From contig OW121855.1 in assembly GCA_933228895.1 (NCBI GenBank), forward strand, positions 39,074,698 through 39,138,697: a DNA stretch of 64,000 nucleotides, given 5' to 3'. The DNA comes from Platycnemis pennipes (lineage: Eukaryota > Arthropoda > Insecta > Odonata > Platycnemididae). Each line of letters begins with the position of its first letter. Within the stretch, counting starts at the first letter, position 1. The notes under the pieces are model-generated. The model did no database searches and had not been told where the DNA came from. It saw nothing but the letters and a program-made list of their open reading frames with translations. Both the position numbers and the translations under genes were made by a program. Shown piece after piece: positions 1 through 64,000 of this stretch.

Positions 1-372
1 TCCTGCCCCTAATCTCCCTTCCAACCTTTCCTACCTTCCCCTCCCGTTTCTGTTTGCTCTCACATACAATGGCTGGCCATCTACAAAATTGCTAACTTTT
101 GTCCTCACAAAAAGTTTTCCTTCAGCAGGGAATCCAATTATGCACATGACAATGATGTATTATGTTGAGTCTTTTGAATCACTGCACACTATTTGCACGC
201 TCCAGCCGGTTGAGGTTATATTACTTGTGTGGCAGTTTTGTATTCGATAAGTTTCAGTCGGCAATGTAATGCATTTGAAAGATCCAATTCCTGGCTAAAT
301 AGCAGGTTTGCATCCCGGTCAAGGTGAATGATTTTTTTGTAAATAGCAGGGCTTGTAACGAAAGTGTACAAA

Positions 373-672
373 CTTTTGTCACGAAATTTTCGTCTCATTC
401 TGTAAACTTTTGCATCCCCAAAATTTCCTCTTGCCTTGTCCCGAAAATTTTTTCATCTCACCATGTCCTGAAATTTTTCATCTCGGCTTGTCATGAAATA
501 TTTTTTGTCTCTCCTCATCCATAAAATTTTTTCATCTCGCCTTGTCATGAAATTTTTTCGTCTCTCCTCGTCCATAAAATTTTTTCATCTCGCGTTGTCC
601 TGAAAATGTTTTCATCTCACCTCGTCCTGAAAAGTTTGTTGTCTCATCCTGTACCCAAAATGTTTTCCACCT
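373..672. repeat. Degenerate tandem repeat, unit about 25-29 bp
   Basis: About ten imperfect head-to-tail units can be read, each with a core like 'tgtcctgaaattttttcatc' followed by a 'tcgcc/tcacc' variant. Scattered related units recur near 884-940 and 1240-1370. Units differ by several bases, so the array is old. No coding potential or CRISPR-like spacer structure is seen. Confidence 0.75.
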
Positions 673-982
673 CCAGTTTTACTGGTTCCTTTACGTCTAG
701 CACAATTTTTTCATTTTAGAAATATTGTCTTGATTTTGGTATTTTTTAAGTTTTTTTTACCATGACTGATTTTTTAAATTTTACAATCAAACACTAATAA
801 AATGAATTTACTTCAGATGTCATTGATGTTTCCTCTGTTTATCTAAACCTGGCCCAATGGGTTATTTGCTTTTTCTCATTACATGTTTCTTCCTCATGAA
901 ATTTTTCTTTTCTCTCGTTCTGCTACATGTTTCGTCACAAAATTCACAAAGTTAATTTTGTGGAATTGCATTGTAATTTCTA

Positions 983-1221
983 TTAGACAAAAAATTTTAC
1001 ATAAACCACTTATTTTTATATTTAAATTAATTGACCCGGGTTTCAATGAGTCTTCATCGTTATTAGGCATATTTGAGAGATTCAAAGATTTGAGAGAGTC
1101 ATCATCATCAAGCGTATTTGAATCTCTCAAATATGCCTGATGATGATGATGACTCATTGAAACCCAGGTCGTGTAATTTAAATATAAAAATAAGTGGTTT
1201 ACGTAAAAGTTTTTTGTCTAA
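983..1221. repeat. Imperfect inverted repeat (foldback), arms about 100 bp
   Basis: The left arm runs from 'ttagacaaaa' at 983 to about 1085. It is matched in reverse complement by an arm from about 1118 to 'ttttgtctaa' ending at 1221, with a loop of about 33 bp. Because the arms are inverted copies, both strands translate into nearly the same short peptide, which explains the paired ORFs here. No TSD was found, so this may be a foldback element or a local inverted duplication. Confidence 0.75.
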
Positions 1222-1370
1222 CAGAAATATTTCCTCAAGTTATTGTCATCTCCTCCCGTCCTGCACAATTACTCATTCCAGTATTTTCATCCAGTCTCAT
1301 CCTAACATTTTTTTTCAGTCTGAAAATCTCGTCCCAACATTTTTCTCTGCCCCAAAATAACCGTCCGTTC

Positions 1371-4300
1371 CGTCCCAGCAAAATCCATGCCACACACGCT
1401 GCCACACTTAAACAATGCGCACATGCTATTACGTCTGTGGCATTATGTGTGGGAAAAGGGCTGGTCTGCAAACTTGACTTATTTACTTCGAAAGGGGGAT
1501 GAGTAAGCACTTAGGGTGTTAACAGTTGTGCAGTGAATATGTCAAACTGGGCAGCTGGTAATTTCAGAAACATATTGTATACATCAACAATCCTATGCTA
1601 ATGAATTCATTCTAGTATTATAAATAATTCCACCCATTGAAAAGGAAGGGATCACGTGAGCATAATGAATGTTTTGGATGTCCTTCAGCATTCACTGATG
1701 AATCTCTTATTTAAAAATTCAGAGTTGTATGTATTTGATGCCAATAGCACCCTTCATCATGAATTATGTCCTGGCATCTAGTTCAAGAGGGAACCAGAGT
1801 TACCGCTTGACTTTCTTAAAAACTTCAAAGAAAATATGAGGAGATGGAAAACAGTAATTCAGTGCAATAGGATGTGGTTATTCCATTATCACCATTAGTG
1901 AACCTGTACCCCAAATGAAATCAATGCAGAAATGTCCTGTGGCATCAGAGCACAGTAATTGTGTGGCTCAGAGGTGATTTAACATAATGTAAAAAATGAA
2001 GGAATATTCTTGAAAGGAACAACAAGCCATTCCTGAAAGGTATTCTAGGACTGCTTAAAAATTGAAAAAAAGAATTAACAAATGTATTTATTGGGGTAGA
2101 GTGCTTTAAAGGTGAAAAAAGACCTTTGACCTGTAAGTTGAATGAATTAATTAAAACTTCAATGCTTCACACCTTTTTGAATAGGCCTTTTTGTAGGTAG
2201 GGGTTAGTCTTCAGGCACACTTTGCAAAATAAACTCACATGCTGACAATGTATACAGTCAGCGAAGAAGTAAGTAGTGGGTATGGATGAGTTTACAATGG
2301 CAACAGGTTGTATATTAATTCAGTTGCTTAATATACTTGACATAGATTCTGAGATATTTCATCATAAATAGCTTCCTTTGTTGCCCTCTTCCACCTTACA
2401 AGTTTCATTCTTGATGGCCATAATAATGTTTGAAAACTTTATTTAGATTGTTTGAAACAAAAAATGAAGAATTGTGGGTCTGTGAGGATGATGAAGATAG
2501 TGAAGTGGATAGATACAGGTGTTATAAATGTTAGAGAAAGATAGGTAGTTATTATTAGATGAAATTTTGTTGTGCAACGTTGGCAAAAATATGCTTCTTC
2601 ATGGTGGGTAAGCAGGGTGTACAGGAATGTTAGCACATGCTAAGAAGTGCAGTTAGCTGCTCTTTACATTTCATGGAGGGTAAAGGAGTGTTAACATAGT
2701 ACCCACCCTACACCGGCTGGTCCTCTCTTGGCTACGCCCTGCTTACCTCTGCTCTACCCATCCTAGAGTGTAAGGCAGGTGTAGCATTGCACCTGCTGTA
2801 TCCTTGCTTGACCATTGATGGCTTATATCCTGATAACCTCCCTGTTACACATCCTGAAGGGTAAGGAAAGGGTAGGTATACCGCCTATCTAAACATTTCC
2901 ACCATCTATATTCTGGGTGCTCCAACTGACTCTGGTTCAAATCCCAAGGAAGGGTATGGGAGTGTTAAGTTACCATTCACACCATGAGTGCATTGAGGTG
3001 TAGGAGGGATGTTGGGATACCCATCAACAACCATTCATCAGGCATAAAAAAGAGGTAGAGCATGATTGAAATAGCAGTGGACTCTGTAAGAGGGGTCCAT
3101 GCGACCACTCCATGAAAGCCCTGTTGAGAATCAAGCCATCATAGTTCATTAAGCCAGCATACGGTTCTAGTTTGTGTAGCCTCAGTTTTTCCTGAAGTGA
3201 TCTATGGGATACTGTGGGAAGAAAGAATGGAAAACGAGGGTAACAGGGAATACAATTAGTGGTTTTCAAAGGTTAGGTTTTGCAGAGAGCAGAAAGTGAG
3301 GGATATCTTTCTCAAAAATTGAAACAGGCTGAAACAAATATTTCAAGCCAGTGTTGGTATTAGATTTCAACATTTAGGAGCACTAAGCTTTGAAAACCAG
3401 CAAATTTGATCCTGATATTCAGGAAAGACATTACGTTGCCCACACAGGCTGCATGGCGGGTATGATTTCATTATTGTTTCACAATTGTCTGTACCATCTC
3501 TATGCTTGATTTGGGTTCATTGCTTGGCAAATAGCCGAGCAGCCAGAGTTTTTTTATGCAAGGAATTATATTTTTTACACTCTGTTTTGCATTTCTTCCT
3601 ATACTGGGGAATTTCTGCATCAAATTATTAGATATAAATGAATTCATTCTGCAAAAGCTGTAACAGAATTTTTATTAGCTCAGAGGTAACTAATTATCCA
3701 CAATTTTCTGCAGTTTGTCCTTATCTTTGTGCTAGAGATGAGGATCCACCTTGTAATTCTCAAGAGAAAGAAGCTTGAGCTTCTTAAGTGCATCCAAAAG
3801 TGAATTTAAATAATTTTTTTTTGAAAAACATTCTGTGGTTTATTAAATCTCCTTTTTTCCTGACATAACTGAGTATGTTATTTCACTATGCTGAATATCA
3901 AGTATATATGCTAGAGAAGAAACAGATTGCTAAGGATACTGCTGTCCTACTATTCCCTACACTTCTAGGACATGGGTGCTACACTCTGCTACCCACACCC
4001 TACACCTCGGGGAGAGCATGGCATACTTCTGTCCTACCATTTCCCTGTGCTACATTTGCATGAGTGCTACCTTCCACTACCTATACCTTACAGCCCAGGG
4101 AGACGAGGATGAGCTGTAGCAAGGGGTTTCCCTACAGCTTTTCTACTGGTTACCCACCCTAAGATGTTCTAAATTACCATAGTTTTTTCACTACTGCCAC
4201 TCATCTGTAAGTCATGGGTACCACTGCCATTCACCTACAGCCCATCATGTCATTTTTTTACCCTTGGCCTACTCTTAATTTTTGCCAAAGAATGTAGGTG

Positions 4301-4662
4301 AATAGATGATTGAACAGCAATGGACATTTGAGGTTATATTGGAAAGGAAAATGTTGGGTTGGAGGGAATGAGGTGGAGGGTGATTGGTATTTTAGTTAGA
4401 AAGGGTTTAGTACGAAAAAATTTTTTTTGATTATTGATTTCATAGAAACAAAAGTATCTGATAAATACTTTCCCATAATTAATCCAAAATACACTTATAA
4501 TTTTACTGTCTTGATGAAATATTTACATATCTATTGCCAATAGAGTTGGCAGTTGTTTCTCAGGTTGTTAAATGTAGAGGTTTTAACTTTTAGTTTTCCA
4601 TTCACTCATTTTTGTCCTGCAATAATTTAAGCATTGGCTAAGAGTAGGGATCAGTGACTTAC
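1371..4662. other. No gene seen; presumed part of intron 2 of the left P450 gene
   Basis: I find no exon, TIR element or retroelement domain here. Segments 2690-2900 and 3945-4250 are richer in 'ctaccc/cctaca' strings and look like two diverged copies of one low-complexity repeat. Exon 3 of the left P450 (expected helix-C motif WKEQRR) is not visible on the minus strand. Confidence 0.5.
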
Positions 4663-4899
4663 CATTGACTTCATTTAATATCCTGTGCATCATTAATGTT
4701 GGTCTTCCTGCCAGGTCATCACGAAATGAAAGTTCTTTGATTGCATCCAGTCCCGAAACAAGGACTACTGGTGTTGGGCCAATGAAAAAGCCTACTACAT
4801 CACCATATAGACGTCTCATCACAGCTGTTGATTGGTACAAGTATGGACCCCATTTACGCAGGTAATATGAACTTCCTACAATGGGCCACTTTGGTGGGC
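4663..4899 (-). CDS. Cytochrome P450 (CYP2 clan), left paralogue, exon 2
   Basis: This minus-strand exon of 237 nt encodes the N-terminal part of a microsomal P450: the proline-rich hinge (PPKWPIVGS), the A-helix/beta-1 region ([25 protein letters not shown]) and the B-helix (DLAGRP). The acceptor is a T-rich tract ending ATAG at 4900-4901; the donor is GTAAGT at 4662-4657. Entry and exit phases are both 1, identical to exon 2 of the complete gene at 51334-51570. The two exons have exactly the same length and about 66 of 80 residues in common. It joins exon 1 at 11228-11312 across a 6.3-kb intron. Later exons were not found and are expected left of base 1. P450s of this type are haem monooxygenases anchored in the ER membrane; the substrate cannot be told. 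Confidence 0.93.
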
Positions 4900-7800
4900 C
4901 TATAAAAAAAATTATTTTTACATAACGATTTTTATTCAGTAACCAGTATTTTCTAAGTTGTTTGACACAAATATAAGTATGTAATAGAAATGTATTGATT
5001 AGCTGAATGAATGAAATCTATGACCTCTTGAGGCCACCAATGTTATAGTTTTGCAACCTGGCCTACAGGTTTACAGGTTACAGGTGGCCTTGACATAAGA
5101 CTTTTAAGAGTTTCCTTGCATATTAAGACAATAGGCAATGAGTTCAAATATCTATCACTATTAATACTTTGCATATAGACACCAGGTTACTTACAACTAT
5201 ATTTAGATTTTCTCTCTCGTGAGGCCCCCAGTGGTCGCTGGGTACGCCACATCGTAAATACGGCCCTGCACTAGCCATTTACTAGTTAACTAGTTAACTT
5301 TTTGTTAGAAGAAGAAAAGGGATCTTAAAGAGTTAATTCACACAAGGATCAACTCAATGTGAGTAAACAATCAGTCAGAAAATCACACTCTCAATCAACC
5401 ATATGCACTCGCACTACCAGATAGTGGTTCTCTATCTAAGAATTTTAAGGCATTCAGTAAGGGAGAAACTCAATGGGTCACATTCAGGTGAGTGGTTTAG
5501 GAGGAAATTATTCCCATTGACCAACTCACTGCATTAGTACAAATATGCAATGGAAATAAAAGTAAAACAACACAGAGTCACAATAAAATCCTCATGAAGG
5601 CTTCCGTGGAGTGGTACAATAAATGCAGCTAGGTTTCTGGGTTTTCCTCCACGTGTATTCATCTCTGTTATGACAGTTTTGTTGGCCTTTTAGCTGGTGT
5701 CTTCATGTCTGAAGTGTTGGGTGCAGGTTTTGGTCCATCTTATATAGGTCTAGGTGAGTCCTGATTGGTCGGTTTTCAGAAGAGGTGTTTCCAGGTGTCT
5801 GAGAGCAGATAGCATTGTCCCTTTTGAAATTGGGAGTTTTGGCTATCTCAATTTCCTTTTCTATGAGTCTGGGATGCTTTTTTTCTCTTTGGCAATGAGT
5901 TTTGCATTTTCAAAGTCAACATTGATCATGAGACCTTTCCATATGTTCTCAGCGATGGCGGATAGGTGTATTGTCTATCCTTGGTGGCTTTTTCATGTTC
6001 TTTCATTCTCACTTCATGATTCTTGAAATTTTTGCAATGTAAGATTCCTTGCCACAGCACTTAACTACGTAGATGCCACTCTGTGTAAGGTATGTTCTTT
6101 ATCCTTGCTGAGGAGGTCCGGTCAAGCCCGGCAGACTGTCCATGCGGGCAGGGTAACTGCAGTCTGCCATGGTCTGTTGATGTCAAACAGCATGCTGTAT
6201 AGCAGCAGAAGTTCTAATGAAGAACATGTATTTCTTCTCGTTGAATTATTGAGAATCCCAGCAATTTTCTTCCATCTTTCATCCTTCTTAATGACATTTT
6301 TATAACCTGAATAACTAGTATAATATAAATACAGGAAACTATTTGCAAGATCTATTCATTTTCTGTCCCATGTTCCATATTTATGATCAGCCCACTGTGG
6401 GTTCTGTAGAAAAAAATGGGATTGCTGCCTGCCACTGTCTATACCAGTCTACTGTGTCTGCCCATGTTCCATTTAACCAGGATGATGCAAACCTATATAA
6501 TACAGTACCCACAGTAGGCAGTCCATTCTCTGTTTAACCAAGCCTTTAGTGATGCAGTTACAAGGTGTCACAATGTTGTGTTTCATGAACCATTTCATGG
6601 TGAATAGACAGGAAGGAAAACGAGGAAACCTTAGCTGCTTCCACAATAAAATATATGCACTCAGCCTAGTGGTTCTTTAAGTTTGCCTTCAGATAAGAGA
6701 ACAACTCTAACAGATATCATCATTTAGATGGTTTGGTGTGGTTTGTATGGCCAGAATGTATTCAGGTGGACTGACTTTATTGGCACTAGTCCTCTGCTAT
6801 TTAGGATAGGTTTTGATTGAGAATCCCTTCTCTGATTTGAACTTTTTTTGATGGCTCTTTCCCTGCCATTTTCCCTCCTATAGTTCCACATATTTCCCAT
6901 CCCCCTCGTACCATCTAAATGCTAATGATTTTCTTCCCACTTCCTATGCAGTTCTCGGTCATTGGATTTTAAGTCTCACAAACTGTTTTAATTTAAATTA
7001 AATTTTGTTAAATTTTTCTTGAGGTGACAGAAAATTTTTATATGTATAAATTAATGTAGAAATGAACGTTCTATAAGATACATTTCAATGCATTGAAATC
7101 GGTTTCCTCTTTTGGAAGATGTTGCCATGATAGAAGATATAGCTTTTCAAACTGAGGGATATCTGTGTATTCTCGATGATGTGTTGATGTAAAATAGCAA
7201 CAAAGTAGTGATAGCCGAGCTCTCAGTGATAGATGAGTTATCAGTAACTCTTACATAAAATTCAATAGCTATTCGTCAAAGTATGATTTGGGAGAAGTGA
7301 CACATTGAGTGACCTCATATAAATTAATGATGAATATGTAACAGAGTAAAAGCCAGGCTCGTATCAAGTAAACCATTGATGTTTATGAGCTTTCTTTGAT
7401 TTTGAATCGAGACTATCAGTGGCTAGTTCTGTTGTGTAATTTATTGTCAAAAAACAACTGTGTAGCTGGAATTATATTCCTTGAAACTGTTGTCATTCTA
7501 CCATAAATTACATGGTGAAACCCTTCAACAGACTTGTATTTTCAGTCCTCTTGCAGCACATATTACCTCCTTAACACACCAAATAAAGCACTATATGGGC
7601 ACCCCGTAATGTATGGCACAATATTTGAGGCATTTGAACTTTATCTTGTAACATAATTATTCAAGATCTTGTATATCTGAAACTTGTGTATTCTTGTGTA
7701 TTCGAGTATTCGCAGGTAGTATTCACACAGTACTAGTAAAAAGGAAAATGAAAATGTAACTTCTAAAATTTGGTGGCGGAATGAATATTGGAAAGCAAGG

Positions 7801-8296
7801 TAGAGAGAGGAGCAGAATGGGTACTTTGGATAGAAATAAAAAAATGGGAATCCATGTGAACTTTAATTCATCATCAGGAAAAAGTTCTACCATTCTACGA
7901 GAAATATGGGGTCTCTGTTTTCTTTTTGCATGCAAACTACGTGGCATTCTTCTTTCTCTGGTGATATTTATGACTAATCTCTTGAAGATTCATAAATGCT
8001 ATTACATACATAATGATGTTGTATATCAAATACTTTCTAGTATTATAGTAGTTGGGTCTTTGTTAAGTTTTCTCACAAAATATAAGTGATAATCAGTTGA
8101 AAATTAAGTGTGATTTCAGTTGCGAGTTGTTTTCTCATGCTAGTTACTTATGTTAGTTTAACTAAATTTATGATTAATACTGTAGTTAACAGTTGCTGTT
8201 ACGTTATCGGTGCGACAAATGTTCTATTATGATGTATGACTCAATGACAAAAATGGAAAAAAAGACAAGAAGAAGTTTTGCTAATAGTAGTGGATA
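4900..8296. other. Left P450 gene intron 1, distal part
   Basis: Non-coding apart from a Penelope-like relic at 5850-6110. A diffuse set of short repeats occurs at 6370-6540. Nothing else was recognised. Confidence 0.6.
5850..6110 (-). pseudogene. Penelope-like element relic (GIY-YIG endonuclease region)
   Basis: The minus strand translates, with several frame changes and stops, into pieces of the C-terminal GIY-YIG nuclease of Penelope-like retroelements: SGIYVVKCCGKESYIA near 6035-6100, then KEHEKATKD, and near 5880-5930 NVDFENAKLIAKEKK. The order and spacing match the intact domain at 56244-57089. It is heavily decayed, and neither reverse transcriptase nor element ends were found. Confidence 0.65.
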
Positions 8297-9825
8297 CAGT
8301 GGAATCCCGGTATAACGAGTGCTCATAATCCCTCGGAAATCACTCGCTAAATCGAGCTCTCGTTATATCCGAAGGTGTTGAAAAAACCCACAATTCTCAC
8401 AGTCGTTCGTATTTACAGTTTTTCTTTTGTTTCCGATGTATTTGACAAAGGTTATCTGCAAAAAAGTCATTTCAGGCACAATCTGGTAGAATATCAACAT
8501 AGTTCATGAAAGAAACAAGACATTTTCCATTATATAAATTATTAATTCCCCTAGTTTCGGTGTTTTTCTTCCAGCTCTTCTATTTTTCGATCGCCGAAGA
8601 AAGCTGTAAAGACAGCGTAACTAGCCCGAATTCAAATATTAGGTATACTGTGGAAGTTTTTGGGTAATTTGGTGAATATGTCATGACGATAATATCAGCT
8701 TTGTCGAGTTTTCGAATGTTAACCGGTACGTCCATCAGTTGATTTTGAGTTTTTAAAATTGACGATATATCGTTGCTCGATAAATATCGTCTTATCGTGC
8801 CCGATAAAATATCGGGGCACGATAAATGTCGCGATCACGATAAATATCGCGATAAAATACCATGATATCGCGTCCCGATAAAACATCACGATAAAAGAAA
8901 GTGATATTGCGCTCATTCGAATATCGTGAAATCGCGCCCGATGAATTCTCGTGATATTTTCACGTCACCTATCTGTCCACGCAAGTACGTCAACTATCAA
9001 ACCACTGAAATTGAAAGAGAGCGTGTGAGTGAGAGAACTGCTGAGAATTTGAATTATCAGATGGCAGAATAGTAAGTTTTCAAACGTACTTGCTCCAGCT
9101 TAAGCGAAGGCCAACTCAACGGCTGTCTTTTTCCGACAATAATAACCGGCGTGAGATCACGATAATTCATCGGGCGCGATTACGCTACATTTCAACGAGC
9201 GCAATATCACGATATTTTATCGTGATGATCTATCGTGATATTTTATCGGGACGCGATATCATGTTATTTTATCGTGATATTTATAGCGATATATATCGTA
9301 CCCCGATATCTTACGTACCCCGATATCTTATCGTGCCCCTATTATCAATATCGCCCATGCCTAGACCTAGCTCCCTCTCCTACTCTCATCTTGCTTAAGG
9401 GGCCCTGTAAGAGCCTTAGAGGGCTCCTTAATCTTGCTCGTCGTCCGCCCACTCCCCTCCCACTGATGACTGGGCTTAACAAAAGATGAACGTAAAATGG
9501 GAGCGCGCAGAGCGTACCGAAGGCCGTAAATCGCTTATGTTTGGACATAATTGGCTTTAGGTGTTGTAGGTATGGCACACGTCTTGTATTTTTTGTTTAA
9601 TTCGCAGATAATACAAAATACAATAGTTCATTTTTGCTAGGCGGTGTATCGCCCTCGAGAGATATCTGTCGTAATACCGAACGTATACCGTGGAAGGAAA
9701 TTTTGCCTCGCTATATCCGCTTCATTTTACGTGTAAAACATAGGCCTTTTGGCGGTACAAAGACTAACACTCGCTATAACGCGATTCTCGTAATAAGCCG
9801 TACTCACTATACCGGGCTTCTACTG
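8297..9825. mobile_element. Pogo/Tigger-like MITE, 1.53 kb, TA target duplication
   Basis: The ends are inverted repeats. The left starts CAGTGGAATCCCGGTATAAC at 8297; the right, read in reverse complement from 9825, starts CAGTAGAAGCCCGGTATAGT. Both are flanked by TA (8295-8296 and 9826-9827), as expected for the pogo/Tc1 group. No transposase reading frame is present, so it would depend on an autonomous relative. Its interior is occupied by a second, nested foldback (8754-9352). Confidence 0.75.
8754..9352. repeat. CGATA/TATCG-rich nested foldback inside the MITE
   Basis: The left arm, about 8754-8965, consists of overlapping small palindromes built from 'cgataaaatatcg' and 'cacgataaatatcgcg'. 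The right arm, about 9150-9352, is its inverted copy: both contain 'catgatatcgcgtcccgata' (right arm read in reverse complement) and 'atcgcgcccgatgaatt'. The arms flank about 190 bp of ordinary sequence. A single strand could fold at two scales: many small hairpins and one ~200-bp stem. Confidence 0.75.
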
Positions 9826-10023
9826 TATATCCAAGGAAAATTAGTGATTGCAAAGGGGTAATTTGAAGCAGAATGAAGAAATTGTTAGACTAAAGATGAT
9901 CTATATGCAATCTCACATTCCTGTACTTTCCATTGCAGTAAGTTGACTACTTTGAAAACAAATGCTAAAGAAGGCAATATGCTCTTATTGTTTAACACAA
10001 AGGTAAATGCAACAGAAACATAA

Positions 10024-10323
10024 ATGGTATGCTTTGACTGTGAAACCTCTCAGGCTCAACTATGTGATCCTGCGAAGAAAAAATCATTCTTGTCAGTTGC
10101 AAGTGTGGATGAATTAAAAAGGTTATCGGTAAATGAGAATCCACAGAGCAATTACAAGGTCAAGGATGATGTCACAAAGAATGAAGAATTCACATTAGTT
10201 TCATATCAGTGAAAGCCACGGCCAAAGCCAATCTTTGGGACTGCAAGCACCGATAAGGAAACATTCAAAATACAAGGCACAGTGAGAAAAATTACTGGTT
10301 CATTTACTCGCTGTGCATATTGA
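10024..10323 (+). pseudogene. Unrecognised ORF with one in-frame stop
   Basis: A reading frame of 100 codons starts at an ATG, is broken once by TGA at 10210-10212, and stays open to TGA at 10321-10323. The predicted peptide is lysine-rich (DPAKKKSFLSVASVDELKRL, later KPRPKPIFGT). I do not recognise a family. It lies inside intron 1 of the left P450 gene on the opposite strand, between two MITEs, so a decayed transposon or processed-gene fragment is likely. Chance is also possible. Confidence 0.2.
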
Positions 10324-10509
10324 CTGACTTTTCCTTGTTCTGCATATACATACTCCTATATACTAAATTCTATGTAGTTGAAGTTGTTTGCTATCATGAT
10401 CGCACAGAACATACTAGACTTGGCCATTAAACTCAATAATATTTCTCACTTCATCGACCCATAAGTTTTTAGCCATTCTTTGGATGATTCAATGGGGAAT
10501 GGGGAATTG

Positions 10510-11040
10510 AAGGGGCGTTTACTTGGAACCAAAATTGCAATTTTGTACACGAAATTTTTAGATGGAAAGGAAAAACTAATTTTAGTGAAAAAATTAATCT
10601 TCTAACCACAACCATTCACTCATGAATCAAAAATTAAAATAAGCAATAGGTGACGCCCACTGAAAATTCTGCTGTGATAACATTGACATCATTTTCCTCC
10701 TGTCCTTGACTGCTTTTCGGGGAAGGGAGTGGAGGGGGGTTCTCGGAGGTTCTGCTCGCACAGATGCTGTTGCAACTGCTCCTATTGACAGAGTCAGCTG
10801 TGTCCCCCCCATTGCGATAAGGCAAAGTAGCTTCGCCAGCTCTGTTGTGATTGGATGAAGTCGATATACGTCAGAGGTTGCACCATGCCCACTTTTCCGA
10901 AAGGGTTAAAAACATCAGTTTTTCACCGCTTGTAACTTGAGAAATAATTGACAGATCAAAAAACAGTAAAATATGGGTCTTTTTATATTACAAACTCTTA
11001 TCAGATCCAGCAATAAAAAAAATATACTAAACGATCCCAT
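10510..11040 (-). mobile_element. Dispersed MITE family, copy 1 (about 530 bp)
   Basis: Inverted copy of the sequences at 20622-21154 and 24100-24633. All three share a terminal motif close to ATGGGGnCGTTTA at one end and its inverse (TAAACGCCCCnAT) at the other. Internally they share a G-rich stretch with 'ccccccattgcgat' and the tail 'aattaaaataagc'. No coding capacity. TSDs are not resolved. Confidence 0.8.
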
Positions 11041-11227
11041 TAAGTATGCACATTCTAGCTTTCTTTGTTTCAAGAAAATTCCCCAAAATGAATGTGTGAG
11101 GAACAGAAAATAATGCCTTCACATATATGTTGGAAATTGTGATTACATTTTAGCTAAATCTGTAAAGTTTGGATCAACTTCCCTGGAAGAAGAAAAATTG
11201 CTTTCTGTGAATGCTCTCGGTACTTAC

Positions 11228-11312
11228 CAGGAGGAAATTTTGATGGCCTAGAAAGGAGGAGCCACCATAGAAGGTATAGCAGGATGATGAATAATACTAT
11301 ATCCACAATCAT
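11228..11312 (-). CDS. Cytochrome P450 (CYP2 clan), left paralogue, exon 1
   Basis: This 85-nt first coding exon starts at ATG 11312-11310 and ends at donor GTAAGTA after 11228 (phase 1). It encodes a 28-residue ER signal-anchor, hydrophobic with a WW pair ([15 protein letters not shown]), then basic residues and the FPPG start of the proline hinge. It equals the second-Met version of exon 1 of the complete gene (54282-54366) in length, differing at about five residues. The promoter and 5' UTR lie at higher coordinates; I saw no clear TATA box. Confidence 0.9.
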
Positions 11313-14300
11313 TGTTTCTCCTTATTTACACTGTACAAGAACTTTCCTTATAGTAAATGGAAGTAACCCCTGTAATGCAGAATATGTATTTCATCAGCAT
11401 CTGTAATACAGAATTTCATCAGCCTCTGTAATACAGAGAAAATTCATCATAGACTCCATATGCATACAGATGTAATACACATGTATTACGTATATTACGT
11501 ATGTATATTTGATCTATGAATATACTTTTTTCTACTCAATTTAGTGTTCATAGCCTCTTTGAACAACAGCCAGCAGTTACTGAATGCCAGATCCAAAATA
11601 TTGAAAAAAAAACATGAACTGGTTACTTCCTTATTGCTGAGCAAGTGGAGCAGATATTTACTAATGATGCTATGAAATATTTATACTCCTGATGTATTTT
11701 GCTGTAAAATTATACTTTTACAGATTTCTGTGATTTGCATAGAAATAATTCATTAACATCAGAGTGCATCGCGTTCAGTGTAATGGCATTTTATTGCTTT
11801 ATAATTGATAATAATGTGTCCAAGTTAGTTCAAATACACTTGAGTTGCATGGATTTCATAGTTAACATGGATGGTGGGTGGTGAATTTCAACTGCAACAT
11901 TTTTTGTTGGCAAATGCTGCTGCCCTATTACTCCTCTAGCATACACCAACACAAAAATCAGAAGTTATTTTTAGTTTAGTAATTTAAGCTTTCCATGTAC
12001 CACAGAATATAATGCAATGCTGTTAGTTCCAATTTACTCAAAAGCAACTTGAAGGCCTTCAATGATGATGTTTCTTGAATATTTTGCTTTGGCATAAAGG
12101 GTGGGGCTTGGTGCTAAATGTAAAACATTCTGGTTTGCACCTCTCCCAGTGGGAGATTTGTTGGCCAATATTTCGAACCACTCAAGCATTGCTGCTGCAC
12201 ATCAAGCTGTCATATTTAATGTCAGATATTTTAGTCATATGTATGATATTAATTAATGCAATGGCAGGGTGAAACCAACTAATTATTAATCCAATTCCAC
12301 TTCTGAATAAAATTTTCAGCTGTAAAAGAAAATTGTGATAAGCTGCAATCATGAAAAGCTCTTCTATTGAAGAATGGTATGCAAATTATGTGAAGTAACT
12401 TAAGAGTATGATAATAATAAGGACCGTTATATTTTAATTTTTTAGTTATAACATTATAAAGCATATAAAATTTAGGGGAAAATGGTGAGAAATCTTGTTA
12501 CAATACATGAGGTTGAGGGGTCAAAATGACCCACAGCCATTCTGCTAAGCATAACTTCAATTAAAAAATTGCACTACAATAATCATGGAATTATCTTACC
12601 ATCTAAGTAAAATATAGGAGAAAAAATGCAAAAAGTCTCAATTTCAAAAGAATCAAATCAAGTGGTTAAATTTTATGTAGAACTCGAAGAATTGGACAAA
12701 ATGACTTATGCCTTTCTTCTACTGTTAAGGATAAAAACCCTTTTGTGTTGTGGACCCACTTGAGTCATGTCATTTTACCTACAGGTTCTTCGTTAACCTG
12801 GGACGCTGTCTTTTATTTTTTATTTTATTTATCTCTGTCTCTGCCCTCTTCCTGCAGCTTAGTTCTCGTAACTATAACCCATGCTCTTTTGGGTTGTTCT
12901 TTTGGTGGAATGTGAATTATTAGGTACCATGGTAGAGAGGTTGGTGGTACCATAGGTATACATGTGCGTGTCGTAACTATCTTTGAAACAGCGGATGGAA
13001 CAATCTTGGGAAATATCTGGGTCTTATCATCATACTTGTGGTGCCTAAATCCTTTTCATGGGGGCCCTAGCCTCAAATATATGGAAGCTTCACGAGAAAG
13101 CATTGGATATAAAACAGAATAGGTTCAACTGATATTTCAATGTGGAACTCGGAAAAATAAATTTATGCGTGTTAATTTAAGCTCGAAATAACGGTAATAC
13201 ATTTCCGTAGATCTTTCTTGATTTATCCATCTCTTTTCTTTACTAACTACTAAAAAAAATCTTATTCATCAATTATTTCTTTCCTCTTTCGTAAGGTATT
13301 AGTTTCATTTCACATGTAAGCTTCCTTCTAGTCGATCCAATTTCAATATCCTCGATACTGTGGACTGTAATTGGCGGTACTCACGCTCTGAAGTGCTAAC
13401 ACTAGTTCCTTCTTCGTACTTTCTTCACACTATATTGCTTAGCTTCATGGGTACTTTTATTCTTGCTCTGCACTTTGAAAGGCTATCTTCACTACACTTA
13501 ATTACATTTGAACCACAAGATTTATTTTGTCCAATCAAATGTCGCCACTCGAACAATGGAAAAAACACCTCTCACGGAAGACGCACGAAGACTGGCCTCC
13601 ACGCCGGGACAAATTTAGCATCAGCATCTCATGCTGTTTACCGTTCCGAGAACCTCATGCTGTGAGACAATGCGACGGGGACTTACTCGAAACCATGCGC
13701 CTATTTGTTTGGGCGATAAAATTGCAGATAGTGAAAAATTATTTTGTCATGTTTGTTTCATGTATGCAATATGCAATACGCATCCTAATTTCCCCCTAGT
13801 ATCTTCATTGTAATCTTATGCATTCGTATGCGGGTTCATTTTACTAAAGTTTATTGTCAACGTGGTGCTAATTATCTTAGCTGTGGTATAAAATGATGAT
13901 CATCCGTTATCCAGACATCAATTATGGAATGTATAAAGAAGGTCTTATATCATACGGGAATGAAAAATACAGACGATAGTCGATGGATTACGGGCGAGTA
14001 AGGCTTGAAAATCATTGTATTAAATATATTAATTAATAGTTTGCTGTCATGGGATCGATGACATCCATAATGAACGTTTTCCATCTCGGAGGCACGATAA
14101 GACTATTCAGAACTACATATTCGTGCACTATCAGCCTTGCCTTCAATTGATATCGCTGACCTTGGGACGGGGCAAGCATCGCACAGGCAGATATATAGCT
14201 GCTGCCCCAAACTTTTGACCCGCGCCATGCGGACAGCAGTGATGACGGCATCTTCATATTGCAAAATAGCCTTTTTTAAGCCTAACCGAATTGAGTACCA

Positions 14301-15459
14301 ACATTTCTGGGAAAAATCGGCCCTTTCTTGCAGATGATGACCCATTGGCCACAATGGGCGCATCACCAATTGATGCAAATTTGTAAGTAATAATTATGAC
14401 TCCCATCTAAAAATTTCCAACTTACCGTGACCGCTCAACTATGCATAACCATTGTAAATTCAATCTGGAATCTTCAGCTAACTTCCCATCTGTTGTAAAC
14501 TCACCTTTGCCACCGACTGGCGGCGGAATCCGTCTCGGTCCGTGTTAAATTTCGGCCTTATCAATTCCACCTGATAAAGCCAGCGATTACGAACTTGGTG
14601 CACTCATAATTCATTTCGTAATATTTGAGCTTCTTGTGCCCATTTCGCAACGGTGAATAAGTACTGAAAAAATAGATGTCTCTAGGAATGCCGTACTGTC
14701 TTGCTCTAGGGGTTCTTACATAAACTTACCAAATTACGCCCATGCCAAAATGTACTTCCAAAAATAATTTCGGTGCAACTTTTAACATGGCCAAATGCAT
14801 TTCCGAGTGTGTTGTGGTAAGAGTGTCTTGTAGATACTCTAATGAAAGGCTTTGCTCGGGATGGAATTTTACAGTCTTATGTAAACAACACGATATACAT
14901 TCTTGAAATTATCCACTTGATAACTCGTGAGTGAAAAGGAGGAAGATGAGTACAAAGGTGTACTAGAAATATCACGCATGGTGACATTTCCTAACAAAAT
15001 ACCAGATTCTCACGCTAACAAACACGTATGCGTATAGTTCTCGGTCTCATAGTGATTTACGTATTATACTAATGGTATATTATTTTTATGATTAGCACTT
15101 ATATTACATAAAAGCATTCTGTGGGATTTTCTTGCAGTTATTTACACATTTTTCCTCAAACCTAATTGTTATGGTTTGAAAATTTCCTAGTATCAAGCCA
15201 TCGCAGGGAATTACTTTACTCGATGTGCATCAATTCTCAGTTTCTATGAACGAGATGGATATTAAAATTACTTGCGTGATAACCATCGCGGGTCGTGAAA
15301 CACTGCCGAGTTCCGAGTGGGAACTTCCGACCAGCGTTCGGATCACTTGATCTCAACCTCGTGTAAAATATAAAATTGCATTTGTATTTATTTAATTTGC
15401 GAACTTATGACTTTGAAGACTTTTACAATTAACAGATTGGACGGCACACATCCGAGCAG
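11313..15459. other. Intergenic, no supported feature
   Basis: No domain, TIR element or LINE domain could be recognised. A short 'ggggtcaaaatgaccc' palindrome near 12508 and an open frame at 14103-14378 (minus) were considered and not promoted to features. Confidence 0.4.
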
Positions 15460-15545
15460 TGAAAATCCTCCCCGGTCGGGATTCGAACCCGCGATCTTGG
15501 GATCGATTGGCGATAGCAGCCACTGTGGCCGCTATCTCAAGCTTC
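15455..15545 (-). mobile_element. tRNA-derived SINE fragment
   Basis: On the minus strand, an A-box-like 'tagcggccacagtggc' is followed about 45 nt later by a perfect RNA polymerase III B-box, GGGTTCGAATCCC. The spacing is that of a tRNA promoter, but the segment cannot fold into a tRNA cloverleaf and has no anticodon arm. It is best read as the head of a tRNA-derived SINE. Confidence 0.6.
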
Positions 15546-15673
15546 TTCAGAATGCCCCTACTATACACCAAACATAATAGTAGTAAAGTCTTCCTTTTTT
15601 TAGCGTATAAGTTACATCGCAGCGTTTAATGTTATCTTAAACTTTCGACAAACATAAATCTATGCCCTAGGTG

Positions 15674-16146
15674 CAGGCACGGAGCCAGAAATTTGTTTAG
15701 GAGGGTGGATAAGTGTAGCGTAGCGTAACTTGAAACAAATCAGCTTTGCCCATTCGGTGCCGACATGTGACAAATTTCTTCCCTTAATTTACAGTGATTG
15801 GTATTTACTTTTACAGTACCCATTCCTATCTCAGCTCACTGGCAAAGTTTACTGCTTACTTATGAAGCAGTTAATTTGACCTGCCCCAGAACAGAAGTTC
15901 AACGCATTCATGCATCTCAGATTGAAAAGAACAATTATTATACAAACCACGCAAATGCATCATACTAGTGATCACGTTTCAAGAAACTTAACACTTGAAC
16001 TATACGCAGTGTAATCCGGATTATCATTCCCCGTTAAAATCAGAACAGCAACGGTATTGGGAAACATTTTCGGGTAAGGTGGGGGAGGGGGGGGGGGGGG
16101 GGGCTTAAGCCCCAGAAGCCGCTTCCTCCCCTAGGCTACGTGCCTG
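15674..16146. mobile_element. hAT-type MITE with perfect 8-bp TSD
   Basis: The left end CAGGCACGGAGCC (15674) matches the right end read in reverse complement, CAGGCACGTAGCC (from 16146). Both sides carry the identical 8-bp duplication CCTAGGTG (15666-15673 and 16147-16154), diagnostic of hAT insertion. The 473-bp interior has no ORF and contains a long G-run (about 16087-16103) close to the right end, followed by CTTAAGCCCC. Confidence 0.9.
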
Positions 16147-17039
16147 CCTAGGTGGTTTCGCACTCATGTCTTTCTAGTTCCAAGGACGTCCTGCTGGCTT
16201 ATTATCAGCATAAATAATTAGTAGATAATGCGCCAAATCGTCTTTGCGGAGGATAATGCGGGTGATAATGATAATGGAAATCTCATGACTTCCAACTCTC
16301 ATTTGTATTAGTTAACTCTCAATAGCATATCTCCTCAGTACCCTGCAAGACTCCGCAAGGATGTATGGTGGGAGTTAACCAACTCCAGGTATGCACTAAT
16401 GACAGTGGTTTAAAACTCATTTTAATTAGTACTTCATGGATTCTAAAGTTAATACCAAATTCTAAAATAAATAGGATTCAATTAAGAAATAAAGAATTAT
16501 TAAACTTAATGCTGACGCAGAGAAGTAGTAATGTTGCATGTACCTGCGGTGATCTTTCAACCCCTGTCACACTATTCACGGTGGCTCGTAGGGTATTTCG
16601 TAGATGTAGAAGTATGTACTAATAAAACCTTTGGGACGGGTATAGAAATAGTTTACTTATGTACACAGTATTTGTAATAAATATTATACTTCTGTAAAGT
16701 TCTGCACCCAACACAAGTTTGTGGTCGCCAACTCATCAAACCACAACATAAGGAAAAATACATAGAAAATTCCAGGATACCGAAGAAGATCTCAAATAGA
16801 ATGCATTGAAGCAGAGATTCGGGAACCAGGTGAAAAATGCCAAGGCCACGGTGGGGGAGGGTGAAAAGGGGGGCAGATATCGACAGTTACCACGGTTATG
16901 TGCAGAACTCTCAGAAGTTTTTCTCCTCTCTCGTTCCGATTTCCCAATCTATATTTTCCAGTTATTCATCCACCTTTACATTCGCTGATAATAGCAATAC
17001 TATCTTCTAAAATATGTAAGTTCTCTATTCTATTACCTG

Positions 17040-17345
17040 TTTTATTCCCTGATATCACAGACGTCTTCCACTTCTTCATCCTCGTAGCCCGTTGGAGGCA
17101 CGTGAACCTACACCACAACGGTATCTGCTGGCTTGGTCTCGATCATCACCATTGCTATCCTTTCGCTATACCGCAGGAAGATCTTCACTCGCATTCTGGC
17201 GGCACTCTTTCTGATCTTTATTCCTACTCCACCAGTACCATTCTTGTACATACCGGTTATAATCTTGTAACTTCTGCTGCAATGGTCTCCTTCTTCAGGA
17301 CACCTCATTTCGCCGAATAGAATGTAACCAATCCGTCGCTCCATG
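17040..17345 (-). pseudogene. LINE APE-type endonuclease, central/C-terminal part
   Basis: The minus-strand peptide contains LFGEMRCPEEGDH, GGVGIKIRKSAA, RYSERIAMVMIETKP and ADTVVVQVHVPPTGYEDEEV. Order and spacing match the endonuclease of LINE 'endonuclease-reverse transcriptase' proteins (E-x-R-W block, GVGI block, TKP...QV..P block). The frame decays after GYEDEEVEDV. The N-terminal segment lies at 18600-18706, across the GC-rich insertion. Confidence 0.65.
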
Positions 17346-18599
17346 CGTTCGCCCGGATGAGCGCTGAGGCACGGACCGTCCTTCATAGGAATTTAAAGCT
17401 GCTTCCCGCGAGTGGGAAACACAGGGAGAAAGAACTGATCGAGGTTCACCTGCCCGTATTGAGAGAGTAATTTCTCCCCTTCGAAAATAGTTTCTAAAGG
17501 ATTTGGAGGGCTCCACGACGCGTGTTCAAATCGTTCAAAATAGCATGAATCGGAACTAGGAGGGAGGTGTTTGGCATCCGGCATGGGGGATAGACTAACA
17601 GATTATTTCAAGCGTTCACAAAATATATATTGTTCCATTAACTAATTACAAAGAAATATCGATCAGCAAACCCTGGTGCCATTTCACAATAATACCCCTT
17701 TGAACAATACCCTTTTAACTATTCCCCCATGCAAAATATTGCAAAAGAATATCCCGTAAAAATCACGCTTTTAGCACGTCTCCTCTTTTTCACACGATAA
17801 TTGATAGAGAAATGCATATTGTCCTTTTTTCACACAAAATAAATACGTGGGTGACAGTCTCCGTAATAAAATTGGGAGAGTACAATAGGAGTAATTTGGT
17901 ACTAAACCACCCGAGAGTGGCAGCTGAAGAGGGGGGTCTTTTCTTCGGCCTTCCGTCTAGGCCCACTTATAACTCGCTACACTCATCGCAAGGAGGGGAG
18001 GTGTCTGGGGTAGGATCTTACAACGCATCCCGGCCGGAGACGTCCTGAAGCCTTTGAAGGGACGACCAACGGCCCCTGTCAGCTCTGTAGTTTCTCTGTA
18101 GCCCTCGTCTCCTCTAATCTAGGACCGTAGGTCCTCTTCGAAATTCCCCGTCCTCTCCTCCTCTCAGTTGTAGGCCGAGCGATGTCTCTTGTGGGTCCTC
18201 GGGCCCTAGCCGGACGCTCCGCCACTTCTGCCAGTCGTTAGGCTCTATGCTCTCCAGCTCGTTTACTGCATTACTCCTCTCACTCGATTTTGGACTCCTC
18301 CTACTCCTTCCTCTAAAGGCCATCTTATACCTCTCGAGGTAGGAAGGGGCCGGTCACGTGGGAGGGAATGGACAACACACCGGGATCGAATGGAGTCACT
18401 TCCCCCAACCGTCGCCGAATTCTCCCTGCGCGTCCCCCTTCGACTCGGTTATATTACACTTTACATACACTCACACACACACACTCACAGAGGCATTAAT
18501 TCTTACCCGCACGCCCGCCGTAGGTCGTCGTTCCCATGCCTGATGGGACGGAGACATGAAAAATGGGGGAAGGGGGGAGGGAGAAAACAAAAAAAAACT
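17345..18599. other. GC-rich insertion with an A-rich tract at its right edge
   Basis: This block separates two halves of the LINE endonuclease almost exactly at a codon-level junction. It is distinctly GC-richer than its surroundings. On the plus strand it ends with an A-rich tract (18583-18596), suggesting retroposition of a plus-sense transcript. A (CA)n-like run lies at 18470-18492. Open frames on both strands (such as 18114-18323 minus, starting MAFRGRSRRSP) are not recognised. No TSD was identified. Confidence 0.4.
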
Positions 18600-18706
18600 G
18601 TGATGATCTCGGACCATCACATTATGGTCAATTCTCCGCATTTCCGCCTTTTGGGCTTCCAATCTTCCGCGGGTACGAAGTAATCTCACGTTCCATGTTT
18701 CTGCCC
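18600..18706 (-). pseudogene. LINE APE-type endonuclease, N-terminal start
   Basis: The minus strand reads ETWNVRLLRTRGRLEAQKAE then MRRIDHNVMV. This matches the T-W-N-V-R-x-L opening of LINE endonucleases; a related start, [11 protein letters not shown], occurs at 52710-52750 in another copy. The frame is cut at the poly(T)/A-rich junction and resumes at 17345. Confidence 0.65.
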
Positions 18707-18708
18707 CG

Positions 18709-19466
18709 AATGGGGAATATGCATGAAATTTGTTTCTCGAAGATTAATGATGTACGAAATTTTCTCACCAATTTTTTATATGTCAGACAAATTTTTCTAC
18801 GCCCACCACAAATATTATTAAATGATACTAAAATGTTCCCGAAAGTCTACGAAAGTCACGTGACCCGAAACGCCTTCTGACGTCACTGCACGGTATAGGT
18901 TCCAGTGCTACGGAGATAGACATTTATATTTATAAGAAAACGAAATGAATATATTGTTTTGAGGTTTTTAGCCGTTTCTCGAAAGAAACGACTGAAAAAA
19001 TACTTAAAAAGCACATTTCGACAATTTCCTCTTGTTGACTCCCTTATGGCGGTGTTCTTCTTAAAAAAAACAGCGATTGCATAGACGTAGTAGAAATTCT
19101 TGGGCACTAAACAGGCATTATATAGTTAATGGACAATTTGCTCGTTACCATCCATACTACGTAAATAAAAAATAGAAATACAATCGTTTATTGCAATAAA
19201 CAAATGAGATAAATACATACGTTATTGCCAAGTATTCATTTAACAACTTACCTCCACGCATAAACAGATAAACAACGCCCTTAGTGATACCGTGCCGTGA
19301 GGTCATGCGATGACGTCGTGTTTTTAAGCTGCCGAAAAAGTACTATTTTCAAAGAGTAATATCTTTGTAACGCAACTTAATTCTTCAGCAAAATTTTCGC
19401 CAAGCACATTTTAGCTAATAAACTTGACATTCAAAGAGTTATGAAAAATAGTGTATGTTCCCCATT
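18709..19466. mobile_element. Possible DNA element with long degenerate TIRs, nested in the LINE
   Basis: The left end AATGGGGAATATGCATGAAA (18709) resembles the right end in reverse complement (AATGGGGAACATACACT from 19466). Similarity continues patchily for ~180 bp to 'gacgtcactgcacgg' and 'cgacgtcatcgcatgacc...gcacgg'. It sits where the LINE 5' region should run directly into the endonuclease start, supporting insertion. TSDs are not clear. Confidence 0.4.
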
Positions 19467-20490
19467 GATGATCGCACTCTCGGATAGTCCCCGCCCGGAG
19501 ATCCGAACGAAGTTCAGTGTTGGGCGGTGTCGTGTCGAGATATTTGTACCTGATTTCGGTGAAGGTGTTAACTAATTGAAAACGAAATAACCTACTGCCC
19601 CAATCTGCCCGAACGAGTCATAAAGCTAAAAAACGTGCATCACCGATCTATCCTCAGAGCGCCCATTGTTCCCATTTAGCCCATTATTCGAGAATTTTGC
19701 TCCTAAGTTCTGTAACTCCTCCTTCTGTAAGCTCCTAAGTGTTGACATTCTTAGTTGTGCTCTAACAATAGGTAAATCTTGGTGGTTAAGTTCAATAATG
19801 CAAGTAGCATTTACCAATATTGAGAAGCATGGGGGAGAGGGAAGTTCGAGGTGAATGGTGTTGCCGAAAAAAGGAAGGGTCGGGCCAATGAAGGAAAAAT
19901 CTTCAAGGATGGAAATTAGGGAGGAAAAAATAGGATGGGGAGTAAGTAGCGCGAAATGAGTAGGTAGTGAAATTTGTGTTGCACCAGAAGGCTCTGTGAG
20001 TTGAAACGCCTAACATATTAAACATTCTTTGGTAAAGTGCTACATTTTCGTATCAAGAGCAACCATAGAAATAATTTAGAAGGCTGAATGTTAGAAAAAT
20101 TTATAGCTGTTATGGTGTACAATTACTTTCCATTACTATTGAAATCATAGTTAATGCTTCACTGCCTATCGGGCAAATGTCCGAAGAAGCGCATAAGGCG
20201 TGTAATAAACACTTCAAACGACTCCAGGAGGATTTTTCTTGGAAGCATTCGTGGGAAAAAATATAGATGTCCCCAAGTCACGGCCTCGTCCCAGGTTTTT
20301 GTATAATTTAAAAGGCCTGCTGTATCCAATGATATACCGAAACTACCTCGGAATGCCGTCCCTTTTTTCCATGATTGCTTATTCGACGAGTAAACTCGCT
20401 TATCTCGCTGCTAACCTCTACATCTAGAGGTCGACCCACCATCAGCAACCCGATGGGTGCACTTGGTGGCTTAAAAGCTCAACCGCGAGA
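19467..20490 (-). mobile_element. LINE 5' region (minus strand)
   Basis: 20325-20490 in reverse complement matches 52131-52295 over about 160 bp (shared strings include 'gagtttactcgtcgaataag' variants and 'ggcattccgagg'). The motif 'cggatctccgggcggggact' near 19485-19515 is shared with 52640-52660. The stretch between them (19560-20325) has no recognised content. Confidence 0.6.
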
Positions 20491-20621
20491 AAAAGACTAC
20501 TCGGCCATGTCTTGAGACTGGTTGAAGATAATCATAGAGGAAAAATTGAAATCGAACGAAGGAAAGCGAATGCCTGGCATGAAATCACTGCGTAAGTTCA
20601 TAAGGATGCAAAAGAAAAAAA

Positions 20622-21154
20622 ATGGGGTCGTTTACCATATTTTTTTATCGCCGAATCTGATAGAGTTTGTAAAATAAAAAGACCTGTATTATTCAATTTT
20701 TTGATCCGTCAATTATTTCCCGAGTTATAAGCGGCGAAAATCTGACATTTTTAACCCTTTCGGAAAAGTGGGCGTGGTGCCACCTCTGATGTATACCGAC
20801 TTCGTCCAATCACAACTGAGCCCGCGAAGCTACTTCGCCTCATCGCGATGGGGGGACACAGCTGACTCTGCCAATCGGAGCAGTTGCGACAGCATCTGTA
20901 CGAGCAGACCTTTCGAGAACCCCCCTCCACTCCCTTCCCTTCCTCGAAAAGCAGTCAAGGAAGGGAGGAAAATGACGTCAATGTTATCAAAGCAGATTTT
21001 TTGGTGGGCGTCACCTTTTGCTTATTTTAATTTTTGATTTGTGAGTGAATGATTGTGGTTAGAAGATTAATTTTTTCACTAAAATTATTTTTTCGTTTCC
21101 ATCTAACGATTTCGTGTACAAAATTACGATTACGGTTCCGAGTAAACGCCCTCA
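20622..21154 (+). mobile_element. Dispersed MITE family, copy 2
   Basis: Direct-orientation counterpart of 24100-24633 and inverse of 10510-11040. It begins ATGGGGTCGTTTACC and ends GTAAACGCCCTCAT. Identity with copy 3 is high by eye across the whole length. It carries an open frame only by chance. Confidence 0.8.
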
Positions 21155-21165
21155 TTATGTAAACT

Positions 21166-21260
21166 TAACCCATTCACGCCAAATGTATAGCCGACGTGGA
21201 TTTTTCTACGTAAAAGAACGAATGTCGGCTGTAGCTGACGATGAGGAGAAGTGACCTCCG
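21166..21260. mobile_element. Possible piggyBac-like left terminus
   Basis: TTAA at 21166-21169 is followed by CCCATTCACGCC and, about 20 bp in, a subterminal inverted pair GCCGAC ... GTCGGC. TTAA targets with C-rich tips and subterminal inverted repeats are typical of piggyBac, and a piggyBac-like N-terminus starts 1.2 kb downstream. No matching right terminus was found. Confidence 0.35.
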
Positions 21261-22396
21261 CGGAAGCAATAATCGGAGGCTATCGAATTTGCTACCATTC
21301 GAGACCCGGCTTAGCGTGAGCTAAGACCCATTCCCAGGTAACTGGGCTCGACCCTCCGTCTCATTAGAAACCCCCCTCGCTGCATGACTCCGCGGTTAAC
21401 TTATAGTCTATGAACTGGTTTTTCTAAATCATTATTTGCTGTATATTCCTGTAATTTAAGCTTTAAAATTAAATATTTGTTTTTTTTTGCTGAGATCATG
21501 AAATTTTTTAACGATATTCTAGTGTTAATATTAACGGAGTAATAATGCAGAACTCCACAAAACTTTAACGTACTACATATGTCCACGGCAAAAAATACGC
21601 ATTTGGATGAAGTTTTGTTTAATGCTAAGTATGGAGTAATCGTCATTTGTCCTGTCACACTTATCATATCTTTTAATATGTTCTCATATTTTATTTCATA
21701 TGTCTCAACTATCCTATATTTTTATATTTCCTCATTTTTCCTCATAGCACATTACCGATATTCTTGTTTTCTTAAGAATTGGATCTTAAATAAACCGTTG
21801 CTTTACCGCATGCGTTGGTGTTCCATTTGAATATTTGGTAGTGTTATACTTTTATTGCCTTATGCGTAAACGCATACGTATTCTCCGGGACATTTCTCCA
21901 AAAATGCACTTAGCCGAATCGTTAGTTGCCCCACGGTATTTCAGGTAGCAGACTTTGGAAAAACCATTTATCCCATTCGTATGGTGGTGCTCCTTGTGCA
22001 TTTATGATATTTATGGGTTAATAGCATTTTCGCAGAATTTCTAGGTTCTTCTTTAGTTTCTTCGAAAACCGACCCCGAAGAATTATCATCTCCACACCTG
22101 TGGTGTTACCTATATCTTGTGTTTTCATGCTGTGCTTACCTTCTCACTGCCTTTTCACTGAATTGCTGGATTCCCCATCAGTTTCTTAGAATTTGCAATC
22201 AGGAATCCATTCCTATGCCCATGTGACTATTCATATGAATATTTTTTCCTCATTTTCTCGTTTGCTTCTCACTTCAGTCTTGGTTCTAAAGCAAGCAGTA
22301 CCTACTCTCTCCTTACGCCCGTGTTAATGCCACTTTTTAGTTCACATAAATTTTATCTTTGTAGTGGCGTTGCAAAACTTTCGTTCGAGTGTAGCC

Positions 22397-22807
22397 ATGT
22401 CAAAGAAACTTTCTAGCCTCGAGGACTCAATATTGGAGTTATTAACTAAAAGTAATAGTGAGGATGAAGACGTCTTTTTGGACTCAAATAATGAGACTTC
22501 GAAATGTGAGCCAGAGCATTCAACTGCTGAAGCAGCGTTGCATCCCTCAGTTTCATCTTCGGACGAACCATCAGATGAAGAGGAAAAGATTGTTACTAAA
22601 AGAAGAAAGCTTTCTCCGAAATGTATGGATCGGTTTTCTGATGGTTTTTCACCCAAAATCCACGAATTTGATTCTTCTTCTTCCTACGGCTGTAAGGCTG
22701 CTGTGTCTGCGAGTTCTCCAATCAGATTGTTTTATGAAATTTTTTCCTCCAGTGAATTAGTTATGCTAATTTCAGAAGAAACCAATCGGTTTTATAATAC
22801 ACGATGA
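22397..22807 (+). pseudogene. piggyBac-like transposase, N-terminal fragment (136 aa)
   Basis: The frame from ATG 22397 to TGA 22805-22807 encodes an acidic, serine-rich leader (SNSEDEDVFLDSN, SSSDEPSDEEE), a basic patch (KRRKLSPK) and then SPIRLFYEIFSSSELVMLIS with EETNRF. This is the pattern at the start of the piggyBac transposase domain (x-LFF-x-x-F-S-x-ELxxxIxxETNR). The DDE core is absent: the frame ends right after EETNRFYNTR. An AATAAAA-type signal follows within 70 bp. It could be a truncated transposase or a domesticated N-terminal remnant; truncation is more likely. Confidence 0.6.
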
Positions 22808-24099
22808 AGCATTCTTCATGATTCGTTTTGTCGCGATTGAAAACTAGGAAAGACACTACTTATAATAAAATGTATTGATTTATTGCCATTACTTTATTAA
22901 TGCCACGTACGAAAAATCTCCGCGAATAATGGTCCAGGGATATTTTGATGAAGACCCATATTTTTGGGGATCTAATGTATAGAGATAAAATTTAATGATT
23001 CTGAGAATGCCTCGTTTTTCAGATAATAATCAAATGAGGGAGATCGACTTTACAAAATTCGCTCTGTATTAGCCGTGATAATTTGCTGTAATAAAGGTTC
23101 TTTAAATTTGTTAATACTGGCGCTAAAATTTAATTAAAAATTTTCAAGAGCTCTGCAAAACACATGGAATCAGTTTTTTAAGATTAAATTTTTGGAATAT
23201 ACATAGGTTTTTTATAACACAGCTAATGAAATCAGTGTACCGCAGACTCCTGCTGCTAAAGAATTGGTTGGTCGAGCCTAGTGGAAGGGGAAATGGGCTG
23301 GTGTCCCGCTGATTTACGTCCCAAAATGGTGGGAACGGCATACATGCCTACTTCCTCGCCACGAGAGAGCTCCGGACAGTGGAGTAAAGAAACCTCTTAT
23401 GCTACTCGTACCGCGGGAAAAATTCACTTCATAAAGCTGCAGCGCGAAAGGGATAAAGAGGTTAGCTGATAAGAGAATCTAGCGGAGAGCTGCGACAAAC
23501 CAATTTCAGGATTGTTGGCCCATAGTGGTGATGATCTTCTGTTTTTCTGTTAGAATGCAAACGAATGTACATGGTAGGATTATTTTCAGCGTCGCTAACC
23601 CATGCACTGTGAATGCTTCAGTCTCTTCGTACGAAACACCGTGGAGACAAGCGAAATGGGTCCTGCACGCGGGTGGATCGAGAGAATAAGGTGGATTGGG
23701 CGTTACCTGCTCAAACATAGTTTGTAGGTATAGGTTTTGGCAACCGAAACTTGGTTACGAAAATCGCGGCGATTTCTCAAAAGCGCGCCTGCAGCGACTC
23801 TGAAAGTACTGAATAGTAAAGGTAGCAACTTATTCCGATTAGGAATATTGCCCTTTCCAACTAAGAGGGATGAGCCGAATGAAGGTGATACTTAAGGAGC
23901 TGGAATGGGCCGGGGTTGCTGTGTGCACCATGGTGAAAAGGAAAGAGGCCAATGCAAAAGTTTTCTTTGAGAAAGTGAAAAAAGTGAAGTAATACTATCA
24001 AACCAAGCAAATAATAATGCGGTACTGTGCTGTGGTGCATCCCAGTGATTAGTAAAAAGTGCGACTAAAGAAAGTACTATTTGCGGTATTGAAATTCCA
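22808..24099. other. Intergenic, nothing recognised
   Basis: No domain or repeat end was identified on either strand. ORFs here are short and unlike known families. Confidence 0.4.
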
Positions 24100-24633
24100 A
24101 TGGGGCCGTTTACCATATTTTTTTTATTACCTAATATGATAGAGTTTGTAAAATAAAAAATACCCGCATTTTTCCGTTTTTTGATCCGTCAATTATTTCT
24201 CGAGTTGTAGGCGGCGAAAAACTGATGTTTTTAACCCTTTCGGAAAAGTGGGTGTGGTGCAGCCTCTGACGTATATCGACTTCGTCCAATCACAACTGAG
24301 CCCGCGAAGCTACTTCGCCTTATCGCAATGGGGGGACACTGCTGACTCTGCCAACGGGAGCGGTTGCGACAGCATCTGTGCGAGCAGACTTTCCGAGAAC
24401 CCCCCCCACTCCCTCCCATTCCCATAAGAGCAGTCAAGGACGGGAGGAAAATGACGTTAATGTTATCACAGCAGCTTTTTCGGTGGGCGTCACCATTTGC
24501 TTATTTTAATTTTTGATTTATGAGTGAATAGTTGTGGTAAGAAGATTAATTTTTTCACTAAATTTATTATTTCGTTTCCATCTAACAATTTCGCGCACAA
24601 AATTGCGATTTCAGTTCCGATAAACGCCCCCAT
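24100..24633 (+). mobile_element. Dispersed MITE family, copy 3
   Basis: Begins ATGGGGCCGTTTACC and ends GATAAACGCCCCCAT, giving the clearest TIR pair of the three copies. Same orientation as copy 2, about 3 kb away. Confidence 0.8.
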
Positions 24634-24722
24634 TTCGCCAATTAAGCCACATGCGAAGACGTATGCAGGTATCCAAATATTCACTACTCATGTGGCATAA
24701 GTTCTTAACTATACTACTGTAC

Positions 24723-27700
24723 CAGGCTTGCCACTGGGTCACTAAAGTCACTAAAAGTCACTATTTTTAGCTGGATCACTATTTTGTCACTATTTCCGAA
24801 AAAAGGTCACTAAAGTCACTTTTTTTTAAAGGAAAAATGAAAAACCCTCAAAAGGTGGTATTTTTGTCGCTATACTGGCTTTTCGTTGGTGTACAACGAA
24901 ACCACAAACAACGCACACCAGAAGGAACTGCAGACTGCTGTAAGGTATTGGTCAAACAGCTCGGACTGTGTCACTGTTGAGCACCTACAATTATATTTTA
25001 TCGGCTTTGCTACAGCTAATGACATTTACAAAAAGCTAAACTCTGCAATGGAGAATTCATCTCTTTCTATGAGTAATTTGCTTATGTTCGGAAGCGACGG
25101 TCCAAATGTCAACAAGAGTGTTCAAACTAAAATGAATGCTGCCATGCTTCTTGCTAAGAAGACTCCCCTCATCAACATCTGCTTCTGCAACATTTATATA
25201 GTCCACAACGCCTTTCAGAAGGGCCTGGAGGTTTTGGGGGAAGATGCCTCTGACTTGTTATTTTATATGAATAAATTTTTTTGCTATTATCCAAGTCGAT
25301 GGGAAGAGTTTTGCAGGATTCTCTCCTCCCCTCAATTTTGTCTTCCTCAGAAGCATTTTATCAAGCACATCCCTAGTAGGTGGCTTACCCTTGGACCCGC
25401 AGCAGAGAGGATGCTGGAGCTGTTAGATCCTACCCGGGAGTATTTTCTCAAGTTCCCGCTAGCCAAAAAGAACTCCAAGCTACACCAGACCAGATCCTAC
25501 AGCAATGTCACCAATCTCTTGAAAAAGAGCACCATGAAGGCTGAACTCATGTTCGTAGTTTCTAGTTCCAGCATATTTACAGAGTTGACGGAAACATTTC
25601 AAAAGCAAGAGCCTCTTGTGCATTTACTTTACCCTGTTCTCAAGAAACTTGTCACAACATTGATTGGAAGATCATGCAAGGACACAATTCTTTCGTACAG
25701 CGATGTTTTTGAAACTTCCAACCTTCTTCCTCCAGAGAAAGTAAACTTGAGTGATGCCATCAAAGAAGAGCTTCACAGCATAAAAGATGAACTGAAGAGA
25801 ACGTTGTTCCTAAAGCATGCACAGATGCATTACATTGCAGTATGCAAGCACATGCTTCAAAACTCTTCCCTTGAGAATAGCCTCTTGCGTTATTTGTAGT
25901 GTCTTCATCCTGAAGAAAGGATGAAGCCTTGTAGTGAGGATTGGATAGTGTGTGCTGCTAAGTTTCTGCCATGGGCCGTTGAGACTCAGCTTCTCCATGA
26001 TGAGTGGAAGCTTATCCAGCTAGAGAAGGATGGAGATGAAGAATACATACGTATTGATGCTTACTGGGCAAGGTTCTTTTCCATGCACAATCCTGTTGGT
26101 GGGTCCAAGTATCCAACTGCGTCCAAAGTTGTCAAAGCATTATTAACTTTGTCCCATGGCAATGTGCCCGTAGAACGGAAGTTTTCAGATTCCGCAAATA
26201 CACTTAGATGTGATCGCTCACACATGATTGAGAGGACACTTCAAAATGTGAAAGACCTGCTGCGGAGGTATAATAATATGCTCTACGCCACCCCAGTAAC
26301 ACGGGATCTCCTTAGCCTGGCACGTGTTGCTCATGGAAACTATGAAAATTTTATAGAAGATGAAAGACAGAAGAAGGAAGAAGGTGAAAGGTTACTAGAA
26401 GAGGAACGAAAGGAAGCTGAGGTGGAAAGTCTGAGGAAGATGAACAAACAACAGAAGAACATACAAAAAGAGGAGAAAAAGTTGATAGAGCTGAAAAAGG
26501 TAGAATATGAGAGGATGAGAATGGCTGATAAACTCCGGAAGGAAACTAGTGCTCAACCAGGAAAGGCAATCGAATCCAAAAACATGGACGAAATTGCCCT
26601 AGCGCAGGTAATGCTCAAAGGAGTCACTGAGCTAAACCAAGAAGAAGGAAAGAAGAGAGAGGAAGTGAAGGCAGTCCAAAAATCTGTACAAAAGAAAGTC
26701 CACTATGTTGGACTACGTGAACAAGAAAACTAAAACTGGTAACTAGGGTGTGTTTCTATCCGCGAGTGTGTACCCTAGGGCTCTAAACTTTCCTGCTCTT
26801 ATGTGCTCTTCACACTTTCATGCACTTTTTCTTCACTTGCACCATTGCCAGTCAGCAGCAGTTCGGACAATTATAAAAAGTTGAGTGTTGCATTTCGTCA
26901 CTGAGGATAGCCAGTACACTCATGGTATTTTCTGTTACAGATTCTAAAACATAATTAATGTGAAGCATGGACGATAGAGATTTTCACGTAGCATTGCAGC
27001 ACATAATGGTGTTAATCCTATCAGCAAGGTAACGAAGAATATCAGCGGTGTTGTCATTGTTCCACAGAAGAATGGTTAGCTATCTGCTATGCCCCAAAAT
27101 GATGATTATGTATATCATTTTAGAGTACTTATTGGGGAAAACATCACAATAATCTATGTTGCTAATTCTATTTTTAGCAGTCACGTGTGAGATATTGCAT
27201 TCCTCATCGGCCAGTGAAATATTCAGAATTATTCTTCTTTCGGTGGATGAATTTAATAATTTTATCATATGTCCCTAGAATGGTAAAATAAATTCTATAA
27301 GCATCATGGTATTCTTCATTGCTTGGGTTATAAGGAACATACTACTATACCTAACAGGAATCATGCCTTAACACGCTGCCATCGTTTGATTAAACAGACT
27401 CATGGAATACTTAAGCAAAGGCAGATTATCGTACAAAATTTTCATGGCTTAAAATAATTATTGAAAAAAGAAATGTTTAATTAGCTCGACTTGTACAGGA
27501 GTGTTAAATTTAACAGGTCCCACATGGCATCTAGCTTCAACATTAAGTGGCGTGTAAAATATGTAAAATTTATGAATAAACATTCATTTATGAATAAATT
27601 ATGAATGCCTCCTTTAGCTTACCATAAGCTAAAGAAGGCATTGCTACGGCCCATGTGCACTTTCACCCTTGCTAACGGATTGGAATCGTACTTACCTGCG

Positions 27701-28664
27701 TCACTTCCGATAAATGGCCATCAAAAAGTGCAGATGAGGGGCGCATACTGTTGGATTGGAACATGATCTTACTGTAGTAGCTATTATAGGGTTTTTACAC
27801 ATGTCAGGAAGATCACTTAAGTCTGGAATTCAAAACCGGTCAGTGAAATCGGATATAAATCAGGAAAATGGGATGCAGAGCCCAGTAAATTTCGAAAAAT
27901 TGGCAGCCGCTAAACCTTAAATACTCAAATATGGCATGAAAAAATATTCGGTGACAGCTGGTCGCTGTAGTAGCGTCGCGTTTTCTTTTCAATAATTTTT
28001 TGTCCCTTTTCATGTAGAATTGCACAGCCTGGCACCTTGTTGCACTTTTGAAAGTAACTAAAAATCTGAATTTCAGTCGGGGTAAAGTCAGGAAATTTCG
28101 AAACCTAACTCGTGTAACAACCCTGTATTAAAATTTAATTATAAAGTGTAATACATTTAGTCAAATGTTCATATGTTCATCTTATATAATTGTTCGTTTT
28201 TTTTTACCGATGTTCTAGAGGAAAAATCTCTATTGCGGTTCCCTAGTGAACCTAGTCTGTAGGCCTATTGCATTCGTACTATTGTTACAAATCTTATTAA
28301 TGTGAATTGTAACATTATGTTAAGCGTTATGCAGTAAGAAGATTGTTTCAATTTTTCGTTTGTATTTTTTCAGTTTATTTATGTGAAATACACATAAAAG
28401 TCCCTGTTTGCATCCCTTTAGAATTTTTCTGTACCCAAATATATACCCGACTCCTTCCGCCAGGACTGCCATAAAAGAGTGTATAATTCACGACAAACTA
28501 TGTGCACCAAACCCTCAAATTACCCATTTCTCGGCATTTTGAACCTTGATTGATCTGTTTTGTCGCTTTTTAAGGTGTTAGTAGGTCACTTTTTGGTCTC
28601 TTATTTCGTGCACGAAGGTCACTAAAGTCACTTTTTTTTGACCTAGTACCCAGTGGCAAGCCTG
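24723..28664 (+). mobile_element. hAT-like DNA transposon, 3.9 kb, defective
   Basis: The left end CAGGCTTGCCACTGGGT (24723) is matched by the right end in reverse complement (CAGGCTTGCCACTGGGT from 28664). Both subterminal regions carry repeated 'gtcactaaagtcact' motifs (24738-24820 and 28585-28635). A transposase relic lies at 24841-26733. An exact 8-bp TSD is not visible; CTGTA lies 1 bp outside the left end and directly at the right end. From 26734 to 28584 no coding content is seen. Confidence 0.8.
24841..26733 (+). pseudogene. hAT-family transposase, N-truncated with one in-frame TAG
   Basis: One frame runs from 24841 to TAA at 26731-26733 and is broken only by TAG at 25897-25899. It contains VYNETTN, where family members I recall have FDETTN (first catalytic Asp, here Asn), then SDGPNVNKSV (second acidic block) and a C-terminal hATC dimerisation domain (KYPTASKVVKALLTLSHGNV, PVERKFSDSANTL). 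A long charged coiled-coil tail follows (EDERQKKEEGERLLEEERKE onward). The BED zinc finger expected at the N-terminus is absent: the left TIR is only ~120 bp upstream, so an internal deletion removed it. Not functional as it stands. Confidence 0.8.
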
Positions 28665-28979
28665 CTGTAGTGGGCGTAGCTAAGTTTATTTCTTAGAGGG
28701 CTCATTTTTCAAGTCATTTTTTGTCAACAGTCAGTAATAACATAACGTTGGTGGGATACATTTTTTATTTATTTCAGGCTAGACAATCCTCAGAAATTTG
28801 TTGAGTACGACATTTGTTGATTTGAGTATTTATAGTACACCGCGACAATTGTAGACAAAAACTTTGGGCGTGGTTCTATAATTAGTTCCAAAAAAAATAT
28901 AAATTTGATTGCTATGTGAGAAATAATCATGACGATCATGCCCCGTAAGAAATAACTGTAGTAAAAATGTCCGCAGAAA

Positions 28980-29220
28980 TAACGCATTTGTGGGAAGAAA
29001 TTCATTGGGGCATGGTTTCCAATTGCTCGTTTGGATTGGACGTTACTTCGTCATGCAAAGTAACCTATTTATAGCAAACTCATTACATGTAAGAAATAAA
29101 ATAACAAAAATGACCAAGAGGCAATACATTTGCTGCCAGAACTTCATTTGTCCATGGTTTCCAATTTTTTGTTGGGACTAGATGATGCGATGTCATGTAA
29201 ATTATACTGTTTATAGTTAA
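28980..29220. repeat. Two diverged direct repeats, about 110 bp
   Basis: Segments around 28985-29095 and 29135-29245 share 'atggtttccaattg/ttttt', 'ggattgga/gggactaga', 'tcatgcaaagtaa/tcatgtaaattat' and 'tttatagcaaactcatta / tttatagttaactcata'. Function unknown. Confidence 0.5.
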
Positions 29221-29784
29221 CTCATACCACAGAGTTGGAACTCATGCGATACCCACTAAAATTCGCGACCGCAGGTTTATTTTTAGAGAGGTGATTTGGG
29301 ATGTGTCTCCGTAGAGGCGGTGCCATGGATTACGGCATTCGAAAGCTTCGCGCGCTGCCCCGGACGGGCACCTGTGGCGATGACGTTTTGCCCCCGCGCC
29401 ATGACAAAAATAATGCCCGTTTATGTCCCCCCTCCCATTGGTTTTAGAAAAAAATCGCTACCAATTACTTTTACAAAGTATGGCTGTGTTGATTTCTACT
29501 CTCCCTGAGGAAAATTTGTACAATCCAATCGATTTGGAATCAAACACGTATTAAACTTAATCAGGGACTAGCAGACCAGACCAGAAGGAGGGGACCTCCT
29601 TCTTCCATGGACCTGCTGCCTGCTCAGCAGCCACTTTTCATGAGCATTTTTTTATATGCAGAGAAGGAAATGGCTATTTTATAAATAGAGAAATGTGTCC
29701 CACTCTAATTATCCTATATCTTTTTGTACTTTTTTATGCACCATATTTTCATTATATGTTGTCTCCCACTCTCAAAAACCACGT

Positions 29785-30455
29785 TTTTTGCATTTTTCTC
29801 TGCACCACAAACTGCTAAAAATCCAAAACTATACCAAATCATACAGACAGAGAATCCACACTCAACGCACCAAACCTCACTCTTTTAGCTCAAAACTTGG
29901 GAGAGAACAAATCAAAGTGGATACAGACTGACTGACATGCTACAAAATTAATATATATTTGAATTTACCTGCTGATTTAGCAACAAACATTAATGCATAA
30001 TAAACGTTTTATAACCTTCTTTCAACTATTAGAAAAGTACTTCAAAATGCCTAGCTTTGAAATTCACATTTCATATCAGGGCCGGTAGGCAAAATTGTTT
30101 TATTTCACCATCCGCACATCGAAAACGTCAATTAATATTTTCATGCGGACAAAAATTGAAGCTAATTCCACTTTCTTCAACTTCTTCAATCCAATTTTTG
30201 TCCCTTTACCAAAAACGTAAACACATTTACTTAGCAACGTAAACAAATTTGCATAGCAACTGGTTTCCCATGTTAAAAGATAGGGAAAACACCATTTTTC
30301 TCTCCATCACAAGCTCCTCAAAATCCAAGCCTACTACCAAATCATAAGACAGAGAATCCACACTCAACGTAACAAACATCAGTCTTTAACTCAAAACTTG
30401 GGAGAGAACAAAACAAAACAGACACAGAATGATTGACTGACTGACACAGTACAAT
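29785..30455. repeat. Pair of about 170-bp direct repeats
   Basis: 29785-29945 and 30290-30455 share long strings such as 'agacagagaatccacactca', 'ctcaaaacttgggagagaac' and 'gactgactgac'. The intervening 345 bp is not repeated. They may be two copies of a short dispersed element; no TIRs were identified. Confidence 0.65.
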
Positions 30456-30999
30456 ATTTATCATGATGATGAGAAAGCATATAATAATATAATATATGGT
30501 TGGACCTTGAAAATGCATAGAATACTTTCGGGATATAGGTATGTGTATTTTAGTTTTCACAAAAATTTAGCTTTATAATGATATCAAATATTTTTTAACG
30601 TTATTGTACACGTGACCATTTCGTGAGCATGGCATTATTTCCATATCTTATTTGATTGATGGTGACTCAGATAAAGAAAGGGGATAGTAATTAACCCAGA
30701 ATGTTTGTAATTTTATAGGCAAATAAATTTCCTTTACAACGATGTTAACACGTTCTGTCAACCTGACTGAGGACTGTACTGATGTACTGAGGAAAGCCTC
30801 AAATCCTAGGTCTATACAATTTTGATGGTGATAGTCAAAAGTAGGTCATGGTCACCATTGCTGTCTGCAAAATTAAGTGCCGTATATAATGTGTTTAAAG
30901 GACAGAGAAAGCTTATTGCCTATATATCTCATCAGATTCCATTAATTATTTAAGGTGTACACAAAGATTTGTTGCTGTCTGTTGTTCATGGCTTTCTCA

Positions 31000-31310
31000 T
31001 CATCATCATCAGCGTGGGTCAACAATCCGAGAACTGGTTTGACACAGCCCTCCACTGGATTCTTCTAACTGCCAACCTCTTCGTATTAACGTAGTTCCTC
31101 CATTTCATGTCCTTTATGGCCTGTTCCTTATAGCTCATACGAGGCCTGCCTTTTCCATTCTTCCCTTTCACTTTTCTTTCAGCGATTGTCTTCATCAGGC
31201 CATCGTGTCTTAAGATACAGCTGATTAGGTTCTTTTTATAGTTTTCAGCTTACTTCTCTTTTCTCCCACTCTTCTTAGGACTTCTTCATTTGTCACTCGG
31301 TACATCATCA
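31000..31310 (-). mobile_element. 5'-truncated LINE, 3' end only, with 12-bp TSD
   Basis: On the minus strand this 311-bp piece encodes the tail of a LINE reverse transcriptase (MYRVTNEEVLRR, then [25 protein letters not shown]) and ends in a (TGA)n tail. It is bounded by identical 12-bp duplications ATGGCTTTCTCA (30988-30999 and 31311-31322). Related 3' ends occur at 49530-49790, 52131-53310 and 58195-58540. Confidence 0.85.
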
Positions 31311-31322
31311 ATGGCTTTCTCA

Positions 31323-33437
31323 CAGCAATGACTTTCTCACAGCTGCTGTTTATTCTTCAACTAGCAACCAATTTTTATCATGCTTTTTATTGCATCTTAG
31401 TTACTGTCCACCCCTCCTGAATGCCTGGGGTTAAATCATGTGAGTAGCTTGGATCTTCTAGAAGCCTGATGCGTATGTATTAATACATAGGTACATAATA
31501 CGTAGTATTCAAGAGGCTTTCAGAGGGTTAATTAATAGCAATTTTCCTTCATTGCCTGGAACTTGAAACCTTATACATCTGTTATTATGGCAAAACAAAT
31601 ATCAACTCTTCAGAACTCTCTCAGCATTTCATCTAATACCATATTACCCATCGATGACTATTAAAAGTAAAACATGTCCTCAGTTGTCGATCACCTCCAC
31701 TAATATCTGCTACTTCTGTTTACCAATTGTAGGTAATTTCCTCAGTTGTTGAGGATTTTGTAGTTCATGTCTTACATTTTAGAAATTGTGATACTTATAC
31801 TCATGTTACAAAGTTTAGCCCTTTACCAAAACTTCACCAAAGACTTCTCAAGACTCTCTTCACCAAAGACACTCAAACAAAAATTACTCTTACCATGCAT
31901 CTATGGCATTGTGGTGCTTATGTATGTATTTTAGAAAAAGAATATAAACCTGTACTTAGTAATTTAATAAGAAGTGCAAATTAGGAGAGAAAGAGTATTG
32001 TAACCCATGCCCCGGTTGCCTTAATGTATCCGTCTTCCAGCTAGCTCAATTGCCCTTACCTCCCACACACACACTTACACATAAATCACTGGCAATAAAT
32101 AATAATCAGTTGATAAAAGAACACTAATTATGTTATTCATGCATGCTAGATATTTTTAATTCTTTTCAAATAAAGGATTGGGCCCAATTTACAGAATTTA
32201 TACAAATACACTTATATTAGGTAATCAATAAAAAAATCCTTGAATAGTATTATGAAGTGGGCATAAGTTCTTTGATTAAAATTTTAAATGTCCCGGTTCC
32301 CTGTCACTTATTGCGATTGGTATGTCTGGACCTCTCTTCGTGAGACCGGGCCAGGGTGCGCCTTCACGTATCAGACTCCCGCTGACACCTACTCGCTTTC
32401 ACCCATACTGGCATGTATCATAAAGCTCCTTTCCTCGCCTCCGCTTCTTACTCTGCCTGATGTGTCCTCACTCTAATAGAATCTCGGTCTTATTCCGCCG
32501 ACGCATCCTTTCTTGTGGATCCTCAGGCCTACTTTCCCCGACTCATCCTTACTCTTGGAGCGTCAGCCTTATTGGGGTCCCTCCATGCTTATTGTTTCAT
32601 TGAATTTCATGGAATGATTTCATGGAATTATTGTCCTCACCTCAAATACCAAAAATATTAAGGAAGATTGGAGAGGTCACCTGTAAACTAGGCCATCTAG
32701 GAATGTTCCTCTGCTTGGTTCTGATTCAGCCTCTGATTGGTTTTGAGTCTGATTCACATATTTGCCTCTAACACATTGAATTGCCCTATCTTATAATTAT
32801 TAGAAGGAATCACAGACTTTAAGTAATGATCTTATTTTTGTAGGGAAAGATTTTTTGTGTGTAAAAAAATGAGATACGTATTTCTGTGGAAATTCACGTA
32901 CATGATACACATGAAAGTACACAAGTTTTCAAAATATAGTGCATGGAATTGGACAATTTTATCAATACAATGGCTGATATATATCTGTATAATTATGTCA
33001 ATTATTTGTTTCACTAGTAGACAGCACTAAATTATTAGCCTACTGGTATTAATACTATTCTAATATGTGTGTAGATTTAATCTTGGTTTGGTGTTGCAGG
33101 CTATATTTAGTGCTAGTCTGAAGTCAATGTACCTAGAGTCATTAAAAACTAAACTCACTGTTGAAGAGAGAAATTTTATGCTATTGATCACTCAAATGTT
33201 AAATCTTATAGAAGTCTTGATCATTTTATTTCATGGTGCATACAATGTTCCAAATTCGATACCAAGAAGTGAATAAATATTGTTCACTTTAGTGATGTAC
33301 ATTTAGTTTATCAGCTGAACTATGGAAAGGTACAGTGATTTTTGATTGTGAATGAAGTACTGTGGTATGTATTTAGATTGACTAACTTGCTAAAGATCTT
33401 TGAGTGAGAGTATCACTTCCTCCAAGGATAAAGTTAT
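31323..33437. other. Intergenic downstream of the complete P450 gene
   Basis: No gene recognised. A GC-richer patch at 32288-32590 is unlike its flanks and may be an unidentified repeat. 'cctcagttgtcgatcacctc' near 31680 resembles the tail of the SINE at 62001-62326. Confidence 0.4.
33225..33230 (-). promoter_or_regulatory. Candidate polyadenylation signal AATAAA
   Basis: AATAAA on the minus strand, about 208 bp beyond the P450 stop codon. It is the nearest canonical hexamer I noticed; use of this site is inferred. Confidence 0.3.
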
Positions 33438-33619
33438 TCAATGTCTGTGTTTTACTTGAATTTTGAATTCCTTTGGCATGATTGTAATATTGCCAATTGG
33501 CTCTTTAGAGGGAATTGATTCTCCTTCTGGCACACGCATTGAATATCTTTGCATCAAGCAAGCAAAGAACAGGTACACGTTGTTTCTTGCCAGTGCTTCT
33601 CCAAGACATGACCGCTTTC
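33438..33619 (-). CDS. P450 exon 9 (haem loop and C-terminus)
   Basis: Starts after the acceptor TTGTTAG and completes the split Gly442. It encodes KRSCLGE with the haem-ligand Cys446, the L-helix ([18 protein letters not shown]) and a basic C-terminus ending KHRH, then TGA at 33440-33438. Confidence 0.95.
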
Positions 33620-36600
33620 CTAACAAAATAGGAAGGAAACAGTTTGTGAATATAATGAATAAATTTGAAAATGAAAGATATCAAATCAGCTGTTATATTC
33701 ACATCATTACATATTCAGTGTTTAATGGACGGGATGTGATATACATATCAAGAACTCACCCACTCCAAATGGCATGTAAGCCTCATGACGGATGACCTTT
33801 CCATCAGCATTAATGAATCTCTCTGGTCGGAAGTTTTGTGGATCACCCCAGATTTCAGGGTCATAGTGTAGCTGATATAGGTTTACCAATATTGTTGAAT
33901 TCTTGATTAATAAGAGAGAAAATTAGAGAAAAATGATGTATGGAAAAATAACAGTATGCTGTAAACATGCTACACTCATTCAAAAAGCCACGGCAGTGAT
34001 TTACATGATACTATTTTACATTTTTCCTATGAAAGTTTGTTTGGCAATAACAAAATTTTGTTTGAGAAATATTAATAGGAGAGGATACCCCCCTGGAATG
34101 AAGGGTGAAATTATTGTCTTAAAAACAACCAATGCAACAGATTCCTGAGAGTAGTATGAAGTCATTGATTAAATACACATTGCAGAAGCCTCAATAGTAA
34201 CATCTTTACGGTTGGTCAAACAATGTGACATTTACTTGAGGACAGAAAAAGAGCCATCAATCCAATGATTTAGATTCTTCAGTTTTTTTTCCAATGATTT
34301 AGATACATTCTTCAGTTTTTGGCTATAATGGCAGATAAGAGACAACAGATACAAAAGTTGGGTAATAGGAGTGGAATAAAGACAAGAAATGAAGTGAAGG
34401 GAAAATTCAATTTTGCAATTTCTATAACTCTAAGGGAATTTAACTGAAGGGAGAATTTCATTTGAATTTGTATGACTCCTTCAGTGAATTTTGATGCTAC
34501 AGACTACAGTGGGCTGGTATATAGCACAAAATGTAAGCTGTTGCCTCCTTCAATACCTTGACAATAGGGACTATTCCATCATTAATGTGAAATGAAACTG
34601 TTTGAGTTTGATTTTTTAAATGTTCCTTGCCCCAACCAAGCTGCTGAAAGATGCATAAAACTTTTCACAGAGTCTCTAACAAAGTTTGAGGACAAGAAAA
34701 AAGATATGGGTACATTAGAGCACTTTTGCTCTTAAAATCTACCATTGTAAAATTTAATTAAAAATCTGAATTTAAGACAGCATCCATGTCCGAGCCAATA
34801 TAATTTAACGAACCCTAACTGGTATGGTAGGTGTGGGTGCAACTCGCATTGTAGCCACCTCATAGGGAGTACTGGGTCATTTCATAAAAAAGTTGTAAAA
34901 TAGGTGAACAGCTGCAAAATTGTGTCAGAATAGAGTGTATAATATTACGTTCACCAATGGATTGGGAAGAGGTATGATAAGGAGTGAATCAGTTTACGCA
35001 CAAATCCACTGTATGTGGTTCATACCTTTATCCGCCTTCCATTCTCTTTCCATGCATGCCATAAACAGTACTTATCTTTCTTCCTCTTACAGCAATTCTT
35101 CACAGGAAAAGTCTATCAATGCCTCGTAGCCCTAAGTTGCCTACTTTCTCAGTTGAATGGCAATACACATTTCAAGGATACAGTGGTATATTTGAAAAAT
35201 CTTCCCCTTGGTCAGTTACACTCTGAATGATAGATGTCTCATGTTTTTCGTACTTTCCTCATGAATAATGTCCTAATTTAGAACTGCAATGTTGAATTTT
35301 ACAAACATCCTCAATTCTAGCATATACAGGCTGATATATTTATCTCGCTGTGAGCATTGATATTATTTTCTCCATCGTCTTCCGAACTCTAACTTGGGTC
35401 AGAATCACTTTTAAGTAATATTTCACTTATTTCCTTGTCACCTCACAATTAAACCCTTTTATCAATTTTTGAAATGTAGATAGAGATATTTATTCACAAA
35501 GAGATATGCTTGATTAAAGAACACACAAATTCGATGAATGGCACCACACACCATGAAAAATTCTAACTGACTCAAAAGCATCTTATCAAAATCCTTCTTC
35601 TGATGAGCAAATAATTGGAGGGGCCTGGATTGTGGCGACTGATTTTTAACTCTTATATCAAGCCATTATTGCCAGTGAGAGATTGAGTGAAGTACATGGC
35701 CCTTTGGCTTGGGACTATGGAGACAAAGTGAGCATTCATAGGTGTCTAAATGATGATGCTCAAGGAACCAATATTTACTAAAGACAGAGAGAGGAGAAGA
35801 GACAGAACTATGGAGAAGGTATCTCATGTGAAAGATGTTGACTCATCTTGATGACCTACCAGTTGGATAGAGTGCTGTTTTCTCAGTGGTAAGAAGAAAA
35901 GAGCATAAAGAATTTGAGGAAAAAATTCCATAACTCAAGGGCCTGAAGAAAATATAGTTGCAACATTGAAAAATTGAAATCACCCAATAAAAAGGATTAG
36001 AATGCTGAGTATTTTATGCTGCAAAGAGGAATGCCTACTTTTACGAAATAATGTTAGGTAATTGAATAATTAACTAAGTGTAAATTGTGCCCTTGGAAAA
36101 TTAAGAAATTCAGTAGTCCAGGATTTGTATTCTGGTTACTAATAATGGCGATATATTTGAGCATACTGAGTATGCAGGGCAGGGCAGATTCATGAGTGCA
36201 TAAATATTCCCAAAATCTATAATTGAATTAACTCATTATATTTACAGCAAATCACTTTTCTTTATCATAAAGCATCTATATATGAGGTCATGAGACTACT
36301 AATGCTTGGAAAAGCTTTTGAACATACATACGTGAATATCTGACTCAGTTTAAGGAGAAATTATGCAACAAAAATTTGTTCCTCAGCATTAAAAACTTTA
36401 ATACACAAAAAAATAAATGACTTGGTTTCAATAAATGATTAAAGCAATACGGTGATCATCAAATAGGTGATGATGATTATCATTCAAAACCCAAATATAT
36501 TTAATGAATGATCATAATATTCACACAGTGATCATTATATCTCATTACCCAGGTTGTGAGTCCTTAATTGTCTTGTAATACATGTAGAAGGGTTCTGTTG

Positions 36601-39600
36601 GTGAATAACAATTTTGTTAGTGATGGGATACCACAGGGTTCATTCTGGAAGGGTTTTCAAAAAAAGAAGTTTTAATTATATTTCTTAAATATATTTTGTG
36701 GTTTGCCTATTTCCGTGATTGCAATGGTAGAATTATCGCAGATTATCTTTGCAGTGCCTAATAGTTAGTTTAGGAAGGTAACCTGTAGGTAAAGCTATTC
36801 TTACCTTCGGAATAATGTATCCTCTGAACTCAATATCCTTCATTGCAAGCAATGGGGCATGAGGAACAGACATTGGAACTACAGTACTCAAACGCAGTAT
36901 TTCCAACACTGTTGCTTCAGTGTATGGTATATAATGACTGAAAAAAAAACGTACAAAAATGTCTCAGTATTTAAAGTAATTTATGTATTTCACTTCGGAA
37001 ATTTCAAGTTAAAGAACTTTTTTCAACATCATGTTAGACTTTTGTCTTTTCATTTCATAATATTCAATATTTGTGACCTCTGCTACAATCAAGTAGAATA
37101 CATATAGCATATGTTTCTTTTGAAGAGAATTTAGTCCTTACTCATTTTTATGTCATCACAACTCTTTCAGCCATAGATTAAAGATACATAATATATTACT
37201 TCCTTGAAATACCTTAATACTTCAAATAGTAATATCCCTACTTCCAAACTGGCAATGGATCTGGATTACATGTGATGAATTGAAATTAAAGCTATAATAA
37301 TTAGGATGTTGAGTAGTAATTAGGATTTTCATGCACAATGAATTTTCTAGTAGCATGGAATCTGGTTGTGCTCAATAAGAAATTCTATTAATTATATTAT
37401 GTATTTATTATTTGTGATTAATTTTTGCATTTTACTATACTAATGGAGAATTTTAATGGTACATGTGAAATCGTAATTGCATCCTTATAAATTAGGTAAT
37501 TGTAGTAATACAAACCTGTCCCTGTCCTTGAAAGAGGGAAATCTGTCTTTACCAATAACATCATCAAGCTCTTGCTGAACTTTTTGCTGTACATCAGGGT
37601 TGAGGATCATGAAGAGTAGAGAGAACACAATGGTGTTGAAAGTGGTGTCATATCCCGCGAAAAACAAATCTCTGCCAATTCCAATTAGCTGTCTGTCTTT
37701 CAATCGAAACAAAAGAATATTACTAGCTGACATCAGTCACGGCTGAAATTTCATTTTTTTGAGACACATTATTGACATTCACTACCAATATCAATTGAAA
37801 TGAAAATGTATATCTATACATATATTTTTAAAACATAGGAGAAATTTGCTTTTAAGGAAGGTTCTTAAGTTTTATTATTTTGAAGACATTTTAATATATC
37901 TGGTCCCAGTTGCTCTAGTCAATTTTAGTATGTATTGAGAATAGTGAGGATGGTTAAAATAGGGGGGACCCCTAAATCACCTTTTTCTTTTCATTTATTT
38001 TACTTCATAAAACATCACAACATCACTTTTTAGATTTGGATACCCTGACATAGAAAAAAGATTTCTAAGTATTGTAGTGTTTAAATAACTATGAAATCCT
38101 ATCTGTAATATTTTCATGACATTAGGTATCAAATGCTTTTTCAATCCTTGAAATATTAATATCTAAACTCAATATCTATGCTTAAAGGTTCAGTGATAGT
38201 TTCAGTATTCATGAATAATATTTCTTCATTTTTTAAATCCTACCTCATGGACTAGAATTGAAATAGAATGAACTGGAAAAGAGGTATAGTTTTTTATAAA
38301 GCTCTTGGCACATGAGCAGAAACACATTATGGACATATTATAGTCTATTTTCAAGAATGACTTCCTCAATATGGCTTATATTTCCTTCCATTTCCATCCC
38401 CCCTCAAGGAGCCAATTGATGGTTTACGTTTGCCTTCCCCTCCAAGTTTCCTCCACGGAGTGCACCCTCCATTCACCACCATTCCACACATTTAGAGGCT
38501 AGGTGCTTTCAAACAAGCTAAATGTGGTTTGTCACATTTTCTTCTGCACATAGAGGCTTGTGAAAAATCAGGATACTGAAGCTACCCTCTTTGCCCTGTT
38601 AGTGGTTTTAGTGTAGCCAAAAGCCTCTAATTATTCACATATGGTTTTCTTTCTTCAGAGAAACATGCAAGTAATTGAGTTTGCTGGACAGAAGTTTCTA
38701 AAAATCTGATATTTGGGGGCCACCCAAACAGCATAAAATGTCTAATGATGAACAAATCATTTCTTTAGGATAAATAGATGACATTTATTGCTCTATGTAC
38801 TTTTTATATATGACTAGATACAAGTATATGTATGTATAGTGAACTATGAAACAGATTAGTATTAGATACAAATGATGTGTGAATCCTTACAAAATCATTC
38901 AGAATCTAGATATTCGTTTTTCTGAGCTTTTATAATTCAGCATTTGGGATATTACAGACCAAAATAATCAGGAAAATTGCTTAATTCATACTTAGATCTA
39001 TGATATCAGAAATATAATTTTCACTTGAATCAAGTTAATGGAAATTGAATTAACTTTTGAAATTCATGGGCATAGATTTACCTGTGAACGTTGAGTTTGG
39101 ATCATCCGCTCTCTTCATCATTTCGGTTATATAAATATCTATGAAATCTCTAGGATATTCAGGATCAAGACTTTTTTTGTGTTCCTCTATATGGGACTGA
39201 AATTCAATGAAATAGAACACTTTTAGTTCCATATTAGTGCTTGACTCTGGCTGTAGTCTTAATAGTGCAGTTATGCTAGTGGTGGCTTGTAGTCATAGAT
39301 AAGTAATGGAATTTATTAGCAATTAGATCTTTTTTGGAAGATTTGTAAGTATAAGGAAAAATTATTTTTGTTCATCTAATTTTACATGCCAAAGATTTTT
39401 TAACAACTTAGAAACTAGCATTTTGGGTTGAATAATGTTCATAGTTCTTATGGTGACAACGATGATTTAGAAAGTTTAGGTATTCAAGATATAATGTATT
39501 TTTAATGATGCCCTTTTCCTGGTAATTCTAAAATTGAGTATACTCTAACATGGGGTGTCTTAGCCGTTAATAATAGCTTTTTGCATTTTTATTGGAGTAG

Positions 39601-42600
39601 TTCAGTTCAGATTGGTATATCCAAAATTTTTTTTGCAAATAGGGAATAATCTAGGTGCGAAGGTTTCCGTGGCATCACTCAGATGTTCTCTGCATATTGG
39701 GTTCTGCGTCCATGTATTTTGTTACCCCTAGTCAACATACGTGGTATTTTTCGAATTAACGGTTTCCATGCCCTGCTGAGGAAATACCCAGGGTCCCAAT
39801 TTAAGGTGTACCCAATCTAAGGTTCCCAGGCAAGGAAGGATTTAAGGTCCCGATCCCAATACTCATTTGCTTTGGAGACCAGTCGAGCCTCATCAAAGAA
39901 GATGATGTGATCTTTTGATAGGCTATGTTCAGCCAAGGCAGATTTTTCATGGGTGGAACAACCTAATACACCTCCTGTGCTCTTTTATTCAGGATGCGGA
40001 TAAGTATACATCGGAGAGACATCGCATGATAGAGACCCGAATAAAAGCTTTATGAGAGAATGCCCTGCAAGCTTCATTGCTCTGAGGACGATGGAGGAAT
40101 GTTCCATTGAAATGTCCGCAACCCAAAATCTCTCTGATTGAAACCTGAAAGTCATTTATTAGTGCATAAAATGTTTTCTCAAAGTAATATATATTGTTGA
40201 AAAAATTAAGTATAGTGGCCAAAGGCTAATGTGGTGACCAAAACATATTTTTCTGAACAATCAACCATTATGTTTTGAGAAAATAATTAATAAGTATTTT
40301 TCGTGTTTGTCCTTATTCAGAGAGATTAAAAATATAGACCAGGTAATGTTTTTTCACTTTATTTACAAATTATCTGGTGTAAAACTCAACATTGTTCCAT
40401 TCAACAAACTTTGGCAACAAACAACAAGTCAAGTTGTTCTCAGTTATTCAATTTCAGCTTGAGTATCTTGAAGAATTCGTGCAAATGCATTCATCTGAAT
40501 TTATTCAAAATCTTCTGGTGGTGCATAGGCATGTCTTTCATCACACCAAAGTATTGTAATGTTGTTTGGAAGCTACATATATTATCCTGATTTTTTGTAA
40601 AACTTCATCTCTCTTTTTATGTATTCTTGTTAAAAAAACTAACAAATTATCAGGCCATCTTCTGATATGCTACAACAATGCTTTGAATTGGGGAAAAATA
40701 GCAGCTTCGTAAAGCTTAAGATGTCGTACAGGAAAGTTTTGATTTGTGGGCAAAGTCATCCCATGTAGTTGAAGTCTCCCACATTATGGTACTGATAAGA
40801 ATATAATATTACAGTGAAACCTCTCACTTACGGACATTAACGGTCCTAGAAAAGTGTCCATAAGTGAGAGATGTCCGTAAGTTGGAGTTGACCTAAATAA
40901 ACTCATTTTTACGCATCGTTTTACCATGCAAATATTATACTGTAGGAATTTAAAGCAGCTGAAAGAAATCCTTTTATTTCAAATATCACTTCTTAATAAT
41001 TTAAAATAAATTGCTAATAATAAAACAGTGTAATGCATTTACTCACATATGTATGTATATTTAAAATTCTCGAAACATCTGCACCTTATAATATGTAGGC
41101 ATACATACAAATACATATATAGCTCACTTTGGCATAAAGAAATCATTGATTTTGCTTTGATTATTTATTTTTCTAACAAATTCTTTTTCAAACTATAACT
41201 GTACATCAATGATGCCTCGCTGTTGCCTTCTGAAATACAAAATTTTTTTAACTGTTCAATTTGATGCAATGCACCGGCATACGATACCACAAGCATCTCT
41301 TCCACTATAGGCTCAGGCTCACTGTCATCACTTTCACTGATTTCGTTGTCTCCTTCATCAAGAGTACTTTTAATAATTTCTTCCACGTCAACCTCGTGGT
41401 CCACGGTCAATAAATTAGAATCAATGCTCACATATTCAGCACTTTCACTAGCATCATTTAACAAAGAGTCTAACTGCAAGTCATTTGTGACATCTTCCAG
41501 CTCTGGTGATAATGTTAGTGAACCCTGATTTTACAAAACAATTACACACGGTTGAACTTTTTATGTTTTTGATCGCTCGATCAATCCAAAATATTGCCAA
41601 CTTTAGATAGCATGATTTTTAAAATGAACTGTCTGTAGAAGACTGAAATTTTTAATTGATGCCTTGGTCCATTGATTGTAATGCACTGGTAGTGTTAGGA
41701 GGGAAAAAATTCATTTAATATTTTTTAAATTTTAAATCGGGATGGCAAGGAGCATTGTCAAAAAATAGCAAAATCTTTCTTTTTTCTTATCCCATTTTTA
41801 TATCAAGATTTTGCAACCACTGTGTCATTATCTCCGCAGTCATCCAAGCCTTCTTATTTAATTTCCACGTAATGGACAGTTTATCTTTACTCACTCCTTT
41901 GAAGCACCTTGGATTCTCGGCTTTTCCTATCACCAGCGGTCTCAGGAAATCACCTTCCATGTTAGCTCCCAGAGACTGTCAGCCTCTCCTTTGATGCCTT
42001 CCCTCCAGAGCATTTTTCTGATTTTAGTGCCAGGGTTTTGTTAGGTAAGGCCCTAAAGAACAATCCCATTTCATCTGCATTGTAGATGTCCCTGGGTTTA
42101 TAGTTTTCCAGTAGCATAGGTAACCTCTCAATCCACTCCATATCACCTTCTTTGCACACCTCTGCAGCCTCCCCACACACAGCTTAAAACACGATATTGT
42201 GTCTTAAGCGGAATTTTTCCAGCCACCCATTTGAGGCCTTAAAGTTCTCTATACCCAGTGCCACTCCAAGTTCAAGCGCTCTTTCTTGTAAAAGAGGTCC
42301 AGAGACACAAATTATTTGCCCTCACTTTTGTGAATCACTGGAAGAGAACAGCATCCAAATTGTTTTCCAATGGAATCACTTTTTTAGCGTTTCCATCATG
42401 AAGTTGTCCACAACTTCATGATGGTCTCCTTCTGCTTAAGAATATCCGCGATTTGAGTTTTACTCACACCAAATTGAACCGCTAATTTACGGACACCACT
42501 ATTTTCTTTATCTGCATGCTCCAACACCTGCACTTTCTCTCGTAAGGAAAGACTTTTACCCTTCGGCATGCGTAATAAAATCGAGATGCTCCCTAGCACC

Positions 42601-45600
42601 GTAAACAGTATGAAATTTCACAATGCACAAATGATGGCGAGGTGGCATAGTTGGAGAGGTTCGAAAGGTACTGAAAGTGCATGATCTGTCAAAAGCTTGG
42701 AGGTCTACATCCAACAGAAGAAGACGGCTGGTAATTGGCTGCGTATGAATCATATGCAGCCGATTGCTCGAGGGCAGCTGTCACTCTACTTGAGTCACAC
42801 CGAGCCCTCCTACGTGGCCGTGTCCCTCTTCACACGGGGCCTCCATGAGGTGCTCCTTTGTTTGGGATTAGCATTTCCAAGAAATCAATTTAGGACACCC
42901 TTTTGTTTATTTGACCTCCGCAAGTTGTGTTCTCTGTAGACTGCTGCATACAAATCATAGGCAACCGCTTGCTCTAGGATCCTACGTGCGTCTGGCCAAG
43001 GTGCTCTTTTGTTTGGGATTAGCATTTCTAAGAATGTATTCCAGGACAATCTTTTATTCCTCCACATGTGCATTTTTGTATCTTCACTGGTTTGACCATT
43101 TTTGCAGTCTTCTTTTACCCAGCTATTCATAAACGGTATTTTAGATGAAAGAACTTTCATTTTTGAGAGATGGGTCAGAAAACCCATGGCGATGGTGTCT
43201 GTATAAGAGAAAAATTGTGCCCAACAAGGTGTCTGTGTCTGTGAGAGGGAGTGTCCCTATACTAGAGGTTCGATCCTTATACAAATACATATACTTGTGC
43301 CGGGGAATTGGAAACTGTCCTTAAGTCAGATGTGTCCGTAAGTTAGAGGTGTCCGTGAACAGAGGTTTCACTGTATATGTTATTCAATGAAATTTAATAC
43401 AAATCTCTGAATATGAAAGACTATAGATTCAGATTCTGTTGAAATAAAAGTTTCAGATGCAGACCTTACCTCACATCTACTCACCAAGTTCAACAAATAG
43501 CTATGAAAGACAATGGAGATAGGGCATGGAGTTGGCTTTAAACAATGTAGAGAAAGGAATGTAAAAAAACAATAGCTGCATTTTGTACCTAATACTGCTA
43601 TGGTCAGAAATCAAGTATATGTGTGTACTTAAATGTCTTAAAAGAACCAAATCAAGTATCAAAATGCTGTCAGATAGAAATATGTTTTTGTGTATTCATC
43701 TCAGGATACCAAAGAAAAACTTAGACAAAAAGTTGCTTTGAAGAGAGATATGCTGAATTGTTCTATCTGTGGTTTTCAATTCTGTAGGTACATGTAGTTA
43801 GAGACTACCTACCTTCAGACCTAGTGTATAACCAGAAATTAGATGCAAGGGTACCTCACCTTAACAAAACACTCAAGTAGGAGCTAGATTGTCTATGAAA
43901 AATATCTTCCATTGCTGGGAATTCAGGCCCTTGAAGTGAGAGGCCATTGCTCTAACCACCACAGCAACTTGACTCCTGAATTGTTCATTTACTTCAACTG
44001 TGGTATATGTATTGTGGAATGATAATATACCCTTAATATCAAGTGCAGAATTGTTCAAGATAGGGTGTTTATGTAGAAGATTCAACCCTGGTGTTTGAAG
44101 GATTTATGATCAGTGAAATGGAAGCCATTGAAGTCTGGTGTTAGCCCCCCTGTGGGTAGGGGGATTGAGAATACTCCTGCAGTATCCTGGCTTTTCATAA
44201 CTATAAGGGCGGGGAGGCAACCCTGAAAACAAGCCATCGAGCCAGCATCCATACAGTCTTGTGGGTCAACTGGCTGTGTGCGACCATACCAGCTGGCCTA
44301 CCCACATGTTTGCCGTGTGTGGAGACCGGTAAGGAGGAGAAGGGGATACTGGAGGGTGAGGTCCACGGTTCTCAGCATGGTGTCAGATGCCTGGTATGGA
44401 CAATAGGCCGATACTCCTCTTTGGCCCTAGATTCTCTGTAAATGGGTGGCTGGGAGCTAGCCACTTCCGGTCAATCAGCTTCCGTGGTTTGACTTGGCTT
44501 CAGAAAGTATTCATACGGTTTCAGAAAGTTTACAGTGGCGAGTGCCAGGGAGTGGAGGTCTGCCTAGGGTGGTTGGAGATGTATGGGTTTGGTGTCCCTT
44601 TGCATCAAAGCTCTAACCCGAAACAGACTACCACTTCATGGGTACTGTATCCCTCGGGTAGCCCTGAGGAATGCACCAGTTAGCAGTGAGACATCCCAAA
44701 TCTGTGGCTCCATGGTGGGTGGGGAGCTAGGGTGGTCCAAAAAAACTTTTTTTTTGAAAATTTAAAGTGCGGATGCATTTTCGGGTGCAATTTTATGAAA
44801 AAAAACACCTCACAAAAATTCAGTTCCATCGCACAATATTTGACCCTGCCGAATCGCGTTTAAAAATTTTTGCTCGGATGTAGACACATTTGCCTACCTT
44901 ACAGGGGAGTTTCTACTATTTTTCGAGATTCTACCGCAGAAATAAGAGGTTACCCGAAAGAATCTTATCTTATCTTATCTGTGACGATAACGGTTTTTAT
45001 TTCGAATGAGTTTCTTAAATTTAAATGCGTCAATTTAACATATATTGACTAAGGTTCACATTATCTTTACATTTTCCTTAACCTTTTTTCTTCCGACCTT
45101 ATCGAAAATTTGCCTGTTTCTGTGCCACAAGCAGCAAGAGCCGTCTCTCACACCCATCTTTAGTGAGTTTTTCTTCAAAAGATAATCCTTGATATGTGAC
45201 ACGCCCCTTTCGGCAGTGTCATTAACAGCATTACCTAATGTGTTTGATTATATTGAAACCTTTCATCCTGTAGCCATTCTTCAGGGTCCTTTGACAAGAA
45301 GCCTTGGTCAATGCCCGTAATGTCGAAGAATCGTCGAGAATTACTGGACACAAAGTCACTCAGTTCCAGGTCCTTAATACAATGACTGGGAGGAAATTGC
45401 GCCCGGGGGCTGCAAACATCCAACCCTCCCTTTCCAAAAGAGCTAACCATCGCCCTCTTATCAGCTAAGGAAACCTTGCGGTCAAACAAAGATAAGCACA
45501 CTAATATTTCTGATAATTAGCACGAATAGTTGTAGAATTTGTTGAAAGCTGCTAGGTAGTGTTTGTCTTTGTGGCTGGCCAGGGTTTTCAGAGCTCGAGA

Positions 45601-48600
45601 TCACGCGCTGGTGCACTAGATGCAACCGGACATGTGTACCAGGAATTAATATACACGGAAGCTACAAAGCTCAAATTTAATGTTCATCGAAGATGAAAAT
45701 AGATTTTATAACGTGGGGTAGTTTCTCAACTTGAGTTGATTGCTGCAAAACATAATGATTTCATCTGCGTCTCGGACCTTCCGCAAACTACCTCGTGTTG
45801 TTGCAGCAGTGCGGTAATGCCCTGCAAGTATAATGAACATAAAGTTTTGTTTAATGCATGGCGTCATGTAAGTTCCAGAATGTGTGGTAACGTATTAGTT
45901 TGCGACATACCTTAGTCCAATGTTCTCCAATGATATTGTGGGCAATCAACAAATGGTGAAGTCGGCTTCTTCGAAACACCAATTAATTAATCAAACACTG
46001 CATCGAGGACAAGTTCAAGCATATGATGCCTGCAAGCCAGTTCCAGCAGCTCTTTCCCAAAGTTCTGTTGAATAAGAACACAGGATCCATTTACTCGTCC
46101 ACTATTTACGTTTGTGGTGTTGAAGATAAGGCCTATGACTCCTTCCTGAAGTTCCCAACTAGTCAAAAGTTGAACAACTGCAGTAGCTTCCTGAATCCCA
46201 GTGCCCTATTTGAACTCCGGAACGCCAAGAAGCTGCTCAACCTCTTCTTCAGATACTAAAATTGGCATACGATCAGTATTGGCTTCTGCATATAAAAGAT
46301 GGATTTAATATCCAATACATGGTCGAAAATGCCCACAGACTATGCAGGAGACTGTTAATGAGCAAGAGAAAAGAAAAATAAATTACGATAAATTTCTTTT
46401 CTGCTGGACAGTAGCTTTCCATCCCAATGGACGGCCAACGGAACGTCCGGATCAATCTCTTGCTTTATAAGTAGGGCAATTTCTTCTCTACATTCTGGCC
46501 GTTTTCTTTACAGTTGTGAACAGGAAGCAACTATTTGTACCCCTTGTTCCTCAAATCCCAACGATTTCACAGTGGCCCGATATACTGCTTTTATCAACCG
46601 TGTCTCACCGTGTGCCTGGCGATGCCTTTGAAATTAGCGGTGCCAGGCGTAGAGTGTCGCCTTGTGAAGAAACTCTTAAGAAGTTCTTTGGTAATTGGTA
46701 GTTTCCCATTCCCCGTCAGGTTTTCATCAAAGCAGCCACCAACAAGCCACACATTCGCTTTTCCCCGTGTAATACGCACATTACTCTTCTTAACCATTCC
46801 AACGTAAAATCACACTACCTTGTGGAAAAATAATTCACAAACACAGCTGTCTGACTCAAAAATGGCGTTCACTAATTCACCACCGCTGTTACCGCTTGCC
46901 TTCCACCATAGTCACCCGTACCGGAAGATCCGCGCAACAATACAGTCGTTATCTTGCACTTTTGTTACCGTCTTGCGCCCTTATGGGACAGTGATGAAGT
47001 CTTACATCATTTCAGGTCAATGACGCAATCTCGCATTATTTTGGGGCATGATGCCATCTTGTCCTACTGATGCAAGGACGGAGTTTACTTAGTCGCCAAA
47101 TGATAGCATTATCGCTTTGAACGTTAATTCTGGATTTCATCCTGTTATTGATGAATATAAGCGAAATATATCACGTGGTAGAAGGTTTTTCGTCCCAACA
47201 TGTGGAAACTACTATCTACTTACGATATATCTACTATTTGTCTTGGTTTTCTCATATAATCTTAGGACGCAAACGGAATCCCCTGTGGGGTAGGCAAACT
47301 GACCTACGTAAAAGCTGGAAATTTTAAAACGCGATTCGGCAGGGGCAAATATTGTACGATGATACTGATACTTTGTGAGGTGTTTTGTTTCATAAAATTG
47401 CACCCGAAAATGCATCCGCACTTCCATCTTTCAAAAAAAGATTTTTTTTGGGCCACCCTAGTGGGGAGCCCAGGGGAAGAAGCTTTCAAAAGGGATGGAT
47501 GAAAATAATCTTCCACCATGTAAAAGACCCCACGCAGACATGGGTGTGGGAGATGTTTTCAAAGGTAGTAAAAAATACCATGCGATGCAATGTCAACAGA
47601 GGGTTTGACACTTAAACATTTTCACTTTTCCTGGTTAAGAAAATACATACTATCAGCAACAGTACCGGGTGATGTTAAGTCTAAGATTAAGATATCAAAA
47701 ACTAAGAGGTGGCCCTCTGCTTATCAAAACGGCAAAAATTATGCAGAGTGAAAGATTGCTTAAAACAAAAATGTTGCACAGTAAATTCTAGACTTTTTAA
47801 ATTACTATTTTGGGAAGAGTTAAGACTTTTTCATGGTCTCAAATCATCTCATGCTGCCCTCGAGAGTTTGCCATTGGTATGTGAACTGTACTTTTTATAC
47901 AAATTTAAATTTTGCATCATTCAAGCCAGGGCATTGATTGTAGTGTCAATATAAAAGTTCAGGATACATTTACTTTATTCCATCGACCTCTGAATTTACA
48001 GTTTTAATAAAAAGTTAAGCAAAAGTAAGGCCATCAAAATCTGTGAATTTGAACTCAGACTCTACAAGAAATGTTTTAAAGTAGTTGATGCGTCATTCAA
48101 AAGATATATCAGCAATGGCTCACAAATGTTTCTGATTTATAGCATTTTTTGAAGAGCTACACTGAGCTACACTGCAGTATTTCACAAATACTTAATAGGT
48201 AATTAATCATTTTTAGCCTTCATTTTTCTTTTATTTGGTAATGCTTTTTTATAACTCAAAACTGGGAAATACATACACAGTATTTCAAGATACTTACTTG
48301 TAAAAAATCCAAAATTTCCTTTGTTTTTTTGTATCTCTTTTGTACACCAGATAGGAATGGAAAAATACGACCAAAGGTTGGAAATGCAAATTCTAGTTTT
48401 CCCCCAAGTTCAGTTTCTGCAATATTGTCCTTAATGAAACGAAGGAGTTTGCTGAGATAAGGATCAGAAAAATTGAACCTTATTCCTGCTAAAATATGCC
48501 ATATTATATTTATATTTGCTGGTCCCAGGATATCCTGGACAACAATCTGGAATCAAAATAAAATTTCACCAGTAATTTTCCCTCCTCAAAATAACTAGTT

Positions 48601-51600
48601 ACGGTTTAGTGAGTAAATAATAGTTGTATCTATATTTTATATGGTGCATATATCTAAATCTTACTTAATATCTTATATGTATACTTACTTATATATCTTA
48701 CTTAACTTTTTACCATAAGCAGAGTAACTTATTATTATTAGCTTTACACCAGAATTTTTTGCGGTTATGGAGCACTCATATTTTATTTTAAGCAACCAAA
48801 TAATACAATTGATGTAGCAGGTGCTAATTTTCTGTCTTGAGTAAGTATATATTTAAGAAAAAGCAATACACAATATTGCCATACCTTTAGAACTGAGACT
48901 TAATCATAAAGTTTGCTATTCTAAATTTCACTTTCCCAAAAAACATCCTCCTTTTGCCTTCTATATAATGGCATGCACAGTGGCTTTTGGGGTATTGGTG
49001 AATCGATTGCCATCAGAATGTTGTCCATCATTGGAGACCGATGTGTGGAATGTTGGGTCCGTGATCTAAGCCGTGCCATCCACCTGTACTGAACGCTCAT
49101 TCTCTTCTATCCTCCCTAGCTAGAAGTAATGTGTATAACTCTCTCTTGGCTATTCAAGATGCGATTGGTTTAACTCTTGATTCTGAATAAATTCTGTCAT
49201 TTGCACGAGCCTTTTGCTATATTACTTGTTCCCGACACCAAGAGCAAGAACCCACAATTATGTATGCAGGTTCGAGCCCCCGCAATAGTAAGCGGTAGCT
49301 GAATGCCTACAAATTTCATGGCCTAGGCATTCAAATCATTATTATGGCTTTTCTTCACTTGAAGCAAATTCCCCTTGGACTTATTATATTAAATATATGA
49401 GTAAACATTAACAAACTTAAATGACATAGTGGAAACTGAAGATTCTTAACAGCTTCTAAAGCCTCTATTTCTTATTGAGCCCCAAATGCTTATGTACTTA
49501 TAATGCTTATATACATATATAAGAAAAACTATAAAAAGAAGACGAGACAACGTAATGGGCAATATTTTAAGACACGATGGCCTGATGAAGACAATCGTTG
49601 AAGGAAAAGTGAATGGGAAGAATGGAAAAGGCAGGCCTCGTATGAGTTAATGTATAAAACAGGTCGTGAATGATGTGAAAGTGAGGAATTACGTTAATAT
49701 GATTCGGTTGGCCGATAGAAGAATCAAATGGAGGGCTGCGTCAAACCAAGGATTGTTGAACCATGATGATGATGATCCTGAAGTATGTTGAGGACTCATA
49801 ATGATTTGGTGTATTCTTTAGATAGCATCATGAAGTTATGATATACCTACTAGAACTTTTTTTGGTCCTAGTAAACGAATTCCACGTTAAGGTGATATCC
49901 TGAGTATGATTTGTATGCAGTGGAAGCTTCAAACTCTTAATGAAAGCAAACAGAAACTATGTAAAACTTTTATTTTTTGTTAGAAGAGCATTTCTATTTT
50001 TTTATTGTAAAACATAGTTATGAAATTAATTTCCACCAAAATGTAATGATTCTGACTGCCATGCTATTTGAGACACAATTTTGTTATTTATATTATAATT
50101 AATGTTGGAGGATGACTACATTGCCTTCGTGATTTTGAATAGATTGTCGCATAAGCTCTTTCCCATTAGGGAGAAGAATCAATGTTGACGTACTTAATAG
50201 ATTCACACAGTTTTTGTTTTTGCACCAAGTATACCATAATGAATGGCCTCTTAGTCTTTATAATGAGGCATTTTTAGTAATTTTTCACTATTTTGATATT
50301 GTCGCATAAGCTCTTTCCCATTAGGGAGAAGAATCAATGTTGACGTACTAAATAGATTCACACAGTTTTTGTTTTTGCACCAAGTATACCATAATGAATG
50401 GCCTCTTAGTCTTTGTAATGCGGCATTTTTAGTAATTTTTCACTATTTTTGATAGTTTATGTACAAAGAGGTATAAATTGATATTTTTGGTTTTATATGT
50501 AGCTATAAACTATATAGTGTATAAGCTATAGGTTCAAATTAAATGCTAATAATATTCTCATTACTCACTGGTTGGGACCATTCTCCTGGATTTTTGCCTT
50601 CAAGGCTCTTATCTATCTCAGCAAATACTGATTCTATTTCTTCAATTGTTATACTTTCCATGCTTGATTTTCCAAATCCAAAATCACGCAGATGACGGAG
50701 AGTAAACCTCCTTTGTTCTTTCCATCTTTCTCCAGATGTAAACAGAATGCCTGAAGATATAAATGCACATATTTTGGAGTCTGATTAGGTTTCAAAAAGA
50801 TTCATTCTTGAATGTTGAAGTTCTAAATATCATTTTTGGTTCTTTAAATCCCTAAAGATTGAGTAACTGCAGTAAGCATGCTTGTCATGGTGGCTTAGTT
50901 TCCAAATGAGGTAATTACAGCTGTGCAAATATATAGTGGTAGCTGGATGTGGACACAGGACACAAACCAAGGATTCTTCAGTGAAAGCAAATAATTATGT
51001 TTGTTTGTTTATTTCTGGCCTGAACTGAATGTGCACCCTACGTTCAGATTACCTTTTTCCTATTTCATATTTATTTGCATGAAATGCCTTAGAAGGTTAT
51101 TCATGCAATCCCACTCGATTATACTCTGGCAAAAGCAATAAAAACAGTACACAATTTATTAGTGACTATATATTCAGTAGCTGTGAGTTGTGTGAAAAAA
51201 AACCATGTTATTAAGGTGCTTGTGTATTACAAAGGTGTTGTTTACTAGGAAGGAAGGTTCATCTCCTCACATAATTTTTATCATTGACAATAAATGGAAC
51301 AGAGACAATGAATATCAGGTAAAATATGCTTACCATTGACCTCTTTTCTTATTCTGTGTATTGTTAACCTAGGTCTCCCTGCCAGGTCATCACGGAATGA
51401 AAGTTCCTTGATTGCCTCCAAACCAGAGACAAGGACTACAGGAGTTGAACCCATGAAGAAGCCAACTACATCACCATAAACAGCTTTCATTACAGTGGTT
51501 GATTGGTACAAATATGGACCCCATTTGCGAAGGTAATAAAGACTTCCAAATATTGGCCACTTTGGTGGACCTATAAAAGGTTATATTTTTGATAAAAACT

Positions 51601-54366
51601 CTATGATTTTGATTTTCAAAGAATAGCAGCTATAGCGGCTATTCTTTAAAAATTCTGATTTTTTCTGCATCAAAAATTTATATTATCCTTATCATTTGGT
51701 AACATGATGGTAGATTCACTAATAGAAAAATATGTTTGCAGCTGATTTCAAATGAATTTGAAACTGTTTTGACTTGGCTGTTTTGAAAACTTGTTGAAAC
51801 TGTTTAAAAATGAAATGTGAATGCAACACAGTTGGAACAACTCATTTGCACTGCAGTTTGGGCAACACAGCGACAACCCAGTTTTAGACTGTTTGTTTCA
51901 TGATGGTAGAAAATGAGGTTTCAGTCAGTGCACTGACTGAAACCAGACTGACCAGAATGTTTTACAGAAACACGTTTAAGGCACCATGGTGCCTTAAACG
52001 TGTTTCTGTAAAACATTCTGGTTTATTGCTAAAAAGTATTAGTATGCTAGATGAATTTTACGACGTTGTTGTTTCTAAATTTTAATCATTTAACTAGGTA
52101 TTCATTGTTGTAACAGTAATATATTACTTTCCTTGCCGCTGAGCTTAAAGCCACCGTGTGCGTCCACCGGGTTGCGGATGGTGAGTCTGCCTCTAGATAG
52201 AGGTTAACTGCGAGATAGGCAAGTTTACTCGTCGAATAAGCAGTCGTGGACAAAAAGCGGCAGCATTCCGAGGGTTATTGGTCTATCCCTGGGTAAGGTA
52301 GGCCATTAAATAATACAGAACCCTTGAAGTTTCCGTGACTTGGCAATAGGAGGCCACCAACAATTATGAATTCCATCACCCGGAGGAGAGGGCAGCAGCT
52401 CTTCTTTATATGAGTGAAGGTGGAGACCAATATTCACATATGTGATCGGCTCAGCGTCACTCATTTCACTACAGGCATGGTAACATTTACTTTTAAGGTT
52501 GCAGTACTGCGATGTGGAAGGCAAGGGTAAACCACCACATTATTATCCCGAGGAGTCGCAGCTACTCCACTCTTTTCTTTCTTATCAAGAAGTGATGGAA
52601 CCCTTTCGAGTAAAATATTCCTGAGTTAAAATAGTCCCCCATTCGGATCTCCGGGCGGGGACTACCCGAGAGAGTACATCAGTCAAATGTGATAAACATT
52701 TTAGGGCAGGAATATGGAACATGAGATCGCTTCATAGGGCAGAATAGCCCAGACAAAGAGGCTATTCTATCGAAAGAGGAATCTGCTTACGGCTGGAAAT
52801 ACAAACTTAGAAGTAAGGGAAAAATTCTTCAGAACGTATGTACATATGGAGCGCGTTTCTTTATGGCAGTGAGGCCTGGACTGTGACAGCAGCGGAAATG
52901 GAAAGGGTGGAAGCATTCGAAATGTGGTTCTTCAGAAGAATGATAGATCAACCGAGTAAGTATACTTATAACTTATATACTCGTTACTTATAACTTATAT
53001 ACTCGTTATAACGAGGAAGTCCTAAGAAAAATGGGAGAAAAGTGAAGTCTTCTGAATATCCTAAGACGAAGACGGGACAACTGAATCTGTCACATCATGA
53101 GACATGATGGCCTGATGAAGACAATCGTTGAAGGACGAATGGACGGGAGGGACGGCAAAGAAAGGCCTCGTATGAGATAGATATAAGGAACAATTGATGT
53201 AGAATGTGAAAGAGAGGAAATACGTAAATATGAAGAGGTTAGCCGTTAGAAGAATTCAGTGGAATGCTGTGTCAAACTACTCAGAGGATTGATGACTACT
53301 GATGATGATGTATTGCTTTATGAACAATTTTATTAAAACCTATGGATTTAAGAGATGTTATTTGATGGTCATGCCTGAGAGAGCACAGCTGAATCGCCAG
53401 GGTGGGCGACTGAGTCACTTTGTCACCACTGATAATGAAACATGCTGTTGGCGGAAGTTGGGGAATAGGGAGCGGTGGTCCTGGGACGAAATCAAAGCAT
53501 ACAAGATAAGAACTGATTCGGTACCCGATATTTCAAGCAGGTGTGCAGGCACGATATGATATTGAAGTTTCAGTATCTTGTGGGCTTAGCGTCCGAGTCC
53601 CGCGTAGTATGAAGGAAATGGGGTAGGCCGGCGCGGAGAAGTGTGCTCTCTGTCTATCCCGAGATAAGCCGTGACTCAAGTGACTTCGATTAATATAGAG
53701 TTGTGAATCAAGCCTCGAGCACATAGTTGATCTTTTGTACATGCTATTACTTAAAAATTCGAGGAACTCGTCATCGTCCAATGCAATTGAACTAAAAAAC
53801 ACTAGTGATCTATAATTTTTCGTGTGGATATTTGGAGGAGATAAGTGTGCTGGTTTACGCTGAGGCTTCATCTAGAAAGAATAATCTCTGAATTTGAAGC
53901 AGAAGGACAAAATAGTGTGAATTTCTACACGTACTGTGGCTTCTTTAAAGTATGTGTGACCAGTACATAGGAATTATGAGATAATGTTATTGGTCCCATT
54001 TACCAGACACCTCAACCCAATCAGGTCTAATTACTTATCGGTTCAAAAGCTGAGATCATGTGTGTGGAATGTGTAGACAGATACGACCAGCAGAAGTTGG
54101 GGAAATTCAGTTTACGGTGAAAATCTGTGCTTTTATCAATTACTGGCAGAATTTGGAAAAAAATGCCAATGCATGTTATCAACTACCTAGGAAAAACAAC
54201 AGCTGCTATTACTGAATTAACGTTTGGCAAAGCTACCTTGCTTAGAATGAGTCGTTTCATATAAATGCTTAGAATACATACCTGGTGGAAATTTTGAAGG
54301 CTTGGCAAGTAACAGCCACCAAAGAAGATATATCAGGATAATGAAAAGTATTACATCTACAATCAT
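33438..54366 (-). CDS. Complete cytochrome P450 gene, CYP2 clan, nine exons, 501 aa
   Basis: Exons in transcript order: 54366-54282, 51570-51334, 50750-50569, 48546-48298, 39196-39082, 37696-37516, 36937-36805, 33901-33760, 33619-33438. Lengths sum to 1506 nt. All introns are GT-AG and all phases agree. Visible parts: signal-anchor (about residues 5-20), FPPGPPKWP hinge (26-34), helix-C WKEQRR (117-122), oxygen-binding AGYDTT (303-308), K-helix ExxR as EILR (362-365), PERF (420-423) and haem loop FGVGKRSCLG with Cys446. All catalytic elements are present, so it should encode an active ER haem monooxygenase receiving electrons from P450 reductase. A second in-frame ATG sits 3 nt upstream (54369). 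The CYP2 clan in insects includes hormone-related and orphan families; the family was not assigned. Intron 4 (9.1 kb) holds two DNA transposons. Confidence 0.95.
33760..33901 (-). CDS. P450 exon 8 (PERF region)
   Basis: 142 nt, phase 0 in and phase 1 out. Encodes [20 protein letters not shown], then NFRPERF, and ends MPFGV with the first base of Gly442. The donor is GTGAGT. The next intron is only 140 bp. Confidence 0.94.
34000..36800. other. P450 intron 7, no internal feature seen
   Basis: Between exons 8 and 7. AT-rich, with only short chance ORFs. No TE domain or terminal repeat was recognised. Confidence 0.5.
36805..36937 (-). CDS. P450 exon 7 (K-helix ExxR)
   Basis: 133 nt after a TTTTTTTTTCAG acceptor, donor GTAAGA. 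Encodes [20 protein letters not shown] with the structural Glu362/Arg365 pair, then [19 protein letters not shown]. Confidence 0.94.
37516..37696 (-). CDS. P450 exon 6 (I-helix, oxygen binding)
   Basis: 181 nt, phase 1 in and phase 2 out. Encodes [20 protein letters not shown], then [19 protein letters not shown]. The I-helix acid is Asp306 in the usual A-G-x-[D/E]-T-T signature. The donor is GTTTGT, the weakest of the gene. Confidence 0.94.
37740..39081. other. P450 intron 5, no internal feature seen
   Basis: AT-rich intron without recognisable repeats or coding remnants. Confidence 0.5.
39082..39196 (-). CDS. P450 exon 5
   Basis: 115 nt, phase 0 in and phase 1 out. Encodes [20 protein letters not shown] then [12 protein letters not shown]. 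The E-E-H-K-x-x-L-D-P-x-x-P-R-D-F-I-D block is typical of the CYP2 clan. Confidence 0.94.
39820..40080. pseudogene. Rearranged Penelope-like GIY-YIG relic
   Basis: Two adjacent fragments of the same nuclease domain lie on opposite strands. On plus, 39990-40055 reads CG*VYIGETS then, after a frame change, TRIKAL. On minus, 39960-39820 reads [36 protein letters not shown]. In intact domains (for example 56244-57089) the YIGET block is followed on the same strand by KSAVAEH. The pieces are therefore inverted relative to each other. Confidence 0.55.
40812..43373 (-). mobile_element. Tigger/pogo-type DNA transposon, 2.56 kb, in P450 intron 4
   Basis: The left end CAGTGAAACCTCTCACTTAC and the right end in reverse complement CAGTGAAACCTCTGTTCACG are flanked by TA on both sides (40810-40811 and 43374-43375). 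Both TIRs carry further 'gtccgtaag' repeats inside. The length and the decayed CENP-B-like transposase on the minus strand fit Tigger. It has the same orientation as the host gene. Confidence 0.9.
41165..42569 (-). pseudogene. Tigger-type transposase (CENP-B/DDE), decayed
   Basis: Starts at ATG 42569 with a CENP-B N-terminal helix-turn-helix ([40 protein letters not shown]). After a break come [20 protein letters not shown] and [18 protein letters not shown] (CENP-B DNA-binding 2), then [20 protein letters not shown] with the first catalytic Asp, then [15 protein letters not shown] (second Asp) and [15 protein letters not shown]. It ends with the acidic tail and LEK near 41165. Several stops and frame changes, including one at a 15-bp inverted repeat (42393-42424), make it inactive. 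Confidence 0.85.
43895..43985 (-). mobile_element. Probable tRNA-derived SINE relic
   Basis: On the minus strand 'tggtggttagagcaatgg' (A-box-like) is followed at about 35 nt by a degenerate B-box, 'ggcctgaattcc'. No anticodon stem is evident. Short and diverged. Confidence 0.35.
44105..44727 (+). mobile_element. Repeat resembling a LINE 5' region, interrupted at its right side
   Basis: The stretch 'ttagcccccctgtgggtagg' followed by 'gagaatactcctgcagtatc' and 'ggcggggaggcaaccctgaa' resembles a 5' leader I recall from arthropod non-LTR elements. It is GC-richer than its surroundings. The 2.7-kb TIR element is inserted at 44728, and the same sequence appears to continue at 47461-47620. Family assignment is from memory only. 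Confidence 0.35.
44728..47460 (-). mobile_element. DNA transposon with ~200-bp TIRs and perfect 9-bp TSD, superfamily unassigned
   Basis: The 9-bp repeat GTGGGGAGC occurs at 44719-44727 and 47461-47469. Between them both ends begin TAGGGTGG and form long inverted repeats. Shared blocks include 'gtgcggatgcattttcgggt', 'aacacctcacaaa', 'ccctgccgaatcgcgtttta' variants and 'tttgcctacc..acagggga'. Similarity extends about 200-230 bp inward. A decayed gene lies inside on the minus strand (45105-46797). A 9-bp TSD with long TIRs is known from Mutator-like and Rehavkus elements, but I see no MULE transposase signature. Confidence 0.85.
45105..46797 (-). pseudogene. Decayed protein gene of the 9-bp-TSD element
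   Basis: From ATG 46797 the minus strand reads [20 protein letters not shown] and [11 protein letters not shown]. Near 46470-46405 it reads [17 protein letters not shown]. From 46258 it reads [14 protein letters not shown] (stop) [37 protein letters not shown] and [20 protein letters not shown]. Near 45500-45235 come [20 protein letters not shown] and [20 protein letters not shown], then [10 protein letters not shown] and, after a frameshift, [21 protein letters not shown] recall the blocks [32 protein letters not shown] and NDTAERGV in this order from a widespread unnamed invertebrate protein family. At least one stop and one frameshift are present. Function unknown; a transposase role is inferred. 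Confidence 0.65.
47640..48297. other. Intron 4 remainder, nothing recognised
   Basis: AT-rich intronic sequence between the TIR element's host repeat and exon 4. Confidence 0.45.
48298..48546 (-). CDS. P450 exon 4
   Basis: 249 nt, phase 0 at both ends; acceptor TTCCAG, donor GTAAGT. Encodes the D-E-F helix region ([20 protein letters not shown]) and [20 protein letters not shown]. It precedes the 9.1-kb transposon-bearing intron. Confidence 0.94.
49530..49790 (+). mobile_element. LINE 3' end relic in P450 intron 3
   Basis: Plus-strand translation gives [32 protein letters not shown] and [20 protein letters not shown] with [11 protein letters not shown], then a (GAT)n tail. This is the C-terminal end and 3' tail of the same LINE type as 31000-31310. 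One stop interrupts the frame. No TSD found. Confidence 0.75.
50143..50452. repeat. Tandem duplication, two 155-bp units
   Basis: Units 50143-50297 and 50298-50452 differ at only a few positions, for example 'acttaat/actaaat' and 'ttataatgagg/ttgtaatgcgg'. The second lies 117 bp from exon 3. The high identity marks it as recent. Confidence 0.92.
50569..50750 (-). CDS. P450 exon 3 (helix C)
   Basis: 182 nt, phase 1 in and phase 0 out; acceptor CTTCAG, donor GTGAGT. Encodes [20 protein letters not shown], then [11 protein letters not shown] and [10 protein letters not shown]. The W-x-x-x-R motif contacts the haem propionate. Confidence 0.94.
51334..51570 (-). CDS. P450 exon 2
   Basis: 237 nt, phase 1 at both ends; acceptor TTTATAG, donor GTAAGC. 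Encodes [20 protein letters not shown] and [20 protein letters not shown], ending [14 protein letters not shown]. Paralogous to 4663-4899. Confidence 0.95.
51917..51944. repeat. Perfect 28-bp palindrome without spacer
   Basis: GGTTTCAGTCAGTG is followed directly by its exact reverse complement CACTGACTGAAACC. It lies in intron 1 of the complete P450, 6 bp from a larger palindrome. Confidence 0.95.
51951..52022. repeat. Perfect 72-bp palindrome without spacer
   Basis: The 36-bp arm 51951-51986 (beginning ACCAGAATGTTTTACAG, ending GGCACCA) is followed by its exact reverse complement 51987-52022. The centre is CCATGG and there is no mismatch or loop. Confidence 0.95.
52131..53310 (+). mobile_element. 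Internally deleted LINE with both ends, in P450 intron 1
   Basis: Begins with the LINE 5' region also seen at 20325-20490, includes 'cggatctccgggcggggact' at about 52640 and the endonuclease start [11 protein letters not shown] (about 52712-52745). It then jumps to the reverse-transcriptase C-terminus ([28 protein letters not shown]) and the 3' region with HDGLMKTI in altered frame, ending in (GAT)n. Flanks TATTACTTT (52122-52130) and TATTGCTTT (53311-53319) are a probable 9-bp TSD with one mismatch. A small local duplication ('ttataacttatatactcgtt' twice) lies near 52965-53010. Confidence 0.75.
53320..54281. other. P450 intron 1, proximal part
   Basis: Chance ORFs occur at 53302-53559 (plus) and 53533-53871 (minus), neither recognised. 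No repeat structure seen. Confidence 0.4.
54282..54366 (-). CDS. P450 exon 1 (ER signal-anchor)
   Basis: 85 nt from the second of two adjacent ATGs; the upstream one at 54369 would add one Met. The second is chosen because it aligns exactly with exon 1 of the left paralogue. Encodes a hydrophobic anchor with a WW pair and FPPG. Donor GTATGT. Confidence 0.9.
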
Positions 54367-54369
54367 CAT

Positions 54370-55570
54370 TTCTTCCGTGGCATAAATTACTGAGATTCTC
54401 AGACGTAATGCTCAGTAAACAGCTAAAATCAAACACATGAAAATGAGAAAACAAGCAGGGGCTGTAGATAGGCTTCATTTTTTTGTGGTTAATTAGCGAC
54501 GATGATGAAAAAATGGAATTAAAAAATTTTTTTGAATTATTTTTATTATTATTTTTTTAATTATCTGTGATAGGTATCATTCAAGATTGATAAAACCTGC
54601 TGCTATGCATCATATTTCTAGAAGTGACCTTGTAACTGAACGTACGAAGTTAATGAAAATTACTCTCTACCTTTGACCATAAAACGCTTTTGCTTTGTTT
54701 GCATTGATTTAAATCATTCGTTTCTCCTTAATTTTCTCTTACACCACCAATTATCAATAATTTGCCAAAGATGATCGAAAAAGTGTAATTTCTGATACGG
54801 TAAGTGATAACTTATTCGTTGAAGTATAGGCTTTTGGAGAAGTATTATATTCTCGATTGGCGTCATTTTTTCTGCGATTCCGTATCTCCCTGTACCGCCC
54901 GCAAGAACTCACACCTTACATGTCTGAGAAAGGGACTTGGAGTATTTGTCTCACTCTTGTGTTCGCTGATAAGGGGCCATCCATGCATTACGTAACGCTG
55001 CTTTTGCACTTTTAACTCCCCTATAACGCCACTTAATATTGTGGCTATCATTATTATTTTTTGAGCAAGGAATGAATATATAATGTTTATCTCTCCCAAC
55101 TTAAAGGAGGACTGGATTCATATTCCCTTCGATAGTGTGTCGTAACAGTTATCCCCCTCCCGTACGTAGGGTTACGTAATTTACTGGCGGCCCCTAAGGT
55201 CATCGTCCGATATACACTCGTAATGGCAGCAGTTACCAGTTATATCTGTTTTTCTCTACTTCGCGTTGTGCCGATGAATAAGAGACGATGAAGATTGGGG
55301 GATCGGGGAATGGAGTGGGGATTATGAATAGACAAGTTGTAAGCTCGACATTTACAGGGTCTGCCTCACCGATTTAAAGTAAATTTATTATGATGGGTTT
55401 TTCGTCGCGCGAAGGGTACAGGATTGTAAGCCGAGCTTGATTCAGAAATTCTTTTCTAATGAGGCCGTGTCTAGAAACCGTCTGCTCAGTTGTCAGTCTA
55501 ATCTGTGAGAACGATCCTATGGTAATTGGAGATTGTAGTGTGTGGTCATAGGGTGATCCTTATTTTTCAA
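54370..55570. other. Upstream of the complete P450 gene
   Basis: This should contain the P450 5' UTR and promoter. No TATA box or initiator could be fixed with confidence. An AT-rich run at 54515-54565 is the only compositional landmark. Confidence 0.4.
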
Positions 55571-55583
55571 ATTTCGAATTTCT

Positions 55584-56045
55584 TTTTGGACACCCCTCAG
55601 ATTTGTGGTTAGAAAATAAATCGTTTGAATTATTGCAATCGGAAAACGGGAAAACGTGCCGCATCACATTGTTCTTTAGAGAAGAAATGTGATTCGACTC
55701 GCGGCACGCACTTAGTGCATTCGAGCGTTGGCGCGAGAGGGCGCGAATAGGGCCTCGCGAGCTCGCTCTTGGGGTTGTACCTCGGGAACCAACGGACAGA
55801 ATTTAAAGATATTTGAGTCGATACACCACAAATATCTAATGAGCTGCTGTAAATAACAGAAAAGAAACGGAAAACCCGATAGTTTCAATATCGATAGTTA
55901 TTTCCGAAAAACAGCCAAAAATACCTAAATTTAAAAATATTTAGTGAAATGCAGCACGTTTTCCCGTTATCCAAATTCAGTAATATTTCTCACGATTTAT
56001 TATCTAATCATACGGAACAAATCTGAGGGGTGTCTCAAAAGGAAT
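55584..56045. mobile_element. Foldback MITE with ~100-bp TIRs
   Basis: The left arm contains 'gacacccctcagatttg', 'aataaatcgt' and 'acgggaaaacgtgc'. The right arm (about 55950-56045), read in reverse complement, has the same three blocks in the same order. The interior has no ORF. The TSD is unresolved. Confidence 0.7.
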
Positions 56046-56164
56046 AAAGGAAAAAAATATTATTGCTAAAAAGAAGGACCTCCCTAATGTGTTCGTCGAA
56101 GCTTTCGCGGCTCATGATGAGTACGTATGTTGTTCGGGTGTGCCACGTGATATTCAGGTATTGC

Positions 56165-56205
56165 CCCGACGTTTCGTGACCTATGCTGGTCACTTTTTCA
56201 AAGGG
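56165..56205 (-). ncRNA. Degenerate hammerhead-like motif of the Penelope element
   Basis: On the minus strand a perfect 6-bp hairpin (GGTCAC loop GTGACC region, 56176-56193) is directly followed by GAAAC and GTCGGGGC. That is the stem II-GAAA side of the hammerhead ribozymes known from Penelope-like elements. The CUGAUGA box expected before the hairpin has decayed to TGAAAAA, so activity is not expected. Confidence 0.45.
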
Positions 56206-56243
56206 ATATGAGTTCCTCGTTGCCGGTGTGGGTATTATATATC

Positions 56244-57089
56244 TCAGGTGGGTGGGTCGAGGGGGGTAGAGGGATGGGGGGTGGACGGACATGTCATTGA
56301 AAAATATTTGTGAAGCGTGGGCCTCCACGTGTGGCTTATTTGAAGGCCACCATCTCTGTTGAAATTTTCTCTGTTCTTTATTATTTCAATAGCTTCACGG
56401 TATAGCCTGGGTTTGAATTTGTTGACCTTCGCGATGACCTTAGTGTTTTCGAAGTCAATCTCATGCCCCAGAGCTGCATGTTCTGCCACTGCTGACTTCG
56501 ATGTGTGTCCCAGTCGAGTGGCTCGTCGGTGTTCTTCCAGCCGGGTTTTGACGCTGCGTCCTGTCTCCCCGATGTATTTCTTTGCACATGTTCCGCAGGG
56601 GATTTCATAGACTCCCTCAATTTGCAGCGGAGTCCTATCTTTCACATTTCTCAAACAGGATTTTATCTGTCGGTGCGGCCGGAAAGTGGTCTTGATATCA
56701 TGCCTTCTGAGAACATTCCCTATTCTATCCGTCACACCCTTAATGTAGGGAAGGCAGGCTCTCTTCGGGGTGGTGGTGTCGTCATTTCTCGTCGGTAACG
56801 ATTCGGCAGAGTTCCGGTTGGCCTTGTCCTTGATTTTTCGGAAAGTTCGGGAGATGGCTCCTTCGTCATATCCATTAAGGAGTAAAACGACTTCTAAATT
56901 TCGTTTTTCATTTGGAAAATTTCTCTTGTCGCTTATCCGTATGGACCGTTGTATTAGACTGTGCATTACACCATTTATCTGGGCCGGGTGATGGTGTGAT
57001 GTCTCCACAAAATGGATGGACTCCATGATGGACTCCACAAAAGACCTAAGTTCCAGAGAAAAATGCCAGGCATCACTGAAGAACGTCAA
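56244..57089 (-). pseudogene. Penelope-like protein C-terminus with GIY-YIG endonuclease
   Basis: The open frame has no stops for 281 codons. Upstream part: AQINGVMHSLIQRSIRISDK and VVLLLNGYDEGAISRTF (RT thumb-like). Linker: ACLPYIKGVTDRIGNVLRRH. Nuclease: GVYEIPCGTCAKKYIGETGR with GVY/YIG tyrosines and a CxxC pair, then SVKTRLEEHR (catalytic Arg), KSAVAEHAALGHEIDFENTK and YREAIEI (catalytic Glu). All nuclease residues are intact. The N-terminal reverse transcriptase is absent, so it is a partial gene. The stated start is the frame limit, not a true start codon. Confidence 0.85.
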
Positions 57090-58190
57090 TTAGACCACAT
57101 GAAGACCAGGAGTAGGTACATTTGGAAACGGAGCCATTAATTTACATCGTCCCTGTTGCCAATGCAGATTCCTCCCACGGCGTATCTGTTAGTAACGATT
57201 AAGTACATGCAGTGTTAGATTGAAAAGGGTAAAGTTAGAAGCAGGGTCAGGAAATGTTAGCAATAAATTGTTAAAAAGTTGGATTACCAAGAGTAGGTTA
57301 ATAGCATTTAAAATGGGGCATATGGAAAAGTGGAAAGCTGCAAGTAGGTATGTGGAACACTTAATAAAAAGCAGTTGGAACTGTTAATAAGAAAAATCCT
57401 TTGGTTACTGATGGCTTATTTATGAAAGTAGGAGATAGGAACAGAAACTAGATGCACGTAAATGGTGATTAAGGTAGAAAAAAAGTAGGAACTGTTTAGT
57501 CTTACTTATTGCCGATTGGTAAATAGAATACAATAATCAATGTGGGAAGGGGAGTATGAACAATAGAAAAAGAAAAGTGGCCGAGTGAGTGTACTATAAA
57601 CGAAAGTGTAAATATTATCCTGTAATGAGGAAAGAAGAAATGATCTGGCGAAAGAAGGCGATATAGTTATTTTTCTGGATCCGATAGAGATTCAATCGAG
57701 ATGGATAAAATGTGTGGAGAATTATAAATATTGGCCCTTTAAAAATTTGGGAAAAATGTTGAAATTTTGATTTCTGAGTATAGGGTAGACTAATAGGGCA
57801 CCAGAACTGGCACTATCCCAGTTCTGTTAAACATTTATTCGGAGGAAAGGATGAGATAGGTATGGAATGCGCTTGACGCATGAATGAGTGGAGGCAGAAG
57901 GAACGTTGATAAAGTTTGTACGTGGGGTCCGCGGTTGATCGAGAAATAGTATGAAATATGCGGATTGAAAATAAAACATTTAACAACTGAAATGACGACA
58001 TTTTACAGAACAGTAAGCATGCAAATAAAATCACATTTAAAACAGGGAGGATACCTGCGAGAGCTGGTGAAGAAATCTGTTTGGAAACTAAGGAGGAAAA
58101 AGGCGTTGCGAAGTTCTAAGGAGACTTGTATCAGTGAAAGGGATTTTAACTCAAAGGAGAGAACATGTCAGGGAGCCATTACATAGGGAC
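57090..58190. other. Intergenic, nothing recognised
   Basis: Purine-rich plus strand with short ORFs only. Confidence 0.4.
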
Positions 58191-58194
58191 GCTA

Positions 58195-58540
58195 AGAAAA
58201 GATGTTGAAAAGTCTTATATGGAATGTGGCATTATATGTCGTCGGGTCTTGTAATTAAAGGAAAGAAGATGAAAATAGACTGTCGCCTTTTGATATGTGG
58301 GTGTATAGAAGATTGGGGAAGGTAAGGTGGGTGAAAAGGTCAAACACGGATGTAATGAAAATAATTGATGGAGTAGCGAAAGTCGGCTTGAGATACATAG
58401 AACAAGTGACAAGTGATGAAGGATGCGAAAGAAGAAATATATAATTATGAAGAGATTAGGTGATAGAAGAATTTTGGGTGGAGAGTTTCGTCAAATAAAT
58501 CTCAGGATTGCTGACTAATGAGGATGACGAGAGGGAGTTG
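58195..58540 (+). pseudogene. LINE reverse-transcriptase C-terminus and 3' end, strongly decayed
   Basis: With frame changes the plus strand reads KMLKSLIWNVALY, ENRLSPFDMWVYRRLGKVRW, then RYIEQVTSD and a tail 'ctcaggattgctgactaatg' followed by GATGA repeats. This parallels the end of the copies at 49530 and 52700, but it is closer to a variant with W-x-R-R-M/L-x-K-V-x-W. Confidence 0.55.
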
Positions 58541-59187
58541 GTTGAAGAAATTAGCAGACAGAGTGAGTAGATGAATGGGGTACGAAGTGGAGAAAATGTT
58601 TTAAAGGTTGTGCTCGAGAAGAGAATGTTGGGTTAGAGGAAGAGGAGAAAAATATTTTTGTAATTTGGATGGAAAAAGCTCTGGATGTACGCGTGAATAA
58701 GAGGAACTGTGAAGGATAGCTGTGGTTGAAAGTAATTTATGCCATCCTAAATTTACCTTGGTTGGTAGAGCGGCTATAAAAAGTATTGGTACGACAGGTG
58801 AGGTTGACTTGAGGACTTATTAAAAATAGTTTTGTCCCTTATCCTGAAAAACATGCAATCCAAAATTTATCCCCGTCAGTTTGATTTCGCTATCAGAAGG
58901 ATTGTTTGATGAATGACATACGGAAAGCTGTTAAATAGGGTGAATAATTTGTCTAAGAGTAATTGAATGTTTGGCGAGCAAGAATTGTAGGTAGTGCGGT
59001 AATTTTCCATGAAAGAGAGTATTGAAATATATACAACTAGCTGAAGGTGCCCGTTGAAATTAAAAAGGAGGGTGAAATGTAATAAATATAAATTTTATTG
59101 AGAAATTTTAACATTTTTCATGAAGGGGCGAAAAAAACTTGTCATGGAGCTACCAATGGCTCCAAATCTGTATCGGAGCCATTAATA

Positions 59188-60580
59188 TAATTTAAACCAA
59201 TGTAAACATATAATTGCTTACTGGACTCATACCTAGGCATTTACAAAAGTAAGAATATTATTTAGAAACCTTCAGGCAGAAGAAACAAAGGAGGTATGGA
59301 GGGGGGGGGGTGCATACGAATGTCTGTCTGTTGTTGACAATGAGGCCAGATTGGGGTTTATAAGAATGGTACGATCCACTTATTCGGCAAAAATATTTTT
59401 CTCTGGCCTTTTATGTATGTTACGTTTGTCTCAATTATACAACTTCAATACAGTGGCGTCAATGAACTTCCTACTGATACGTATTATTGCATTTTAATCC
59501 GATTAGAGTAAATTCTATTATTTTAAACTAGTATAAATTTAGCCGACTTAAACCGGGTACCTGTCGCTCGGTGACGTATATTCACACCTTCTACTGAATG
59601 TATATTTGACACATAACTATATCATAATATTTTTCATCTTGCTACTCCTATTTTTGTTTAGACTTCATTTAAGTTTCTCAACACATTCTTGTGCCTCAAA
59701 AGACAAGAATTTTGAAAGCGGTCCACTTCGGAATACGGTTTAAACCCATTAAATATTCACCTTTGGAACCCCACAGAAACTTTCATTTAAATACTTTTAG
59801 TTTTACCGAATGCAATCCTACTTGATCTGTGAGTAGCGCAAAAAGTAAGCCCGTATGATTTTGCCGAATGAAAAGGCTGATCTAGATTCAAGAATTAGCT
59901 GCGATACCTCTTTTAGTGCCTTTCAATATCTTCACGAAAAGAGCAGTGCAGTTTACGGCATCACTTTTGGACGAACGTTTTTAGCATCATTGCAATGGCA
60001 TCAGTGAACATCCAACGGATACGTAAAGAAACATTATGCTTCATTGGAATTTGAATTTTACTCCCTAGTTTTTGTTTACTATCTCAAATCACCAGTTATC
60101 TCAATCGACGCGATTTTGAAAGCTTCCCAACTCTTCTCTTCATGTCCCAGGTCGGTTCAAATACACAAACCCGTAAATAAATAACAAAAAACATTCACAA
60201 TTTGAACACCGCTGATGCAGTCATTTAAATACTCCTAATTTTAACCGAATGCAAGCCTACTAAATCCGTGAGTAGCGCTAGCAGTCAGCTTGTATCTTTG
60301 TGCGTAAAAATGTAGCTGACCTTGCTTCACGAATAGCCTACAATGCCTTCAGTACCTTCCTATATTCTCGCCAAAAGTACGGCCTTAGGCATTGCCTAGA
60401 AACCTCGAGGGAAAAGTGTAAATCGGTTAATAGAATAAGAAAGTTTAAACATTTTCCCGTTAAATACAGAAAGAATGAAAGAAATCGATTAACATTTGGT
60501 TATTTTACTGAGCGAAAGAAAAAACTCTTGAGCTTCCATAAATTTAATAAGTCAATTTAAACCAATGTAAACACATAATT
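59188..60580. repeat. Diverged direct repeats
   Basis: Two sets are seen. 'aatttaaaccaatgtaaaca' occurs near 59188 and 60557. A longer pair (59785-59980 and 60219-60390) shares 'catttaaatact', 'accgaatgcaa-cctac', 'gtgagtagcgc' and 'aagtacgg/aagagcag' in order. They look like old copies of one dispersed sequence. Confidence 0.45.
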
Positions 60581-60689
60581 GGCGCCAGGAATATAACTCG
60601 GGTCATTGAAAAATGAGGAACAGGACCTTATGGGGCCCTGAGCCTTGTATTATATAGCCTATAGCACCTTCCAGTGTGTACGCTAGAAT

Positions 60690-60790
60690 CCTACAATATT
60701 TCAGCTCAATATCGGTTCCGTAGTTTTTGAGGAGATGCGTAACGAACATAGAACAGACAGACCACTACATGTTTATATATTACTATGATA
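60690..60790 (+). mobile_element. Possible retroelement 3' end
   Basis: 'gctcaatatcggttccgtag', 'tttttgaggagatgcgtaac', then 'acagacagac' and 'tttatatatta' resemble the 3' tails of LINE-mobilised elements common in insect genomes. Only about 100 bp is recognisable. Confidence 0.35.
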
Positions 60791-61260
60791 ATGAGACGGG
60801 GATTCCATTTCCCATTCTCATGGATGATCTGAGTGTTCTTGCGTGTGGCAGAGGGAGATGATGCTGCATAGAATATGGCGTAGAGAGAATCAAATACGCG
60901 TGTGAATAACGTAACGTTTTCCGGGGTCACTTTGTGGAACTCTGTTTCCAAGTAAATAAATGAAATACATTTTTTTATTACCCACTCAAATATAGTAATA
61001 CCTTGGAGTGTATTAATAAACTGGAAAGTGGACTGCATTTAAGTTATTTAACATATTTTCACTCGTATGAAAGCCTTTCCGAAAAAACTGACCAATTTCC
61101 ATTCAGTCAGTTTACCAAAGTGCCAATGGGCTCCCACTTTTTCCTTATTTTTTTCGAATATTGTACACACTTGACTCCTGAAAAATGTTTTTGAGTTCCT
61201 ATTCGATATTAACATGACATTAGCTCTCAATATAGCCGTCGGAGCTAGCATTATACTTAC

Positions 61261-61500
61261 CTTGATTGTTGTTTGGTAGGCACGGAAGTCACAGTATTCC
61301 TAAGAAATTTTATTCTACCGTTCTCTTGACTGGTTAGGCGTATCCTTAATTTTTGACTAGCGACAAGACGCTCTTGTTTCTTCAAAACTTCCGCATTATC
61401 GGGAGACTCATAAATTTCTTGATAGCGAGGAAGATTGCTTATCTTCAGATCTTTATTACTTTGTTTTTGGGTCTTGTAGATGAACCCAGGTTTGGAAAAT
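61261..61500 (-). CDS. Candidate internal exon of an unknown gene
   Basis: An open minus-strand frame ends exactly at a strong donor, CAAG|GTAAGT (61261/61260). The peptide is charged and non-repetitive: ISNLPRYQEIYESPDNAEVL, then KKQERLVASQKLRIRLTSQE and NGRIKFLRNTVTSVPTKQQS. The frame is open to about 61544; an acceptor was not fixed. I do not recognise the family and see no partner exon. Coding is suggested only by the donor and the amino-acid mix. Confidence 0.25.
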
Positions 61501-62000
61501 ACATGGATGAATGAAAAAGGTACTGTACAGAGCTTTGAATTCACGTGAATGAATTTTAATTATTTTTGTCTTCGTTTCCTGAATCGTTAGATCAGTTTCG
61601 GAAAATTTTTCTTGAATCCCAAGCACTTAATCCCAATAACTATAGATCTATTTAGAATCTCTAGAATCCCAATAACTATTTTAGGAAAGTTGATGCGAAT
61701 AATTTTAAAAGGTACTCTTTGTATTGGATTCATATGCGTGCTTATGTAAGTCATTATATTCAATGAATACAATTAATTATTTTCACATTAGACAGTATCC
61801 ACTCAATTATCAAAATCTGTAAAAGAGTCGCGAGACAATGACTCTTGAAAAAATGGTGACATTTTTGAGACAGTATGACAGAACGTGTGATTCGACGTGC
61901 GTGGAGGAGAATAGAAATTAAGGAAACGGTGGGAATAATTCCCAGAAAATGGAATGTGTTTGCAATGAAACAGGTATTGTTCACCTTACTAATGGGAGGA

Positions 62001-62326
62001 GGGAGATCGGGTTGGTATGGCGGCTAGAGTACTGGCCTCGCATCCCGAGGGGGTTCGAAACCCGGCACTGGCGGATTTTTCAGTGGAAAACCGGTCCCCA
62101 CTTGAGTGCCTAGTGGAAGGCATTTCAAGTTCAGTATTCCGTCCGTCGGATCGAACGTTAAGCCGTGGTCCCCTTGGTGCCTTTCGTTAAGAGTAGGTGA
62201 ATGCCGACGCCGGGTTTCTCTCCACCCTTAATCAGTTTCCTAAAACTCCTACCAAGTATCCACCTATCCTAAATGGCGCAAATGACCTCAGCTGTCGGTC
62301 GCCTCCCATGAATAACCAACCAACCC
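62001..62326 (+). mobile_element. tRNA-derived SINE with perfect 10-bp TSD
   Basis: Identical duplications AATGGGAGGA (61991-62000 and 62327-62336) bound a 326-bp insert. The head has an A-box-like 'tatggcggctagagtactgg' and a B-box GGTTCGAAACC. The body ends 'tgacctcagctgtcggtcgc' and the tail is an AACC-type repeat (aaccaaccaaccc). The tail type implies mobilisation by a LINE that does not use poly(A). Confidence 0.9.
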
Positions 62327-62687
62327 AATGGGAGGAATCGAAGTGGAAGTTATATCTATCGTTTTTGAAAATATAGTAGAGCCATAGTTGTTGGGAGTTG
62401 ATTTTTCCAGGAATTTGGAGACAATGTCAATTGCGAGAACAACAATAAAAGGAAATCCTATAATAATATAACGGTAAAAAATCACTGGTATCCGATAGTA
62501 GAAGGAAGGGAGATATTTTAAAGGGAGTTTCTTACTAGGTGCTTGGAAAGCGACTTAAAAAATAATTACTATTGACGGTTGGTACCTAGAAGTTGGGGAA
62601 GCGATAAAAGAAACCTCCAGTTTATCACCGAAAAAATAGTGCTAGTTAAGGACTTGAATTAATGATTATAAAAATGTTTCAGTACTA

Positions 62688-62840
62688 CAGTGTAACCCCT
62701 ACTTTACGAACTACTTTATTTCGAAAACCTAGCGATCACGAAATGTAGCTCTGGTCCGATTGTTCGAGTAGCAGAAGAACATAGAGACCCTCTATTAAAC
62801 CAAAATCCCATATTTACGAAACCTCTCGTTAACGATATAA
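62688..62840 (+). mobile_element. One-ended Tigger/pogo-like terminus
   Basis: TA followed by CAGTGTAACCCCTACTTTAC, with later 'ttacgaaacctctcgttaac', resembles the terminal and subterminal pattern of the pogo group. No opposite end is found before the Penelope element begins at about 62880. Confidence 0.4.
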
Positions 62841-62873
62841 AAATACCAGCCTTTTCCACCAATCAAACCTCTC

Positions 62874-62902
62874 ATCATCATCATCAGTCAACAATCCTGA
62901 GA
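62874..62902 (-). mobile_element. Tiny LINE 3'-tail fragment
   Basis: On the minus strand 'ctcaggattgttgactgatg' followed by GATGATGATGA matches the extreme 3' end of the LINEs at 31000 and 53310. It sits at the boundary of the Penelope element. Confidence 0.45.
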
Positions 62903-62947
62903 TTATAATAAGAATGAATAAACTTGATTTTTCCACAAATTTTATTT

Positions 62948-62995
62948 CTTTCCACTACCCAGGTTTCGACGGTTAAGTCATCATCAGGTGAATAA
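62948..62995 (-). ncRNA. Hammerhead ribozyme-like motif
   Basis: The minus strand reads stem I strand UUCAC, CUGAUGA (62987-62981), a short hairpin (GAC loop GUC) and GAAA (GTTTC on plus at 62963-62967). A minimal stem III (CC-UG-GG), UA as the cleavage dinucleotide and GUGGAA as the returning stem I strand follow. This is the complete order of a type I minimal hammerhead as known in Penelope-like elements. Stem II is short and stem I has a bulge, so activity is uncertain. Confidence 0.55.
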
Positions 62996-63191
62996 CAAAG
63001 AAAATGTTTTTCCACCAAGTATATATACAAAAAGTGAAGAGGGGCGGGTTTAGGATTGTTAGGAAGGGTGGTGGGGATAAGAAGGGTCAAAGGGGCGAGG
63101 GAAAGAAAAGTCAAAAGGGACAGGGAAAGTGGGGGTGGTAGGTGAGGGAGAAGGTTGAGCGTTGAGTGACACATTGGGTCGTTATGGTGGG

Positions 63192-64000
63192 TCAATGTCC
63201 CTGAACAGTGAGAGGTCTAGGAGAGATGAACGGGGGCATATAACAAATCATTAAGGATTCACCCTTGGGGCCAACGGTTTTCATAATCTCTAGCTGTTCT
63301 AGAGCATCCCGGCGGAGGCCTTTCTTTTCCACATGCAGAATTGTAGGGGTTAAGTCACTCACGTGTCTTTTTTCCAAGAGGTGTTTGGCGAAATGGGAGG
63401 TGTCGTTTGAATTTTTGAAACAAGCGTTATGTTCCTTTACTCTCTGTTTGATTTGCCGTCCTGTTTGACCGATATATACGCATTCGCATTCAAGCTGGTA
63501 CACTCCGCTCTTTTCTAATAAAGGGATTTTATCCTTAGTTTTGGAAAGAAGATTCTGCAAGTTAGCTTTGTTGTAGAACGCTGGTTTTATTTTGTGTTTA
63601 GGCAGGACTTTCGTCACTGTATGGGATAACTGGCCGAGATAACTTATTCTCTTCCACTTAGCATCCGTATCACTTGTTGGGGAAGAGCTACCATAGATGG
63701 AGTTTATGGCTATCTTGTTGAGTTTTTTTTGGTACAATTTCTCGATTAGCTGTGGGGGATATCTGTTATTATTAGCTATGTGTTTAATAGTTGCAAGTTC
63801 TTTTTGGGTGGGGATATCCGTTATTATTAGCTATGTGTTTAATAGTTGCAAGTTCTTTTTGGGTGCTGTTATGTGACATGGGTATAGTTACCAGGCAGTT
63901 AATCATGGAATGAAAGGCAGCATGTTTTTGGGAAATGTGGTGTCTTGATTTGGCGTGAATTATTTGGTCAGTGTATGTGTCCTTCCTGAAAATCGAAAAT
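63192..64000 (-). pseudogene. Penelope-like protein, C-terminal part, frame broken by a 55-bp duplication
   Basis: From the right edge the frame reads SRHHISQKHAAFHSMINCLV and SHNSTQKELATIKHIANNN, is shifted by a 55-bp tandem duplication (63766-63875), and resumes RYPPQLIEKLYQKKLNKIAI. It then continues openly to the stop at 63192. The linker has YLGQLSHTVTKVLPKHKIKP. The GIY-YIG nuclease has GVYQLECECVYIGQTGRQIK (3 residues shorter between GVY and YIG than copy 1, with a C-x-C in place of CxxC), KQRVKEH (Arg) and RRDALEQLEI (Glu). Apart from the duplication the frame is intact, so the copy is fairly young. Confidence 0.8.
63766..63875. repeat. 55-bp tandem duplication
   Basis: TTATTATTAGCTATGTGTTT begins at 63766 and again at 63821. 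The following 45 bases are identical and the junction block is 'ggggatatc[t/c]g'. Because 55 is not a multiple of three, it breaks the Penelope reading frame. Confidence 0.93.

Follow-up and report, generated by a model that had tools for sequence, protein, structure and literature searches.

The 64,000-nucleotide stretch of the Platycnemis pennipes genome analysed here (the window) contains a transposon-like feature with a decayed gene. A sequence-only reading had assigned that gene to an apparently uncharacterised family, thought to be the transposase of a cut-and-paste superfamily. The locus raises the question of what kind of element this is, and whether its transposase is new or belongs to a superfamily that already has a name.

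The element in the window

The element is 2733 bp long (44728-47460), ends in the tips TAGGGTGG and CCACCCTA, and has a perfect 9-bp target-site duplication (TSD) on both sides (Table 1). The sequence-only reading, which had described a terminal inverted repeat (TIR) transposon with a 9-bp TSD, had placed these boundaries exactly, and the genome contains more copies with TSDs. Each TIR consists of 143 nt at 89% complementarity followed by a 50-nt stretch at 70%; its earlier estimate of about 200 bp was fair, given that BLAST paired 181 bp at 84%. The decayed minus-strand gene was also found, as motif-bearing frames spread over different reading frames. Where the earlier reading gave the motif FDTT, the window copy has FNTT.

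Table 1. Features of the element, in window coordinates.
Feature	Coordinates	Strand	Remarks
Left 9-bp target-site duplication GTGGGGAGC	44719..44727	.	
Left terminal inverted repeat	44728..44908	+	~143 bp at 89%, weaker out to ~181 bp
Decayed hATm-like transposase gene	45056..46809	-	pieces in several frames
Glu of NDTAERGV, candidate third catalytic acid	45209..45211	-	E in 95/97 A2 rows, 2 gaps
CRHH, equivalent of hAT CxxH signature	46023..46034	-	
Second catalytic Asp codon, reads Asn (FNTT) in window	46119..46121	-	D in 97/97 A2 rows
VHWDGK motif, candidate first catalytic Asp (codon 46421-46423)	46415..46432	-	D in 95/97 A2 rows, one N, one gap
Right terminal inverted repeat	47279..47460	-	
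Right 9-bp target-site duplication GTGGGGAGC	47461..47469	.	

Elsewhere in the window, two adjacent open frames (337 and 270 aa) lie at 24886-26733 on the plus strand. The second has a weak PF05699 match (E = 0.0072), below the cut-off, and the pair is possibly another hAT-like gene. Frames at 56244-57089 and 63192-63737 on the minus strand match GIY-YIG at E = 0.002 and 0.0002, narrowly missing the Pfam cut-off; named by eye, they are perhaps Penelope-like elements. A 155-bp unit is present at 50143-50454 as two tandem copies, with 97% matches.

Copies, target sites and empty sites

A DNA search of the damselfly's own genome (1.79 Gb, 88 contigs) gave at least 132 matching stretches, with 40 of 218 candidates scored. 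We retrieved 38 further copies or fragments, making 39 with the window, and both ends were found in 30 of these (window included), one end being missing in nine. The 9-bp TSD was exact in 23 of the 30 two-ended copies, and had one mismatch in five, two in one and eight in one. When the TSDs were read as 8 or 10 bp there was no fit, except at the homopolymer site of copy L014, where the 8-bp reading also passes with one mismatch. When left and right flanks were instead taken from different copies, only 2 of 870 pairs matched exactly, both explained by L012 and L031, which have a target 9-mer in common. Because 28 of 30 copies have at most one mismatch, against 2/870 in the cross-copy pairing, the TSDs are not a product of chance.

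The tips TAGGGTG...CACCCTA were observed in the window and in about 26 of the 30 two-ended copies, the remainder differing by single bases. The 28 good sites yielded the target consensus ATGNNNCAT (A at position 1, 0.68; T at 2, 0.70; G at 3, 0.61), which is symmetric by construction, the sites having been counted on both strands. T at position 2 together with A at position 8 occurred in 13 of these 28 sites. When flanks were joined with one TSD copy removed, 38 further repeat copies among those listed matched them (76-82% identity), in every case (38/38) across the junction; these are paralogous empty sites.

L012 and L031, a young and an older copy, occupy the same 9-bp site, and their flanks are 81% (129 bp) and 86% (299 bp) alike. 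This likeness suggests that the two inserted independently into a dispersed repeat, at the same position.

The transposase family and its other lineages

A protein search, with a query joined from consensus pieces, returned 460 proteins at E ≤ 1e-3. The best 120 of these 460, mostly 600-790 aa long, come from hosts that include damselfly, thrips, sea louse, aphid, moth and limpet, many of them on contigs of ~3 kb. A query from a second lineage of the same genome returned 492 proteins (best 120 listed). The family spans many invertebrates and for the most part has no label in databases, as the earlier reading held; none of 63 members has a credible Pfam domain. Seven Frankliniella fusca members (P0002-P0008) bear unrelated product names (Replicase polyprotein 1ab, Homoserine kinase and others).

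Five residues of relative P0092, D293, D358, C387, H390 and E689, are kept in 95, 97, 97, 97 and 95, respectively, of the 97 rows of alignment A2, and the order D, D, CxxH, E of the hAT superfamily is thus present. The second Asp and CxxH were aligned to hAT by profile comparison, while the first Asp and the Glu were placed only by collinear ranges with Hermes. From its conservation and these fold ranges, the Glu in NDTAERGV is likely the catalytic Glu. The D of FDTT, put forward earlier as a candidate catalytic residue, aligns with the second catalytic Asp of hAT; the HH of LACRHH, its companion in that proposal, has to be read differently, as the last His of CRHH sits on the CxxH signature and not at the place of a metal-binding acid.

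A protein search of the genome gave at least 138 matches (67 of 1973 candidates scored), from which 30 loci were cut out and scanned for TAGGG-like ends with an 8- or 9-bp TSD. Nine of the 30 contained an element, each with an exact TSD (9 bp in five, 8 bp in four) and each with family reading frames inside; the TAGGG-like ends of these nine were part of the pattern used to find them. The 21 loci lacking an end pair with TSD were stretches reaching only 1.5 kb past the match, some already counted, and some may have decayed ends. Of 19 end pairs tested, TSD matches were found at the true junctions in 9 loci, compared with 0/19 for flanks shifted by 3 to 20, 0/17 at 40 and 1/16 at 80, and with 1 match in 6000 for shuffled loci.

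In the second lineage there are six elements, 3829-3836 bp long, whose TIRs span 485-492 bp and match at 96-99%; the TSD is 9 bp in five of them and 8 bp in one. The third comprises three elements of 2342-3304 bp, all three with 8-bp TSDs and with TIRs that were weak or short by BLAST. Transposases of these two lineages are 40-41% identical to each other and 31-35% identical to P0001, taken here to represent the window lineage. The search for TIRs and TSDs around family genes that had been suggested earlier thus succeeded in nine elements of two further lineages, with TSDs of 8 or 9 bp, and the claim that the family is the transposase of a cut-and-paste element is borne out: in the window copy, as in these nine, TAGGGTG-type ends and a TSD enclose the gene. 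Across lineages (L055-L072 and the window lineage), TSD length was 9 bp in two, with one 8-bp case, and 8 bp in the third. Measured against the 8-bp TSD of hATs, the window lineage has 9 bp and four of the nine other elements have 8 bp.

Fold, profile and domain evidence

The predicted structure has an RNase H-like DDE fold with a helical insertion, as in the hAT superfamily. The fold comparison that had been proposed with RNase H-like transposases gave as best match Hermes, a hAT transposase, over 359 residues at 9% identity in the structural alignment; the model covers the C-terminal region, and its alignment with Hermes extends to residue 609. In a viral fold library the single match under 1e-3 was a Pandoravirus hAT protein. 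A sequence search of solved structures gave two unrelated matches with E above 5, and scans of IMG/VR with alignments A2 and A4 gave 3 and 37 pattern stretches, none confirmed.

The link at the sequence level was weak. Comparison by hhalign of the family with 43 canonical hAT proteins, a set found with a hAT of the same genome as query, aligned a single segment, with a probability of 12.6% and E = 0.0023; there FDTT lies opposite the second Asp of hAT and CRHH opposite its CxxH motif. With larger alignments (178 and 99 sequences) that segment came up again at 12.9%, and global hhalign paired no more than a single column. Pfam searches of five window pieces, 10 relatives and 63 relatives found no transposase domain: the 63 members match 22 Pfam families at E ≤ 0.1, none of them a hAT or Mutator/MULE domain, and the PF05699 dimerisation domain is in 0/63 members at that threshold, whereas a canonical hAT of the same genome matches it at 3.5e-20.

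These results bear on the distant Mutator/Rehavkus affinity that the sequence-only reading had entertained. Mutator and Rehavkus typically have 9-bp TSDs and long TIRs, and the window element resembles them in both; yet the best fold match is a hAT, the 22 Pfam families hold no Mutator domain, and relatives with the same tips make 8-bp TSDs. We consider a Mutator- or Rehavkus-like element very improbable. The candidate was disfavoured on fold, with no eukaryotic Mutator transposase among the fold matches listed.

Subfamilies and the state of the gene

The sampled copies include two groups. Group A has 17 copies, the window included, 16 of which are 0.6-1.3% from their consensus and one 5.2%. 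Group B has 16 copies, 14 at 4-7% from their own consensus and two at 18-20%, with ~230 bp extra at element position 943 (read from paired stretches of the DNA search). On these divergences we take group A to be a young subfamily and group B an older one. In the consensus of each group the gene is in pieces in several frames. Some frame changes may be introns, but stops inside matched stretches of copies run contrary to purely intronic frame changes. The window gene has no match to residues 64-246 of its nearest relative, P0001, and by tblastn most copies of both groups likewise lack a match to about residues 65-245. Since both groups lack this same N-terminal stretch, a group-A internal deletion, sought by tblastn, had no clean placement.

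The gene is dead in all 17 group-A copies. That every copy is dead fits a host or passenger gene caught between the TIRs of an unrelated mover. Such an origin is most improbable, as matching tips and TSDs enclose genes of this family in three lineages with no more than 31-41% identity between their transposases, and the model has a transposase fold.

At the second catalytic position, Asn is present in 17/17 group-A copies and also in L042, counted apart, while Asp is present in the six older copies with a readable motif and in 97/97 aligned relatives. Since group A combines a dead gene with this Asn, its young burst would have moved in trans, and its spread implies help from an active relative. 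Among the copies read out there was no intact autonomous partner with TIRs matching those of the window element. We infer that an autonomous relative elsewhere supplied a transposase whose RNase H-like DDE domain is interrupted by a helical insertion. Binding to the TAGGGTG ends, this enzyme would have cut the element out and integrated it at ATGNNNCAT-like sites with a 9-bp stagger between cuts, so mobilising the 17 sampled copies, whose own gene was broken and had lost the second catalytic Asp.

What kind of element it is

Overall, the feature in the window is very probably a hAT-type cut-and-paste transposon in a non-autonomous copy, and its most likely place is in hATm, a group already published. 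With its TIRs, 9-bp TSD, many copies, empty sites and dead transposase gene, the element is real and recently amplified, but largely ordinary, its ends and TSDs matching published hATm. The placement in hATm is made on ends and TSD lengths as described for that group. Counting against it are PF05699 in 0/63 members, the weak sequence link to canonical hATs, the weak or short TIRs of the third lineage and, among the copies read out, the missing intact partner with like TIRs.

Two points favour a superfamily of its own, one that would be sister to hAT, share its catalytic fold and have its own 8/9-bp TSDs and TAGGGTG ends, which it would merely have in common with hATm: there is no hAT domain among the 22 Pfam families, and profile similarity to canonical hATs is weak. 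We regard such a superfamily as unlikely, given that the fold is closest to Hermes over 359 residues, that the ends and 8/9-bp TSDs fit the description of hATm (PMC6004678), and that one member, P0066, of the best 120 carries PF27041 (precomputed), which is found in 120/120 listed canonical hATs. It is equally doubtful that the family is a sister superfamily without the classical dimerisation domain, with staggers that change between 8 and 9 bp by lineage inside a single genome and a young subfamily that spread with a dead active site. With PF05699 missing and hATm known here by description, a separate sister superfamily keeps a small probability. The description of the family as unnamed does not stand, as its ends and 8/9-bp TSDs match a named group. 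A match to a superfamily that already has a name was the refuting condition set by the sequence-only reading itself, and under it the claim of novelty falls, save if the family should turn out to be sister to hAT.

Many invertebrate proteins that carried no label, or in some cases unrelated product names, can now be assigned to a hAT-type transposase with a confident structural model, and staggers of 8 and 9 bp occur within one transposase family in one genome. The value of this is as useful annotation more than as a new kind of biology.

Comparison with known systems

Like the family, the ZBED-like canonical hATs of the same genome (L077) have a second Asp and CxxH, which align in profile comparison; unlike it, they have a BED finger and PF05699, neither being found in 63 family members. 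Hermes resembles the family in the modelled fold and in the order D, D, CxxH, E, and differs in its short TIRs and in the 9% structural-alignment identity. The Hermes TSD is 8 bp and has T as its second base and A as its seventh, a pattern that recalls T at position 2 and A at position 8 in the 9-bp sites here; an 8-bp TSD is also given for a Hydra hATm (both PMC8721813). Named hATs with TSDs of 5-7 bp exist as well (PMC12730594).

The hATm group was proposed as a fourth hAT family and a supported clade, with more than 74 Repbase entries (PMC6004678). Its description gives 28 members with 8 or 9-bp TSDs and the termini 5'-TAGGGTG and CACCCTA-3' (PMC6004678). hATm-6 is reported with PF05699, undetected in our family, although this domain is not one of the three grounds stated there for the group (PMC6004678). 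The genome paper of Caligus rogercresseyi has hAT-hATm among its repeats, and this species also has family member P0025, a link that is suggestive only. By its described ends and TSDs, hATm is like the family in its TAGGGTG/CACCCTA termini, its TSDs of 8 or 9 bp, its occurrence in insects and, in some elements, TIRs of hundreds of bp, two hATm-6 elements having 417 and 575 bp (PMC6004678).
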